This document shows, in pieces, positions 1 through 47,128 of a stretch of 47,128 nucleotides of DNA. The notes under the pieces are model-generated. The model did no database searches, had not been told where the DNA came from, and saw only the letters and a list, made by a program, of their open reading frames with translations. The position numbers were made by a program, and so were the translations under genes. Within the stretch, counting starts at the first letter, position 1; every line of letters starts with the position of its first letter. Origin of the DNA: an uncultured Bacillota bacterium (GTDB lineage Bacteria; Bacillota_I; Bacilli_A; RF39; UBA660); the NCBI GenBank assembly GCA_946617625.1, contig CAMOKF010000007.1, forward strand, positions 1-47,128, given 5' to 3'.

Positions 1-55
1 CAGAATCAGTATCTTCTTCATCTTCAATTACTTCAGTTTCTGTATCTTCTTCAGA
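1..55. repeat. Terminal direct repeat, left copy (circle junction)
   Basis: The first 55 bases are identical to 47074-47128. This is what an assembler leaves when it closes a circle, and the gene crossing the junction stays in frame, so the window is best read as a circular (or circularly permuted) genome with a 55-base duplicated overlap. The overlap lies inside a 51-base tandem repeat (47023-47073, 47074-47124), so the true number of repeat copies is uncertain. Confidence 0.9.
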
Positions 56-238
56 TTCAGTTTCTTTATCTTCAATAATTTCTTCTTCAGTTTCAACTTC
101 TTCTTTATTTACTAGTCCATAATATTCTTTTAATTCTTTAATCCAGTTTTCATCCTTACAGTTTTTCAAAAAATCAGTAAGGTCTTTTTCACTCTTAAAT
201 CCACGAGCAGAAAGTAATTTAGCATTTATTTTTTTCAT
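1..238 (-). CDS. Acidic repeat protein of the head module, N-terminal part (wraps round the circle)
   Basis: Translation starts at the ATG at 236-238, preceded by an AAAGGA ribosome binding site that overlaps the end of the 32-residue gene upstream. It runs off the left edge and continues in frame at 47073 downwards to the TAA at 46970-46972, giving about 113 residues on the circle. The first 45 residues are mixed (start MKKINAKLLSARG). The rest is almost only Glu, Asp, Thr, Ser, Val and Ile, with a 17-residue unit (EEDTETEVIEDEEDTDS) in tandem. I do not recognise a family. It lies between scaffold and head decoration genes, so a role in capsid assembly or as an acidic tail is inferred. Repeat number may vary or be collapsed. 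Confidence 0.85.
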   Translation of the reverse strand, partial: MKKINAKLLSARGFKSEKDLTDFLKNCKDENWIKELKEYYGLVNKEEVETEEEIIEDKETESEEDTETEVIEDEEDTDS

Positions 239-240
239 TA

Positions 241-339
241 CTATTTTCCTTTCTTAACTGTTTTAACAGTAGAACCTTTAACTACTTTTCCTTTAACTGT
301 TTGAGTACCAGAGTTATTAATATTATAAATTTTTTCCAT
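241..339 (-). CDS. Small basic protein (32 residues) between scaffold and acidic protein
   Basis: A short open frame starts at ATG 337-339 with a good GTAAAGGAG ribosome binding site about ten bases upstream and ends at TAG 241-243, two bases before the next start. The product, beginning MEKIYNINNSGTQTVKGKVV, is Lys/Val/Thr-rich with a clear positive charge. It sits next to a very acidic protein, which may be coincidence or may reflect a charge-paired partner. No family recognised. Gene status rests on the ribosome binding site, tight spacing and operon position. Confidence 0.65.
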   Translation of the reverse strand: MEKIYNINNSGTQTVKGKVVKGSTVKTVKKGK

Positions 340-356
340 ATCTCTTTTCTTCTCCT

Positions 357-998
357 TTACTTTGAATCTCTTCTATACATTGCTAAAATTTCTTCTTTAG
401 TTTTGTTTGGAAAAGCCTTTCTATAAAATTCTAAAGTTGACTCACTCATTGTTTCAGGTTGAACATAAGGAACAGTTTTAGAATTAATATTAGGTTTAAC
501 TGTAGATTGAATATTAGCAGAAGAGTTATTTGTGAAACCAACAACTGAAATATAAGCATCGTACAATTCATAACCTTTATCAACTTTAGCCTTAATATCG
601 TCATACTGAGGATGTGCACATAATTTTTCAACAGTATCAATACTAGGATTTATAGCTTTTATTTTAGCTATATTATTGTCAAGGTTCTCTTGTACTAACT
701 TAGCATTGTTAGCTTCAATAATTTGGTTAGCTTCTTTTACGACATCGCTATTATCGATTTTTGCTTTTACAGCAGCATCTATTTCGTCTTGAGTTAAGTT
801 TTTAATCTCGACTCCTAACAAAGTAGATAATTTAGATTTATAATCAGCTTCAAGTTGATTTTTAATCTTTTCTCTGTCGGCATTAAGTCTTTCAGAGTAA
901 CGTTTAACTCCGTCCTTAATTTTTTTCACACTATTATCAGCCGTGTCATCAGTATTAGTGACAGCATCTAATACATCAAGCGTAATATCATTTTCCAT
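357..998 (-). CDS. Capsid scaffolding protein
   Basis: The protein has 213 residues, is highly charged and helical, with Lys/Glu/Asp-rich segments through residues 20-135 and a basic C-terminus (…YRRDSK). The motif around residues 131-150 (YDDIKAKVDKGYELYDAYIS) is one I associate with scaffolding-like proteins found between portal and capsid genes in Firmicutes phages. It follows the portal gene and precedes head decoration and major capsid genes, the classic scaffold position. It should assist procapsid assembly and be lost from the mature head. The start has a GAAGGAG site and a late-promoter-like motif (1015-1027) just upstream. No protease gene is obvious, so how the scaffold leaves is unknown. 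Confidence 0.85.
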   Translation of the reverse strand: MENDITLDVLDAVTNTDDTADNSVKKIKDGVKRYSERLNADREKIKNQLEADYKSKLSTLLGVEIKNLTQDEIDAAVKAKIDNSDVVKEANQIIEANNAKLVQENLDNNIAKIKAINPSIDTVEKLCAHPQYDDIKAKVDKGYELYDAYISVVGFTNNSSANIQSTVKPNINSKTVPYVQPETMSESTLEFYRKAFPNKTKEEILAMYRRDSK

Positions 999-1014
999 AA
1001 TATCTCCTTCTTAT

Positions 1015-1027
1015 TATTATATTATGC
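1015..1027 (-). promoter_or_regulatory. Late-promoter-like motif upstream of scaffold gene
   Basis: The minus strand reads GCATAATATAATA here, a variant of the GCATATAATATTA core found eight times on the late strand. It ends 16 bases before the scaffold start codon and is followed by the ribosome binding site. No -35 box is visible. Confidence 0.6.
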
Positions 1028-1030
1028 AAA

Positions 1031-2920
1031 TTATTGATTTTTATTTAAACTATCCAATAGCTTAGCATTCGCTATATTGCTTTGAGCTCTATGTTCCATT
1101 TCATTACTTAAATCTTTAGATTCAATTTCAGCTTGTCTAAGTTCTAACTCTCTTTGTCTGAATGTATTTTCTACTTCTTGTTGAGCTAATGTGGCTTGTT
1201 CTCTTTCAGTAATATAATCTAAAGCTTCTTTAGAACCAGGATAGTGTAATTTATACATTGTTTGCCAGAACATTCTTATAGTACTAATTTCTTGTGGATT
1301 ACCAAATGCTCCACTACTAAAATTAAGTCTAGTTTCTTCCCACATAGCTTGTCTATCATTTTCTAATGATGCACTCAAATCTATATCAAAAGCATATTCA
1401 TCATCATAAAAATAATTACCTTCATTATCTTGTACTAAGAATAGTCTATTATCATATACTTTATATGTTTCTTCTCCATCAATATCAACATAATAACCTC
1501 TATACTCATAAGAATAAGCTAATATAAATTCAAACATTAATTCAAACATATTTGATAAAGCTGCTTTTTTCATTTCACGTTTTGATTCTAAACGACCTGC
1601 AGTTTGTTGAATTTGAATACTCTTAGCTTTAGAACTTATAGCTGTAGCATCTTCTCTTCCTTGATATGTATTAGTTATACCTAAAGTTTGACGAGCTGTA
1701 GTATAAGCACTATCCATCAGATAACCTTCATTTCCCATTTGAGGTTGTAAAGTTTTAACTATAATACCATTAGCTTCAACAGGAGTATCATAATATAATA
1801 TTTTTAATTCACTATTATCTACTTTTAATTTATTTCTTAATGTTTTAGGTAAAGCAATTAAAGAACCAGATTTAAGAATTCTTTCAGCTAATTTATTTAA
1901 TAAACTATTATTTAATTTTTGACTAGTATTAATCATTTCAGCATCTGATATACCAAATAATGAAGTAGAACTAATATTTTTTCTTATTACTATTGGAATT
2001 CTATTAGGTACGTATGGAGTTACTTCTATTTCTTCTTCCATAGGTCTATCTAATACTTCACCATTAGGTAATTGAATTTCAGATTGAAGTCTAACTTTTA
2101 CTTTCTTTCTATCAACATCTTTAAATTCAAAATTTGTATTATGACATTTAATACACTCATCTTCATCGGCTTGTTTAACAGTTCCACAATTAGTACAATA
2201 TAATAATTTATCGGAATAAATATTATCATCATCTTCTAATACTAAAGAACCACTCCAAACAAATTTACAAATATGATTATATTTATCTTTATAAAACATT
2301 GTTTTAACTGTAATTAAATCTGGATCGATATTCCACTCAGCATCTTGTTTTAAAAAATCTAAATCTTCAGTATTTAAATTATATAAGTTTTGTATTTTCA
2401 TTTTAGTACAAGATTCAACTATAAAGCAATAGTCCATATCTTCTACATTATTTATTCCAGATTGAGGAATAAAACATCTTGGATCGATAGACTTATATTT
2501 TAGTTTTCCACCTCTAGCACTGTTTCTACTAAGTGGGTCCCAATATACCATTGCTACAGCTCCACCAAATATATAAGTAAATCTTTCTTGAATATCATTA
2601 AATTCTCTATAATTATAATCGTATAATTCAGAACGAAGTATTCTTTCTAATTCTATAGCTGGATCGGTTCTACCATTTAAACTACGAACTTTTGGATAGT
2701 AAATATTATTATCTACTTCTGATTCTATAAGTTCAAAAATTATATTTTTATCATATTCACCATGTGAATCAGGCTTTTTATATAATTCATATAACTTATT
2801 AAAACGATCGAGTTCAGATTGATAACTACTTCTAGCTTTTTCAAATAGTGATTCAGCATTATCTATAGTCATTCCTTCAAATACACCATTATATATAGCA
2901 TTAATCATTTTTTTAGCCAT
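1031..2920 (-). CDS. Portal protein with an embedded zinc-ribbon-like segment
   Basis: The 629-residue protein lies directly after the large terminase gene and before scaffold and capsid, the portal position; length and the acidic, helix-rich composition fit podovirus-type portals. It would form the dodecameric DNA channel of the capsid and dock the terminase. Unusual is a C-x2-C-x10-C-x2-C pattern at residues 242, 245, 256 and 259, which looks like a metal-binding ribbon inserted in the clip/wing region. The C-terminal 60 residues are Gln/Glu-rich and probably coiled coil. It has its own upstream late motif (2939-2951) and an AAGGAG ribosome binding site. The portal call rests on context and general similarity. 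Confidence 0.9.
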   Translation of the reverse strand: MAKKMINAIYNGVFEGMTIDNAESLFEKARSSYQSELDRFNKLYELYKKPDSHGEYDKNIIFELIESEVDNNIYYPKVRSLNGRTDPAIELERILRSELYDYNYREFNDIQERFTYIFGGAVAMVYWDPLSRNSARGGKLKYKSIDPRCFIPQSGINNVEDMDYCFIVESCTKMKIQNLYNLNTEDLDFLKQDAEWNIDPDLITVKTMFYKDKYNHICKFVWSGSLVLEDDDNIYSDKLLYCTNCGTVKQADEDECIKCHNTNFEFKDVDRKKVKVRLQSEIQLPNGEVLDRPMEEEIEVTPYVPNRIPIVIRKNISSTSLFGISDAEMINTSQKLNNSLLNKLAERILKSGSLIALPKTLRNKLKVDNSELKILYYDTPVEANGIIVKTLQPQMGNEGYLMDSAYTTARQTLGITNTYQGREDATAISSKAKSIQIQQTAGRLESKREMKKAALSNMFELMFEFILAYSYEYRGYYVDIDGEETYKVYDNRLFLVQDNEGNYFYDDEYAFDIDLSASLENDRQAMWEETRLNFSSGAFGNPQEISTIRMFWQTMYKLHYPGSKEALDYITEREQATLAQQEVENTFRQRELELRQAEIESKDLSNEMEHRAQSNIANAKLLDSLNKNQ

Positions 2921-2938
2921 AATTTATATCTCCTTTTT

Positions 2939-2951
2939 TATTATTGTATGC
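2939..2951 (-). promoter_or_regulatory. Late-promoter-like motif overlapping the end of terL
   Basis: The minus strand reads GCATACAATAATA, a divergent copy of the late motif, 18 bases before the portal start. It overlaps the last codons and stop of the large terminase gene (Cys-Ile-Gln-stop), so it is constrained by coding sequence, which may explain its deviation from the consensus. Confidence 0.5.
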
Positions 2952-4398
2952 AAAATATTTTTCCATATTTATTTTCTAAATATTCTTTAACTTCATCAGA
3001 AGCATTTAAATAATCTTCATATACTTCTTGTGATACTCTTATACATCTTTGAGATTTAATTTCTTCAGGTACATTTAACCAATAAGTATAGAAAGTTCTT
3101 AAAGCATCTGGAGCATGAGTCAATTCGTGAGGTTCAGTCATGCAATCGTCACTATTTTTAGGATCGGTTTGTAATTTAGGTAAGCATCTTATTAAATTTA
3201 CACATTTACTAAATATTTTTAATCTACAAGTATCAGCTCTTTTTTCAGGAGCAACGCTATAATCAACTAATAAATCTTCTTTAATAGCTAACCAACCTGT
3301 AGGTCTGTCTCTTTTTACTTTAGTTAATGGTACTCCATAATCTGCCCATATATCAGCTTTACATCTACCATTTTCTTGTGAAGTATTCCATAAATCATCT
3401 GGACCTAAGAAAGCATTAAAATCATTCATACTATAACCTAAATTATTTACTTTTTCTCTAATTTTCTGAGCCGCTTGAGAAATAATAAGACCTGGTTCAT
3501 ATATCTCATCAAATACTAAAACATTATACGGAGTTATAGCTATAAAATAACAAGCAAACATATCAAGTCCATAGTCCATACATGCATATAAATTATAATT
3601 ACCATCTCTAGGTAATCTTCCATCAGGTATTACATGATATTTCTCATCAAACTCTATAAAGAATAAGCCACTAAATACATTCCAATCTCCTTCAAGCATT
3701 TGTGCTCTACGTTCAGGAGGTAGATTTTCTAAACGTTTAACATAAGCTATATCGTTTTCCATAATGAATTTATTATCATAAACTTTAGCATATATCATTT
3801 CATAATCATCAGGATTTTCAGAATCTTTATATTGTCTATCTATAAATAATCTCTTAACCCATTCATGTCCTACACCACCTGGATTACAAGTAAGTCTCAT
3901 TCTAGGTTTAAAAGGAACTCTACAAAATCCAGAAGGACGAACAATTTCTGTAAAAGTTTGAAATTGAAATTCAGTAAAGTGAGTAGCTTCTTCTAATATT
4001 ACCATATCGTAAGCTAAACCTTGATAGTGTAAAACATCATTTTCATTATCACAATAACCTATAGTAATACGACTACCATTAGCAAATTTAAAAGCTCCTT
4101 CATCTTTACTCCAAGAAGCAGCTCTTTTAGGATCGTCATCTACTAAGCAATGTAATTGTACTTGTAATGGAATAACATGGTTTTTAAATACATCTTTATA
4201 AGTACGTCTTACTAATAATATCTGTATACCAGGAAACATCTTACAATATATTTTTACTAGCTCTTGTACAGCTCTAGATTTACCTCCACCTCTAGCTCCT
4301 CCATAACAAACATATTCTTTATTACTTCTAATAAATTGTTTTTGTTTCGGATAGAGTTCAATTAATTCTATTGGATTTTCAGGAATTCGTCTAGCCAT
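2941..4398 (-). CDS. terL: Terminase large subunit
   Basis: This is the ATP-driven DNA packaging motor with a headful or cleavage nuclease. Walker A is GGARGGGKS at residues 33-41. Walker B is DMVILEE at 131-137 with the catalytic glutamate. A coupling motif (TCNPGG) is at 170-175, and the RNase H-like nuclease begins near Asp275 (ACMDYGLD). The length of 485 residues is normal for the family. It overlaps the putative small subunit gene by eight bases and starts from an AGGTG-type ribosome binding site. With small terminase, portal and scaffold it forms the packaging module. Whether packaging is pac- or cos-type cannot be told, though circular permutation would fit headful packaging. Confidence 0.96.
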   Translation of the reverse strand: MARRIPENPIELIELYPKQKQFIRSNKEYVCYGGARGGGKSRAVQELVKIYCKMFPGIQILLVRRTYKDVFKNHVIPLQVQLHCLVDDDPKRAASWSKDEGAFKFANGSRITIGYCDNENDVLHYQGLAYDMVILEEATHFTEFQFQTFTEIVRPSGFCRVPFKPRMRLTCNPGGVGHEWVKRLFIDRQYKDSENPDDYEMIYAKVYDNKFIMENDIAYVKRLENLPPERRAQMLEGDWNVFSGLFFIEFDEKYHVIPDGRLPRDGNYNLYACMDYGLDMFACYFIAITPYNVLVFDEIYEPGLIISQAAQKIREKVNNLGYSMNDFNAFLGPDDLWNTSQENGRCKADIWADYGVPLTKVKRDRPTGWLAIKEDLLVDYSVAPEKRADTCRLKIFSKCVNLIRCLPKLQTDPKNSDDCMTEPHELTHAPDALRTFYTYWLNVPEEIKSQRCIRVSQEVYEDYLNASDEVKEYLENKYGKIFCIQ

Positions 4399-4789
4399 TA
4401 TTTACACCTGCTATATCGTCGTATGTGACTTCTTTTTTACCATCACTAAGAATATTAGCAATTGAGTCTAATTCTACTTTATCAGGTAAAACAAATAGAT
4501 TTTGATTAACTGTTTTAGGAGCAGTATCTTCAGGAGCTTCATGTATCATTTTAGCAACTAACTCATAAGCTTTTTCAGAACCTTTTAAAGCATTGACTAC
4601 CATCATAGCATTCATACAATCTTTTATATTATCTAATTTTACACCAAATAGTAAATCTAGTCCTTGCATTTTTTCTATCATTTCGTCAGTAGCTTTAGCA
4701 TTAACTATTTTCTTTAAGGAATCCGAAAAAGTAGCATCTTTAGTGCTACTATCTTTTATAACCTCACCTAGTTCATATTTATCATTCAT
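4391..4789 (-). CDS. terS: Probable terminase small subunit
   Basis: The 132-residue protein lies just upstream of terL and overlaps it by eight bases, the usual place for the DNA-recognition subunit. The stretch around residues 68-80 (ALKGSEKAYELVAKMI) resembles the helical motif seen in many Firmicutes small terminases. A clear DNA-binding helix-turn-helix is not obvious by eye. It would bind the packaging start site and stimulate the large subunit. An AAGGAGG ribosome binding site precedes the ATG. The function is inferred mainly from position and this partial similarity. Confidence 0.75.
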   Translation of the reverse strand: MNDKYELGEVIKDSSTKDATFSDSLKKIVNAKATDEMIEKMQGLDLLFGVKLDNIKDCMNAMMVVNALKGSEKAYELVAKMIHEAPEDTAPKTVNQNLFVLPDKVELDSIANILSDGKKEVTYDDIAGVNNG

Positions 4790-4811
4790 ATTTTAGCCTC
4801 CTTAGTATAGA

Positions 4812-5393
4812 CTATTTAACTCTTATTTTTTGTCCTACTTTTATAACATTAACATTTTTAATATTATTCCACTTAGCTAATTGTTTAACTGTAGTTTTAT
4901 ACTTTTTAGCTATTTTAGATAAAGTATCACCTTTTTTAACAACATAATATTTTTTAGTTTCTTTAGGTTTATCTTCTAGCATAGAATATTTTTTTGGATT
5001 TAGCCAAGTATTAGAACCTATTTTAGTAATACCTAAATGTAAGTGAGTACCTGTACTTCTTCCAGTACTTCCCATAATAGCTATAATTTGACCTTTCTTT
5101 ACCTTGTCTCCTTTATTGACTAATACTTTAGAGCAATGAGCAAAAAGTAAAGCTAAGCCATATCTTTTATATCTAACCCATACATAATTACCATAACCAG
5201 TTTTTGATTTACTTTGATTGTTAACTACTTTTTGAACTACACCTTCATCAATAGCATATAAATTTCTATCTTTTATTTTAGATACTTCATCTAAACCACA
5301 ATGAAGTTGTTTCTTTTTAGTTATAGGATTTATTCTATAACCATAAGGTGAAGTAATTTTAGGTTTTTTAACTACATATTCGTATATTTTCAT
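4812..5393 (-). CDS. Endolysin: M23 metallopeptidase with LysM wall-binding domain
   Basis: A peptidoglycan-cutting enzyme of 193 residues. The M23 (lysostaphin-type) zinc peptidase spans about residues 12-135, with HxxxD at His31/Asp35, His86, and HxH at His117/His119. A LysM repeat for cell-wall binding follows at about 149-192 ([16 protein letters not shown]). There is no signal peptide, so release should depend on the holin, whose stop codon overlaps this start codon (TAATG), indicating translational coupling. It could instead be a virion-associated lysin, but the adjacent holin favours lysis. Cleavage of peptide cross-bridges is expected from the family. Confidence 0.93.
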
Positions 5394-5653
5394 TACTCAT
5401 CATCTCTTTCTTCTAATAATTCGTCATCGTCAGTCATATCAGTATCAATTTCAATTTTATTATATTTATGAGAACTAATACCAATAAGAGTTCCTATTAA
5501 TATAGAGACTATAGTACAAGTTTTATATATTTGTACTCCATAAGGTAATCCCCATACATCTGCTAATTCGCTATAAGCAAATCCAACAGCATCAAATACT
5601 ATTAAAGCTAAGTATTTTAATACATCATAAACTTTACTATTTTTAAATATCAT
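5393..5653 (-). CDS. Holin, Dp-1 type
   Basis: An 86-residue membrane protein with two hydrophobic segments (about residues 12-30 and 46-60) separated by a turn containing WGLPYG, and a highly acidic C-terminus. This layout and the motif are typical of Dp-1-like phage holins. It should form membrane lesions that release the endolysin encoded directly downstream with overlapping stop and start. A strong AAGGAGGAG site precedes the ATG, and a late motif lies at 5670-5682. Placement of lysis genes upstream of terminase, not at the end of the late operon, is less common. Confidence 0.9.
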
Positions 5654-5669
5654 ACTTTCTCCTCCTTTT

Positions 5670-5682
5670 TAATATAATATGC
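5670..5682 (-). promoter_or_regulatory. Late-promoter-like motif upstream of holin
   Basis: The minus strand reads GCATATTATATTA, followed by an A-rich stretch and GGAGGAG. It differs from the best copies at one base of the core. It would give the lysis and packaging genes their own late transcript, separate from the dCMP deaminase transcript. Confidence 0.65.
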
Positions 5683-5695
5683 TAAAACATTGGAT

Positions 5696-5857
5696 TTATA
5701 ATTTTAGTTTTTTACTTTTATCTTGCTTAACTTGTTCTATTCTAATTTCTTCTACATAAGGTTGGTTAAAAATCTCTTGAACTTCAGGAGAATTATAGTC
5801 ATCTACATTTAATCTAATCACATTATATTTAGTCTTTATTATTACTAGATACATCAT
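5696..5857 (-). CDS. Small hypothetical protein (53 residues)
   Basis: A short reading frame begins at ATG 5855-5857 (a second ATG follows at 5852-5854), inside the end of the upstream 75-residue gene, with TTAGGAG seven bases before it. It ends at TAA 5696-5698, just before the holin promoter-like motif. The product starts MMYLVIIKTKYNVIRLNVDD and ends with a lysine-rich tail. No family recognised. The well-placed ribosome binding site and the compact overlap support it. Confidence 0.7.
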   Translation of the reverse strand: MMYLVIIKTKYNVIRLNVDDYNSPEVQEIFNQPYVEEIRIEQVKQDKSKKLKL

Positions 5858-6056
5858 TATCTCCTAATATTTCAGTAGCTTTAACTTCTAAAAGCTCGTA
5901 ACTTTCTTCAGTAACACCAAAGTCACCATTATAATGCTCATTGAAATATTTGACTATTTCCTCTTTATTATCTCCTATTTTTATAAAGCCTTGTAATTCT
6001 CCTAACCAGTATTTAGCTATTAAATAAAATGTTTTTTCTAAATCTTTTCTAGTCAT
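5829..6056 (-). CDS. Hypothetical protein (75 residues)
   Basis: An acidic, probably helical small protein starting MTRKDLEKTFYLIAKYWLGE. No catalytic motif or membrane segment is visible. Its start follows the stop of the 57-residue gene with about no gap, and its end overlaps the 53-residue gene, so the four small genes between dCMP deaminase and holin form a tight cluster. Function unknown. Confidence 0.75.
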   Translation of the reverse strand: MTRKDLEKTFYLIAKYWLGELQGFIKIGDNKEEIVKYFNEHYNGDFGVTEESYELLEVKATEILGDNDVSSNNKD

Positions 6057-6230
6057 TTAAACCTCTTCAAATATAAAATAATTATGTCTAATTTTTAAAC
6101 CAATTATTTCATTCTCTTTCATTTTTTCATATTCTTTTTGTGGCATGTGAATAAAATACCCAAACAATTCTAATTGTTTATTTTTTAATTCTGTGTACGT
6201 TTTAAAATAAATATGTTTATCTTCACTCAT
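6057..6230 (-). CDS. Small hypothetical protein (57 residues)
   Basis: An open frame from ATG 6228-6230 to TAA 6057-6059, overlapping the end of the preceding gene by eight bases and ending immediately before the next start. The product starts MSEDKHIYFKTYTELKNKQL and has no recognisable domain. A GGAGG ribosome binding site lies in the end of the upstream gene (VGGKDDE codons). Function unknown. Confidence 0.72.
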   Translation of the reverse strand: MSEDKHIYFKTYTELKNKQLELFGYFIHMPQKEYEKMKENEIIGLKIRHNYFIFEEV

Positions 6231-6408
6231 CGTCTTTACCTCCTACTTTTTCTAACCTTAGTCCGAACAATAATTTGAACATTAGCCTATTGAACCAATT
6301 AAATTTTTTATCTAAATAAATTGTAATATTACCTACTATTAATTTTGATTGAGCATTATAGTTGTCCCAATATTCTTTGTCAATTGTCAATAATGGTTTA
6401 TCTGTCAT
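6223..6408 (-). CDS. Hypothetical protein (61 residues)
   Basis: I place the start at ATG 6406-6408, overlapping the TGA stop of the dCMP deaminase gene (TGATG), which implies coupled translation; an in-frame GTG one codon earlier is possible. The product starts MTDKPLLTIDKEYWDNYN and has a mildly hydrophobic, basic centre (FNRLMFKLLFGLRL) that could be a membrane-surface helix. No family recognised. Confidence 0.72.
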   Translation of the reverse strand: MTDKPLLTIDKEYWDNYNAQSKLIVGNITIYLDKKFNWFNRLMFKLLFGLRLEKVGGKDDE

Positions 6409-6860
6409 CACTCTTCACCTTCTTTTATAATTATATATTTGATTTTAGCTTCTTTTAATAGCTCTTTAGTATATTCTGAATTATAATCTCCAAAGGCTAT
6501 TATCTCTTTTATTCCAGCCTCTAATAATAATTTAGTGCATCTAGCACAAGGCATGCAACTCACATATAGTCTATATGCATCACTCTTTTTACCATTAGGA
6601 GTCATATCTAATATAGCTCGCTCTTCAGCATGAATCGCTCTACACATATCTAGACATTCTCCTGATTTAATATTATTTTGTTTGCGTATGCAATAATTTC
6701 TAGTTTTGCAATCTTCTAAATTAATAGGAGCTCCATTATAACCTAGGCCTAAGATACGACCATCTTCAGTTGTAATGATAGCTCCTACATGACGCGACAA
6801 ACATGTACTTCTATTTTCTAAGTTTGTCAATAGTGCTTTTATTTGTTTACTTACTCTCAT
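6408..6860 (-). CDS. Deoxycytidylate (dCMP) deaminase
   Basis: This converts dCMP to dUMP and so feeds the ThyX-like thymidylate synthase encoded in the early block. The zinc site is HAE at residues 77-79 and PCxxC at Cys105/Cys108, the cytidine/dCMP deaminase signature. Cys51, Cys57, Cys69 and Cys73 may bind a second zinc as in several phage dCMP deaminases. The length of 150 residues is normal. It is the first gene of the late strand, behind a late-promoter-like motif and an unusual structured leader (6867-6946) carrying two AAGAAGGC ribosome-binding-site sequences, so its translation may be regulated. ComEB-type enzymes are the alternative name. Confidence 0.94.
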   Translation of the reverse strand: MRVSKQIKALLTNLENRSTCLSRHVGAIITTEDGRILGLGYNGAPINLEDCKTRNYCIRKQNNIKSGECLDMCRAIHAEERAILDMTPNGKKSDAYRLYVSCMPCARCTKLLLEAGIKEIIAFGDYNSEYTKELLKEAKIKYIIIKEGEE

Positions 6861-6946
6861 ATTTTTGCCTTCTTTCTGCCTTCTTTAAATAGGAGGTATG
6901 CCAGAAGCATTGGGGAAGAGATGCCAAGAAGGCTATAGACATCTCT
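6861..6946 (-). promoter_or_regulatory. Structured 5' leader of the first late transcript
   Basis: On the minus strand the expected transcript starts at about 6946 with a hairpin, AGAGATG (6940-6946) pairing CATCTCT (6917-6923). Its 16-base loop contains GCCTTCTT (6926-6933). That loop sequence is a perfect 8-base complement of the two AAGAAGGC copies (6867-6874 and 6878-6885) that form the ribosome binding site of the dCMP deaminase gene. ACCTCCT, a match to the 16S rRNA tail, also lies in the leader (6891-6897). All pairings are read from the sequence; regulation by loop-to-site pairing is inferred. Confidence 0.55.
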
Positions 6947-6949
6947 CAG

Positions 6950-6962
6950 TTATATTATATGC
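6950..6962 (-). promoter_or_regulatory. Late-promoter-like motif ahead of the late strand
   Basis: The minus strand reads GCATATAATATAA, with TATAAT at 6954-6959. It lies about 90 bases before the dCMP deaminase start, unlike the other copies, which sit 15-21 bases before a start codon. No -35 box is apparent. It is the most upstream late-strand signal and probably starts the whole late block. Confidence 0.65.
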
Positions 6963-7265
6963 TAAGTTATTTTTAAATTTTCAGCTTGCATCCTATAACC
7001 TGGGAGGTTATAGCAGACTAGACTATTTCTGATTAAGGCCATTACTGGTTTACTCAGGCTAAGACCTAAGTGGAGAGTTAGATATAATAATAGAGAAAAA
7101 ACCTAAAGGCCTCAATTTATCTTTTTAGAAAATAGAAAATCGCGAAAATCGAGAAAATGACGGTCTGAAAGTCCTAGAAACAAAATGAAAGTGCCTGGGG
7201 TGAGTGGGGAGAGAGAAAAGTGCGAAGAAAGTGCGAAAAAGATACATAAAATCGCTCAGGGCCAG
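6963..7265. other. Divergent intergenic region with hairpin and short repeats
   Basis: No convincing gene. An 8-base-pair hairpin (6993-7000 with 7006-7013, CTATAACC/GGTTATAG, loop TGGGA) lacks a T-run, so it is not a typical terminator. AGGCC-containing elements at 7034-7045 and 7104-7115 resemble those in the 8.0-8.4 kb region. From 7125 to 7250 the plus strand is strongly purine-rich and holds two direct-repeat families: GAAAATCGC-type at 7135, 7144 and 7153 (tandem, 9 bases), and GAAAGTGCG-type at 7167, 7187, 7215 and 7227. These lie just before the early promoter and may be regulator or replication-protein sites. Confidence 0.6.
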
Positions 7266-7294
7266 TTTACAAATCGATAATTATTTTATATAAT
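7266..7294 (+). promoter_or_regulatory. Early promoter P1 (TTTACA-N17-TATAAT)
   Basis: TTTACA at 7266-7271 and TATAAT at 7289-7294 with the ideal 17-base spacer. It reads towards the 143-residue gene at 7365, leaving a 5' leader of roughly 60 bases that contains a strong AAGAAGGAGG ribosome binding site. This is a standard host sigma-A type promoter. Confidence 0.85.
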
Positions 7295-7364
7295 AGTATC
7301 AGAATTAAACGAATAACAGTCGTATAATTCTAAAAAATATTTATTAAAGAAGGAGGTATTAGAT

Positions 7365-7796
7365 ATGAAAGCTAATACAAAGAAAGTAGAAGTAGTAGCT
7401 ACTGTAAAAAATACTACAAAAAATAATAAGAAAGAAGTTAATACTGAAGTAAGTCAACCAATCGTTGCTACAGGAATTAAAGCTATTCGTGAGACTTATG
7501 GTAAGAATTGTATTATCATTAAAGATAATATGGTATTTAGAACTTCTACACAAGTTTTAGAGAAAGGTCCAAAATCATTACTTGACTTATACTTACCAAA
7601 TTATGGTAAAATGAGAAAGTTTGTAGTTAAAGATAATGGTATTTATGAAATAACTACAGACGTAGTACAAACTGGTACTCAATTCGCACAATACACTTTA
7701 GGTGATAAAGTAAAAATGGACATCTCTGAAATTGATTTCAACATTGAAAATAGTTGGAATTTCAAGAAAATATCTGATAAAGTGGCTACAAAATAG
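7365..7796 (+). CDS. First early protein, unknown function (143 residues)
   Basis: The gene lies alone between promoter P1 and a terminator and has an exceptionally good ribosome binding site (AAGAAGGAGG). Its codons favour GGT, GTT and ACT. It should be strongly and early expressed. The first 33 residues are Lys/Thr/Val-rich and look disordered. Residues 34-143 form a compact, mixed domain (ATGIKAIRETYGKNCIIIKD). I recognise no family. Position suggests a host-takeover or DNA-binding role, but that is only inference. Confidence 0.88.
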   Translation: MKANTKKVEVVATVKNTTKNNKKEVNTEVSQPIVATGIKAIRETYGKNCIIIKDNMVFRTSTQVLEKGPKSLLDLYLPNYGKMRKFVVKDNGIYEITTDVVQTGTQFAQYTLGDKVKMDISEIDFNIENSWNFKKISDKVATK

Positions 7797-7806
7797 TCAC
7801 TTTTTC
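7779..7806 (+). terminator. Rho-independent terminator after the 143-residue gene
   Basis: AAAGTGGCTA (7779-7788) pairs with TAGTCACTTT (7794-7803) with one G-U pair; the loop is CAAAA, and T's run to 7805. The stem includes the TAG stop codon. The compact overlap of stop and terminator recurs elsewhere in the early block. Confidence 0.8.
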
Positions 7807-7830
7807 AGTATTAAAGAAAGGCCTTAGTGA

Positions 7831-7962
7831 ATGAAATTATACGATAACTTAATAATTAAATTATTTTATAAAGATGATAATAGTTATTATAACGACAGAG
7901 TTGTCTGGTACGTCATCCCTGCGTTAATAATATTAAATACGATATATTATATTATATATTAA
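7831..7962 (+). CDS. Tiny membrane peptide (43 residues) between two terminators
   Basis: ATG at 7831 follows an AAAGAAAGG site, and the frame ends at TAA 7960-7962, whose last bases begin the next terminator stem. The product starts MKLYDNLIIKLFYKDDNSYY and ends with a hydrophobic segment (VVWYVIPALIILNTIYYIIY) long enough to cross the membrane. No family recognised. It would be expressed only by readthrough of the upstream terminator or from an unseen promoter. Real-gene status is supported by the flanking terminators and ribosome binding site. Confidence 0.65.
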   Translation: MKLYDNLIIKLFYKDDNSYYNDRVVWYVIPALIILNTIYYIIY

Positions 7963-7988
7963 AAGAACGCCTTAAAAACGTTCTTTTT
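7961..7988 (+). terminator. Rho-independent terminator after the 43-residue gene
   Basis: AAAAGAACG (7961-7969) pairs perfectly with CGTTCTTTT (7979-7987) across a nine-base loop, with a T-run at 7984-7988. The first stem bases overlap the TAA stop. It isolates the tiny gene from the repeat-rich region downstream. Confidence 0.85.
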
Positions 7989-8040
7989 AATTGCGTAAAA
8001 ATAGTAATGGCTTCAGCACTTGGTCTCAGTCTATATTATT

Positions 8041-8650
8041 ACTAAGGCCTTAGTCTGGATTCAGCTCATGAGGCCATAACTAATTATTATTTATTGAGGC
8101 CATAGTATCATTCTCACTTAGGCCTGAATTCAATAAATGATTACATTAATACATAACGAGTAGTGCATTTGGCCATAATACAAAATAAAAATATATGGAT
8201 TCAACAATTGAGGCCATAATTACATCAAAAAGTGCCACTTAGGCCATAGATTTCATAAATCCATAAATAATTTTGAGTGGATTCAGCTTTTGTAAACAGA
8301 TTAAGCGATTAATTGTAAACAGCTAAGGCCATAATTTGCTAGGATTTACGAAAAAATCAGTAGTTTAGGCCGTACTTGGACTTAGTCACTACCGTTTACA
8401 TTAACAGGTAAAACATTTGTTTATATGTATATCCATATATATATAAAATTCCTTTTTCCCTAAATTTTAATATATATATGATATATATATATTATATGTA
8501 TATTATTTTATAGGGGATTAGGCTGGGGGCCTCCGTTTTTTGCGCAACCTACGTGGCGGGCCTCCTGGTCGTTTTACAAGATTTTTGCGTTTTAGGCTTC
8601 AGTTTTTGCGATTTTTAGCATTTTATATATATACTATATACATATAAAAG
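8041..8650. other. Candidate replication origin: interspersed repeats plus AT-rich tract
   Basis: No gene is visible from 7989 to 8756. Two short elements alternate: AGGCCATAA-type at 8071, 8097, 8170, 8211, 8241, 8326 and 8367 (with AGGCC also at 8045 and 8120), and TGGATTCAGC-type at 8056, 8196, 8278 and 8677. A perfect 14-base palindrome (ACTAAGGCCTTAGT) is at 8041-8054 and TGTAAACAG is at 8291 and 8314. An almost pure A/T tract follows at 8411-8512. Then comes a GC-rich patch with GGGCCTCC twice (8527, 8558) and TTTTTGCG three times (about 8536, 8582, 8603). Iterons next to an AT-rich unwinding zone are typical of origins; the call is an inference. Confidence 0.55.
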
Positions 8651-8688
8651 ACTATTTACAAAAGTATAAAAATAGTTGGATTCAGCTG

Positions 8689-8717
8689 TTTACAATTTAA
8701 TAAAAATGGAATATAAT
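8689..8717 (+). promoter_or_regulatory. Early promoter P2
   Basis: TTTACA at 8689-8694, a 17-base spacer, and TATAAT at 8712-8717, followed by TAAATTA. The GGA before the -10 box and the TGTTTACA -35 are shared with P3 and P4. It should drive the small-gene cluster from 8757. A TGGATTCAGC repeat lies immediately upstream. Confidence 0.85.
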
Positions 8718-8756
8718 TAAATTAAGATAAAAAAAGAAAGAGATAGGTGATTAAAA

Positions 8757-8990
8757 ATGTATTTAGATAATAATATTAATGCTTTTGATATTGATGAACT
8801 TATTGCAAATAATCAAATATATTATGGAAGTATTGAACAAGATGCAAAATGCTATAATACTTTATGGCTTGCTCAACAATATCTTGAAAATGTAATTAAA
8901 TATTATACAAAATTAAATGATACTAAGCTAATTAAATTATATCAAAAAGTATTAAATGAATTAAATAAAACAATAGATTTAATGCCATAA
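8757..8990 (+). CDS. Hypothetical protein (77 residues)
   Basis: First gene behind P2, with a GATAGGTGATT ribosome binding site. The acidic N-terminal half (YLDNNINAFDIDELIANNQ) is followed by a helical, Leu/Lys-rich second half. No motif or family recognised. It heads a run of small overlapping genes typical of phage early regions that often encode host-modifying proteins. Confidence 0.8.
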   Translation: MYLDNNINAFDIDELIANNQIYYGSIEQDAKCYNTLWLAQQYLENVIKYYTKLNDTKLIKLYQKVLNELNKTIDLMP

Positions 8991-9011
8991 AAAAAAGGAG
9001 AGTGATTAAAA

Positions 9012-9164
9012 ATGAAGATCGATAATGCAATAAGACTTGTAATATTTCTAATTATATTATATTATTTAGACTTTATTGTCTTAGCTAATATAATTATTGG
9101 AACAATGATAGTGAGTGATATAATTATACTAATCAAAAATAAAATTAAAGAAAGAAGGAAATAA
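9012..9164 (+). CDS. Small membrane protein (50 residues)
   Basis: ATG 9012 follows AAAAGGAGAGTG, and the frame ends at TAA 9162-9164. Two hydrophobic segments (about residues 7-18 and 22-41) flank a short acidic turn and are followed by a basic tail (KNKIKERRK), consistent with a two-pass hairpin in the membrane. The downstream gene starts one base after the stop. Function unknown; an early membrane effector is possible. Confidence 0.75.
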   Translation: MKIDNAIRLVIFLIILYYLDFIVLANIIIGTMIVSDIIILIKNKIKERRK

Positions 9165-9165
9165 A

Positions 9166-9333
9166 ATGAGAATTAAATATGAGATAATTAAAAGAATACA
9201 TAATAATAAGTCTATTTGTTATAGCTATGTGTGTTCTTTCAAAAATTTAAAAAATGCAGTAAACTTTATGACTAAAGCAAGAAATTATAATAATAACTTT
9301 TATGTATTACGTGGAAGGATGGTGAATGCATAA
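9166..9333 (+). CDS. Small basic protein (55 residues)
   Basis: ATG 9166 comes one base after the previous stop, with AAGAAAGAAGG as ribosome binding site. The TAA at 9331-9333 overlaps the next ATG (TAATG). The product starts MRIKYEIIKRIHNNKSICYS and contains two cysteines and many Asn/Lys. No family recognised. Coupled translation with the neighbours supports it. Confidence 0.75.
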   Translation: MRIKYEIIKRIHNNKSICYSYVCSFKNLKNAVNFMTKARNYNNNFYVLRGRMVNA

Positions 9334-9557
9334 TGATTAAAGCAGATGCTAGACAAAAAGAACAAGAACTTTTTGATAAAAGTATTAAATTAAAATTATT
9401 GGCCTTCGATGCCAAAACTTATCAACAATCTATAAAGATTAGAGAAGAATATGAGAAATTATATAAAAAACAACAATTCTATAAAACATTAATTAAATTA
9501 TTAGACTATGCAAATATGGAGGTAAATAATGACGAACAAAAATTACTCATTAAATGA
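9333..9557 (+). CDS. Hypothetical helical protein (74 residues)
   Basis: The start overlaps the stop of the previous gene, with GGAAGGATGGTG as ribosome binding site. The sequence is rich in Lys, Gln, Glu and Leu (starting MIKADARQKEQELFDKSIKL) and probably forms coiled coil. The stop is TGA, which shows that TGA is not read as Trp. It overlaps the next gene by 29 bases. Function unknown. Confidence 0.78.
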   Translation: MIKADARQKEQELFDKSIKLKLLAFDAKTYQQSIKIREEYEKLYKKQQFYKTLIKLLDYANMEVNNDEQKLLIK

Positions 9558-9765
9558 GTTTGAGAAAAAAGTTGAAGAATTAGTAGATGAGTATTTCAAT
9601 AATTATACTGAATATAACGAAATTACTATTAATGACTATTTTACAAATCTATTTTATACAACTAATTTATACGAAGAAATAGAGATAGAGAATGAGGCAG
9701 AACAAATTGTTAGAGAAATTGTGTTCAAAAGAGGTGTTAAACATGCATCACAACATAAGGACTGA
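9529..9765 (+). CDS. Hypothetical acidic protein (78 residues)
   Basis: An ATGGAGGT ribosome binding site lies just before the ATG, inside the end of the upstream gene. The product is strongly acidic (VEELVDEYFNNYTEYNE) with no recognised domain. It ends with TGA, overlapping the next gene by 23 bases. Function unknown. Confidence 0.78.
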   Translation: MTNKNYSLNEFEKKVEELVDEYFNNYTEYNEITINDYFTNLFYTTNLYEEIEIENEAEQIVREIVFKRGVKHASQHKD

Positions 9766-9958
9766 ATATAGAAATAATTCTATAAAAGAAAAAGTGAATA
9801 TTATAATTAATTTAATAAGTGAGATTAATGAGAATATTATATTTGATAATACTATAGTGAATCATTTTAAATTAATTATTAATAATAAAGAACTAATATT
9901 TCATACATATCCTGAAGTAATTAATGCTCTTAAATTAGTAAAGGAGGTTAAAAAATAA
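9743..9958 (+). CDS. Hypothetical protein (71 residues)
   Basis: I choose ATG 9743, which has AGAGGTG seven bases upstream, over an in-frame ATG at 9692 that lies deep in the preceding gene and has no ribosome binding site. The product starts MHHNIRTEYRNNSIKEKVNI and is Ile/Asn-rich. No domain recognised. The downstream gene starts directly after the stop. Confidence 0.75.
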   Translation: MHHNIRTEYRNNSIKEKVNIIINLISEINENIIFDNTIVNHFKLIINNKELIFHTYPEVINALKLVKEVKK

Positions 9959-10330
9959 ATGAACAAAAAACTTAATATAGGTGATTATGTAAGAACTAAA
10001 AATGGAATTATTGGAAAAATAATGAATATGAAATTAGGTTATTCAACCACTACATTTGGACATAGTTATATTGTTTTAGATAGTTATACAGAAGATATTG
10101 ATTTTAATGATATAATCAAAAGTAGTTCAAACATAATAGATTTAATAGAAGTAGGAGATTATGTTAATGGTGTTGAAGTAGTTGGCTTTGATGGAGGATA
10201 TGTAGTTATAAATGAAACTAACCCATCAACAGAATTATGGAAAACATTAGAAAGAAAAGATATTAAAACAATAGTAACAAAAGAACAATTTGAAAGTATG
10301 GAATATAAGATAGGAGGTGAAATAAATTGA
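9959..10330 (+). CDS. Phage protein with two SH3-like repeats, unknown function
   Basis: 123 residues with an AAAGGAGG ribosome binding site. The N-terminal half contains IGDYVRTKNGIIGKI and the second half VGDYVNGVEVVGFDGGYVVI. These two similar beta-rich units resemble small SH3/KOW barrels. The C-terminal IVTKEQFESMEYKI motif is familiar from uncharacterised Clostridia and Bacilli phage proteins. A nucleic-acid or protein-binding role is plausible, but no function is known to me. Its TGA stop overlaps the next start. Confidence 0.82.
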   Translation: MNKKLNIGDYVRTKNGIIGKIMNMKLGYSTTTFGHSYIVLDSYTEDIDFNDIIKSSSNIIDLIEVGDYVNGVEVVGFDGGYVVINETNPSTELWKTLERKDIKTIVTKEQFESMEYKIGGEIN

Positions 10331-10632
10331 AAAAAATAACTATTAAAATTGGTAACGATGAGTATGTATATAAAGGCGAAATGAGATTATATTATGCTAA
10401 TAACAATTACTTTAAAGATGTGTATAATTGCTATGATAGACCAAGTAAAGCTAAATTAGATATTTATAAAGAATGGTTTAATGACTTAAATACTTATACT
10501 ATTGTCAAAAGATATGGAATAAAATCATATAATGCTCGTTTAATTATACTTAATGCTATAGTGAAATTTAAAGACAAATTATATTATTTAATAATTCGTA
10601 AATCTGGAAATGAAATATATGAGATTGTATAA
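10327..10632 (+). CDS. Hypothetical basic protein (101 residues), TTG start
   Basis: The start is TTG at 10327, overlapping the upstream TGA, with AGGAGGTG eight bases before it; no ATG is suitably placed. The sequence is Tyr/Lys/Asn-rich (ITIKIGNDEYVYKGEMRLYY) with no recognised domain. Function unknown. Confidence 0.78.
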   Translation: MKKITIKIGNDEYVYKGEMRLYYANNNYFKDVYNCYDRPSKAKLDIYKEWFNDLNTYTIVKRYGIKSYNARLIILNAIVKFKDKLYYLIIRKSGNEIYEIV

Positions 10633-10645
10633 GGAGATAAAGAAA

Positions 10646-11131
10646 ATGAGTAAAGAAGAAAAAATAACAGGTTTAGAATTTTTAAAAGATATACCTAAAA
10701 CAAATGATTTAGTAAGTGCTTATGGTAGTGTTAATTTAGAACAATTAAATAATGTTGTGAAAAGACTTAAACAAATTCCTAATTATGATGAATTACTAAA
10801 AGATAATGAAAAATTAAGTCAAGAAAACAAACAACTAAAAGAATTAAAATATAAGTTTTTTGATAATAGTGGCGATGAAGAAAGTTTTACATTAGAAGAT
10901 TATTTAGAAATTAGTAATAAATTATATGACTATGAGAAAGAAAACAAACAACTAAAAAGCATATTAACTGAATTAGAAGAACATTGTGAAGTTATGTTAA
11001 GAATATTTGAAAAAATGAGTGAAGAACAAAAACAAGAACAATTAGATAAATATGTTATTTATGACAAATTTTTAGGCAAAATACAAGAGTTAAAGAAGAA
11101 ATATAGGAAGGAGAGTGATAAAATTGAATAA
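10646..11131 (+). CDS. Coiled-coil protein (161 residues), unknown function
   Basis: ATG 10646 with AAGGAG ten bases upstream is preferred over an in-frame ATG at 10610 inside the preceding gene. Residues 60-150 are Glu/Lys/Gln-rich with heptad-like spacing and repeated ENKQLK units (two copies). This pattern is common in Firmicutes phage early proteins of unknown role. It overlaps the next gene by eight bases. Confidence 0.8.
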   Translation: MSKEEKITGLEFLKDIPKTNDLVSAYGSVNLEQLNNVVKRLKQIPNYDELLKDNEKLSQENKQLKELKYKFFDNSGDEESFTLEDYLEISNKLYDYEKENKQLKSILTELEEHCEVMLRIFEKMSEEQKQEQLDKYVIYDKFLGKIQELKKKYRKESDKIE

Positions 11132-11462
11132 ATATATTATAGGTTATGACAAAGGACTAAAAAAAAATAGAAGTAGTTTAATAATAAGTAAATATAACAA
11201 TAGTAATTTATATGTTCTAGCAGAGTTTTATGATGAAAAAGCAGATTTATTAAATGAAATAATTACTAATTTACAACAAGAAAACAAACAATTTAAAGAA
11301 AAAATTAAAAGAAGAGATGAATTTATAAAATATCAACAACAAAAAATAGACAAAACAATAGAATTAACTAAAAATCTTTTAAAAACTGAAAATAAAGGTT
11401 ATTATCAAATAATATTTAAAGAAATATTAAAAAGTTTAGGAGGTGATGAAAATGAAAATTAA
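11124..11462 (+). CDS. Coiled-coil protein (112 residues), TTG start
   Basis: TTG 11124 lies about ten bases after AGGAAGGAG; the in-frame GTG at 11115 is too close to that site. The N-terminus (NKYIIGYDKGLKKNRSSLII) has a short beta-like segment, and residues 50-90 form a probable coiled coil containing QQENKQFKEKIKRR, similar in style to the upstream protein. The pair may be related by duplication. Function unknown. Confidence 0.72.
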   Translation: MNKYIIGYDKGLKKNRSSLIISKYNNSNLYVLAEFYDEKADLLNEIITNLQQENKQFKEKIKRRDEFIKYQQQKIDKTIELTKNLLKTENKGYYQIIFKEILKSLGGDENEN

Positions 11463-11763
11463 AGTATTATTCAAAGCTCCAAATAAAAACTTTGAAGAAG
11501 TAGAAATTACAAATACTTTAGAAGATATGCAAAAATTAGTAGATGGTTATATTGAAGTAATTCCTACTGACATTTATGATAAAGTATTTATGATTGTAAA
11601 TGAAGAAGGTAAATTATATGAATTAGAACCTAATATACATTATTATAGAGATATTATTTTAGGAAATGTAGTATTTGTTAGAATTGGTAATAATGGAGAA
11701 TGGAGTTCTATTTCAGATAAACAAATTGCTGCTATAAAAAAATATTTTGGAATGAAATACTAA
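11452..11763 (+). CDS. DUF3846-like protein
   Basis: 103 residues from ATG 11452, which has AGGAGG at ideal spacing. The pattern LEDMQKLVDGYIEVIP…NEEGKLYELEPN…ILGNVVFV matches my memory of the DUF3846 family, small proteins common on phages and mobile elements whose function is unknown. Last gene before promoter P3. Confidence 0.78.
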   Translation: MKIKVLFKAPNKNFEEVEITNTLEDMQKLVDGYIEVIPTDIYDKVFMIVNEEGKLYELEPNIHYYRDIILGNVVFVRIGNNGEWSSISDKQIAAIKKYFGMKY

Positions 11764-11770
11764 TTAAGTG

Positions 11771-11799
11771 TTTACAAAATATACTATATGGATTATAAT
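11771..11799 (+). promoter_or_regulatory. Early promoter P3
   Basis: TTTACA at 11771-11776, 17-base spacer, TATAAT at 11794-11799. The surrounding TGTTTACAAAAT and TATGGATTATAATTAAATTA are nearly identical to P4 and similar to P2. It drives the block from 11836. Confidence 0.88.
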
Positions 11800-11835
11800 T
11801 AAATTATAATAAATAAAACGAAAGAAGGTGATTTA

Positions 11836-12081
11836 GTGAAAGCAAAATCTACAAAAAGTCCATTTAAAGATGATATTACTAAAGAACTTGAAAAAAATGT
11901 AGCTTACGAACTTGCTAATTACATGGAATTAAATAGAGATATGTCTTTAGATGAAATAATTGAAGATTTTTATTCAAATACTATAGCTGATTATAATAGC
12001 AAAAATAGAGATAAACTTGTTGGTTTTAGTATTAATGAATTAAATGACTCAGCTTATGAAATTGAAGTGTGGTATTGGTAA
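11836..12081 (+). CDS. Hypothetical acidic protein (81 residues), GTG start
   Basis: GTG 11836 has GAAGAAGGTGATT upstream and lies directly behind P3. The product starts MKAKSTKSPFKDDITKELEK, is acidic in the middle and ends VWYW. No family recognised. Confidence 0.78.
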   Translation: MKAKSTKSPFKDDITKELEKNVAYELANYMELNRDMSLDEIIEDFYSNTIADYNSKNRDKLVGFSINELNDSAYEIEVWYW

Positions 12082-12126
12082 GACAATTTAATTATTGCAA
12101 ATAACTTTTAAGAAAGAAGGTAAATT

Positions 12127-12291
12127 ATGACAAAAGAAGAATTAGAAAAAGAAATTGAAAAATTAAAAGAGCATCAATTCATGATTGATATGATCGACCA
12201 TTGGACTGATGAAGATAGAGAAGCTTATGATAATTTAACTAAACTAATTAAAGAACTTGAGGAAAAGTTGAGTAAATTAAATGATAAATAA
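12127..12291 (+). CDS. Small coiled-coil protein (54 residues)
   Basis: ATG 12127 follows AAGAAAGAAGG. The product starts MTKEELEKEIEKLKEHQFMI and is almost wholly charged helix, probably a coiled coil. The end overlaps the next gene by eleven bases. Function unknown; the ribosome binding site makes it credible. Confidence 0.75.
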   Translation: MTKEELEKEIEKLKEHQFMIDMIDHWTDEDREAYDNLTKLIKELEEKLSKLNDK

Positions 12292-12433
12292 AATATTGAA
12301 AAAATTATTGTTTGAATTAGAGTATAAAAGAGATTATACTTTTAATGAAACTAAATTCGATTTTTTGAATAAAATATGCAAAAAATTAAAATTAATTATT
12401 CATAATAATAAAATAAGAAAAGGAGGCAAATGA
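12281..12433 (+). CDS. Small basic protein (50 residues), tentative
   Basis: An open frame from ATG 12281 to TGA 12431-12433, starting MINKILKKLLFELEYKRDYT, lysine-rich. The ribosome binding site is weak (GAGG about 17 bases upstream), but the frame fills the gap between neighbours and would be coupled to the previous gene. It may be a real small protein or simply fill the leader of the next gene. Confidence 0.5.
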   Translation: MINKILKKLLFELEYKRDYTFNETKFDFLNKICKKLKLIIHNNKIRKGGK

Positions 12434-12435
12434 TT

Positions 12436-13056
12436 ATGAATATAGAATTATATGTAAATAAACAATTTGATATAAATAAAATTATCAAATTAGTATTAAA
12501 AAGAAAAGATTGGGGTAAGAAATATACTTTATATTCTACTAAAGATTTAGAAGTATTAATTACTATGAATTCTTATAATTTTCTAAATAAATATGCAACA
12601 TTTGATTTAAGAGTAAATGAAAAGAATGGTTCTGGTTATTATGGTGATACTTTAATAATATATACTAATAGAGAAGATTATACTTTAGAATTTGTAAATA
12701 ATTTATTATTGAAAAAAGTTAAAAGATTATTAATTGACTTTAGACATGATAAAGTATATGATGATGTAAGAGATGAAATTCCTTACGTATGGTATAGTGA
12801 TAAATCAACAGATGAATGGATTAAATTTTTAAATATAGAAGATGAACTTAATAAAATAAAAGATTTAGATTTAAGTGATAATAAAAAAGATAAACTTGTA
12901 GATGATTTTATTAGCAATTCTTATAGCGAATGGGTAGATAAAACTATAGAAAAACCTAGAGCTGAAAAAATTGATAAATTATTATCTACAAGTGTATATA
13001 GTTATATATTAAATTTAATAGATGAAATAGATAAGGAATTATCTAATTTAGAATAA
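12436..13056 (+). CDS. Hypothetical protein (206 residues)
   Basis: ATG 12436 has AGGAGG nine bases upstream; the ATG two codons earlier is too close. The N-terminal 110 residues look like a mixed alpha/beta domain (VLITMNSYNFLNKYATFDLRV); the remainder is helical, acidic and lysine-rich. I recognise no family or catalytic motif. It precedes a nucleotide-kinase-like gene. Confidence 0.82.
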   Translation: MNIELYVNKQFDINKIIKLVLKRKDWGKKYTLYSTKDLEVLITMNSYNFLNKYATFDLRVNEKNGSGYYGDTLIIYTNREDYTLEFVNNLLLKKVKRLLIDFRHDKVYDDVRDEIPYVWYSDKSTDEWIKFLNIEDELNKIKDLDLSDNKKDKLVDDFISNSYSEWVDKTIEKPRAEKIDKLLSTSVYSYILNLIDEIDKELSNLE

Positions 13057-13075
13057 GAAAGGAAAAGTGAGAAAA

Positions 13076-14065
13076 ATGAACGAAGAAAAATATATAGTTA
13101 CAATCGATGGTCCTGATTGTAGTGGTAAAACTTATACTTGGACTAATTTACAAAGAAAAGGAGTTAACGTACAAATAAGAGGTATTCTATCAAATATTGC
13201 TTATGGTCTTAAATATAATAGAAATGTAGATGAAATGATAGAAATGTATAATAAAAATCCTCTTAATTATAAAATCTATTTATTAATGCCACAAAATTCC
13301 ATTAAAGTAGATAGATTACATTCGAGATTAAAATCTATTTATGATAGTGATGCTATAATATGTAATTTAAAAGATGCTATTGATACATGGAAAGATGGTG
13401 AATATTTTGATAAAGCTATAAGTCTTTTAGAAAAGACATATAAAGGTAAAATAGAAATTAGTAGAAGAACTTGGCAAAGTGATATTGATTTAACAGAAAG
13501 TGCTATAACTGATTTTATAAGTAAAAATAAAATTTATTCTAATGATGAATTAAAAGCACTTAATAATATAGAAAATGGAATTATAGTATTAAATGAACCT
13601 ATAGATACTTTTGAATCTGCTGCTAAATGTGCTTCTGAATATAAGTATATAGTATTTAATGAACCTTTAGATAAAAAAGATTTTATTGAAAGATTATATA
13701 ATCAAGCTCAAGATAATGATGCAGATGTAGCAAAAATGTTCAATAATTTAATAGAATTAACTGGTAAAAGTTATGAAGAAATATATGATGAAATATTCAA
13801 TTATGATGGTGGAACAGAACCTTATGATGCTTTTGTTGAATATTTAGAAGATTATGAATTAAATGTAGAAGTAAGTGCTAAAGTAACAGTTGATACTACA
13901 GTAAATTTAGATATAAAATTATCAGAATATTCTCAGTATAATTATAGTGATATAGAAGATTATATATATGATAATAGTGATGCTAGTGATGAAATAATGA
14001 ATAATTTAGAAGATGAATTAAGATATGCTGAATTTGATAGATTAGAAGTAAATGAGGTAAGATAA
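13076..14065 (+). CDS. P-loop kinase-like protein with long acidic C-terminal extension
   Basis: 329 residues. The P-loop GPDCSGKT (residues 12-19) near the N-terminus, preceded by a hydrophobic beta-strand (YIVTIDG), is typical of thymidylate and deoxynucleoside kinases. The sequence after about residue 60 does not show the usual dTMP kinase signature, and the last 150 residues are very acidic (YDGGTEPYDAFVEYLEDY). It may phosphorylate dTMP or another nucleotide in the thymidylate pathway encoded here, but the substrate is uncertain. The start at ATG 13076 fits the AAAGGA site better than GTG 13067. Its stop overlaps the HD-protein start. Confidence 0.7.
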   Translation: MNEEKYIVTIDGPDCSGKTYTWTNLQRKGVNVQIRGILSNIAYGLKYNRNVDEMIEMYNKNPLNYKIYLLMPQNSIKVDRLHSRLKSIYDSDAIICNLKDAIDTWKDGEYFDKAISLLEKTYKGKIEISRRTWQSDIDLTESAITDFISKNKIYSNDELKALNNIENGIIVLNEPIDTFESAAKCASEYKYIVFNEPLDKKDFIERLYNQAQDNDADVAKMFNNLIELTGKSYEEIYDEIFNYDGGTEPYDAFVEYLEDYELNVEVSAKVTVDTTVNLDIKLSEYSQYNYSDIEDYIYDNSDASDEIMNNLEDELRYAEFDRLEVNEVR

Positions 14066-14649
14066 TGTTAAGTGAAGTTGAATTATTAGAAAATAAAAAC
14101 AATTATATTGAGCTTCTTAAAAGTACTAATAGAGAAAATATTGACAAAGTAATTGATATGCTAAAAGCTAGTGACTTTTTTGAAGCTCCAGCTTCTACTA
14201 AATATCATGATAATTTTAAAGGTGGATTATGTTATCATAGTTTAAAAGTTTATGGTAATTTAGTAAAATTAGATAAAGAATATAATTTACAACTTGCTAA
14301 AAGCTCAATGATAATAATGGGATTATTACATGATATTTGTAAAATTAATTGCTATATAAAAGATAAGAAAAATGTAAAAGTTGGTGGTAATTGGATTACT
14401 GTAGATTATTGGAGTTTTAAAGATGAACTTCCAATTGGTCATGGACAAAAATCAGTAATTATGTTATTACAACTTGGTTTACCACTTACTGAATTAGAAT
14501 TAGAGTCTATAGTAGGTCATATGAATGGTTATGATAAATCAGATATGTTCGATGCTTCTAATATATTTAATTTAGATAGTGATACTATTTGGTTACACTT
14601 AGCTGATTTTATAGCATCATATTATGAACGTAGTCATGTAGATTATTAA
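14065..14649 (+). CDS. HD-domain phosphohydrolase
   Basis: 194 residues with the HD metal-binding set: His58, His89-Asp90 (LLHDICK), His126 and His152, and Asp181 (LADFIAS). HD proteins of this size in phages are often nucleotide phosphohydrolases or nucleotidases. With a nearby kinase, dUTPase and HAD nucleotidase, a role in nucleotide pool control is likely but unproven; a signalling-nucleotide hydrolase is an alternative. ATG overlaps the upstream TAA (TAATG). Confidence 0.85.
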   Translation: MLSEVELLENKNNYIELLKSTNRENIDKVIDMLKASDFFEAPASTKYHDNFKGGLCYHSLKVYGNLVKLDKEYNLQLAKSSMIIMGLLHDICKINCYIKDKKNVKVGGNWITVDYWSFKDELPIGHGQKSVIMLLQLGLPLTELELESIVGHMNGYDKSDMFDASNIFNLDSDTIWLHLADFIASYYERSHVDY

Positions 14650-14666
14650 AAAGAATGGAGGTAATT

Positions 14667-15395
14667 ATGAGTAATTTTATATTTACAGATTCTCCAGAAG
14701 AACAAAATGAATCTGTAACAAGAAGAAGAGATTTTTATATTGGTGGTTCTGAACTAAATAAAATATTTGAAGATTTTTATAAAGGAGATATTATTCAAAA
14801 TATATTTGATAAATTATGCTACATGGATAGAGAACATTCTGATATTCCTCAACCTGATTGGGCAATATTTGGTCATAGAGCTGAAGAAATAATTAGAAAT
14901 TATGTAAATATAAAATATAATAGAAATTATCGTCCTGCTGTAGCTATTAATGATGCAAAACAATCTAGAACAAATGTTGATGGTTACGATCCTAATGCTG
15001 AACAACAACTTTGGGAATGTAAAACTTATTCAGGCAAAGAAGATATTAGTAAATATACTAAACAAATAGTATATTATATGCTAAGAAATAATATAAAAGA
15101 ATGTTTATTAACTACATTAAGCAAAGATGTATTAGATGATGGGGGTAAAAAAGTTAGAAATATTACTATTGAAGAATTAAACGATTCTGAATTAGCTAAA
15201 AGATTAAAATTTCATATCGTAAAACTTGAAGATTATAAAGAATTATCAAAACAAATTGAAAAATTAACTGATAAATATATAGAGCTTTATAATTATATTT
15301 CAAGAAGTAATTTAATGAAAAAGTATATAGAAGATTATAAACAAATGATAATTTCTCAAGATGATATGATAGCTAATTTCATGAAAAGTTTTTAA
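14667..15395 (+). CDS. PD-(D/E)XK nuclease (YqaJ/RecB-like exonuclease)
   Basis: 242 residues from ATG 14667, which has GGAGG upstream. The nuclease core shows Glu73/Glu74 (GHRAEEIIRNY), Asp105 (NVDGYD), Glu117-Cys-Lys119 (WECKT) and Gln133 (QIVYYML), the order expected for lambda-exonuclease/YqaJ-type enzymes. It probably resects DNA ends for single-strand annealing with the Sak4-like ATPase and DUF669 protein, or degrades host DNA. It lies next to a helicase gene. Confidence 0.87.
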   Translation: MSNFIFTDSPEEQNESVTRRRDFYIGGSELNKIFEDFYKGDIIQNIFDKLCYMDREHSDIPQPDWAIFGHRAEEIIRNYVNIKYNRNYRPAVAINDAKQSRTNVDGYDPNAEQQLWECKTYSGKEDISKYTKQIVYYMLRNNIKECLLTTLSKDVLDDGGKKVRNITIEELNDSELAKRLKFHIVKLEDYKELSKQIEKLTDKYIELYNYISRSNLMKKYIEDYKQMIISQDDMIANFMKSF

Positions 15396-15405
15396 AGAGG
15401 TTCAC

Positions 15406-16632
15406 ATGAAATATGAAGATTTGTATGATTATCAAAAAGAAATAGTTAACCAATTAAGTAAATCAAAATTGTTACTTATGAGTGTTGGCTCTGGTAAAAC
15501 TTATTGTTCTACATTTGCTTATAAAAAATATTGTAAAGGTAAATTACTTATTTTAGCTCCAGCAAGTATGATTGAAGAATGGAAAGATACGTGCGAAGAA
15601 CTGGAAATTACAAATTATGATATTTATAGTTATAATAAAATATGTATGGAAAAATATATAACTGAAGTATTAAATACAGATTATGAATGTGCTATAATAG
15701 ATGAAGCTCATCATATAAGTAATAGAAACAATAAATCTACTAAAAAAATATTGAAAAAGATTGATTCAATAAGATTAAAATATTTATTGACTGCTACTCC
15801 TGAAAATTATGAATGGAAAGATTTTTATATCTACTTTAGAATAATATATGGTTCAGGTTTTATGAGTTATACTGCTTATAGAAGAAGATATTTTGTTGAA
15901 AGACCTAGTTATTGGAATCCTTATGTAATGGACATTCTAGGTTATGTTAATGAAGATGAGCTAATAAGATTTAAAGATTCAATAAGCATTATATACAATA
16001 AAAAAAGAAAAGCTAAAGTAGAAGAACACGAAGTATATGTAAATATAAACTCTGATTTACAAAGAAAATTTAAAACAATAATAAAAAACAGAGTATATAA
16101 AGATTATATAATAGATTCTCCAGCAAAAAATGGTTACTTTAAAAGAATGTTAGCTAGTTTAATGATTCTTAGTGATGATGAAGATACTTACAAATATGAA
16201 TTAGTAAGTAATGTTAAATTAGATAAACTTAAAGAAATAATAGAAAGTAATAAAAATGAAAATATAATAATTTATTATAATTATATTAATGAAAAAACTA
16301 TATTAGCAGAATATTTAAAAGATTATGATGTAAGAATATTTAATTCTAAAAATGATTTTGAAATTGTAGAACCTGGAAAAATAAATATGATAAGCTATGC
16401 TGTTGGTTCTGAAGGAGTAAATAAATTTAAAGATTGCTCAGTATATATAGCATTTAGTTTACCATATAGCAAAAGAATTTTCAAACAAAGCAAAGGTAGA
16501 ATTAATAGACTTGATAATTATGAAACTGAAAAATATTATTACTTTATAAATGATATTGATTATAAAGTATTAGAAACATTAAAGAAAGGTCAATCATTTA
16601 CTGATAAATTAATGGAGAAAACTTATGAATAA
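15406..16632 (+). CDS. Superfamily 2 DNA helicase
   Basis: 408 residues. A Q-like motif (YDYQKEIV) is followed by Walker A SVGSGKT (residues 26-32), the Walker B DEAH box (about 95-102, AIIDEAHH), motif III (TATPE, about 129) and motif VI (QSKGRINRLD, about 362), all in the usual order. It is compact and has no extra nuclease domain. It should unwind or remodel DNA or replication forks for phage replication or recombination. It overlaps the sigma-like gene by eight bases. Confidence 0.92.
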   Translation: MKYEDLYDYQKEIVNQLSKSKLLLMSVGSGKTYCSTFAYKKYCKGKLLILAPASMIEEWKDTCEELEITNYDIYSYNKICMEKYITEVLNTDYECAIIDEAHHISNRNNKSTKKILKKIDSIRLKYLLTATPENYEWKDFYIYFRIIYGSGFMSYTAYRRRYFVERPSYWNPYVMDILGYVNEDELIRFKDSISIIYNKKRKAKVEEHEVYVNINSDLQRKFKTIIKNRVYKDYIIDSPAKNGYFKRMLASLMILSDDEDTYKYELVSNVKLDKLKEIIESNKNENIIIYYNYINEKTILAEYLKDYDVRIFNSKNDFEIVEPGKINMISYAVGSEGVNKFKDCSVYIAFSLPYSKRIFKQSKGRINRLDNYETEKYYYFINDIDYKVLETLKKGQSFTDKLMEKTYE

Positions 16633-17161
16633 AGATGAGTGTGAGAAATTTTATTTAGAAAATGAAAAACTGGCTTATAAATTTGGTACTAAATATGGAA
16701 TATTACATGATGAAGATATGATGCAAGATATTAAAATAGCATTATATAAAGCAGTTAAAACTTTCGATCCTAATAAAGGAGTTGCTTTCTCAACTTATGC
16801 TTTTACTATTATGGCTAATGAGTATAATTATCATTTTAGAAATAAATATTTGAAATTTAGCTTTGTAAAAAATACAGTTATCGGAGATAATAATAAAGAA
16901 ATATCAATATTTGATATAATTGAAGATACTAATACTGTAGATTTAGATACTAATATAATAAATAAAGAAATTATAGATATAATATTAAATTATATTAAGT
17001 CATTAGATTATTTATCTAAGAATTTATATTACGATTATTATTTTAAACATTTAAAGCAAAAAGAGATGGTTGATAAATATAAATTATCTCAAACTCAAAT
17101 AAGTAGAAAATTGAAAAAAATAAATAAGAGTTTACAAAAACTATTAGCCGGTTTTATATAA
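16625..17161 (+). CDS. Sigma-70-like RNA polymerase sigma factor
   Basis: 178 residues. Residues 12-75 match sigma region 2, with DMMQDIKIALYKAVKTFDP and FSTYAFTIMANE covering the core-binding and -10-recognition helices. Residues 125-172 hold a region-4-like helix-turn-helix (KQKEMVDKYKLSQTQISRKL). Region 3 seems absent. As an early gene it is the natural candidate to direct host RNA polymerase to the -10-only late motifs on the other strand. That link is inferred. It is the last gene of the P3 transcript. Confidence 0.85.
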   Translation: MNKDECEKFYLENEKLAYKFGTKYGILHDEDMMQDIKIALYKAVKTFDPNKGVAFSTYAFTIMANEYNYHFRNKYLKFSFVKNTVIGDNNKEISIFDIIEDTNTVDLDTNIINKEIIDIILNYIKSLDYLSKNLYYDYYFKHLKQKEMVDKYKLSQTQISRKLKKINKSLQKLLAGFI

Positions 17162-17164
17162 CTG

Positions 17165-17193
17165 TTTACAAAATGTATATAATGGATTATAAT
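17165..17193 (+). promoter_or_regulatory. Early promoter P4
   Basis: TTTACA at 17165-17170, 17-base spacer and TATAAT at 17188-17193. The element begins four bases after the sigma gene stop and shares TGTTTACAAAAT and TGGATTATAATTAAATTA with P3. It drives dUTPase and the replication genes. Confidence 0.88.
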
Positions 17194-17224
17194 TAAATTA
17201 GATAGATAAAGAAAGGAGGCTAAA

Positions 17225-17641
17225 ATGAAAATAGAATTAATTAATTATGCTAATGTACCTATAGAAAGTATGATTAAAGAATCACCTTATGATAACGATG
17301 CTGGAATTGATATAAGGCTAAGAGAAAGAATAACGATAGCTCCTCATTCTACATCGACAATTGGTTGTGGTTTTGGTTTGAAATTACCTGCTGGAGTTAT
17401 GGCTCAAGTAATTACTAGAAGTAGTATATCAAAACAAAATATTACTATTGGTAATGCTCCAATCGATGCTAGTTATACTGGTGAAATTCACATGATGGTA
17501 TCAAATAATTCTGAACATTGGGTACATTTTGAAGCAGGTGAAAGATTAGCTCAATTAGTAATAATTCCTATTATTAATTTTGAATTAGTAAATGAATTAC
17601 ATACTAGAGATTCTAATGGTTTAGGTAGTAGTGGTAAATAA
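17225..17641 (+). CDS. dut: dUTP diphosphatase (trimeric dUTPase)
   Basis: 138 residues with all five conserved motifs: AGIDI (26-30), RSSIS (65-69), GNAPIDASYTGEI (77-88), GERLAQLVI (105-113) and the C-terminal RDSNGLGSSG (128-137). It hydrolyses dUTP to dUMP and pyrophosphate, keeping uracil out of DNA and supplying dUMP to the ThyX-like enzyme together with dCMP deaminase. AAAGGAGG ribosome binding site; first gene behind P4. Confidence 0.96.
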   Translation: MKIELINYANVPIESMIKESPYDNDAGIDIRLRERITIAPHSTSTIGCGFGLKLPAGVMAQVITRSSISKQNITIGNAPIDASYTGEIHMMVSNNSEHWVHFEAGERLAQLVIIPIINFELVNELHTRDSNGLGSSGK

Positions 17642-17658
17642 GAAAGGAGAAAATAAAG

Positions 17659-18339
17659 ATGAGTCTATTACCAGAAAATAAACCTACTCAAGCTGATTTA
17701 ACTCCAAAATTATTCGTAATTGGTGGAGCAGCAATGAGTGGTAAAACTTATTCAGCTTGTCAATTTCCTAATCCGATATTGATAAACACAGACGGTAACT
17801 GTAAAAAAGTTACTACTCCAAGTATATATTTAAATGATAAAAAATATAAAACATATAAAGAAAAATTAGAATTATTATTTGGAGTATTAAAAGAACTTAA
17901 CGAAACTGAAAATAGTTATCAAACAATAGTTATTGATTTAATAGAAGATGTATTTGATATTTGTGAAGGTTATGTTCTTGAAAAATATAAAGTAGATAAT
18001 TTAGGAAAAGTTCCTGGTTATGCTACAGGTTATACTGAAAGAAAAGTAAATATGCAAAATGTAATATCTGCTTTAAAAACTTTAACTAACAAATATTATG
18101 TAGTTGTATTAACTCATACAGTAGATAAAGTTGTAGATGATAAAATGGTAACAATAAGTATGTTAAAAGAAGATTTTTATATTTTATTAGAAGGCAAAGC
18201 TGATATGGTAATTAATTGCAAAAAACTTGGTAATACTTATATTACTAGAATGACTAAAATGAGAAATAATTATAAAGATGCTAATGTTCAAAAATTAATA
18301 AATAAAGATATTTTGGAGGTGATAAAAAATTATGAATAA
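17659..18339 (+). CDS. Sak4-like RecA-fold ATPase (single-strand annealing/recombination)
   Basis: 226 residues. Walker A GGAAMSGKT is at 22-30, followed by INTDGN. A Walker B-like strand (IVIDLIED) is near 94-101, and VVVLTHT near 150 carries the usual polar residue at the strand end. This is the AAA_24/Sak4 organisation of phage recombinases. It is followed two genes later by a DUF669 protein, a partnership often seen in Firmicutes phages. It should load on DNA to promote annealing with the upstream exonuclease. Confidence 0.87.
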   Translation: MSLLPENKPTQADLTPKLFVIGGAAMSGKTYSACQFPNPILINTDGNCKKVTTPSIYLNDKKYKTYKEKLELLFGVLKELNETENSYQTIVIDLIEDVFDICEGYVLEKYKVDNLGKVPGYATGYTERKVNMQNVISALKTLTNKYYVVVLTHTVDKVVDDKMVTISMLKEDFYILLEGKADMVINCKKLGNTYITRMTKMRNNYKDANVQKLINKDILEVIKNYE

Positions 18340-18649
18340 CGACTTAATACCTTATGATGAATTAGGATTGACTCCTGCTAAATTAGCTATTATAGATAAA
18401 TTCTGTTTTTATAAAAAAGCAGTTGAAGAATTTGAGTCAGAAATAAAAGATAAGTTTAAAGAACTTGTAGAAAATGGTGAAATTCCAGTAAGTTCTATAG
18501 ATATAGGAAATGTAATATTATCTTATAGAAAAGCTTATACTAAAAAATCTGTAGATACTAATAAATTAAAAGAAGATGGTATTTACGATGATTATGTTAA
18601 AGAAACTGAAGTAAAAAGTTCAGTATCAATGTCTATTAAGGAGGAATAA
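18332..18649 (+). CDS. Conserved phage protein near recombinase (105 residues)
   Basis: Overlaps the ATPase gene by eight bases with a TTGGAGGTG ribosome binding site. The N-terminal half is helical (LTPAKLAIIDKFCFYKKAVEE); the C-terminal half contains SVDTNKLKEDGIYDDYVKET, a pattern I have seen in unannotated proteins near Sak4/DUF669 genes. Probably an accessory recombination protein; function not known. Confidence 0.78.
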   Translation: MNNDLIPYDELGLTPAKLAIIDKFCFYKKAVEEFESEIKDKFKELVENGEIPVSSIDIGNVILSYRKAYTKKSVDTNKLKEDGIYDDYVKETEVKSSVSMSIKEE

Positions 18650-18651
18650 TA

Positions 18652-18864
18652 ATGGAAGAGATAATTGATAAATTAGATAAGTTAAGTGCAATTTATGACA
18701 CTAAATTAAATAGCATCATAGATATACTTGAAGATATGCCTGTTGGAGCAGATGATTTTGATAAAATGTTAGATCGCTCAGCAAAATTAATGGGTTTAAA
18801 ACTACAAACTGTAGATTTTAAAAATAATTATGAAGAATCAAAAAATATGAAGGAGGAAAAATAA
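18652..18864 (+). CDS. Hypothetical acidic protein (70 residues)
   Basis: Starts two bases after the previous stop with AAGGAGG. Acidic and helical (IIDKLDKLSAIYDTKL), no recognised domain. Sandwiched between recombination genes, so possibly an accessory factor. Function unknown. Confidence 0.75.
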   Translation: MEEIIDKLDKLSAIYDTKLNSIIDILEDMPVGADDFDKMLDRSAKLMGLKLQTVDFKNNYEESKNMKEEK

Positions 18865-18865
18865 T

Positions 18866-19270
18866 ATGAATGATTTTTTAGAATTAACACAAGGTCTATT
18901 AGACAATAATGATTTTGAGGAAAGTAGTGGTTTCGATCCAATTGAACCTGGTACTTATAGAGTAAAGGTGGCTAATGTTGAAAAGAAAGTTAGTCAAAAT
19001 GGAAATGAATATATTTCTATGGTATTAGAAATAATCGATGGAGAATTAGAAGGAAGAAAAATTTGGAATAATTTATTCTTTACTACTAAAACAGCTGAAA
19101 ATACAATTAAAAGAATTTATAAAATGGCTCAATTAGTAGATATTGAACCTAAAGTATTTTCAGATTTAGACTCAATCGTTGACTTTTGTTCTGGCTTTGT
19201 AGATAAAGCTTTTGAAATTGAATATGATGAAGAAGCATTTGTTAGAGTAAAATTCAATAAAGGATTATAA
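18866..19270 (+). CDS. DUF669 family protein, probable single-stranded DNA-binding partner
   Basis: 134 residues with the family pattern FDPIEPGTYRVKV…QNGNEYISMVLEI and IWNNLFFTTKTAENTIKRIYKM. DUF669 proteins are small OB-like beta proteins found beside Sak4 ATPases and are thought to bind single-stranded DNA. Likely the phage SSB equivalent, as no other SSB is visible. A strong AAGGAGG ribosome binding site suggests high expression. Confidence 0.85.
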   Translation: MNDFLELTQGLLDNNDFEESSGFDPIEPGTYRVKVANVEKKVSQNGNEYISMVLEIIDGELEGRKIWNNLFFTTKTAENTIKRIYKMAQLVDIEPKVFSDLDSIVDFCSGFVDKAFEIEYDEEAFVRVKFNKGL

Positions 19271-19271
19271 T

Positions 19272-19547
19272 ATGATTATAGATTCTATAGACTCTTTACA
19301 TTTAAATCAACATTCTTATTTGCAATTAATGAATGAAGTTGAGGTAATAAAAATTAAGGCTTTGAATAAATTAAAAAAAGAAGATGAGAATGTAAAAAAG
19401 TTTATAGAATCTAAATTATATTTAGTATTAAAATCAAATTTAATAAAAACATCTAATAAATACAATTATTATTTAAGTACTGTAGAAAATTATGAAGATG
19501 TAATATTAGAAGAAGTATTTGATATTTTAATGAAAGAAGGTAAATAA
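19272..19547 (+). CDS. Hypothetical protein (91 residues)
   Basis: Helical, lysine/glutamate-rich protein starting MIIDSIDSLHLNQHSYLQLM, ending one base into the polymerase start (TAATG). No family recognised. Position between SSB-like and polymerase genes suggests a replication accessory role, unproven. Confidence 0.75.
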   Translation: MIIDSIDSLHLNQHSYLQLMNEVEVIKIKALNKLKKEDENVKKFIESKLYLVLKSNLIKTSNKYNYYLSTVENYEDVILEEVFDILMKEGK

Positions 19548-21700
19548 TGAAGAAAGCTAAAGCTATATTTTTCGACTTTGAGGTTTTTAAATATGATTGG
19601 TTAGTATGTATAACAGAATATTGGCTAGATGATAATAAAGAATTGCAAACTAAAGATTTAGTTATATTGAATAATAAAGACCAATTAGAAAGATATTATA
19701 TAGATAATAAAGATTCTGGAATATTTATAGGTAAAAACTCTAGTAGATATGATAATGGAATTATGATTGGTATTTTAGAAGGTAAAAATCCTAAAGCAAT
19801 ATCAGATGCTATTATTGAAAAAGATATAAGTTGGAAAACTCAAATAAAAAATTGGAGGCAATATAATTTCTTATATATAGATATTATGCAAGATGCGGCA
19901 AGAATGAGTTTAAAAGAAGAAGAAGCTTATTTAGATTTACCTATTGTTACTACTGAAGTAGAATTTGACACTAATAGATTATTAACAAAAGAAGAATTAG
20001 AATTAACTATTAAATATTGTAAAGCTGATGTTAGAGCATTAATTACCTCTTTCAAAAATAATATTAATGGAATAATAACTAAATTAAATCTTATAGAAGA
20101 ATATCATTTACCAGTAAATTATATGAGTATGACTAATGCTCAATTATGTTCTAAGTTATTTAAATGTGTTAAAACATCATTTGATGATGAATTAATACCA
20201 TTTGATATAGAACAATTAGGTATAAAACCACAAAATAAAAGTGTTTTAGATTTTTATAGTCAACCTATAGATTATAAAAATAAATTATCAATTGATATAG
20301 CAGGTGTACCACATGTATATGCTTTTGGTGGATTACATGGAGCTTTATCTAATTTTTTCTATAGTGGAGAAATTTGGCTTATTGATGTTGCTTCATATTA
20401 TCCGTCACTAATGATATATTATAATTTTCTATCTAGAGCTATTCCTATTGAAGGTAAAAGAACATTTATAGATATGTACTTTAATAGAAGAAAAGTTAAA
20501 GCTAGAAATGGAGATGAACTTCAAGTAGTAATAGATGAAGAAATAGAATTTTATAAAACTCATCCTTATTATGGAAAGTACGATAGTACATATAATGATA
20601 GTTTAGATAAAGAACATCACAAAGCAAATAAAAAATTGTCACAAGTATTAAAACTACCATTAAATACAACTTATGGATGTGAAAAAGCTAAGTTTAATGA
20701 TATGTACGATCCTCATAATAGTAATAATGTGTGTATATCAGGTCAATTAATGATAACTGCTTTAGTAGAATTATTAGAACCTTATTGTAAATTAGTACAA
20801 ACTAACACTGATGGTATAATTATTATTCCTGAAAATAAAGATAAAGTAAAAGAAATAGTTAAATATTGGGAAGAAAAATCTCAAATGACTATGGAAATAG
20901 ATATAGCTCATAAACTAATTCAAAAAGATGTAAATAATTATATTTTGTTTGTAGATAATAATAACAAAGATACTTATGATTTGATAGAAGATTGTGCTAA
21001 ATTAAATATAAAAGTAGAAGTTATAGATTTATTATCTGAGTTTAAAAATATATATAATAAATATAATTTTATAACTAATAATAAACTAATATTAGAAGCG
21101 TTAGAAAACGATATTCCTAAAGATATATTAGATAAATATTATTTAAAACATTTAAATTTTTACTGTAAAAAAGATGGAGTAATATATTTATATGCTACTA
21201 GTATAAAAGCTATTGGTGGATTTGCAGCTCAATATATTTATAATAGTAAAACTATAGCTGGAGCTCAAATAAGAAGTAGTTTATCAGTAATAGATGATTG
21301 CTTATGTAATTATTTCTTATATGGTATTTCTATAGATGAGACTTTAGATTATACTAAAAAGCATTTTAAAACTAGATTTAAACAAGTAATTAAATCAGGT
21401 CCAAGCTTTAACAGAAACGTATGGTTTCATAATGGAAAATATCAACCTATAGGAAAGATAAATAGAATTTATTATACTACTAAAGAAGAGTGTGGTGGAG
21501 TATTTAAAATAAATGATAATGCTAAAGAAAAAAAGACAGGTAATATTTATTCTCAAATAGTAAAATTTGCAGAAACGTCTGATAATGTATATGTAGATAA
21601 TGATTTGAGTTTTGATTTTGATACTCTTAATTTAGATTACTATAAACAAATAGCTCAAAAAAGAATTGACCAATATGAGTCAAAAGAAAGGATTAAATAA
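19547..21700 (+). CDS. Family B-like DNA polymerase with 3'-5' exonuclease
   Basis: 717 residues. The exonuclease begins at residues 9-18 (FDFEVFKYDW, with Asp10 and Glu12), continues with IGKNSSRYDN and ends with YCKADVRAL near 159-166. Polymerase motif A is DVASYYPSL at about 280-288, motif B is LPLNTTYG at about 370-377, and motif C is QTNTDGI near 418-424, where Asn replaces the first Asp of the usual DTD. A roughly 290-residue C-terminal region follows with no clear motif. This branch is typical of Firmicutes siphoviruses and podoviruses. No terminal protein is seen, so protein priming is not indicated; the primase-polymerase downstream probably primes. Confidence 0.93.
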   Translation: MKKAKAIFFDFEVFKYDWLVCITEYWLDDNKELQTKDLVILNNKDQLERYYIDNKDSGIFIGKNSSRYDNGIMIGILEGKNPKAISDAIIEKDISWKTQIKNWRQYNFLYIDIMQDAARMSLKEEEAYLDLPIVTTEVEFDTNRLLTKEELELTIKYCKADVRALITSFKNNINGIITKLNLIEEYHLPVNYMSMTNAQLCSKLFKCVKTSFDDELIPFDIEQLGIKPQNKSVLDFYSQPIDYKNKLSIDIAGVPHVYAFGGLHGALSNFFYSGEIWLIDVASYYPSLMIYYNFLSRAIPIEGKRTFIDMYFNRRKVKARNGDELQVVIDEEIEFYKTHPYYGKYDSTYNDSLDKEHHKANKKLSQVLKLPLNTTYGCEKAKFNDMYDPHNSNNVCISGQLMITALVELLEPYCKLVQTNTDGIIIIPENKDKVKEIVKYWEEKSQMTMEIDIAHKLIQKDVNNYILFVDNNNKDTYDLIEDCAKLNIKVEVIDLLSEFKNIYNKYNFITNNKLILEALENDIPKDILDKYYLKHLNFYCKKDGVIYLYATSIKAIGGFAAQYIYNSKTIAGAQIRSSLSVIDDCLCNYFLYGISIDETLDYTKKHFKTRFKQVIKSGPSFNRNVWFHNGKYQPIGKINRIYYTTKEECGGVFKINDNAKEKKTGNIYSQIVKFAETSDNVYVDNDLSFDFDTLNLDYYKQIAQKRIDQYESKERIK

Positions 21701-22152
21701 TGATCGAAGAAATTAATAAAGTACCATTGTATATAGCTTCTAGAAATGAAGTTAGAGAAGATATAATGGTTTACCCTGAAACTGGAGATATAAGAAAAGA
21801 TAATGCTGATTATTATTCAAGTTTTAGAGAATATATTAGAGATAATAAATTATATGTTATTATTGATGGAATAATGTATAATAAAGCTAAATTAATATAC
21901 GATTCAGTAAATAGAAATAATTTACCATCAAAAAGATATAAAGTATTAGTACAAGGTGATATAACTCATCCAAATATACATAATATAATTGTAACAGATT
22001 TAAATTATAAAGACGATGTAATAAATACTTTTGATGAGAGTATTAATGTATTATATAATGATATAGATACTAATATTAGCATAGAATATTTATTGCAACA
22101 GTTAGCTAGTAAAAAATATAAAGTAATAGATAATGAGGTAAGTAATGAATAA
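21700..22152 (+). CDS. Hypothetical protein (150 residues)
   Basis: The start overlaps the polymerase stop (TAATG). Beta-rich with an acidic C-terminal half; contains VPLYIASRNEVREDIMVYPETGDI near the N-terminus, which resembles a substrate- or DNA-interaction surface but is not a motif I know. Function unknown; tight coupling to polymerase suggests a replication role. Confidence 0.75.
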   Translation: MIEEINKVPLYIASRNEVREDIMVYPETGDIRKDNADYYSSFREYIRDNKLYVIIDGIMYNKAKLIYDSVNRNNLPSKRYKVLVQGDITHPNIHNIIVTDLNYKDDVINTFDESINVLYNDIDTNISIEYLLQQLASKKYKVIDNEVSNE

Positions 22153-22933
22153 TATTATTTTAGGAAATGGTTTGAGTGCTTTAATAATAGCTAGTATATT
22201 AGATTATTTTGGTAAAGATTTTGATATATATGCTTCAGGACAATATCGTAAACAAAATATATCACTATTAAAATATAATAATGAAGAGGAATTAATTATA
22301 TTAGGAAAATTATTACAAATAAAAGCTATACACAAATATACTAAGCATATTAAAGTAGGTTATAAAATAGGCAATATAATTACTAATATGCCTAGCGATT
22401 CTATTATAGATAATTATTTAGAAAAACAACATAGAGATAAAGCTAATAGCTCTATGAGTGATGGAGTAAATGAATATGATGCTATATTATTAAATGAAAT
22501 ATATGAAATTCTTTATAAAAGATATAATAATAAAATAAAAGATTTATTTATTAGTAAAAATGTAATAGATAAATTATTAGAGTCTAAAAATACTAATATT
22601 TACAACACTATAATTGATACCAATTGCAATGATAATACTCCTACATTTGAATATATAATAGAAGAAAATAATGATATTGGAAATTATGATTATATTTATG
22701 ACTGTTCTAAAGATAGTAATGTAAAAAGATATACCACTTCTACTACTGAATATTGCAGTGATTATAATATATATAAGTATAGAACAATAAAAAATTATTA
22801 CGATGAACCTAAAATATATAAAACTACTTATATTAAAAATAATATTAATTGGTATGATATTAGCAGAAATGCTACAAAAACACAGTTAAAGCAAAAAGAT
22901 ATAATATATTATTTAGTTAATGAGTTAGCATAA
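22145..22933 (+). CDS. Rossmann-fold, FAD/NAD-binding-like protein
   Basis: 262 residues. The N-terminus MNNIILGNGLSALIIASIL has the beta-alpha-beta dinucleotide-binding pattern with GxGxxA (Gly7, Gly9, Ala12) followed by an acidic/polar second strand (FDIYAS). This looks like an FAD-dependent oxidoreductase or flavoprotein, but the rest is Asn/Tyr/Ile-rich and shows no further family motifs. It overlaps the upstream gene and precedes VRR-NUC and the ThyX-like gene; supplying reduced flavin to thymidylate synthesis is a speculation. Degenerate folds are possible. Confidence 0.55.
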   Translation: MNNIILGNGLSALIIASILDYFGKDFDIYASGQYRKQNISLLKYNNEEELIILGKLLQIKAIHKYTKHIKVGYKIGNIITNMPSDSIIDNYLEKQHRDKANSSMSDGVNEYDAILLNEIYEILYKRYNNKIKDLFISKNVIDKLLESKNTNIYNTIIDTNCNDNTPTFEYIIEENNDIGNYDYIYDCSKDSNVKRYTTSTTEYCSDYNIYKYRTIKNYYDEPKIYKTTYIKNNINWYDISRNATKTQLKQKDIIYYLVNELA

Positions 22934-23235
22934 TGAGTAATAGAGAATCAAAGTTTCAAAGTAAAATAATTAAAGAAATAAATAAAAACTATGGTATATG
23001 TTTAAAATATAATCAAGACTATAAAACTAAATCTGGTATACCTGATTTATTTGCAGCAATAAATAATAAAGCTGTATTTATAGAAGTAAAAACAGATGAA
23101 GGAGATTCTTCAGATGTACAAGATGCTCAAATGGCAAGAATTAAAAAGAAAGCTACTAAGTATGTTTACAAAATAGCTCCAAGAGATTATAATTATCTTA
23201 TAAATGAATTAAATAAAATAAAGGAAGGTGAATAA
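22933..23235 (+). CDS. VRR-NUC domain nuclease
   Basis: 100 residues, the usual length for stand-alone VRR-NUC proteins. Active site: Asp38 (SGIPDLFA), Glu51-Val-Lys53 (FIEVKTDEG) and Gln66. Such enzymes are often found beside replication primases or helicases in Firmicutes phages and act on branched or Holliday-like DNA. The start overlaps the previous stop (TAATG). Confidence 0.9.
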   Translation: MSNRESKFQSKIIKEINKNYGICLKYNQDYKTKSGIPDLFAAINNKAVFIEVKTDEGDSSDVQDAQMARIKKKATKYVYKIAPRDYNYLINELNKIKEGE

Positions 23236-23236
23236 A

Positions 23237-23611
23237 ATGTTTGAAGCAGAAGAAATAAGTAAATTACATATAAAAGAAGAAGCTGAATATACTAATGATT
23301 CTAGACTTAAAAAAATAGTAACTAGAATGAATAACTATGGTTATTTAGCAATAAACTTAAATGATTTTAATTATGTGTTAGCTTGGTTTAAAAAAGATGA
23401 ACATTATTCTATTGGTAAATTAAAAGAATTATTACACTATAATAATATAGGTTATTCATGGCTTATTAAGAACTTAAAAATACCTAGAGCAACATTGAGT
23501 AAAATATTAAATAGTGAAAGAAATGTAAAACTAATGACATTAAACAAAATGTTTAGTATTATATCTAATAATACTGAATTAAAAATATCTAAACAAGATT
23601 TATTAGATTAG
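23237..23611 (+). CDS. Helix-turn-helix DNA-binding protein (124 residues)
   Basis: ATG 23237 fits the GGAAGG site better than the in-frame GTG at 23228. The C-terminal third (SWLIKNLKIPRATLSKILNSERNVKLMTLNKM) has the Xre/Cro-type helix-turn-helix pattern. The N-terminal part is unknown. Could regulate phage promoters such as the TGTTTACA set or bind the origin, but there is no evidence for which. Confidence 0.72.
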   Translation: MFEAEEISKLHIKEEAEYTNDSRLKKIVTRMNNYGYLAINLNDFNYVLAWFKKDEHYSIGKLKELLHYNNIGYSWLIKNLKIPRATLSKILNSERNVKLMTLNKMFSIISNNTELKISKQDLLD

Positions 23612-23620
23612 GAGGAAATA

Positions 23621-24517
23621 ATGGAATTTAGATTAAATAATAAAAGATTTATTAAAAGAAAAATAAAAAGTTGGAATGGTAAATATGTAAATGATTTATC
23701 TAATATAAGAGTAACATTATTAAATTATACTCCATACGAAAAACTATGTGAGTATATACCAGAATTAGTAACTGCTACATGGAATGAAGACATTCAAGAA
23801 TTTAGAGATACTTTATTACCTGAAGATAGAGACAAAATAATGAAATTATGTTTTGATGGTAAACTTATACCTACAGCACTTAAATCTATACCTGTAACAA
23901 TTTTGATTGAAGGTATTACTACGCATGACGTAACTCATTTATTAAGACATAGTGGTTTAAGTTTTGCAGCTGATTGTACAGGAGATAAGTATATTACTGA
24001 TAGACCAATAATTGTACCTAGTTTTCTAGAAGATTGTCCAGATGAATATTTAGCAAGATATATAATGATACAACAAGAATCATACAAACTTTATGATGAT
24101 ATATGTAATAATTTAGGAACTAAAGTACATATTCAAGATGCTAGATTAGTATTACCTAGAACAATGGAAACTTTCTATTATGTTACAGGTTCATTATTTG
24201 ATTTTATAAGATTATTACAACAAAGAATAGATATGCAAGTACAACCTAAATCTGATAATATATTAGCTTTAAGAATATATGAAGAACTTAAAAAAGTCTA
24301 TCCAATTAATATAAATATACATGCTAGAAATAATTTTTATTGTTCTGAATCTGAGCATGAATTAAGTTCAAAATGGTATTCTCCACTTCCTCAAAATGAA
24401 ACTGAATATACTAAAAATATGCAGACTGTATATGGAGATATGACTGAAATGTATGGCTATAGCAGATATAAAGATATAGAAAATCATATAGTTGAAAGAC
24501 TAAAAGAGGAGGAATAA
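23621..24517 (+). CDS. Flavin-dependent thymidylate synthase ThyX-like
   Basis: 298 residues. Matches the Thy1/ThyX-like branch of Firmicutes phages: ITTHDVTHLLRHSGLSFAADCTGDKY (residues 99-124, read in parts), DARLVLPRTMETFYY and LLQQRIDMQVQPKSDNI. The enzyme would methylate dUMP to dTMP using methylene-tetrahydrofolate and FAD. The usual RHR of the ThyX motif reads Arg109-His110-Ser111, so one arginine is replaced; activity may be altered. AGGAGG ribosome binding site; the next gene follows without gap. Confidence 0.85.
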   Translation: MEFRLNNKRFIKRKIKSWNGKYVNDLSNIRVTLLNYTPYEKLCEYIPELVTATWNEDIQEFRDTLLPEDRDKIMKLCFDGKLIPTALKSIPVTILIEGITTHDVTHLLRHSGLSFAADCTGDKYITDRPIIVPSFLEDCPDEYLARYIMIQQESYKLYDDICNNLGTKVHIQDARLVLPRTMETFYYVTGSLFDFIRLLQQRIDMQVQPKSDNILALRIYEELKKVYPININIHARNNFYCSESEHELSSKWYSPLPQNETEYTKNMQTVYGDMTEMYGYSRYKDIENHIVERLKEEE

Positions 24518-25072
24518 ATGAAAAAAGCAGTTATTGATATTGATGGGGTTTTGAATAACTATCCTCAAACTTTTATAGATTTTATTAATGATTCATTCGC
24601 TACTGATTTTAAAACTCTTAAAGAAATAAAACAAACTATTCCTTATGATAGATATAAAGAGTTGAAAGAAGCTTATAGAATGAGTGCATATAAAAATAAT
24701 GCTTCACCTAAAGAAGGAGCTAAAGAATTATTAGAGTATTTACATTCTAAAAGATATTTAATATATATAATAACTGCTAGGCCATTATTTAAATATAATT
24801 TATTAGAAAACACTATATTATGGTTAAGAGCTTGTGATTTATATTATGATTATATTTATTGCTCTCAAAAGAAAGACTTTACAATATTTGAAAAATTTGG
24901 TCACATTGATTTAGTAATAGATGATAATTGTGACAATGTAAATAATATAAAACGTATAAACGGAAATGATTGTACATATATAAATATTATAAATAGTGAC
25001 AATGAAAATAGTTTTTGTGATACTAATATTGTAAGAACAAAAGACTTATCTTTAGTCAAAAAACTAATATAA
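24518..25072 (+). CDS. HAD-type 5'(3')-deoxyribonucleotidase-like protein
   Basis: 184 residues with HAD motifs: DIDG at 7-10 (nucleophile Asp7, Asp9), Thr86 (IITARP), Lys118/119, and Asp135-Asp136 (LVIDDN). Length and pattern fit the NT5C-like nucleotidases that remove phosphate from dNMPs. With dUTPase and ThyX it may balance the deoxynucleotide pool; other small phosphatases are possible. Starts at the base after the ThyX stop, with GAGGAGG. Confidence 0.85.
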   Translation: MKKAVIDIDGVLNNYPQTFIDFINDSFATDFKTLKEIKQTIPYDRYKELKEAYRMSAYKNNASPKEGAKELLEYLHSKRYLIYIITARPLFKYNLLENTILWLRACDLYYDYIYCSQKKDFTIFEKFGHIDLVIDDNCDNVNNIKRINGNDCTYINIINSDNENSFCDTNIVRTKDLSLVKKLI

Positions 25073-25085
25073 GTGAGGTAATACT

Positions 25086-26912
25086 ATGAGATATATAGAA
25101 TTAAAAAATAAGAAACCGGTCAGTAAATTAGAAGACTACTATATGTCTCTAACTGACGTTAAAAATAAAGAGTCTTATGGTAGAATATTAGAAGACGATG
25201 AAATAATAGTAGATATTGATTCAGAAAAAGAATCTGAAAAATTATTAGAAATAATAAAAAATGAAAACATAGGAACTAGAGTATATAAAACTTCTAGAGG
25301 AATGCATTTTTATTTTAAAAATCCTTATAATATTAAGAACGCTATTCACTCTAATACTCCTATAGGTATTTCAGTAGATATAAAATCTGGAAAAAATAAT
25401 TCTTATCAAATATTAAAATTAGATGGAAAAGTAAGAGATATAATTTATGAAAAAACTCCTATAGATGATATTCCTAAATGGTTAATGCCTTTTAATCATA
25501 AAACTAATTATCTAGATATGAGAGATGGAGATGGTAGAAACGATGAACTATTTAGAAGTATAATTCCTATGAGTAAAATAAATATGAGCAAACAAGATAT
25601 AGAACAAACTTTTACTTTAGTAAATAAGTATATGTTTGCTGAATCTTTACCTGAATCTGAAATTTATGCTATGATTGATAGTAATAAATTTTTAGAAGAT
25701 AGAAAACTTACATTTTATATTGGTAAAAAGCTACAAACAAATCTTGTTGGAGATTATATAATAGCTAATCACTATTGTAAGTATTATAATGGTAGTATAT
25801 TCTTTTATACAGATAAAGGTTATAGTAATAATATTAAAGGTTTAGAGTATATTATATACCAATTAATTCCTGAAATAAATACTAATAATATAAAAGAAAT
25901 ACTACACTATATTGATATTCATCTAGCTATAGAACCTACACATCCTACAAAACATTATATTCAAGTACTTAATGGAATGGTAAATTTATATACTGGAGAA
26001 TTTAAAGAATTTGACAAAGATATATTTACTACTATAAGTATTCCAGTTTATTTTAATGACAAAGCTGAGTCAAAAGAATTAGTAGATGCTTTAAAGATGT
26101 ATGCTAATTATGATGATGAGTTATATGAATTATTAGTAGAATTTATAGCTTATATATTCTTTGAAAAAAATAAGTTTAGAAAACTATTTATGCTATATGG
26201 TATAGGTTCTAATGGAAAATCAAAATATACTTCTATAATAGAAAAATTCATTGGTAAAGAAAATGTAACTAGTTTATCACTTGAAGATTTAAATCATAGA
26301 TTTAAAGTTTCTTCTTTAGTTAATAGTAAATGCAACATTGGAAATGATATTGGTTCTAAATTATTAGACGATTCACAAATGTTAAAAAAGCTAACAGGTG
26401 AAGATACAATAAATGCTGATAGAAAAAACCGAGACCCAATAGAATTTGAATGTACGGCTAAATTAATATTTAGTTGTAACAAATTACCAAGAGCAAATGA
26501 TAAGTCTTATGGATTTTATAATAGATTTATTATATTACCATTTACATTTGATTTTGACTCTTATACCGGAGCTACAGAATTTAATATAAATGATTTTTGT
26601 AATATTAATAATATGAGTGCATTATTGAACTTAATAATACCTAGATATAAAAGACTAGTAGATAATAATCACTTTTCTAAATCTAAAAAAGTAATAGAAA
26701 ATTTAATAATGTATATGAGTTCCAATGATGGAGTTGCTAAATGGTATTTTGCTAATAATATATATGATAAGAAATTTGAAAATGTTACAGATGCTTATAA
26801 TGAATATCTACTATATTGTTCATTGAATAGATTTCAAACAGTAACGTCACTAGTATTTATGGAAAATTATAATAATATTGTAAAAATTTATAAAAATTTA
26901 ATAAAAGACTAA
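25086..26912 (+). CDS. Primase-polymerase fused to D5-type superfamily 3 helicase
   Basis: 608 residues. The N-terminal domain has archaeo-eukaryotic primase motifs: DID (43-45), SRGMH (70-74) and Asp98 (SVDIKSGKN). The helicase domain has Walker A GIGSNGKS (about 371-378) and a D5-like segment LTGEDTINADRKNRDP near 438-453. Further on, SCNKLPRANDKSYGFYNRF is the characteristic SF3 motif C and arginine-finger stretch. It should unwind and prime the fork for the family B polymerase. Last gene of the early block; its stop overlaps a terminator stem. GTGAGGT ribosome binding site. Confidence 0.92.
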   Translation: MRYIELKNKKPVSKLEDYYMSLTDVKNKESYGRILEDDEIIVDIDSEKESEKLLEIIKNENIGTRVYKTSRGMHFYFKNPYNIKNAIHSNTPIGISVDIKSGKNNSYQILKLDGKVRDIIYEKTPIDDIPKWLMPFNHKTNYLDMRDGDGRNDELFRSIIPMSKINMSKQDIEQTFTLVNKYMFAESLPESEIYAMIDSNKFLEDRKLTFYIGKKLQTNLVGDYIIANHYCKYYNGSIFFYTDKGYSNNIKGLEYIIYQLIPEINTNNIKEILHYIDIHLAIEPTHPTKHYIQVLNGMVNLYTGEFKEFDKDIFTTISIPVYFNDKAESKELVDALKMYANYDDELYELLVEFIAYIFFEKNKFRKLFMLYGIGSNGKSKYTSIIEKFIGKENVTSLSLEDLNHRFKVSSLVNSKCNIGNDIGSKLLDDSQMLKKLTGEDTINADRKNRDPIEFECTAKLIFSCNKLPRANDKSYGFYNRFIILPFTFDFDSYTGATEFNINDFCNINNMSALLNLIIPRYKRLVDNNHFSKSKKVIENLIMYMSSNDGVAKWYFANNIYDKKFENVTDAYNEYLLYCSLNRFQTVTSLVFMENYNNIVKIYKNLIKD

Positions 26913-26930
26913 TAAATAGTCTTTTTTATT
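26903..26930 (+). terminator. Rho-independent terminator of the early block
   Basis: AAAAGACTA (26903-26911) pairs perfectly with TAGTCTTTT (26917-26925), loop ATAAA, then TTATT. The stem contains the primase-helicase TAA stop at 26910-26912. Confidence 0.88.
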
Positions 26931-27051
26931 ATACCTGGACGAAAAAGTCTCTCCTGGGATAATCTAGGTTTAATAAACTTATATCGCTTAATATTATTTA
27001 TCGTCTAATATAAAACTTTTAAAAGAGATCGACCAGATCGCCTATAAATAA
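26931..27051. other. Convergent intergenic spacer
   Basis: About 120 bases between the ends of early and late blocks. No gene. A few GC-containing fragments (CCTGGACG, CTCCTGGG, GATCGACCAGATCGCC) interrupt the AT-rich sequence; no clear repeat or promoter is seen. Confidence 0.6.
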
Positions 27052-27074
27052 AAAATCGCTTTTTAAGCGATTTT
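27052..27074. terminator. Bidirectional terminator between the converging blocks
   Basis: AAAATCGCTT (27052-27061) pairs with AAGCGATTTT (27065-27074), 10 perfect base pairs with a three-base loop. T-runs follow on the plus strand (27071-27082), and a T-rich stretch follows on the minus strand. It overlaps the stop of the giant late gene at 27073-27075 and backs up the early terminator. Confidence 0.85.
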
Positions 27075-30000
27075 ATTTTTTTAATTTTTTAAAACTATCT
27101 TTACTAGGAGTGTAGGTATACGTTTCATCGTCAAAATATATTGTCCATACATCTCCATTTTTATCAATAGTGTATTTATTGTAGTTATCAATAGTATCTT
27201 GAGTTAAAGCATCTCTAGCTTGATACAAATCTTTCATATCTTCTAATGTAGCTCCGTTAGCTTTTTGTTTATTAATATCTCCACTAATTGAATTTATAGC
27301 GTACACTTTAGTATCAATATACTTTTTCATAACTTTATCTTCAAAAGACATATCTTTATCATTTTTCTTTTGATATTGATATTTATCTCGTAAAGTATAA
27401 ACTGCTGATAAGTTTTTATCATACTTAGTAGAGTCAAATACATAGTTATTTACATCCCATATATCAGTAGTACTATCACCATCCATAAGATTCTTGAATG
27501 CTTTACCATATCTACCAAAAGTATTCATACTTATATAATTTATTATTGAAAAGGCTTTTTCATCTAATGGAGCATCTTCGTTATATATTTCTGCTCCATA
27601 ATAATTTTTATTATTTTTTATAGCTGTTATTTCATTGAATGGACTACTTTCGATTAAGTCTTGAGGTAATACTGATGATTCTAAAGAAGATTTTATAGAT
27701 TCAATATAAGTATTTAAATCTACTTCATCATCTACTCCAGTAGCATATCTTACAAGAGTATCTACAGTTCCAACAATTCTTCCTTTAGGAATTCTTAAAA
27801 ATTTATTATCTCCAATTTTAATCATATAGTAATTATTTTTATAATAATATGGTAGTTTTTCATAATCTTCATCATCTTGATTCAATAAAGCATTTAACAT
27901 AGCTGGAGCACTCATAGCTCCTACTTTCATTAATAAGTTTAATGAACCTTTAACTGGATTTTCTTTAATTTTACCTATATCATATTTTATAGTACTAACA
28001 GTTTTATCTAATGCTTGAGTACTTGCATTTAAGAATAACCAACCTTTACTATTAAGAGCTTGTGTAGCATAACCTCCTCTAGCAAAGTTAAGGTTTACAT
28101 CTTGAGCTTCTAATTTAGCTTCAACAGAAGTTTTACCTGATTCTATAGCTGATATATATTCAGCCATCTTAGGTAAACTTTCAATAGATGTTAATATTCT
28201 TGTAAATTTATTAGTACTAGCTGTTTTTGGTACTATTCCAGTATTTGTTATTTCTTGATATAATACACTATTATTAGCAGCATTGAATGCAGCTCTTATA
28301 TAATTCTTAGCAAATTTTAATGGGTATTTACTATAGAATAATGCGCTATCACCAAAGTCTCTAAGCATATTGTTAGCAGTATATATTGGGTCATAGGATG
28401 TTAACATTTTTTGTTGTACTTTAGTTTTTAATTTAGGAAACCAATTTAGTACTGGAATAGAAAATATATCATCTAATGTTTTTTCAATATTATATTTTTG
28501 GAATACTTGAGCTATTTCATTATTGGTAGTAAATTTATTTACTTTACCTCCATCATAATATATTATATCAGTTCCAGTATTTTTACCTTTAGCATCAATA
28601 GAATATAACTTAGAATTAGCCATAGCTTTGTAAGCATTATTTTTAAGTATACTATTTTCTAAATTTTGTTCTTGTGCTACAAATGCTGTCCATATATCTA
28701 AAATACTTTTACCTTGTTTAGTAGTAGGTTTTAGAGTATCACTTGCTTTAAGTTTAGTATTGTAACTTTTTTCTCCTATATCACCAAAATCACTAGGTTC
28801 GGCTGAATAAATAGGAGCATATATAGTGTATTTACTATCTAAAGCTTCTTTTTGTGAAGTAGAAATAAGACCTGCATCTAATAATTTTTGAGTATTATTA
28901 GTATTCCAAACTCTTAAATCATCTATTACATTTTTAAAGTATGGATGTTTTTTAATCATAGAGTCATAATATTGCTGAGATTTTTTAGCATCTAAATTTA
29001 ATATTGGTTCTTGGTCATTATTAATTCTTTCTACATTTAATATTGCTCTAATAGTTTTTTGAAAGTCATTTAAATCTTGTTTTTTAATTTGTTTTTTAAT
29101 TGTATCTAATGATTTACCTACTACATTACCATTAATATCAGTTTGTTCTACTTTTATATTATTATGTACTTTATTTCTAATAGTCCATAAATCACTTATT
29201 GCATTTTTAACATCTAAATTAGAATTAGCATTAGCAATATTTAGTATAGGAGAATACCTATCAAATACTGCACTATATAATTTAGAAAATGAATTTTTAA
29301 GTTCTTTATTAGCTTTAGTATTATGTACTGACACTTCATTAAATGCTTCTTCTATATCTTGTAAAGTATCTACACTTATTGTTTCTGGATTACCTTTAAT
29401 TTCTATATCTCCAGCTTTAACTGTAACTTCTGATTTTATAGGAGTAGGTTTTTCAATATTTTTAGTTTTAGTATTTATATCAGTATTTTTAATATTAATT
29501 TGATTAGAATTAAATGTAACATATACTGTTGATAATTTATTACCTAATTTTTTATGATAATATGGACCTCTATCTAATACATTATTAAATATTAATCCAT
29601 CATATTTTTTATTGCTAGTTTTATTAAGTTCTAATACTGAATTTACAATATCATCGGTAGTATTACCAATATCAGACTTTATTCTATTAAACATAGCTCC
29701 ATTAGCATCTATTATATATGGATTTTCAATATTAATATATGCTGAATATTGTTTACCGTCTATACTATTTCTATATGAATCAGCTATATCTGCATCATCT
29801 GAAAAGAATGATATTTTTTCTTTACTATTAGTAGTATTAGATAAAATTTTATCAGCATTACTACCTCTGTATACCATTTTAGGTTGACCTATTTCATTTA
29901 CTACTTTACTATTTTTTATAAAGTTTTTATCTTTAGTTGATAACTTATTACCTAAATTGTCAGTAGTTATATTTTTTATATTTAAATCTTTATTAATTTT

Positions 30001-33000
30001 ATTATATTCTTCTTTTGTTATAAATTGTGAATCATCAAATACTATATAGTCAGTTCCTAAAAAATAATTATGTAGGTGGTCTTGTGTTTTTTTAGCATCT
30101 ACTATTTTTTGTCCTTTTTCATTTATTTCATAACCTATTTCATTACTATGTAATGTTGCCCATTCTGAATATGTAGGAGTATGGTATGTATCTAATACAT
30201 TATTGACTATTAATCCATCATAACCATTTTCTTTAGCATATTTAGCAATATTATCTATATTAGTAACATTTTTCTTTAATCCAATATCGCTAGAATCTTG
30301 TTTTAAATCTATTATATTATGTTCTATAGATATAAATGAATTTCCATTAGCGTCTATAATTAGTGGATTATTCATTGCTATATAACCTGATATTACTTGT
30401 GAATTTTCAGTATACTCTAAATTATTATTTAATGAATAAGTTTTAGCTGCTTCTTTATTAGTAGTAAAGTTTAATCTTGGTAAAGCATTATTAGGAGCTA
30501 TTTTTTTACCTGAATAATTAGTAGATAATTTATTACCTATTAATTTACTATCTGTTCCATGATATACTTCTATTAATTCTCCATTTGAATTTCGTAATAA
30601 AGGTTTATTATTTAGTAATTTATCGCTTTTTATATCGCTCCCTGCGGAATCGAGTTTCGTTTCGGTTATAGATTTATTACTTAGATTTAAATCTGATTTA
30701 ACTTTAACAGACGATTTTATACTATCAGATTGTTTACTTCCTACTTTTACTGGTTTAGTTTTAACAGCTCCGTTCATTGTTTCTTTAGCTATTTGCATTT
30801 TAGCAATAAAGTCTTCTTTGCTTAAAGTATTCTTTTCTAAAGCCATTATTTCATCTACTTTTTTAGAAGCTTTATTAAGTTCATTATCAATATTAGCAGT
30901 ATCATTATTATCTGTAGCAGTTATAAGTTTAGTTTTTTGTTTGCCATATAATACTCCATCATAACCTAAAGTTTGAAGTATTTCTTTAGCCATATCTTTA
31001 TTTTTATTTACTAATTCTGCTACATCTTTATTAGTAGAACGAGTAGTTAATTTATCACCATTAAGTCCTAATTTATCAATCATATTATTTACTTTATTCA
31101 CAGCTCTTTCTGATAAATTTAATTTAGCATCTGAATTACCATATATAAATTTACCAGTAGAGTTAACTATAACTGGAGTATGTCCATCAGAACTAATAGA
31201 TTCACTAGCTTCATAAGTATTAAATCCAGTTTTATCAAATACAACTGGTTTACCTCCTTTTTGCTTTATAGGAGTTCTAGTTTCATTATTGTATTTATTT
31301 AAAATGCTTAATGTTTTAGCAAAAGCTTCTCTTCTTTCAGCTAATGAATAATTTTCAGTATCTAAAGTATTTAATAGATTTTCTTGTACATTATTACTTA
31401 TATCTGTAAAATTACCACTAGCTAAAGCTGAATTATCTATTTTAACTTTTGATATAGGTAAATCTTCATTAGCATCTACTTTAGATAAAGTATTATTTAA
31501 ATCACTAAGTTCTGTATGTAAATTTTTAATAGATTTAGAATCAACTGTAGTAGGTGAAGTTTCATTTTTTATTTTAGTATTTAGATTTAAATTATATGTA
31601 GCTTTACCATTTACATAGTTTTTAATATCTTCATTAAACGTTGGAGATTTAACATCTATAACTTCTACATCTGCCGTTGGATTATTAGCTAATATAAAGT
31701 TAGCCATTTCTTGTGAAGGTACAACTGTTGTTACAGTATTATTTTTAATAGCACTTGGACTATAATTTGATTTAGTATTTTCAGGTATAACTTGATTAGC
31801 TACTACTTCAGGAGTTATTTTACCATTGTTTAAATTTTCAATAAATGTACTATATTTTCTATTACCATATAATTCATTATAATAGAATAATTTTTCAGCC
31901 ATAGGATCGTCATTATGAACTAATAAATCATATACTTCTTGAAGAGTAGGAGATTCACTAAGACCTTTAGCTTCATAATAATTAGGATTATTAAGACTTT
32001 CTAATATAGTTTTTTCAGTAGAGTCAAAAGTAATAGCTTCTATATTTGATTTATAAGTATTAGTATTATCAATTGACACAGCCTCCACATCTTTAGTTGT
32101 AGTAGTATTAGTAGGTGACTCGTATTCTATATCTAAGTTATCAATATCATTATCTATATCAGTACTAATTATATCTACAGATTGGTTATTTTCTAAAGAG
32201 GTTGTTAAAGTTTCAGTCAATTTTTCTTTATTTACTTTTTCTACAGAAGTAGAATCTACATTTATAGCTCCTTCAGGAGTTTTATTTATATGAGCATATT
32301 TAGTATTAGTAGTAATATTATTATTTCTATATTTTAATTTAGCTCTACCAGCTTGTGTTGTACCTACTGCTCCACTTACTATTATAGCGTATACAAAATT
32401 TTTAAAAGCTTGAGCTCTAAGTTCTTTATCAAATACTACATCTTTAAAACTTCTATCTTTATCTCCATACATCATGTCTTCACCATAAGCTTGGAAAAAT
32501 TCTTCTAAACCTTCACTAGTCATTGTTATACCTAAAGCTTTTGCTATTTCTCCAAACGTCATTTTAGAAATTTCATAAGTAGTTTTATCATCAAAACTGA
32601 ATTTACCTAATGGACTCTTTTTAATTATTCCATCTAATACAAAGTTCATTGCCACATATAGAGAAGCACCGAATGTTTGTATCGCATTTGGATTTTCTCC
32701 TAAAAGAGCTGATTTTTGTTCTTCTAATCCTAAAGGCTTAGCTATAAAGTTATCGTATAAACCAGGTAAAGCTACGCTTCCAGAAGAAGCAGTATCAATA
32801 TATAATTTAGCTTTACCTACAAGTGGTACTAAGTATTCAGCAAAATCTACTATTCCATTAGTAATCATTAAAGCTTTTTCATCATCTATATCAAGCATAT
32901 TAATAGGTATATCATTTGCTAAAAGAGTATTAACACTACCAAAAGACATATCCATCATTGCATTAGCCGTAGCTCCAACAGTTTGAATTGTAGCATTAAA

Positions 33001-34074
33001 TAAATTAGCAAAATTATCGATTATATTTTCGTGAAAGTATTTATTTTTGTCCCATTTTAGATTTACATCTATATTCTTAAATGGTTCTTCTACGCTGTTC
33101 ATCATATTTTCTATTTTATTATAATCATCATTTAACGAATATAAATTAGTTAATCTATTATATTGTATTAATTGATTTTCAAATTCTAACTTAGATTTTT
33201 CAGTTTGTAATTTATTTAATGTAGCATCATTTACTCCATTAGATATAGAACTATTAATTGCTTCTAATTTTTTTACATTAGTATCAAATCTTTTTTCTAA
33301 AGTAGCTATATCTTTACTATCTCCAAATAAAGAGCGTAACATTCCATCACTATAATCTGCTCCAAAATATTTTTCATTTATTTTTTGCATAGCATTATTT
33401 GCTGCTTTTACATTTCCTTCTTTTATACTAGTATTAAATTTTTCAATATATTTTTTATAATAACTATCTTTATTCTCATAAGGATTTATAGTTTGCTTAT
33501 TAGTAGCTTTATTAGTAGCTTTATTAGTTATAGCTTCAAATTGAGAACTAGCTTCAGTAGTTTTTTTATTTGTTGGACTAATGTTTTTAAATTTATTTTG
33601 TACATCTTGTTTAGTTTGCCATTGTTTAGCTTTTTTCTTATTCTCGGCAGCTTCATCAGTAATCAAAAAATTATTTAGTGATAAATCATTTACTCCTAAA
33701 TTAGTATAAAAATCAGAAGTAGAAGTATCTTTAGAATTATTATAATTATATTTTTGTCCACCGGAAGTAGCTAAATCCCAATTATAAATCAAACTATTAG
33801 TTCTTTCTTTAATTAATGAACTTTTGTTGTTATTATAATATTCTTCTTGTTCTTTTTTCTTTTTTTCTTCTGCTGCTTTTTGTTGTTTTTGTTGCTCCAT
33901 TTCTAATTGTTTTTTAGCCAAATTATTTGAATAATAATCTATTTGAGCCAAAAAATCATTAGAAGAATTTTGAGATTTAGAAGCAGAAGAGTTTGTACTT
34001 TTAACTTTTTTAGAACCTATACTATTTACTACTTCATTGAATATATCATCATTTCTACTATATTTAAAAGCCAT
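27073..34074 (-). CDS. Giant polyvalent ejection protein with ADP-ribosyltransferase-like domains
   Basis: 2333 residues. Order: Gln/Lys/Glu coiled coil (about 35-110); a helical part with hydrophobic stretches (about 340-600); a long Asn/Thr/Ser-rich linker; ART-PolyVal-like unit A (about 1158-1351, with VYHGT, FTTNKEAAKTYS, YDGLI, YIVFDDSQF); unit B (about 1390-1525, with VYRGS, FFSDDADIADSY, YDGLIF, VTFNSNQI); and a C-terminal region (about 1810-2115, with YDPIYTANNMLRDFGDS) resembling LPD38 of large polyvalent proteins. Such proteins are packaged and injected with the DNA. ADP-ribosylation of a host target is inferred. The hexapeptide GNKLST recurs three times round the ART units. AGGAGG start site. 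Confidence 0.85.
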   Translation of the reverse strand: MAFKYSRNDDIFNEVVNSIGSKKVKSTNSSASKSQNSSNDFLAQIDYYSNNLAKKQLEMEQQKQQKAAEEKKKKEQEEYYNNNKSSLIKERTNSLIYNWDLATSGGQKYNYNNSKDTSTSDFYTNLGVNDLSLNNFLITDEAAENKKKAKQWQTKQDVQNKFKNISPTNKKTTEASSQFEAITNKATNKATNKQTINPYENKDSYYKKYIEKFNTSIKEGNVKAANNAMQKINEKYFGADYSDGMLRSLFGDSKDIATLEKRFDTNVKKLEAINSSISNGVNDATLNKLQTEKSKLEFENQLIQYNRLTNLYSLNDDYNKIENMMNSVEEPFKNIDVNLKWDKNKYFHENIIDNFANLFNATIQTVGATANAMMDMSFGSVNTLLANDIPINMLDIDDEKALMITNGIVDFAEYLVPLVGKAKLYIDTASSGSVALPGLYDNFIAKPLGLEEQKSALLGENPNAIQTFGASLYVAMNFVLDGIIKKSPLGKFSFDDKTTYEISKMTFGEIAKALGITMTSEGLEEFFQAYGEDMMYGDKDRSFKDVVFDKELRAQAFKNFVYAIIVSGAVGTTQAGRAKLKYRNNNITTNTKYAHINKTPEGAINVDSTSVEKVNKEKLTETLTTSLENNQSVDIISTDIDNDIDNLDIEYESPTNTTTTKDVEAVSIDNTNTYKSNIEAITFDSTEKTILESLNNPNYYEAKGLSESPTLQEVYDLLVHNDDPMAEKLFYYNELYGNRKYSTFIENLNNGKITPEVVANQVIPENTKSNYSPSAIKNNTVTTVVPSQEMANFILANNPTADVEVIDVKSPTFNEDIKNYVNGKATYNLNLNTKIKNETSPTTVDSKSIKNLHTELSDLNNTLSKVDANEDLPISKVKIDNSALASGNFTDISNNVQENLLNTLDTENYSLAERREAFAKTLSILNKYNNETRTPIKQKGGKPVVFDKTGFNTYEASESISSDGHTPVIVNSTGKFIYGNSDAKLNLSERAVNKVNNMIDKLGLNGDKLTTRSTNKDVAELVNKNKDMAKEILQTLGYDGVLYGKQKTKLITATDNNDTANIDNELNKASKKVDEIMALEKNTLSKEDFIAKMQIAKETMNGAVKTKPVKVGSKQSDSIKSSVKVKSDLNLSNKSITETKLDSAGSDIKSDKLLNNKPLLRNSNGELIEVYHGTDSKLIGNKLSTNYSGKKIAPNNALPRLNFTTNKEAAKTYSLNNNLEYTENSQVISGYIAMNNPLIIDANGNSFISIEHNIIDLKQDSSDIGLKKNVTNIDNIAKYAKENGYDGLIVNNVLDTYHTPTYSEWATLHSNEIGYEINEKGQKIVDAKKTQDHLHNYFLGTDYIVFDDSQFITKEEYNKINKDLNIKNITTDNLGNKLSTKDKNFIKNSKVVNEIGQPKMVYRGSNADKILSNTTNSKEKISFFSDDADIADSYRNSIDGKQYSAYINIENPYIIDANGAMFNRIKSDIGNTTDDIVNSVLELNKTSNKKYDGLIFNNVLDRGPYYHKKLGNKLSTVYVTFNSNQINIKNTDINTKTKNIEKPTPIKSEVTVKAGDIEIKGNPETISVDTLQDIEEAFNEVSVHNTKANKELKNSFSKLYSAVFDRYSPILNIANANSNLDVKNAISDLWTIRNKVHNNIKVEQTDINGNVVGKSLDTIKKQIKKQDLNDFQKTIRAILNVERINNDQEPILNLDAKKSQQYYDSMIKKHPYFKNVIDDLRVWNTNNTQKLLDAGLISTSQKEALDSKYTIYAPIYSAEPSDFGDIGEKSYNTKLKASDTLKPTTKQGKSILDIWTAFVAQEQNLENSILKNNAYKAMANSKLYSIDAKGKNTGTDIIYYDGGKVNKFTTNNEIAQVFQKYNIEKTLDDIFSIPVLNWFPKLKTKVQQKMLTSYDPIYTANNMLRDFGDSALFYSKYPLKFAKNYIRAAFNAANNSVLYQEITNTGIVPKTASTNKFTRILTSIESLPKMAEYISAIESGKTSVEAKLEAQDVNLNFARGGYATQALNSKGWLFLNASTQALDKTVSTIKYDIGKIKENPVKGSLNLLMKVGAMSAPAMLNALLNQDDEDYEKLPYYYKNNYYMIKIGDNKFLRIPKGRIVGTVDTLVRYATGVDDEVDLNTYIESIKSSLESSVLPQDLIESSPFNEITAIKNNKNYYGAEIYNEDAPLDEKAFSIINYISMNTFGRYGKAFKNLMDGDSTTDIWDVNNYVFDSTKYDKNLSAVYTLRDKYQYQKKNDKDMSFEDKVMKKYIDTKVYAINSISGDINKQKANGATLEDMKDLYQARDALTQDTIDNYNKYTIDKNGDVWTIYFDDETYTYTPSKDSFKKLKK

Positions 34075-34087
34075 ATTTGCCTCCTAA

Positions 34088-35095
34088 CTAAATTCCATAT
34101 TGCTTTTTAACAGCTGCTTTATCAGCTTTAGAAAATTTATATTTAGAATTATTTAATACTGAATTAATTTGTGATTTAGTTACTCCACCATTATTAACTT
34201 CAGCCTGTATTAAAGCTAAGTAAGCATTATAAGCATCATTATTACTAAATGACCCTGGATTCATACAATAAGTAGTTTTATATACTGTTTCAGTTTTACC
34301 AGTTTTAGTATTTTTCTTTTTAGTTTTAGTAGAACCTCTACTTCCACCTCCACCTCCGCCAGTTTTCTTATGAGCGGTGTAATAAGCTAATTTATATTGC
34401 TTAGTAGCTAAATCATTTTCAAATTTTTGTTGTTTTAATTGGTCTTGGTATTGTTTTTCTTTAAACTTATTTTCCCATTCTTGTTGAGCAAGTTTATCAG
34501 CTCTGTCTTGTTGAGCTCTTTCATTTTCTAGTTCTTGTTGCTTTAATCTATCTTGATATTGTAAATCATTATAGTAATTATTATAAGTAGTATTATATAC
34601 ATCTCTACCTTGTTCACCAATATATTTTTGAGTTTCAAGTTTATCTTTAGCATAAGCAGCATCTAAGTCTGCTAAATCTTCATTTAAATCTCCTAGAGCA
34701 TTGATTTTTTGATTATCAATATCTCTCATACTTTCATTATAGTCTAATACTAAATCTCCATATTGTTGTCCGTAAGCAACATTATTTAATAATCTTTGTG
34801 TTACTCCAAAACCTTGAGTATTTACTCCTAAAGCAACTAAATCTGAATCAATTTGTTGTAAGTTTTGTTGTTTATTTATATAAGCAGCTCTAGCATTTCT
34901 TTCGAATCTTTGTTGTATACCAGGAATTTGTTGTTCTATTTGAGTAATTAAATTTTGGTATCTAGTTTGAGCGGCTTGTTGGTCTAATGCTTTGCTTTCA
35001 TCTAAACCAGTCAATAAATAAGATAATGAATTTTCATATTCTTGTTGAGCATTTGTAGCATAGTCATTAGATTTAGTTATATATTCTGATTCCAT
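34088..35095 (-). CDS. Internal virion protein (coiled coil)
   Basis: 335 residues rich in Gln, Asn, Glu and Tyr. Residues 1-235 form long helices with an internal near-repeat (QYQDRLKQQELENERAQQ and QYQDQLKQQKFENDLA). A Gly6 hinge (about 246-251) and a basic linker follow, then a small C-terminal domain with SQINSVLNNSKYKFSKADK. This composition and the place just before the giant ejection protein fit an internal or ejection protein, comparable in role to T7 gp14/gp15. It has a late-promoter-like motif and terminator directly upstream. Confidence 0.8.
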   Translation of the reverse strand: MESEYITKSNDYATNAQQEYENSLSYLLTGLDESKALDQQAAQTRYQNLITQIEQQIPGIQQRFERNARAAYINKQQNLQQIDSDLVALGVNTQGFGVTQRLLNNVAYGQQYGDLVLDYNESMRDIDNQKINALGDLNEDLADLDAAYAKDKLETQKYIGEQGRDVYNTTYNNYYNDLQYQDRLKQQELENERAQQDRADKLAQQEWENKFKEKQYQDQLKQQKFENDLATKQYKLAYYTAHKKTGGGGGGSRGSTKTKKKNTKTGKTETVYKTTYCMNPGSFSNNDAYNAYLALIQAEVNNGGVTKSQINSVLNNSKYKFSKADKAAVKKQYGI

Positions 35096-35110
35096 ATTAA
35101 TTCTCCTTTT

Positions 35111-35123
35111 TAATATTATATGC
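35111..35123 (-). promoter_or_regulatory. Late-promoter-like motif upstream of internal virion protein
   Basis: The minus strand reads the full core GCATATAATATTA, followed by AAAAGGAG. It starts directly after the T-run of the terminator at 35125-35151, so the -35 position is occupied by a hairpin. TATAAT is at 35115-35120. Confidence 0.8.
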
Positions 35124-35124
35124 C

Positions 35125-35151
35125 AAAAAAGTGTAAGTATTAACTTACACT
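35125..35151 (-). terminator. Terminator upstream of internal virion protein gene
   Basis: On the minus strand AGTGTAAGT (35143-35151) pairs with ACTTACACT (35130-35138), loop TAAT, followed by a T-run (35125-35130). It ends the transcript of the preceding small genes immediately before the next late promoter. Confidence 0.87.
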
Positions 35152-35172
35152 ATATAAATAAAATATTGTAAT

Positions 35173-35385
35173 TTATTTATCAATAATTTGTAATATTTTG
35201 TTAAGTTTCGCAATAATAATATCATTTTGTTCGATTATTTTATTTAAATAATCAGAGTCTTGATGTTGCAAATATTTTAATAAATGCTCATTACTTAATG
35301 ATTTTCTATTCATTTGCCAACTATCTAATTGACAAATATTAGCTAATAAAGCTAAAGCAGCATAACTATTTATTTCACTATCCAT
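35173..35385 (-). CDS. Hypothetical protein (70 residues)
   Basis: Helical protein starting MDSEINSYAALALLANICQL with a C-terminal YLNKIIEQNDIIIAKLNKIL helix, a style shared with small unannotated proteins near late genes of gut Firmicutes phages. It overlaps the peptidase-like gene by 16 bases and has only a weak ribosome binding site, suggesting coupling. Function unknown. Confidence 0.75.
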   Translation of the reverse strand: MDSEINSYAALALLANICQLDSWQMNRKSLSNEHLLKYLQHQDSDYLNKIIEQNDIIIAKLNKILQIIDK

Positions 35386-35726
35386 GCATACTCAGCTTTT
35401 CTATTAGTACAATCAAAAGTATCATATACTATTCCATACTTAGAGCAAGTTATGTGACCTTTCATTGTTACTAATAATATACTATCATCATATAAATCAG
35501 ATATATCTCCAACAGTTAAGTTATTAGTATTTATTCTATAATATTTATTATCTAAATAATTTATTACAAAATCTACTTTGTCCATCATAGTACCTTCAAA
35601 TTGAGCTATATCACTAAGCATATCATAAACATAATCCCAACTTTTATTAGTAGCACAACTTATAGCTCGTATTACACAATCATCTGTAAAATTACCAATA
35701 GCATTAGCATTGTAAAATTTATACAT
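35370..35726 (-). CDS. Papain-like cysteine peptidase homologue
   Basis: 118 residues with a possible catalytic triad: Cys17 (FTDDCVIRAIS, start of a helix), His91 (KGHITC) and Asp102 (YDTFDC). The NDC/DDC-helix…HIT…YDTWDC layout is one I know from small papain-like proteins in Firmicutes phages. Substrate unknown; roles in virion protein processing or in host wall/protein cleavage are possible. It overlaps the upstream gene stop (TAATG). Confidence 0.7.
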   Translation of the reverse strand: MYKFYNANAIGNFTDDCVIRAISCATNKSWDYVYDMLSDIAQFEGTMMDKVDFVINYLDNKYYRINTNNLTVGDISDLYDDSILLVTMKGHITCSKYGIVYDTFDCTNRKAEYAWIVK

Positions 35727-36211
35727 TACATATCACTTAGTTCTTGTATTTTTCTGTCAATAAATTGTCTTTCATCTGGTGTTTTAGCTATTTTCTTTAC
35801 ATGATTTACGAAATCCATTAAGTTATCAGTCATCATTTCTATTTTCTGCATGTTATCTTGAGTACCATAACTTCCACTTTCACTATAAGCTCTATATGCT
35901 TCATATACTCCATCTAAAGCCTCTTCACCTCTATAATTTCCTCTAGCACCATAGTCACCATAGTTATTATTTTCTCTATAGTTTCTTCTACCATAAGCTC
36001 CATAGTTTCCATAATTTCCATATCTATATTTCATACTTTCTATTTTCTCCTTCCAATATTCTTCATTTTTTAAATCTTTATGAATATCAACTAATTTATA
36101 TAAATAGTCAATATTATTAACATTTATATGCTCATTTTTTATAGTTTCTATTTGTGTTTCAGTTTCTTTAATAATCGCATCACACCATGTTTTTTCTTTT
36201 TCTTCTTCCAT
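35726..36211 (-). CDS. Protein with Tyr/Gly/Asn/Arg-rich low-complexity segment
   Basis: 161 residues. A helical N-terminus (1-62) is followed by a low-complexity part (about 63-95) made of repeating YGNYG, YGARG and NYG units. A C-terminal helical domain follows (about 100-160, MQKIEMMTDNLMDFVNHVKKIAK). This arrangement recurs in gut Firmicutes phages, usually near this group of late genes; function unknown. Tyr/Gly/Arg repeats of this type can drive phase separation or RNA binding, but that is speculation here. AGGAGG ribosome binding site. Confidence 0.8.
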   Translation of the reverse strand: MEEEKEKTWCDAIIKETETQIETIKNEHINVNNIDYLYKLVDIHKDLKNEEYWKEKIESMKYRYGNYGNYGAYGRRNYRENNNYGDYGARGNYRGEEALDGVYEAYRAYSESGSYGTQDNMQKIEMMTDNLMDFVNHVKKIAKTPDERQFIDRKIQELSDM

Positions 36212-36220
36212 ATATACCTC

Positions 36221-36679
36221 CTATGATAATCTTTTAATTATTAAATTAGCACTTTGTATAATTGGAGTTTCAGTATCTATACCTACATTAGTAGATAAGT
36301 TAGGTATACTAGGTACACTAGCAATAGTTAAAGTAGCATTAGCTCTACCACATACTTTTATTACTTTGCTAAAAGATATATTTTCTGGTATTCCAGCAGT
36401 AGTAATTTCAGTAATAGCAGTAGTACCAGGTACTAAAATACCATCTTGATATAAACCTAAAGCTACACTTCCAGCAGTAGCACTTGAGATATTAGAATTT
36501 AAACTTACTTCGTAATAACCTCCATCTAATATTTGATATAATGGACTTCCTTCTTGATGTTGAAGCCATCCTCCACATTGACAATTAGCACTTCTACTTC
36601 TTATATCGTCATTAGCAAATGTTATAGCAGCAGAGTTATTTGTCAAAGTTAAAGGTAATTCTTGTACACTTTGTATCAT
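36221..36679 (-). CDS. Beta-sandwich (BclA/C1q-like) decoration or surface protein
   Basis: 152 residues from ATG 36679, which has GAAAGGAG at good spacing; the ATG at 36694 lies within that site. Beta-rich sequence with CQCGGWLQHQEG, GGYYEVSLNSNI, VALGLYQDGILVPGT and VCGRANATLTI, resembling the trimeric jelly-roll of BclA C-terminal/C1q-like domains. Probably a trimeric virion surface or head-fibre protein. The gene follows an attenuator-like structure (36704-36742). Confidence 0.7.
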   Translation of the reverse strand: MIQSVQELPLTLTNNSAAITFANDDIRSRSANCQCGGWLQHQEGSPLYQILDGGYYEVSLNSNISSATAGSVALGLYQDGILVPGTTAITEITTAGIPENISFSKVIKVCGRANATLTIASVPSIPNLSTNVGIDTETPIIQSANLIIKRLS

Positions 36680-36696
36680 ATTTTCTCCTTTCATAA

Positions 36697-36728
36697 AATT
36701 AAAAGAGGATAGAACTTAGCTATCCTCT
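36697..36728 (-). terminator. Terminator hairpin, part of an attenuator-like element
   Basis: On the minus strand AGAGGATAG (36720-36728) pairs with CTATCCTCT (36704-36712), nine perfect pairs with a seven-base loop, followed by TTTTAATTTT. It lies between the 253-residue gene and the beta-sandwich gene. Confidence 0.82.
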
Positions 36729-36742
36729 GTATAGTAAGTTCT
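36711..36742 (-). promoter_or_regulatory. Alternative hairpin overlapping the terminator
   Basis: In transcription order, 36735-36742 pairs with 36711-36718 (8 pairs) and, after a one-base bulge, 36731-36734 pairs with 36720-36723 (4 pairs). This structure uses bases of both terminator arms, so the two cannot form together. It is transcribed first. This is the geometry of an attenuator; what would switch it is not visible. Confidence 0.6.
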
Positions 36743-36769
36743 CAAACGAGTTTCCTAATAAGGTCTTAC

Positions 36770-37531
36770 TTAAATAAAATTTGAACCACCACATCCGCAA
36801 CTATTGTTGCAAGTAAAGATAGGTGTTCTTCCATATACTGGCGTAGATGGTACTGGGCATGAATTTAATCTATTATATAAAGCATCTACTTCATTAGCAA
36901 AGCCTTGAGTGATTAAATTATTTTGAGCACTTTGACTAGCTGCAAGATTAGCCATATTTAATTGAGTTCTTAATTGAGCGATAGTATCATTTTTAGCTTC
37001 AATTTCTTGAGCACATAATTTATCTAATATAGCTTGTGTATTAGCAGTATTAGCAGTAATTATATCTCTAATTCCATTACTTAAAGCTTCTCTATCGGCA
37101 CAGTTTTCAGTAGCTACAGTATATTTTAAATCAGCTATAGATGCTCTATTATCACAGCAGCATTGTGCTAATTGACTTTGTAAGCTCATTAATCCAGTTC
37201 TATTTTCAAAACCTGAATTATTAATAGCTGTTACTACATCAAATCTATTGTCACAAGCTTGTCTAGATAAATCTGATAAACTATTATTTATTCCAGTAAT
37301 ACCATTAAGAAGAGCACTTTGGTCAAAACCACGTTGAACATCATTATTAATATAATAAGGCATTCCACTATTTCCACCATCGTTTCCGTTAAAACCATTA
37401 CCTCTCCATCCCATAGCAAAGATTAAGAAAATAATAATCCACCAAGCTCCACCATCTCCGAATCCATAACCACTTCCGTTACGATTTCCAGATAATACAG
37501 CTACGTCAGCAGGACTTAGACTTCCTTCCAT
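36770..37531 (-). CDS. Glycine-rich membrane-anchored, cysteine-rich protein (253 residues)
   Basis: ATG 37531 has AGAAAGGAG upstream; the longer frame from 37585 lacks a site. Residues 1-20 (MEGSLSPADVAVLSGNRNGS) precede a Gly-rich part and a short hydrophobic segment (WWIIIFLIFAMGW), then a Gly/Asn stretch, helical middle, a CCC motif (near residue 125) and a cysteine-rich end (TCNNSCGCGGSNFI). I know this type as a widespread but uncharacterised protein of gut Firmicutes phages, encoded near head/tail genes. Membrane anchoring and disulfide or metal binding are inferences. Confidence 0.8.
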   Translation of the reverse strand: MEGSLSPADVAVLSGNRNGSGYGFGDGGAWWIIIFLIFAMGWRGNGFNGNDGGNSGMPYYINNDVQRGFDQSALLNGITGINNSLSDLSRQACDNRFDVVTAINNSGFENRTGLMSLQSQLAQCCCDNRASIADLKYTVATENCADREALSNGIRDIITANTANTQAILDKLCAQEIEAKNDTIAQLRTQLNMANLAASQSAQNNLITQGFANEVDALYNRLNSCPVPSTPVYGRTPIFTCNNSCGCGGSNFI

Positions 37532-37590
37532 TCTATTTCTCCTTTCTATAAATGTATTGGACTCGCGAATTATATATAAAACCAATACTG

Positions 37591-37809
37591 TTATTTAAAG
37601 TTAGTCATAAAATTAGAAAATTCTTTATTAAAATCCATACCTTTTTCTTTCATTATATTTTTAGCAAATTCTTCTACTCCTTTAGTATCACCAGCATTAG
37701 CCATTTTAATCAAATTATTAAAAATTGGATTAGTATTATTAGCTAGCATTTTCATAACTAATTGTTGAGGATTGTTTATAAAATTTTTAATAAAATTAAT
37801 ACTATTCAT
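37591..37809 (-). CDS. Conserved small phage protein (72 residues)
   Basis: ATG 37809 fits the GAGGAAG site. The motif FINNPQQLVMKMLANNTNPIF followed by GDTKGVEEFAKNIMKEKGMDF matches uncharacterised proteins regularly found beside the 253-residue and 122-residue neighbours. Function unknown. Overlaps the upstream gene by eight bases. Confidence 0.82.
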   Translation of the reverse strand: MNSINFIKNFINNPQQLVMKMLANNTNPIFNNLIKMANAGDTKGVEEFAKNIMKEKGMDFNKEFSNFMTNFK

Positions 37810-38170
37810 CATCTTCCTCATCGTCCTTTTTTATACTTTTTAATTTCTTTTTTAAATCTTTAATATCGTTTTTAATATCGTCTAAATCTTTATTAGTTAT
37901 ATATTTAATATCGTCAATTGAATCTTCTACAGGTTTAAAAATAATTATTTTACTAGTTCCATCAGGTTGTAATTTTTTAGTCAAAATAGCAGTTCCATCA
38001 GTTAATGGATAGTAACTAATACTTCCATCTAATGGTACTTCTATAGCTTTAACTACATCAATACTATCTACAGACCTTCCTTGTAAAATATTCCTATTAT
38101 AATTTGGTTCAAAAGTGTTTAATCTAGTTTGAGGTAATTGATTATAATATGGATTATAATTATTGTACAT
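37802..38170 (-). CDS. Conserved phage protein with small beta domain (122 residues)
   Basis: Tyr/Asn-rich N-terminus (MYNNYNPYYNQLPQTRLN), then a conserved core QGRSVDSIDVVKAIEVPLDGSISYYPLTDG (read in parts), and a highly charged Lys/Asp C-terminal helix. The core pattern is familiar from late-region proteins of Firmicutes phages, role unknown. AAGGAGAGTG ribosome binding site; follows a terminator, so a promoter is needed upstream (see 38203-38211). Confidence 0.82.
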   Translation of the reverse strand: MYNNYNPYYNQLPQTRLNTFEPNYNRNILQGRSVDSIDVVKAIEVPLDGSISYYPLTDGTAILTKKLQPDGTSKIIIFKPVEDSIDDIKYITNKDLDDIKNDIKDLKKKLKSIKKDDEEDDE

Positions 38171-38202
38171 ATTATCACTCTCCTTAGTTTATTTACAATT
38201 AA

Positions 38203-38211
38203 ATTATAACA
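38203..38211 (-). promoter_or_regulatory. Possible extended -10 promoter for the 122-residue gene
   Basis: The minus strand reads TGTTATAAT directly after the terminator at 38214-38242. The TGnTATAAT form can act without a -35 box. It is unlike the GCATATAATATTA late motif, so it may be a host-type promoter. Tentative. Confidence 0.4.
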
Positions 38212-38213
38212 TT

Positions 38214-38242
38214 AAAAAAGAACTGAAAATTATTCAGTTCTT
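38214..38242 (-). terminator. Terminator after the helix-turn-helix gene
   Basis: On the minus strand AAGAACTGAA (38233-38242) pairs perfectly with TTCAGTTCTT (38218-38227), loop TAATT, followed by TTTT. Between it and the stop at 38271 is a tandem CGTATAAAAAT repeat (2-3 copies). Confidence 0.88.
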
Positions 38243-38270
38243 ATACGATTTTTATACGATTTTTATACGG

Positions 38271-38471
38271 TTATAATACCTTCATTAATTTATTTACTAT
38301 TTTATTTATTTCTTTAGAGATTTTAGAAGTACTCCAACCAGTTAAATCTGCTATTTTAACATTACTATAATCTTTTATTTTATATTCTATTATAGATTTT
38401 TGCAAATCATTAAGTAAAGCTTTATCTGCTAGAATATCTAATTCTTTTTTAGAAAATTCAAATCTATACAT
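38271..38471 (-). CDS. Sigma region 4-like helix-turn-helix protein (66 residues)
   Basis: The sequence DLQKSIIEYKIKDYSNVKIADLTGWSTSKISKEI (read in parts) has the helix-turn-helix pattern of sigma region 4 and of small phage transcription regulators. It is encoded in the late block, with its own terminator directly downstream. It could modulate late transcription or early shut-off; target unknown. Ribosome binding site weak (AAGAAAAGAAAATAAT). Confidence 0.75.
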   Translation of the reverse strand: MYRFEFSKKELDILADKALLNDLQKSIIEYKIKDYSNVKIADLTGWSTSKISKEINKIVNKLMKVL

Positions 38472-38472
38472 A

Positions 38473-38571
38473 TTATTTTCTTTTCTTACGTATTCTAATT
38501 ACTTTTTTATTTGCTTTAGGAGTTCGTTTAATAGTTCTAAGTTTTCTTACTCTAATGCCAATTATATACAT
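38473..38571 (-). CDS. Very basic small peptide (32 residues), tentative
   Basis: ATG 38569-38571 lies in the end of the upstream membrane-protein gene; the frame stops at TAA 38473-38475, one base from the next start. The product, starting MYIIGIRVRKLRTIKRTPKA, is mostly Lys/Arg after residue 7, like a protamine-type DNA binder. The GGAG motif is too close to the ATG, so translation would depend on coupling. Gene status moderately supported by the gap-filling fit and composition. Confidence 0.55.
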   Translation of the reverse strand: MYIIGIRVRKLRTIKRTPKANKKVIRIRKKRK

Positions 38572-38806
38572 CTCCAGTTATTTGTTCATTATAATTATTA
38601 TTACTTCCATCAATAGCCACTTCGTCATAAGCAATATCATAATTAGTAACAACATAAACTAATCCTCCAACAAATAATCCTATAATAGCAGTCAAAATTA
38701 TAATTATAGTAACTAATCGTTTATTATTTTTTTCTAATATATTAGTCAAATCTTTATATTGCTTTAATACTAGCATAGCTAAAGTAGTATCTTCATTTTC
38801 GTCCAT
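38552..38806 (-). CDS. Membrane protein (84 residues), single-span
   Basis: Acidic N-terminus and helix (MDENEDTTLAMLVLKQYKDL), one strong hydrophobic segment (about residues 31-53, LVTIIIILTAIIGLFVGGLVYVV), then a polar tail. Type resembles accessory lysis or phage membrane proteins in Firmicutes. Part of a cluster of three membrane proteins (38552-39220). AAAGGATT ribosome binding site. Confidence 0.8.
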   Translation of the reverse strand: MDENEDTTLAMLVLKQYKDLTNILEKNNKRLVTIIIILTAIIGLFVGGLVYVVTNYDIAYDEVAIDGSNNNYNEQITGDVYNWH

Positions 38807-38808
38807 TA

Positions 38809-39072
38809 TTATTTAATCCTTTCACTAATACTATCTAACTCTTTGCTTAAATTTTTTTGGTCATTTTCTAATATAGCCATTCTTCCTAAGACGTTATTAT
38901 ATTTGTCTTGTTTTTTAGATAGTTCATTTATTCTATATTCCATTAATTTTAAATTCTCATCTAATTTAGTATTTATTACAGCTTGATTTTTATTATTAAG
39001 AGTAACAGTAGCTAATATAGAAGGTATAGCAGTACATAAGCCACCTATAATAGCAGTAAGAGTACTTTCCAT
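38809..39072 (-). CDS. Membrane-anchored coiled-coil protein, holin-like (87 residues)
   Basis: N-terminal hydrophobic segment (about residues 4-25, TLTAIIGGLCTAIPSILATVTL) followed by a charged helix (about 33-87, KLMEYRINELSKKQDKYNNV) that should be coiled coil. Such proteins are often annotated as holin-like or BhlA-type; with a Dp-1 holin elsewhere it may be a second lysis or antiholin component. Preceded by a late motif (39094-39106) and AAAGGAG. Confidence 0.75.
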   Translation of the reverse strand: MESTLTAIIGGLCTAIPSILATVTLNNKNQAVINTKLDENLKLMEYRINELSKKQDKYNNVLGRMAILENDQKNLSKELDSISERIK

Positions 39073-39093
39073 ATATTTATTCTCCTTTCTTAT

Positions 39094-39106
39094 TAATATT
39101 ATATGC
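39094..39106 (-). promoter_or_regulatory. Late-promoter-like motif upstream of membrane gene cluster
   Basis: The minus strand reads the perfect core GCATATAATATTA, preceded by TTTA and followed by ATAAGAAAGGAG. It lies 21 bases before the start of the 87-residue gene and just after the small 35-residue gene stop. Confidence 0.8.
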
Positions 39107-39112
39107 TAAATA

Positions 39113-39220
39113 TTATTTATAATGTTCTTCTTTTTTAGAAGCTTCGCTGCTTATTTTAATTAAACAATATATAAATAAAGTGATAAATATAATTATTAAT
39201 CCTATTATAAAAGTTACCAT
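39113..39220 (-). CDS. Tiny membrane peptide (35 residues)
   Basis: An open frame from ATG 39218-39220 (or the adjacent ATG 39221-39223) to TAA 39113-39115, with AAGGAG upstream at a fitting distance. One transmembrane segment (about residues 2-22, TFIIGLIIIFITLFIYCLI) and a charged tail (SSEASKKEEHYK). Lies between the fibre gene and a holin-like gene, so a lysis accessory role is possible. Confidence 0.7.
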   Translation of the reverse strand: MVTFIIGLIIIFITLFIYCLIKISSEASKKEEHYK

Positions 39221-39230
39221 CATGTTCTCC

Positions 39231-41417
39231 TTATACTATATAAGTTGCATAAATAAATATATTTTGATTTGCTGGTAGTTGTGAGCCGTCGTTCATGTCT
39301 AGAATAATAATTGTACCACTAGTTGTAATTGCAATTTTCATTAATTGTGAGTAATCTGTCCTACAAGCAATATTTATTTCTCTTGCAGGAATAATACTAC
39401 TAGGTATATTTGCTATCAATTTCCCCCATGTTGTTGTGGCTGTTGTTGTGACTGCACCCATAATAGTTGCAATCCCACATCTTTTTCTATAAATCAAATT
39501 ATTCCAACTTAAATGTTCAAATCCTGTTTCTAGTGTTAAAGTTTGAAATCCTGTATCTTCTTCAAATGCTAATTTTTTCCATGTACCTCTTGCTCCATTA
39601 CTCCAACCATTATAAAAAACTCCTTGGTCTGAATTATCAGGAATATATAATTGTCCTCCCCAACCACTATATTTACTATATTCTAAAACTATCCCATTAT
39701 TAGGTGCTTCACTAAAATCTGCTTCTTTTATTTGTAATCCTGTTCCTAATGTTTGTGTAGCCACATTACCTGCTTGTTTAGTTCTTAATGCACTTTTTAT
39801 TTCGCAATTTCCATCTTTATCAACAGTGAATACATTTTGCCCTGTTTCATGACTATAAATTGCAAAACCATCAAATCCAGCAGGACCATAACCTGCTACC
39901 CAAGACTTTGAAGTATCACTACTTTTTGTATATTGTATTGTTGCCTCATTCCTATTGCTACTATTAACAGACATACCTGAATAAATATCTGTAGGAGTAT
40001 TTAATATAATTTGGTCACTATGTATAGTCGGCATAGCTATTTCCAATAATTTAGAAGTTCCAGTAGCTTCACTAGCTTTACCTATAGCCATAGCATAACC
40101 TGTAGAATTAAAATTCATAAGAGTAAATGTAGTAGAAATAGTTACTGTTTTAGTATCAGTTACACCAGATATAGTATCTTGTGCAATCAAAGTATAAGTA
40201 TAACTTTGGTCTGAAATAGAATCTATTCCAGATTGATTTAATGAACTTCCATTCCAAGATGCTATTTGTGTAGAACCTCTTGTCAAAATATAAGTTACTT
40301 CATTTTTAGTATAATTAGTATTATCTATAGTCATTCCTGAACCAGTAGCAGTATAACTAGCACTAATACTATTAGTTCTAGATACAGCTAGTGAACATTT
40401 AGGAGCAAAATATGGAGCAACAGAAATAGTAGTAGATGTAGAACCAGAATTACCTCTTTTATCTTTAACTGTACCAGATATATATAGTGTTCCACCTTCT
40501 GTAGGAGTATAGTCGATACTAGAAGTAGAACCACTAGCTAAAAGAGTACCGCTTGAATTATTTTTTCTAATTTGCCAACTATATGTATTTATAGTAGTAT
40601 ATTGAGGAGTTCCAGATAAAACAGTATGTATTTTAGATTTATTTTGTATAAATACTCCGTAAGTATTTTTATAAGAATTACTATCAGTTGCTGAATCTAA
40701 TGATGCTATAGGATTCATAGTTGGAATAGATAAAGTAATATCTTTATAAGTTGCACTTCCTATTGCTGTAGAACCATTATATGTTTGACAATATATTCTA
40801 CATGAAACTGAATCTCCAGATTGATTCTGATTAGCCAAAGATAATGGCGGAATCCATGTAGCACTAGTTCCTACTTTATTATTAATATCTTTAATCCAAC
40901 CTTCAGTATCACCACACACATATTTTAAAGTATGAGTAAATGCATCATTTTTTCTATCAATATTAATAGTCAAAGATTGATTTAATGCTCCATTATTAGC
41001 ACTTACTGAACTTGCTCTAGGAATAGTATCAGGTTTATAACCTCCACTTAAAGTAGCAGTGCCATTAGTGCTATCAGATATATACCACTTTATTTTAATA
41101 GTTAATGTAGGACAAGAACCATCACTATTATGATATACTTCAAAAGTCCAATCATCTTCTTTAGTACCGTTTGGACCTATACTATATTTTTTCTTAGATA
41201 AAGTTTGCGATGCTGTTTGACTTCCTACTATAGGTTGATTACTAATTGTTGGTTGCATATATGCTCCACCATAGTTATATGAAGAACCTCTAGTAGTTAA
41301 TTTACCATGTATAGTAATAGTAGATTTATTATTTACTATATCTTGAGTAATACTTTTTACTGTTACAGTACAACCATTAGAAGCAAACTTTTGAATATCT
41401 AATTTCATTTTTTCCAT
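39231..41417 (-). CDS. DUF859-like tail fibre or receptor-binding protein
   Basis: 728 residues. The N-terminal about 150 residues are Thr/Ser/Gly-rich beta structure (QKFASNGCTVTVKS), followed by Ig-like/fibronectin-like beta repeats to about 440. A conserved FTLMNFNSTGYAMAIGKASEA motif around 443-463 (read in parts) is seen in DUF859 and related fibres. A C-terminal receptor-binding tip follows (about 470-728) with TWKKLAFEEDTGFQTLTLETGFEH. Codon choice in the tip differs from the rest of the protein (GGG, GTC, GCC, TTG, AGG more frequent), suggesting exchange. It should bind host surface polymers. AGAGGTG start site. Confidence 0.85.
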   Translation of the reverse strand: MEKMKLDIQKFASNGCTVTVKSITQDIVNNKSTITIHGKLTTRGSSYNYGGAYMQPTISNQPIVGSQTASQTLSKKKYSIGPNGTKEDDWTFEVYHNSDGSCPTLTIKIKWYISDSTNGTATLSGGYKPDTIPRASSVSANNGALNQSLTINIDRKNDAFTHTLKYVCGDTEGWIKDINNKVGTSATWIPPLSLANQNQSGDSVSCRIYCQTYNGSTAIGSATYKDITLSIPTMNPIASLDSATDSNSYKNTYGVFIQNKSKIHTVLSGTPQYTTINTYSWQIRKNNSSGTLLASGSTSSIDYTPTEGGTLYISGTVKDKRGNSGSTSTTISVAPYFAPKCSLAVSRTNSISASYTATGSGMTIDNTNYTKNEVTYILTRGSTQIASWNGSSLNQSGIDSISDQSYTYTLIAQDTISGVTDTKTVTISTTFTLMNFNSTGYAMAIGKASEATGTSKLLEIAMPTIHSDQIILNTPTDIYSGMSVNSSNRNEATIQYTKSSDTSKSWVAGYGPAGFDGFAIYSHETGQNVFTVDKDGNCEIKSALRTKQAGNVATQTLGTGLQIKEADFSEAPNNGIVLEYSKYSGWGGQLYIPDNSDQGVFYNGWSNGARGTWKKLAFEEDTGFQTLTLETGFEHLSWNNLIYRKRCGIATIMGAVTTTATTTWGKLIANIPSSIIPAREINIACRTDYSQLMKIAITTSGTIIILDMNDGSQLPANQNIFIYATYIV

Positions 41418-41428
41418 ATAATCACCTC

Positions 41429-42514
41429 TTATATATGTTTAAAGTCTAAAGACATATTGCTACCTGAACCTCTAGTAGTAAATTGATATTGTCCTAAATT
41501 AAGAGTAGAAGAAGCTATATCTCCATTAGTTATTTTCCAAGTAGCTATCATTTTATCTCCATTCATAAAATCTATACTATCATTATCTAATTTTAATTTG
41601 ATACCACTATTTCCTACAGCTATAGTTAAACCATTATCAGCAAAAGTAAAGTAGTTATGTAAAGTAGTATTTATAGTATTAACATCTCCTTGAGCATTAT
41701 CAGCAGCAGTTTGAGCATTTTCTATAGCTATTTGAAATTCATCTGACTTTAGATCTAAAGTAGTAGTTTTTACATAATCTCTTTCTATAACTCCTACTTT
41801 AGTACTTAATGTACCTGTTTCATTATTAAAAGTCTGAGTAGTAACATAATTATTGTGTAAATCAGATTCTAATAGTTCTAAATCGTCAGCTAAGTCATTA
41901 GCTTGTGTAATAGCTTCATTTGCGGCCGTATCATCTGTATATTTATTATATTCTAACCATTCATTATTTACATAAGTATATATTCCCTCTTCAACACTCT
42001 TAAACCATAAATCTCCTTCAGTAGGATTACTCGGAATATCTGTACCAACAAATATAGTACCTTTGCCATCAACTGTATCAATTAAAGATGTAGGAACATT
42101 TTGCCATTGCCAGTAATAACTTGTAGGACTAGTACTTGTATCTTCATAATAAACATAAGTTCGTTGTGAAGCAGTATCATACCATATATCTCCTTTATGA
42201 GTACTCTTTTCTAATAAAGTACTCCACGAAGTAGAAGGATCGGTATTTTGATAAAATGATTCTATTTTTGAATCTACATTAGCAGCTAAAGGATTATATT
42301 GATTTTCTATAAAGTTATTAAATACCGAATTGTCTAATTTATTAAGAGTTAAGTTATTTATACTAGTAGATTGTAGTGCTACAGTACTAGATAAAGTTCT
42401 CAACTCTCTTTTAATCTCTCCAGTATCTATATCTTGTAATTTAGAATCTACATACGCTTTATTAGCTACTTCATCATCAAATTGTGGCCAATTCAAATAA
42501 TTAGGTTGATTCAT
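41429..42514 (-). CDS. Minor tail or fibre-assembly protein (361 residues)
   Basis: The start MNQPNYLNWPQFDDEVANKA is followed by a helix/coiled-coil part and two GDIWYD/GDLWFK units (about 106-178) typical of phage minor tail and fibre connector proteins. The later part contains a long helical stretch and a C-terminal beta region (FTFADNGLTIAVGNSGIKLK) resembling the end of prophage tail-associated proteins. Likely connects the tail hub to the fibre protein downstream. GAGGTG start site. Confidence 0.75.
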   Translation of the reverse strand: MNQPNYLNWPQFDDEVANKAYVDSKLQDIDTGEIKRELRTLSSTVALQSTSINNLTLNKLDNSVFNNFIENQYNPLAANVDSKIESFYQNTDPSTSWSTLLEKSTHKGDIWYDTASQRTYVYYEDTSTSPTSYYWQWQNVPTSLIDTVDGKGTIFVGTDIPSNPTEGDLWFKSVEEGIYTYVNNEWLEYNKYTDDTAANEAITQANDLADDLELLESDLHNNYVTTQTFNNETGTLSTKVGVIERDYVKTTTLDLKSDEFQIAIENAQTAADNAQGDVNTINTTLHNYFTFADNGLTIAVGNSGIKLKLDNDSIDFMNGDKMIATWKITNGDIASSTLNLGQYQFTTRGSGSNMSLDFKHI

Positions 42515-42516
42515 AA

Positions 42517-44781
42517 TTACTCACCTCTATATTTTCCAGCTTTTCTATATTCTATATACATTCTGTCAAATTCACATGCTAATTCAGTAGATTTAATATA
42601 TAATTTTAAAAACATTATTTTTCTAGCTTTTTCTTTTACTCTCAATGTTTGCGGTATTTTATTTAATATTGGGTCTCCTAAAGTAATATCATTAAAATTT
42701 AAACTTATTAAATTAAGAGAAGGAATACCAGTGTCAGTATTTATATCTAATAATTTTCCATGTAATAATTTTTTTATGATAAATTTAGTATATCTATATT
42801 CTGTATCATAAAATATTTTAATTGGAGTAATTATAGGATTTTCACTATCAGTCACATCTATATTAAATATACCTAACATAATATTTCCATCTTCAGGTTT
42901 ATAAAAACCTATAAAATTTTTAGCGGTAGCAGTTTGTGTTCCATAATAATAACCACTAATACCATAAGAACTACTTGTACTAGGTACTTTAGTAGTATCA
43001 AAATTTAATTGAGTTCCATACGGATAATTTATTTCTTCAGTATTATCATTAGGCATATTACCATCAACTAATTTATAAATAGTTTCAGATACTACTTCTT
43101 CTTCATCGATAGTTCTATAACCAAAATCAAATTTAGTATTTTCTTCAGCTATATAATTTAATAAAAAGTTTCTTGTAGTTTTAGCTATGATAGGATTTGA
43201 AAAATCTAAAGGTATAGTTTCAAAATAGCATGCTACGTTTTGTGTAACTCCTACATCTAATTCATCTACATAATCAGTACCAAACATTTTTATATTACCA
43301 TTATTATCTCCCATAACAATGTCATTATTCCATCTCATTACATTTCTCACAGGTATATTATCAAACAAATACCATTGATATTGATAAATAGTATTATTAG
43401 CAGTTTGAGTTAACTTAGCGCTATCTCCTACGTATACTTTATTATTAATAAATAAATAATAATAGTCGTTTATTCCTATCGCTCTAGCATTATCCAGATC
43501 GCTCTCAGTTAATAACTTTTTATTTATATAATACGATTTATTATCAGCGTATCTTTCTAAAGCAGAATCTGCATCATCAGTTACGGCTGCACATACTCCT
43601 TGCTCACTTAAAAATAAATCAGCATTTCTTATATTTACGCATGTATAATTAGATAAACATCCTACATTTTTAGTTCCTTTAATTAATGGATAGACATAAT
43701 AATTATTATAAGTATTAGATGTTCTATAATAAATGCTACAATCTGAATCACTTAATTTTTTTAATATAGCTAAAGTACCATTAGAAAGTCTCAAATAACC
43801 AATTATAGGTTGAGAACCTATTACAGTGAAAGTATCATCAGGTACATAAGTTGGGTCAACAATTATTCCAAGTCCTATATCAGAATGCCAATCGCAATTA
43901 GGAACATCAGGATTTCCAGAATAAAACATAGATTGATTATTTCCTCTATAACCAAATGGAGCACAAAATCTACATTTATTTATTCTATTAGCTAAATCTT
44001 CAGTAGTAGATTTAAATAATATTTTTACATTAGGAGCTCCTGTTATTGGAGTAGCTTCAATAGGTTCATAAAAAGTAATAGTATTATTACTAGCTACAGT
44101 ATAAGCGCCTGAATCCATTAAATCCCATTCTCCAGTAGTAGCATTTAATTTCCATACTTTAGTATCACCTATACCAGTACCTATAGTTTTAGAATCAGTA
44201 TGATAAACAGTACTCGTTCCGTCACTAATAAATGTATTAATTCTATATGGAGTCATCATATTAGCAGATTCAATTAATGTACCACTAGTACCGTCTGGAT
44301 TTAAAGCTTCTGTTGTAGTAGGAATATAAGCTACTTGGTCCATATATTGAGGTCCATAAACTCCATTATATTTACCATATATTATAGCTCTTCTACCATC
44401 AAGAATTATTAATTTATCATCCATAAACATTCCGTATGAGTCTTGTTCTGCTAAACCACTCATTACTTGTGTTTGTACTGTAAAATCAGTTGATACTTCG
44501 TATAATTTATCTCCACAATGCACTATTAATATTTCATTAAAATCTTCATCGCTTGGTACATCATACTGCCATATACCATATATAGGTTTATTATCAATAT
44601 GTTTTTTTATCTTTACTCCATTTCTTTTGTGCATATAACCATTTTCTAAAATCATATTAATCATTTTAGGACTATGGCGTACATCTAAATCCAATGGATT
44701 ATTATAATCAACTCCTAAAAATTCAGTTAAAGAATTTAAAAATGTAGCTGGAGATTCTGGTACTTTAAAACTAACAGCCAT
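42517..44781 (-). CDS. Tail hub / tubular protein B-like (754 residues)
   Basis: ATG 44781 has AGGTGG at six bases; an in-frame GTG further up lies inside that site. A large beta-rich protein with no signal peptide, containing RHSPKMINMILENGYMHKRNGV near residue 35, a repeat-like WQYDVP…DKLYEVS series and a central YRINTFISDGTSTVYHTDS segment. Position after the adaptor gene and before fibre genes and its size fit the podovirus nozzle/hub (T7 gp12-like role). Family similarity is by general features only. Confidence 0.75.
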   Translation of the reverse strand: MAVSFKVPESPATFLNSLTEFLGVDYNNPLDLDVRHSPKMINMILENGYMHKRNGVKIKKHIDNKPIYGIWQYDVPSDEDFNEILIVHCGDKLYEVSTDFTVQTQVMSGLAEQDSYGMFMDDKLIILDGRRAIIYGKYNGVYGPQYMDQVAYIPTTTEALNPDGTSGTLIESANMMTPYRINTFISDGTSTVYHTDSKTIGTGIGDTKVWKLNATTGEWDLMDSGAYTVASNNTITFYEPIEATPITGAPNVKILFKSTTEDLANRINKCRFCAPFGYRGNNQSMFYSGNPDVPNCDWHSDIGLGIIVDPTYVPDDTFTVIGSQPIIGYLRLSNGTLAILKKLSDSDCSIYYRTSNTYNNYYVYPLIKGTKNVGCLSNYTCVNIRNADLFLSEQGVCAAVTDDADSALERYADNKSYYINKKLLTESDLDNARAIGINDYYYLFINNKVYVGDSAKLTQTANNTIYQYQWYLFDNIPVRNVMRWNNDIVMGDNNGNIKMFGTDYVDELDVGVTQNVACYFETIPLDFSNPIIAKTTRNFLLNYIAEENTKFDFGYRTIDEEEVVSETIYKLVDGNMPNDNTEEINYPYGTQLNFDTTKVPSTSSSYGISGYYYGTQTATAKNFIGFYKPEDGNIMLGIFNIDVTDSENPIITPIKIFYDTEYRYTKFIIKKLLHGKLLDINTDTGIPSLNLISLNFNDITLGDPILNKIPQTLRVKEKARKIMFLKLYIKSTELACEFDRMYIEYRKAGKYRGE

Positions 44782-45469
44782 AATAACCACCTACATCTCT
44801 AGAATGTTCAGTACCTAAACTATCAACCATTTGAGAAGATATATAATCTAATTCTGTCTCAAATTGGTTTCTATATTGAGTAGATAAAGAAATATCATCA
44901 TCTTTATATAACTCAGATGCTAAATATAAAGGTACTATAGAACAAATATTATATGGTAGATTTATTATAGTATCATACGGAGTAGTATTAGTATAAATAT
45001 ATGGAATTACTCGATATTTAAAAATCAAATTAGAATCTGAATCATTGAAAAATCTTTTATCAATATATAATACTCCATCTTGCTCATCAAATAATAGATT
45101 ATCTTTTCTTACATCAGTATGTTGTATAACTTCAGTATATAAATAATCTAATTGTTCTCCTTCTTCTAATAATGAAGTTAAATAAGATTTTATATCAAAT
45201 ATATAATAATTAGAATCATTACTATTTATATAATCTGCATAACGAGCATCTTTCATATCAATAACTAGTCTTTTTATATTTATCAATACTCTGTTATTTA
45301 ATATAACTATTAGCTCGTTCATTACGTCTGGAGCCATATTCAAATAAGTAGCATAATTTCTATCATCTACTAAATCTGGTAAATCTGATACTAATATAGC
45401 ATCCTTATTTAAAAACATTTTTCTACACGTAGATATTAATATATCTCCCCAGGTTATATCTTTATTCAT
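44771..45469 (-). CDS. Head-tail adaptor (tubular protein A-like, 232 residues)
   Basis: Located directly after the major capsid gene and before the tail hub, the adaptor position. Helix-rich with segments such as YLNMAPDVMNELIVILNNRV and LPYNICSIVPLYLASELYKDDD (read in parts), the latter typical of gp11/gp6-like connector proteins. It should bind the portal and hold the tail hub. Own late motif at 45487-45499 and AAGGAG start site; the end overlaps the hub gene by 11 bases. Confidence 0.82.
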   Translation of the reverse strand: MNKDITWGDILISTCRKMFLNKDAILVSDLPDLVDDRNYATYLNMAPDVMNELIVILNNRVLINIKRLVIDMKDARYADYINSNDSNYYIFDIKSYLTSLLEEGEQLDYLYTEVIQHTDVRKDNLLFDEQDGVLYIDKRFFNDSDSNLIFKYRVIPYIYTNTTPYDTIINLPYNICSIVPLYLASELYKDDDISLSTQYRNQFETELDYISSQMVDSLGTEHSRDVGGYYGC

Positions 45470-45486
45470 AATTTATATCTCCTTTT

Positions 45487-45499
45487 TAATATTATATGC
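45487..45499 (-). promoter_or_regulatory. Late-promoter-like motif upstream of tail adaptor
   Basis: The minus strand reads the perfect core GCATATAATATTA followed by AAAAGGAG. It begins four bases after the T-run of the capsid-gene terminator (45503-45530). TATAAT lies at 45491-45496, and the -35 position is inside the terminator. Confidence 0.82.
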
Positions 45500-45502
45500 A
45501 AT

Positions 45503-45530
45503 AAAAAAGATACAATTTAATGTATCTTTT
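45503..45530 (-). terminator. Terminator after the major capsid gene
   Basis: On the minus strand AAAAGATAC (45522-45530) pairs with GTATCTTTT (45505-45513), nine perfect pairs, and a T-run continues to 45503. It isolates the highly expressed capsid gene from the tail genes, which have their own late motif next to it. Confidence 0.88.
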
Positions 45531-45540
45531 GATTTATCAA

Positions 45541-46575
45541 TTATTCTAAAGCACTTCCACCAGTTACATTGAATACTGCAACTTCTCTCCAATCAATTGC
45601 TGAATAGCAGTGACGGTCAGCTCCAGCGAATACAACATTTTCTGTTTTTTCATCAGTGTAAGCTCTAACTCTTAAACTTTCTCTATTTTGATAGATTAAT
45701 CCATCAACAACACTATTATAATTACTATCTAATAAGATAAATGGTTTATCTGTACCAATTAATTTATTTAAGTGTTGTGATACTACTACATTATATCTAC
45801 CAACTAAGAAGTTGAAAGCATTACCATTAGTTTCAGGAACTTGAGTAGCTCCAAGAACACCAAATACTTGTTTTTTAAGAGTAGCATCATTAGGAATAAT
45901 AATTGTATCTGGAGTAATACCAGCAATTTCTCCATTATCATCTAAAATATTTTGCATTACTGTTTCAGCTTTAGCTAAAGCATCTGAACTAAAATAAACA
46001 CCATCTGCAATTTCAGTAGCAATTCCAGCATATTTATTAGATTGAGTAGCAACTCCTTCAACTTTAGATGTATGTGCAGTATGGAATAAATTTAAACCAT
46101 CAGCACTTGTGATGTCCATAGCTTTTCCTTTGTAAGTACTAGTTCCATTAACAGCATTTACTAAGAAAGCTCCACCTTCATTATTTCTAGATAACCAATA
46201 ATTTCTCATCATTAATGCTAAACCATTGATTGCTCCTGAAATTTTATTATCTTCAATAGCATTTCTTGTTACATGGAAGCTATTTGCATAATTGAAGTTT
46301 TCTACAAATTTCTTATAACCTTCAATTCTTTCACTAATCTTAGGTACTCCACCTTCTGGAATTTGTTCAAATCCACCGATTAGTTCACTCATACTAGTGT
46401 AAGATTCTGCAAAACTATCAGAACTTACTTCTTTAAAAATATCTTTAAATGTATCAGTTTGAGCAAATTCATTATATTTTTCAACAATAACACTCTTTAA
46501 TGGAGCATATAAATCTTTGAAAAATATACTATTCGCTAAATCTCCTGATACAGTAAATAATAAACCTGTATTCAT
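45541..46575 (-). CDS. Major capsid protein (HK97-fold)
   Basis: 344 residues, located after scaffold and decoration genes, flanked by its own late motif and a strong terminator as expected for the most abundant virion protein. Sequence signs of the HK97-fold coat include YTSMSELIGGFEQIPEGGVPK near residue 60, FHVTRNAIEDNKISG (N-arm/E-loop region) and the P-domain-like SVVDGLIYQNRESLRVRAYTDEKTENVVF (read in parts) near the C-terminus. Codon choice is more restrained (GGT, GCT, ATC appear) than in neighbouring genes, fitting high expression. Aggressive AAGGAGGAG start site. Confidence 0.9.
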   Translation of the reverse strand: MNTGLLFTVSGDLANSIFFKDLYAPLKSVIVEKYNEFAQTDTFKDIFKEVSSDSFAESYTSMSELIGGFEQIPEGGVPKISERIEGYKKFVENFNYANSFHVTRNAIEDNKISGAINGLALMMRNYWLSRNNEGGAFLVNAVNGTSTYKGKAMDITSADGLNLFHTAHTSKVEGVATQSNKYAGIATEIADGVYFSSDALAKAETVMQNILDDNGEIAGITPDTIIIPNDATLKKQVFGVLGATQVPETNGNAFNFLVGRYNVVVSQHLNKLIGTDKPFILLDSNYNSVVDGLIYQNRESLRVRAYTDEKTENVVFAGADRHCYSAIDWREVAVFNVTGGSALE

Positions 46576-46593
46576 AAATTATATTTCTCCTCC

Positions 46594-46606
46594 TTATATT
46601 ATATGA
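46594..46606 (-). promoter_or_regulatory. Late-promoter-like motif upstream of major capsid gene
   Basis: The minus strand reads TCATATAATATAA, one of the weaker copies, and overlaps the last codons and TAA stop of the decoration gene (Phe-Ile-stop). The capsid start is 18 bases downstream with GGAGGAG between. Confidence 0.6.
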
Positions 46607-46970
46607 ATTTACCAACAACTACTGTTCCTGCAGCTTTAGTATCACTTAAGAATTCTTCAATTCTAAATATACCATCAGTTTTAGTAGCAGTAGCTTTACC
46701 AGCAGCAGTAAGTGTTACAGCATCTCCAACATTTAATGAAGTACCAGCAGCACTTAATATTGCACTATATTGTTCATCTTTTCTAATTGGATGAACTAAA
46801 ATATTAGCTTCGTTAGCAGCAGCTGCTTCTAATGCAATATGTGTAGGAGCAGCAGCATCAGCCACTAATTTTCCACTAGATAATTTTACTGGAGCTCCAA
46901 CTACTAATGCAGCATTACCATTAGTATAAGCTTCAGTGTCATATTCATTTTGACTTTTATAAAGTTTCAT
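46599..46970 (-). CDS. Head decoration protein (123 residues)
   Basis: Ala/Thr/Val-rich beta protein with QNEYDTEAYTNGNAALVVGA, a polyalanine-like centre and VTLTAAGKATATKTDG, resembling lambda gpD/head-fibre-like decoration proteins. It sits between scaffold/acidic genes and the capsid gene, as is common. The AAGGAGG site and one-base overlap with the preceding gene (TAATG) indicate coupled expression. It would stabilise the expanded capsid. Confidence 0.82.
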   Translation of the reverse strand: MKLYKSQNEYDTEAYTNGNAALVVGAPVKLSSGKLVADAAAPTHIALEAAAANEANILVHPIRKDEQYSAILSAAGTSLNVGDAVTLTAAGKATATKTDGIFRIEEFLSDTKAAGTVVVGKFI

Positions 46971-47128
46971 TACAATTCCTCCTTAACTTTATCTTTAGAT
47001 TTTTCTTCTTCTTGTAAATCTTCAGAATCAGTATCTTCTTCATCTTCAATTACTTCAGTTTCTGTATCTTCTTCAGAATCAGTATCTTCTTCATCTTCAA
47101 TTACTTCAGTTTCTGTATCTTCTTCAGA
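46970..47128 (-). CDS. Acidic repeat protein, C-terminal part (continues at 238-1)
   Basis: Reads in frame with the N-terminal part at 1-238 through the circle junction (47074 equals position 1). It contains two 17-residue repeats rich in Glu, Asp and Thr, followed by SEDLQEEEKSKDKVKEEL and TAA 46970-46972, which overlaps the next ATG. Bases 47074-47128 duplicate 1-55. Repeat number in the real genome is uncertain because the repeat is longer than the overlap used to close the circle. Confidence 0.85.
   Translation of the reverse strand, partial: SEEDTETEVIEDEEDTDSEEDTETEVIEDEEDTDSEDLQEEEKSKDKVKEEL
47023..47124. repeat. 51-base tandem repeat (two copies) in the acidic gene
   Basis: Copies at 47023-47073 and 47074-47124 are identical; a third, divergent partial copy follows on the circle from position 52. 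The period of 51 bases equals 17 codons, so gain or loss of copies keeps the frame. The circle junction falls inside this repeat. Confidence 0.9.
47074..47128. repeat. Terminal direct repeat, right copy
   Basis: Identical to 1-55; removing one copy gives a 47,073-base circle with an intact gene across the junction. Confidence 0.9.

What the first reader, a model, noticed from the sequence alone, without database searches (positions are those of the whole stretch)
29490..30605. Giant ejected protein with at least two ADP-ribosyltransferase-like units in tandem
Unit A (about 30017-30605) has VYHGT, a Tyr-containing FTTNKEAAKTYS and YIVFDDSQF. Unit B (about 29490-29905) has VYRGS, SFFSDDADIADSY and VTFNSNQI. 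Both share PLIIDANG/PYIIDANG and YDGLI, which fits ART-PolyVal domains of large polyvalent proteins. Unit B has Arg in place of the His of unit A, so the two may modify different targets or one may be inactive. An earlier stretch (about residues 940-1050, with GYDGVLY) may be a third, decayed unit.
Basis: partly seen in the sequence, partly recalled or inferred. Interest (0 to 1): 0.72.

Follow-up and report, generated by a model that had tools for sequence, protein, structure and literature searches.

The report
Phage giant protein with twin ADP-ribosyltransferases
A gut-type phage carries a 2,333-residue late protein that holds two PARP-like ADP-ribosyltransferase domains in a row, one with a complete active site and one that has lost the catalytic histidine; this is a new member of a family of phage weapons already described, and not a new kind of system.

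Summary
Confirmed. The minus-strand ORF 27073-34074 (2333 aa) holds two domains that each pass the Pfam cut-off for ART-PolyVal (PF18760): unit A 40.8 bits, unit B 56.7 bits, cut-off 31.2. A tandem AlphaFold model, of only moderate confidence (pLDDT 65), matches PARP catalytic domains with both halves and phage 'PolyVal ADP-ribosyltransferases'. Unit A has a complete H-Y-D triad (H1172, Y1213, D1342). Unit B has R1403-Y1434-V1517. Arg at the first position is rare: 141 of 146 distinct family domains have His and 2 have Arg; matched DNA patterns gave 56 His contigs and no AGR-coded Arg contigs. The most likely reading is one active ART plus one pseudo-ART. The two are not a recent duplication. 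They fill a slot of about 450 aa that holds 7 aa in a syntenic relative, inside a polyvalent protein ending in LPD38. Proteins sharing that C-terminus carry other cargo. The proposed third unit is not supported. Tandem ARTs in polyvalent proteins are already published (PMC5512222). Ejection into the host is inferred, not shown.

The parts
27073..34074 (-). Giant polyvalent protein, 2333 aa, last gene of the late block
   Evidence: Single ORF; the following genes run convergently on the + strand
30010..30642 (-). Unit A, ART-PolyVal domain, residues 1145-1355
   Evidence: PF18760 40.8 bits, cut-off 31.2; AF2 half matches PARP1/PARP2 at Z about 7
29455..29949 (-). Unit B, ART-PolyVal domain, residues 1376-1540
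   Evidence: PF18760 56.7 bits; AF2 half matches tankyrase/PARP1 at Z about 7.2; phrog_21376 E 2.5e-13
30559..30561 (-). H1172 (CAT), first triad residue of unit A
   Evidence: Sequence and alignment A4
30436..30438 (-). Y1213, second triad residue of unit A
30049..30051 (-). D1342, third triad residue of unit A (T-D-Y-I-V-F)
   Evidence: codon, pairwise alignment with unit B. MAFFT A4 misplaces this strand of unit A because of its insert, so the assignment rests on the motif and the pairwise alignment
29866..29868 (-). R1403 (AGA) at the His position of unit B
29773..29775 (-). Y1434, second triad residue of unit B
29524..29526 (-). V1517 at the third triad position of unit B
   Evidence: the four closest relatives have D here
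29494..30852 (-). Slot holding the ART pair (residues about 1075-1527), about 453 aa here against 7 aa in L003
   Evidence: Flanking blocks 772-1074 and 1528-1975 align to L003 814-1123 and 1131-1594
30880..31302 (-). Region C, the proposed third unit: a conserved domain of unknown fold
   Evidence: 39-41% identical to L002/L003; no ART hit; model pLDDT 51
27574..27873 (-). LPD38, large polyvalent protein associated domain 38, residues 2068-2167
   Evidence: PF18857 39.8 bits, cut-off 27

Best explanation
The gene encodes a polyvalent effector of a short-tailed-type phage found in the draft assembly of a small-genome bacterium. It is probably packaged in the virion and enters the host with the DNA (inferred). 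Inside the host, unit A, a PARP-like H-Y-D ART, transfers ADP-ribose from NAD+ to a host macromolecule, most likely a protein, early in infection (inferred from the family). Unit B keeps the fold but has R1403 and V1517 where its closest relatives have His and Asp. It is most likely a pseudo-ART that no longer catalyses normal transfer and serves as a substrate-binding, NAD-binding or regulatory partner of unit A, or is on its way to loss. The pair sits in an exchangeable cargo slot between conserved flanks in front of an LPD38 C-terminus.
For: Both units pass the PF18760 cut-off. An HMM built without the focal rows still recovers both. PDB fold comparison of the tandem model lists PARPs for both halves, and BFVD lists annotated PolyVal ADP-ribosyltransferases at probability 1.0. 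Triad: A is H-Y-D, B is R-Y-V. His is near-invariant in the family: 141 H, 2 R, 2 N, 1 T; 56 His and 0 AGR-Arg matches with the same flanking pattern. The slot is absent in syntenic relatives L002/L003. Other proteins sharing the C-terminus carry MuF_C, PBECR3 nuclease, or helicase plus RadC cargo. The gene lies with head, portal, terminase and tail genes.
Against: No experiment. Ejection is not shown, and no virion data exist. The model is only moderately confident (pLDDT 65, pTM 0.46), and Z about 7 lies in the range where a common arrangement can occur by chance. The third triad position varies widely in the family (D, E, S, T, V, I, Q, F, Y), so V1517 alone does not argue for inactivity. 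Arg sits at the equivalent position in the R-S-E class of ARTs, so an altered activity of unit B is not excluded.
Confidence: 0.66

Rival explanations
1. Both units are active ARTs with different targets. Unit B uses Arg in place of His, as R-S-E class ARTs do, and so gains a different substrate range.
For: Unit B has no stop or frameshift, keeps the Tyr, the NP strand, the DG motif and the final Q, and scores higher against PF18760 than unit A. A second Arg unit exists in L136, also in a protein with other ART copies. The third position is variable in the family.
Against: R-S-E enzymes also need the Ser and Glu motifs; unit B has Tyr and Val there. Arg is seen in 2 of 146 domains.
Confidence: 0.17
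2. Neither unit acts on the host. The protein is mainly structural, a DNA-ejection or channel component, and the ART domains are passengers under weak selection.
For: Two syntenic relatives (L002, L003) do without the ART pair. In cyanophage A4 a 1717-aa protein is part of the solved pre-ejectosome (PDB 9k3a).
Against: Unit A keeps a full triad and the frame is open over about 450 aa. ARTs recur in giant phage proteins from many lineages, which suggests positive value.
Confidence: 0.1
3. The protein carries three ART units, the third (about residues 925-1065) being decayed.
For: hhalign of region C against the ART profile gives probability 51% over 33 columns around the GYDG motif.
Against: No Pfam ART hit for region C or its relatives. 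AF2 model pLDDT 51 shows helices and no ART fold. Region C is conserved in phages in which no ART was found.
Confidence: 0.07

Closest known systems
ART-PolyVal (PF18760) domains of phage and plasmid polyvalent proteins, Tox-ART-HYD2 clade (Iyer et al. 2017, PMC5512222)
   Same: Sequence family above cut-off for both units; H-Y-D triad in unit A; giant multidomain protein with an LPD; several ART copies in one protein are already described there, up to 12
   Different: Unit B lacks the His and the Asp; no relative of the whole protein or of the ART pair was found in the phage records searched
Human PARPs and tankyrases (ARTD family)
   Same: Fold match for both halves and the H-Y plus final-strand layout. 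Unit B resembles inactive PARP13, which (general knowledge) lacks the His and the Glu
   Different: Low identity (about 7-18%), smaller domain, phage context
T4 Alt
   Same: A phage ART packaged in the head and injected (as told in PMC5512222)
   Different: Alt belongs to the R-S-E (Alt/VIP2) clade; unit A is H-Y-D; target unknown here
Anabaena phage A-4L gp27 (PDB 9k3a chain B, pre-ejectosome)
   Same: Giant protein of a podophage pre-ejectosome; Foldseek match to the A+B model, E 0.023, probability 0.93
   Different: No sequence similarity to the ART profile, so the match is only a lead

Membership tests
ART-PolyVal (PF18760), unit A | Profile match above the curated cut-off | tested here: met
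   40.8 bits against 31.2
ART-PolyVal (PF18760), unit A | Active-site H (strand 1), Y (strand 2), D (strand 5) | tested here: met
   H1172, Y1213, D1342; the strand-5 position is assigned by motif and pairwise alignment
ART-PolyVal (PF18760), unit B | Profile match above the curated cut-off | tested here: met
   56.7 bits
ART-PolyVal (PF18760), unit B | Active-site H and D | tested here: not met
   R1403 and V1517 in their places; Y1434 kept. It descends from the family but is not filed as an active H-Y-D enzyme
ART fold (PARP-like) | ART fold in predicted structure | tested here: met
   Tandem model: both halves match PARP catalytic domains, Z about 7, and viral PolyVal ARTs, E to 4.9e-10; model pLDDT only 65
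Polyvalent protein (Iyer et al. 2017) | Large multidomain phage protein combining enzymatic domains with LPDs | tested here: met
   ART, ART, LPD38 in 2333 aa
Polyvalent protein (Iyer et al. 2017) | Delivered into the host with the DNA | not testable with these tools
   Inferred from late-gene position and family only
R-S-E class ART (Alt, ModA type) | Arg, Ser motif, Glu | tested here: not met
   Unit B has the Arg, but Tyr and Val at the other two positions
ADP-ribosyltransferase | Catalytic activity on NAD+ | not testable with these tools
   Needs an enzyme assay
ART-PolyVal, region C (residues 925-1065) | Profile match or ART fold | tested here: inconclusive
   No Pfam hit; hhalign 51% over 33 columns; low-confidence model

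The most novel reading that the evidence does not exclude
Unit B is a working pseudo-ART, an injected partner that binds NAD+, ADP-ribose or the substrate and steers or regulates the active unit A; Arg-for-His pseudo-ARTs in multi-ART phage proteins (also L136) would then be a recurrent design.
Probability: 0.3. Interest if true: 0.5.

Novelty: new member of a known kind. Interest (0 to 1): 0.32.

Why it matters
It adds a clear case of an active-looking and an apparently inactive ART side by side in one phage protein, in an exchangeable cargo slot, from a phage whose giant protein has no relative in the phage records searched. Comparing unit A with unit B would test whether polyvalent phage proteins use pseudo-ARTs. 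ART copies are common in giant proteins of this type (91 ORFs of 800 aa or more in the gathered sample, 37 of them with two or more matched stretches), yet no target of any ART-PolyVal domain is named in the passages read here.

Tried and rejected
A full-length Pfam scan missed both ARTs; they appear only when the segments are searched apart. PHROGs gave no function. tblastn of the whole protein or of A+B in phage records, and of A+B in plasmid records, found nothing. Direct single-protein scans of viral contigs with A or B found no relative, and the first alignment was too divergent to scan with; degenerate VY[HQR]G patterns worked. A tree of ART domains was too noisy to place A and B (42 of 79 inner branches drawn open; the careful search did not finish), so their relation rests on BLAST ranking. 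Sequence hits of the ART profile to designed Scone proteins were rejected as spurious. A third ART unit was rejected for lack of support. A recent tandem duplication was rejected, because both units score higher against domains from other phages than against each other.

Full report
WHAT IS THERE. The finding lies in one minus-strand ORF, 27073-34074, of 2333 residues. The window is a whole contig of a 1.19 Mb draft assembly; the related genomes drawn by the search are mostly of similar small size. The genes around it are those of a tailed phage: terminase, portal, major head protein and tail protein on the minus strand, DNA polymerase on the plus strand. The giant gene is the last of the minus-strand late block and faces the plus-strand replication genes.

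TWO ART DOMAINS. Searched as separate segments, both units exceed the Pfam cut-off for ART-PolyVal: 40.8 bits for unit A (residues 1145-1355) and 56.7 bits for unit B (residues 1376-1540), cut-off 31.2. The whole-protein scan did not report them. A profile made from 23 related domains without the focal rows finds both again. A tandem AlphaFold model built on 12 sequences has a mean pLDDT of 65 and pTM 0.46, so it is only moderately reliable. Its PDB matches are nearly all PARP catalytic domains: unit B against tankyrase (Z 7.2), unit A against PARP1 and PARP2 (Z 6.8 to 7.0). Against predicted viral proteins it matches annotated PolyVal ADP-ribosyltransferases at probability 1.0, with E-values in the list down to 4.9e-10.

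ACTIVE SITES. Unit A has H1172, Y1213 and D1342, the H-Y-D set described for these domains (Iyer et al. 2017, PMC5512222). D1342 is assigned from the T-D-Y-I-V-F motif and a pairwise alignment; the multiple alignment misplaces that strand of unit A because of an insert. Unit B has R1403, Y1434 and V1517. Among 146 distinct domains with a residue at the first position, 141 have His, 2 Arg, 2 Asn and 1 Thr. The sample was gathered partly with patterns that demand His, so the share of His is somewhat inflated. The matched control is cleaner: with identical flanking patterns, viral contigs gave 56 stretches with His and none with AGR-coded Arg; an earlier pattern that allowed CGN-coded Arg gave none among its ART hits. 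The second Arg unit, in L136, also lies in a protein with two further ART stretches. The third position is variable across the family, but the four closest relatives of unit B in the alignment keep Asp. I read unit A as probably active and unit B as probably a pseudo-ART. This is inference from sequence.

ORIGIN. Unit B is closest to domains from Clostridia assemblies (L072, L081), and unit A also scores higher against outside domains than against unit B, so this is not a recent duplication. In two phages with a syntenic giant gene (L002, L003) the flanks align but the ART pair is missing, about 453 residues here against 7 in L003, and no ART-PolyVal match was found in either record (these records may be fragments, and the control genomes did not ring). 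Whether this is gain or loss cannot be told. Proteins from the same bacterial family that share the C-terminal part hold LPD38 too but carry other cargo: MuF_C, a PBECR3 nuclease, or helicase plus RadC.

THE PROPOSED THIRD UNIT. Region 925-1065 is conserved in L002 and L003 at about 40% identity. It gives no Pfam ART hit, a 33-column hhalign match of 51% probability near the GYDG motif, and a low-confidence helical model (pLDDT 51). It is better called a conserved domain of unknown fold.

KNOWN OR NEW. ARTs in one or many copies in polyvalent proteins are published, up to 12 in one protein (PMC5512222). In the loci gathered here, 37 of 91 ART-bearing ORFs of 800 aa or more have two or more ART stretches. 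This is a new member of a known kind with an uncommon active-site change in one unit. That the protein is ejected is inferred from the family and the gene position. A lead in the same direction is the Foldseek match to a pre-ejectosome protein of cyanophage A4 (PDB 9k3a), which has no sequence match to the ART profile.

Noticed in passing
30521-30547, 29936-29962, 29528-29554: The coding repeat GNKLST occurs three times (27 nt, about 85% alike), only once at the canonical domain start; a 34-nt stretch coding YDGLI[FV]NNVLD is 94% identical between the units (30189-30222 and 29571-29604). Local copying between units is possible.
   Followed up: partly
1-55 and 47074-47128: The contig ends share an exact 55-bp low-complexity repeat, so the contig may be a complete phage genome joined end to end, or this may only be a repeat-rich gene.
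   Followed up: partly
L107:20116-25269 (Anabaena phage A-4L gp27): Foldseek ranks this solved pre-ejectosome protein (9k3a_B) third for the tandem ART model, between tankyrases; it may hold an unannotated ART-like domain.
   Followed up: partly
L013:7632-8153 and L018: ART-PolyVal units with Asn in place of the catalytic His (YYNGG, YYNGS), in a 2249-aa giant protein and in a fragment with a TAA stop.
   Followed up: no
36770-37585: Late-block protein of unknown function matching phrog_16490 (E 1.1e-39) with no Pfam hit.
   Followed up: no
34088-35095: 335-aa protein directly upstream of the giant gene, no PHROG or Pfam hit, with a similar 339-aa protein in the same place in L003; a candidate partner in the virion.
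   Followed up: no

Follow-up and report, generated by a model that had tools for sequence, protein, structure and literature searches.

In the window analysed here, a whole phage contig of 47,128 nucleotides, the genes of one strand appear to be read from promoters that consist of a -10 element only, and this element has the form known from the sporulation sigma factors K and E. The reading that we prefer, with a probability of roughly 0.7 as judged from the sequence, is a cascade in which host sigma A would give way to a phage-encoded sigma factor, which in turn would serve -10-only, sigma-K-like late promoters. What the sequence supports is a pair of promoter classes that prefer opposite strands, a sigma gene and the conservation of the motif; from these, we infer that the phage sigma reads the late motif, as well as the start sites and the timing. 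Sequence and conservation give good support to the original prediction of a late regulon that is confined to one strand and uses -10-only promoters. The likeness to T4 late transcription holds functionally but not in sequence, as the motif differs from TATAAATA, the box of T4, and the prediction overlooked the phage sigma gene, the resemblance of the -10 element to that of sigma K/E (GCATANNNTA) and the sigma-A promoters of the early strand.

Since the two ends of the contig are identical over 55 bases (1–55 and 47074–47128), its actual length should be ~47.07 kb (~47,073 bases), and it is probably circular or circularly permuted. The phage DNA has 26% G+C and belongs to a bin of 1.19 Mb (82.75% complete), to which it is linked by binning only. 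Genes for a helicase, a Sak4-like annealing protein, a dUTPase, a DNA polymerase and a primase lie on the plus strand at ~7.3–27 kb, while the minus strand carries the portal, terminase, capsid, tail, holin and endolysin genes; the labels "early" (plus) and "late" (minus) are assigned from this gene content only. In the annotated phage collection, nothing closely related to the structural region was found. The ORFs that were scanned include no phage RNA polymerase; the 2333-aa protein of the virion region matched LPD38 only. The Rfam search returned no family and the tRNA search no tRNA.

Eight copies of the motif had been proposed on the minus strand, and all eight are present there, three of them identical over 13 bases (all GCATATAATATTA). 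As putative late promoters, they are arranged as follows.

6950..6962, minus strand: candidate -10 element of a late promoter, GCATATAATATAA; the dCMP deaminase ORF follows after ~90 nt, without a Shine-Dalgarno (SD) sequence adjacent to the element
5670..5682, minus strand: candidate late promoter GCATATTATATTA, preceding the holin gene (5393–5653), then endolysin and terminase
2939..2951, minus strand: candidate late promoter GCATACAATAATA, preceding the portal gene (1031–2920)
1015..1027, minus strand: candidate late promoter GCATAATATAATA, preceding a 213-aa structural-region gene (357–998)
46594..46606, minus strand: candidate late promoter TCATATAATATAA, preceding the major capsid protein gene (45541–46575)
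45487..45499, minus strand: candidate late promoter GCATATAATATTA, preceding a 232-aa gene (44771–45469)
39094..39106, minus strand: candidate late promoter GCATATAATATTA, preceding an 87-aa gene (38809–39072)
35111..35123, minus strand: candidate late promoter GCATATAATATTA, preceding a 335-aa gene (34088–35095) and the 2333-aa virion-region protein

Seven of the eight end 15–21 nt before a start codon and adjoin the SD sequence, just as predicted. This nearly fixed spacing between motif and SD would also suit a signal that acts in RNA, that is, a leader or translation element joined to the SD rather than a promoter. Such a role is very improbable, as the copy at 6950 has no adjacent SD, and the motif fits a known -10 consensus and is present at only some late genes. 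In addition, two copies stand behind terminator-like hairpins, a position that calls for a new start: the site at 45487 stands directly after a hairpin identified by eye, and the site at 35111 after the following one.

35130..35151, minus strand: intrinsic terminator-like hairpin, immediately ahead of the candidate promoter at 35111

The hexamer TATAAT by itself is common on either strand (152 versus 134), and in DNA of 26% G+C the eight copies might be taken for chance matches, which we regard as extremely improbable from the following counts. GCATATAATATWA with at most one mismatch has 7 matches in the window, 7 of 7 on the minus strand, while dinucleotide shuffles give an expectation of 2.1 over both strands and none of them reached 7. 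For scanning both strands with a matrix, as had been proposed, we trained the test matrix only on the sites of relatives to avoid circularity. Ranks 1–6 on the minus strand are all sites of the original prediction, and above 13 bits there are 5 matches on the minus and 2 on the plus strand, against 0.77 expected per strand. The minus-strand counts above 9, 11, 13 and 15 bits were unmatched in 200 order-3 Markov sequences. The two plus-strand matches above 13 bits lie at 4979, antisense to the endolysin gene, and at 22079, within an early ORF, with the next ORF starting ~55 nt further on. At gene starts of the window and two relatives, GCATANNNTA is near 18 of 68 on the late strand versus 0 of 102 on the early strand (Fisher 1.5e-8, for a three-genome count that includes orthologous sites and is thus not one of independent sites), and the contrast is seen in each relative by itself (G002, p 0.0018; G003, p 0.0012). 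The motif is therefore absent from early-strand gene starts, as had been claimed, and shuffles, Markov sequences and gene-start counts agree that it is not equally frequent at random or on the early strand.

Conservation argues against chance matches as well. We have identified 5 IMG/VR contigs with capsid proteins 85–91% identical to that of the window, two of them near complete (G002 and G003). On the late strand, the motif is also present in two rumen relatives of 46 kb and in several fragments. Matches with at most one mismatch fall on a single strand in G002 (6) and G003 (8), and most of these precede an SD and a start codon on the strand of the structural genes. The same placement is found in L065, a 13-kb contig from a MAG labelled Erysipelotrichaceae (RUG13160). 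Sites are conserved at orthologous places before four genes, namely the portal gene (window 2939; G002 16159, G003 10337, L065 3264), the 213-aa gene (window 1015; G002 14011, G003 8398, L065 5409), the 232-aa gene (window 45487; kept in G002, G003, G004, G005 and L065) and the 335-aa gene (window 35111; G002 3028, G003 43444, G005 839). At the 335-aa gene, the 13-mer is identical in the window and G002, and the sequence upstream has diverged. Against the eight-site matrix, the capsid copy at 46594 scores lowest, and the relatives have no above-threshold counterpart at that place. In a scan of all IMG/VR, the exact extended motif GCATATAATATTAWAAAGGAG was found in this phage group only.

What kind of -10 element this is can be seen from 21 distinct sites, the set used for both the motif-fit and the -35 analyses. 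In B. subtilis, the sigma-K -10 consensus is GCATANNNTA (PMC3416734); 17 of the 21 sites fit it and 20 fit the core CATANNNTA, the single exception to the core being GCATATAATTATA in L065. The invariant C is the most informative column, and a T-rich stretch immediately precedes the G of the motif. The predicted absence of a -35 box is borne out: the best column between -42 and -7 has 0.46 bits (p = 0.30 relative to shuffled sequences), and boxes of the sigma-K (KCACM), sigma-E and sigma-A types show no excess over shuffles at the 21 sites.

A perfect TATAAT is held by 17 of the 21 sites, and this would be expected if host sigma A reads the TATAAT core with the aid of a phage activator or a sigma-remodelling protein touching GCA. 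Appropriated sigma A is known in T4 middle and phi29 late transcription, and several early ORFs here are without an assigned function. Nevertheless, we find this explanation unlikely. The four sites that deviate from TATAAT and the three that deviate from the leading G all retain CATANNNTA, which is thus kept with TATTAT, TACAAT, TAATAT and TAGAAT, and no conserved activator site is seen upstream of the 21 sites. Neither of the invariant flanks, CA upstream and A downstream, is a sigma-A feature. Host sigma-A promoters favour TGn instead: among 55 intergenic TATAAT boxes from 200 kb of the bin, TGnTATAAT occurs in 23 and GCA before TATAAT (GCATATAAT) in 0, while no late site has TGn, since all of them have C as the second base before the A of the hexamer. 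Elsewhere in the bin, one exact motif copy precedes a translation/ribosomal-protein gene cluster; it has TTGACA 17 nt upstream, and we have set it aside as an ordinary sigma-A promoter.

Promoters of the sigma-A type are found mainly on the other strand. The pattern TT[GT]ACA-N16-18-TATAAT occurs 23 times on the early strand versus 5 times on the late strand of the three genomes, and three instances in the window are listed below.

7266..7294, plus strand: early sigma-A-type promoter TTTACA-17-TATAAT, before the first early genes; conserved at G002 20463 and G003 15627
8689..8717, plus strand: early sigma-A-type promoter TTTACA-17-TATAAT
11771..11799, plus strand: early sigma-A-type promoter TTTACA-17-TATAAT

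A further promoter of this type stands right behind the stop of the sigma gene in all three phages (window 17165, plus strand; G002 31137; G003 26014), and it may give the dUTPase and downstream genes their own early start.

The candidate for reading the late motif is encoded among the early genes.

16625..17161, plus (early) strand: phage sigma factor of 178 aa, with sigma-70 region 2 and a C-terminal helix-turn-helix (HTH)

It matches Sigma70_r2 with E 3e-11, and its score for the sigma70-ECF superfamily is above the cut-off. The gene is present in the same neighbourhood in both near-complete relatives, with 46–47% identity to that of the window. Among the sigma factors of the bin, SigK is the best match of all three phage sigmas; in the alignment they have, like SigE/SigK, regions 2 and 4 and lack the sigma-3 stretch of SigA/SigF. 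True membership in these families was rejected, with NCBIfam scores of 36 bits against a cut-off of 299 for SigK and 40 against 349 for SigE. In the sigma tree, the phage sigma is weakly placed on a very long branch, and its AlphaFold2 model (mean pLDDT 64) is too poor for use. An IMG/VR search with the sigma of the window alone gave no match, and a search with the alignment of all three members yielded the two known relatives and nothing else. The sole sigma matches within the annotated phage collection are sporulation-type sigmas of SPO1-like Bacillus phages such as SP8 (QPX71613); judged by position, the SP8-type sigma would be the counterpart of SPO1 gp2.21.

Two observations speak against pairing this sigma with the motif. 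The sigma is only 46–47% identical between the window and its relatives while the motif is nearly invariant, and a region-4-like HTH is kept although no -35 was found. On the other hand, three distant contigs (36–41 kb) that share the terminase at 46–49% and, in part, tail and other late proteins have neither a sigma-70 region 2 nor a motif site above 14 bits in records that may be incomplete. The absence of both agrees with joint occurrence, as one evolutionary contrast, and the co-occurrence itself is that of one phage group.

The bin has a SigK gene (above the cut-off), one SigE-like and one SigF-like gene, so that host SigE/SigK could read the late boxes. It may be that the mother-cell SigE or SigK does so; virion genes would then be expressed in cells that sporulate, and the phage sigma would act otherwise, for example by altering host sporulation. 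The fit of the -10 element to the sigma-K/E consensus is in line with this, and phage sporulation-like sigmas are able to alter host sporulation (PMC9429907). We consider it quite unlikely, however, because -35 boxes of sigma K (KCACM) and sigma E are not above shuffles, all three near-complete phages encode their own sigma, the phage is tied to this bin through binning only, and it would be unusual for a phage to grow in sporulating cells alone. That the late promoters can be read by the phage sigma in growing cells and by host SigE/SigK in the sporulating mother cell is also unlikely. If it were true, the late programme would also run when the host tries to become dormant, and the phage would have taken over the promoter code of a sporulation sigma for virion production. 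The SigK, SigE-like and SigF-like genes (L060, L061 and L062) are kept in a small 1.19-Mb bin, and this points to a host lineage that forms spores or once did so.

Based on the above analyses, the cascade from host sigma A to the phage sigma probably runs as follows. Host RNA polymerase with sigma A would first transcribe the plus (early/replication) strand from TTTACA-17-TATAAT, and one of the early genes would yield a short sigma of the sigma E/K build, in which regions 2 and 4 are present and region 3 is missing. This sigma would bind the host core RNA polymerase and steer it to the minus-strand late promoters, where the sole recognised element would be the sigma-K-like -10 box GCATATAATATTA, with its core CATANNNTA and a T-tract just upstream. 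Late transcription would then start a few bases past the -10 element, almost at the SD, and produce very short leaders.

Phage sigmas for late genes are known from T4 (gp55) and SPO1 (gp34). As in such late regulons, a shared element is confined to the late genes here and a phage sigma gene lies in the early/middle region. T4 late promoters likewise consist of a -10 element read by a sigma-like phage factor; their box TATAAATA requires gp33/gp45, and both sigma and promoter sequence differ from those of the present phage, whose sites read GCATATAATATTA. With B. subtilis sigma K/E, it has in common the -10 sequence GCATANNNTA/CATANNNTA (PMC3416734) and a sigma with regions 2 and 4 and no region 3, but its sites lack the -35 (KCACM), and its sigma is short, divergent, far below the family cut-offs and would serve virion genes. 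In SPO1, as is proposed here, a phage sigma turns the RNA polymerase of the host to the late genes; the late promoters of SPO1 are two-part, CGTTAGA-N17-19-GATATT (PMC3601020). SPO1 reads its late genes through gp33/gp34, whereas one sigma and one sigK-like motif would cover the late genes here. SPO1 gp2.21 is likewise a phage-borne sigma related to sporulation sigmas; its proposed use of sigK-like promoters is unconfirmed, and it is dispensable (PMC9429907). In Herelleviridae (Listeria CKA15 and Staphylococcus phage K), there is likewise a -10-type late element without a -35, and a phage sigma is suspected. The CKA15 late motif TGCTATATTA is an extended sigma-A-like -10 and not GCATATAATA (PMC12282133), and phage K has late promoters without -35 (PMC11598898). 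In our SP8 scan, GCATANNNTA is no commoner than expected (20 sites against 22 expected), and all of these sites lack a -35. One GCATATAATA stands ~50 nt before the SP8 endolysin gene (L096 32148 = SP8 82148); the genome has 2 exact copies versus 0.35 expected, which may be chance.

As far as the literature searched shows, a late regulon that combines a sigma-K-type -10 box with a phage sigma of the sporulation-sigma build is new. The phage group offers a compact testable case, with a single sigma and with eight late sites that share one conserved sigK-like -10 box and lack a -35; these late sites would form a natural promoter set read through the -10 element alone. The finding also allows late genes to be annotated in an uncultured group of rumen phages.

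Some minor observations concern single regions. The 2333-aa virion-region protein (27073–34074, minus strand) has its LPD38 domain near the C-terminus, and its counterparts differ in length (1470 aa in G002, 2134 aa in G003). The divergent early/late intergenic region 6963–7365, of which the relatives share the early-promoter end only, contains an unusually G-rich, strand-skewed stretch TGGGGTGAGTGGGGAGAGAG that is possibly an origin or packaging signal. The leader 6861–6946 (minus strand), between the 6950 promoter and the dCMP deaminase ORF, has no match in Rfam; it contains a 9-bp hairpin and folds better than its shuffles (-19.8 versus -13.4, sd 2.8).
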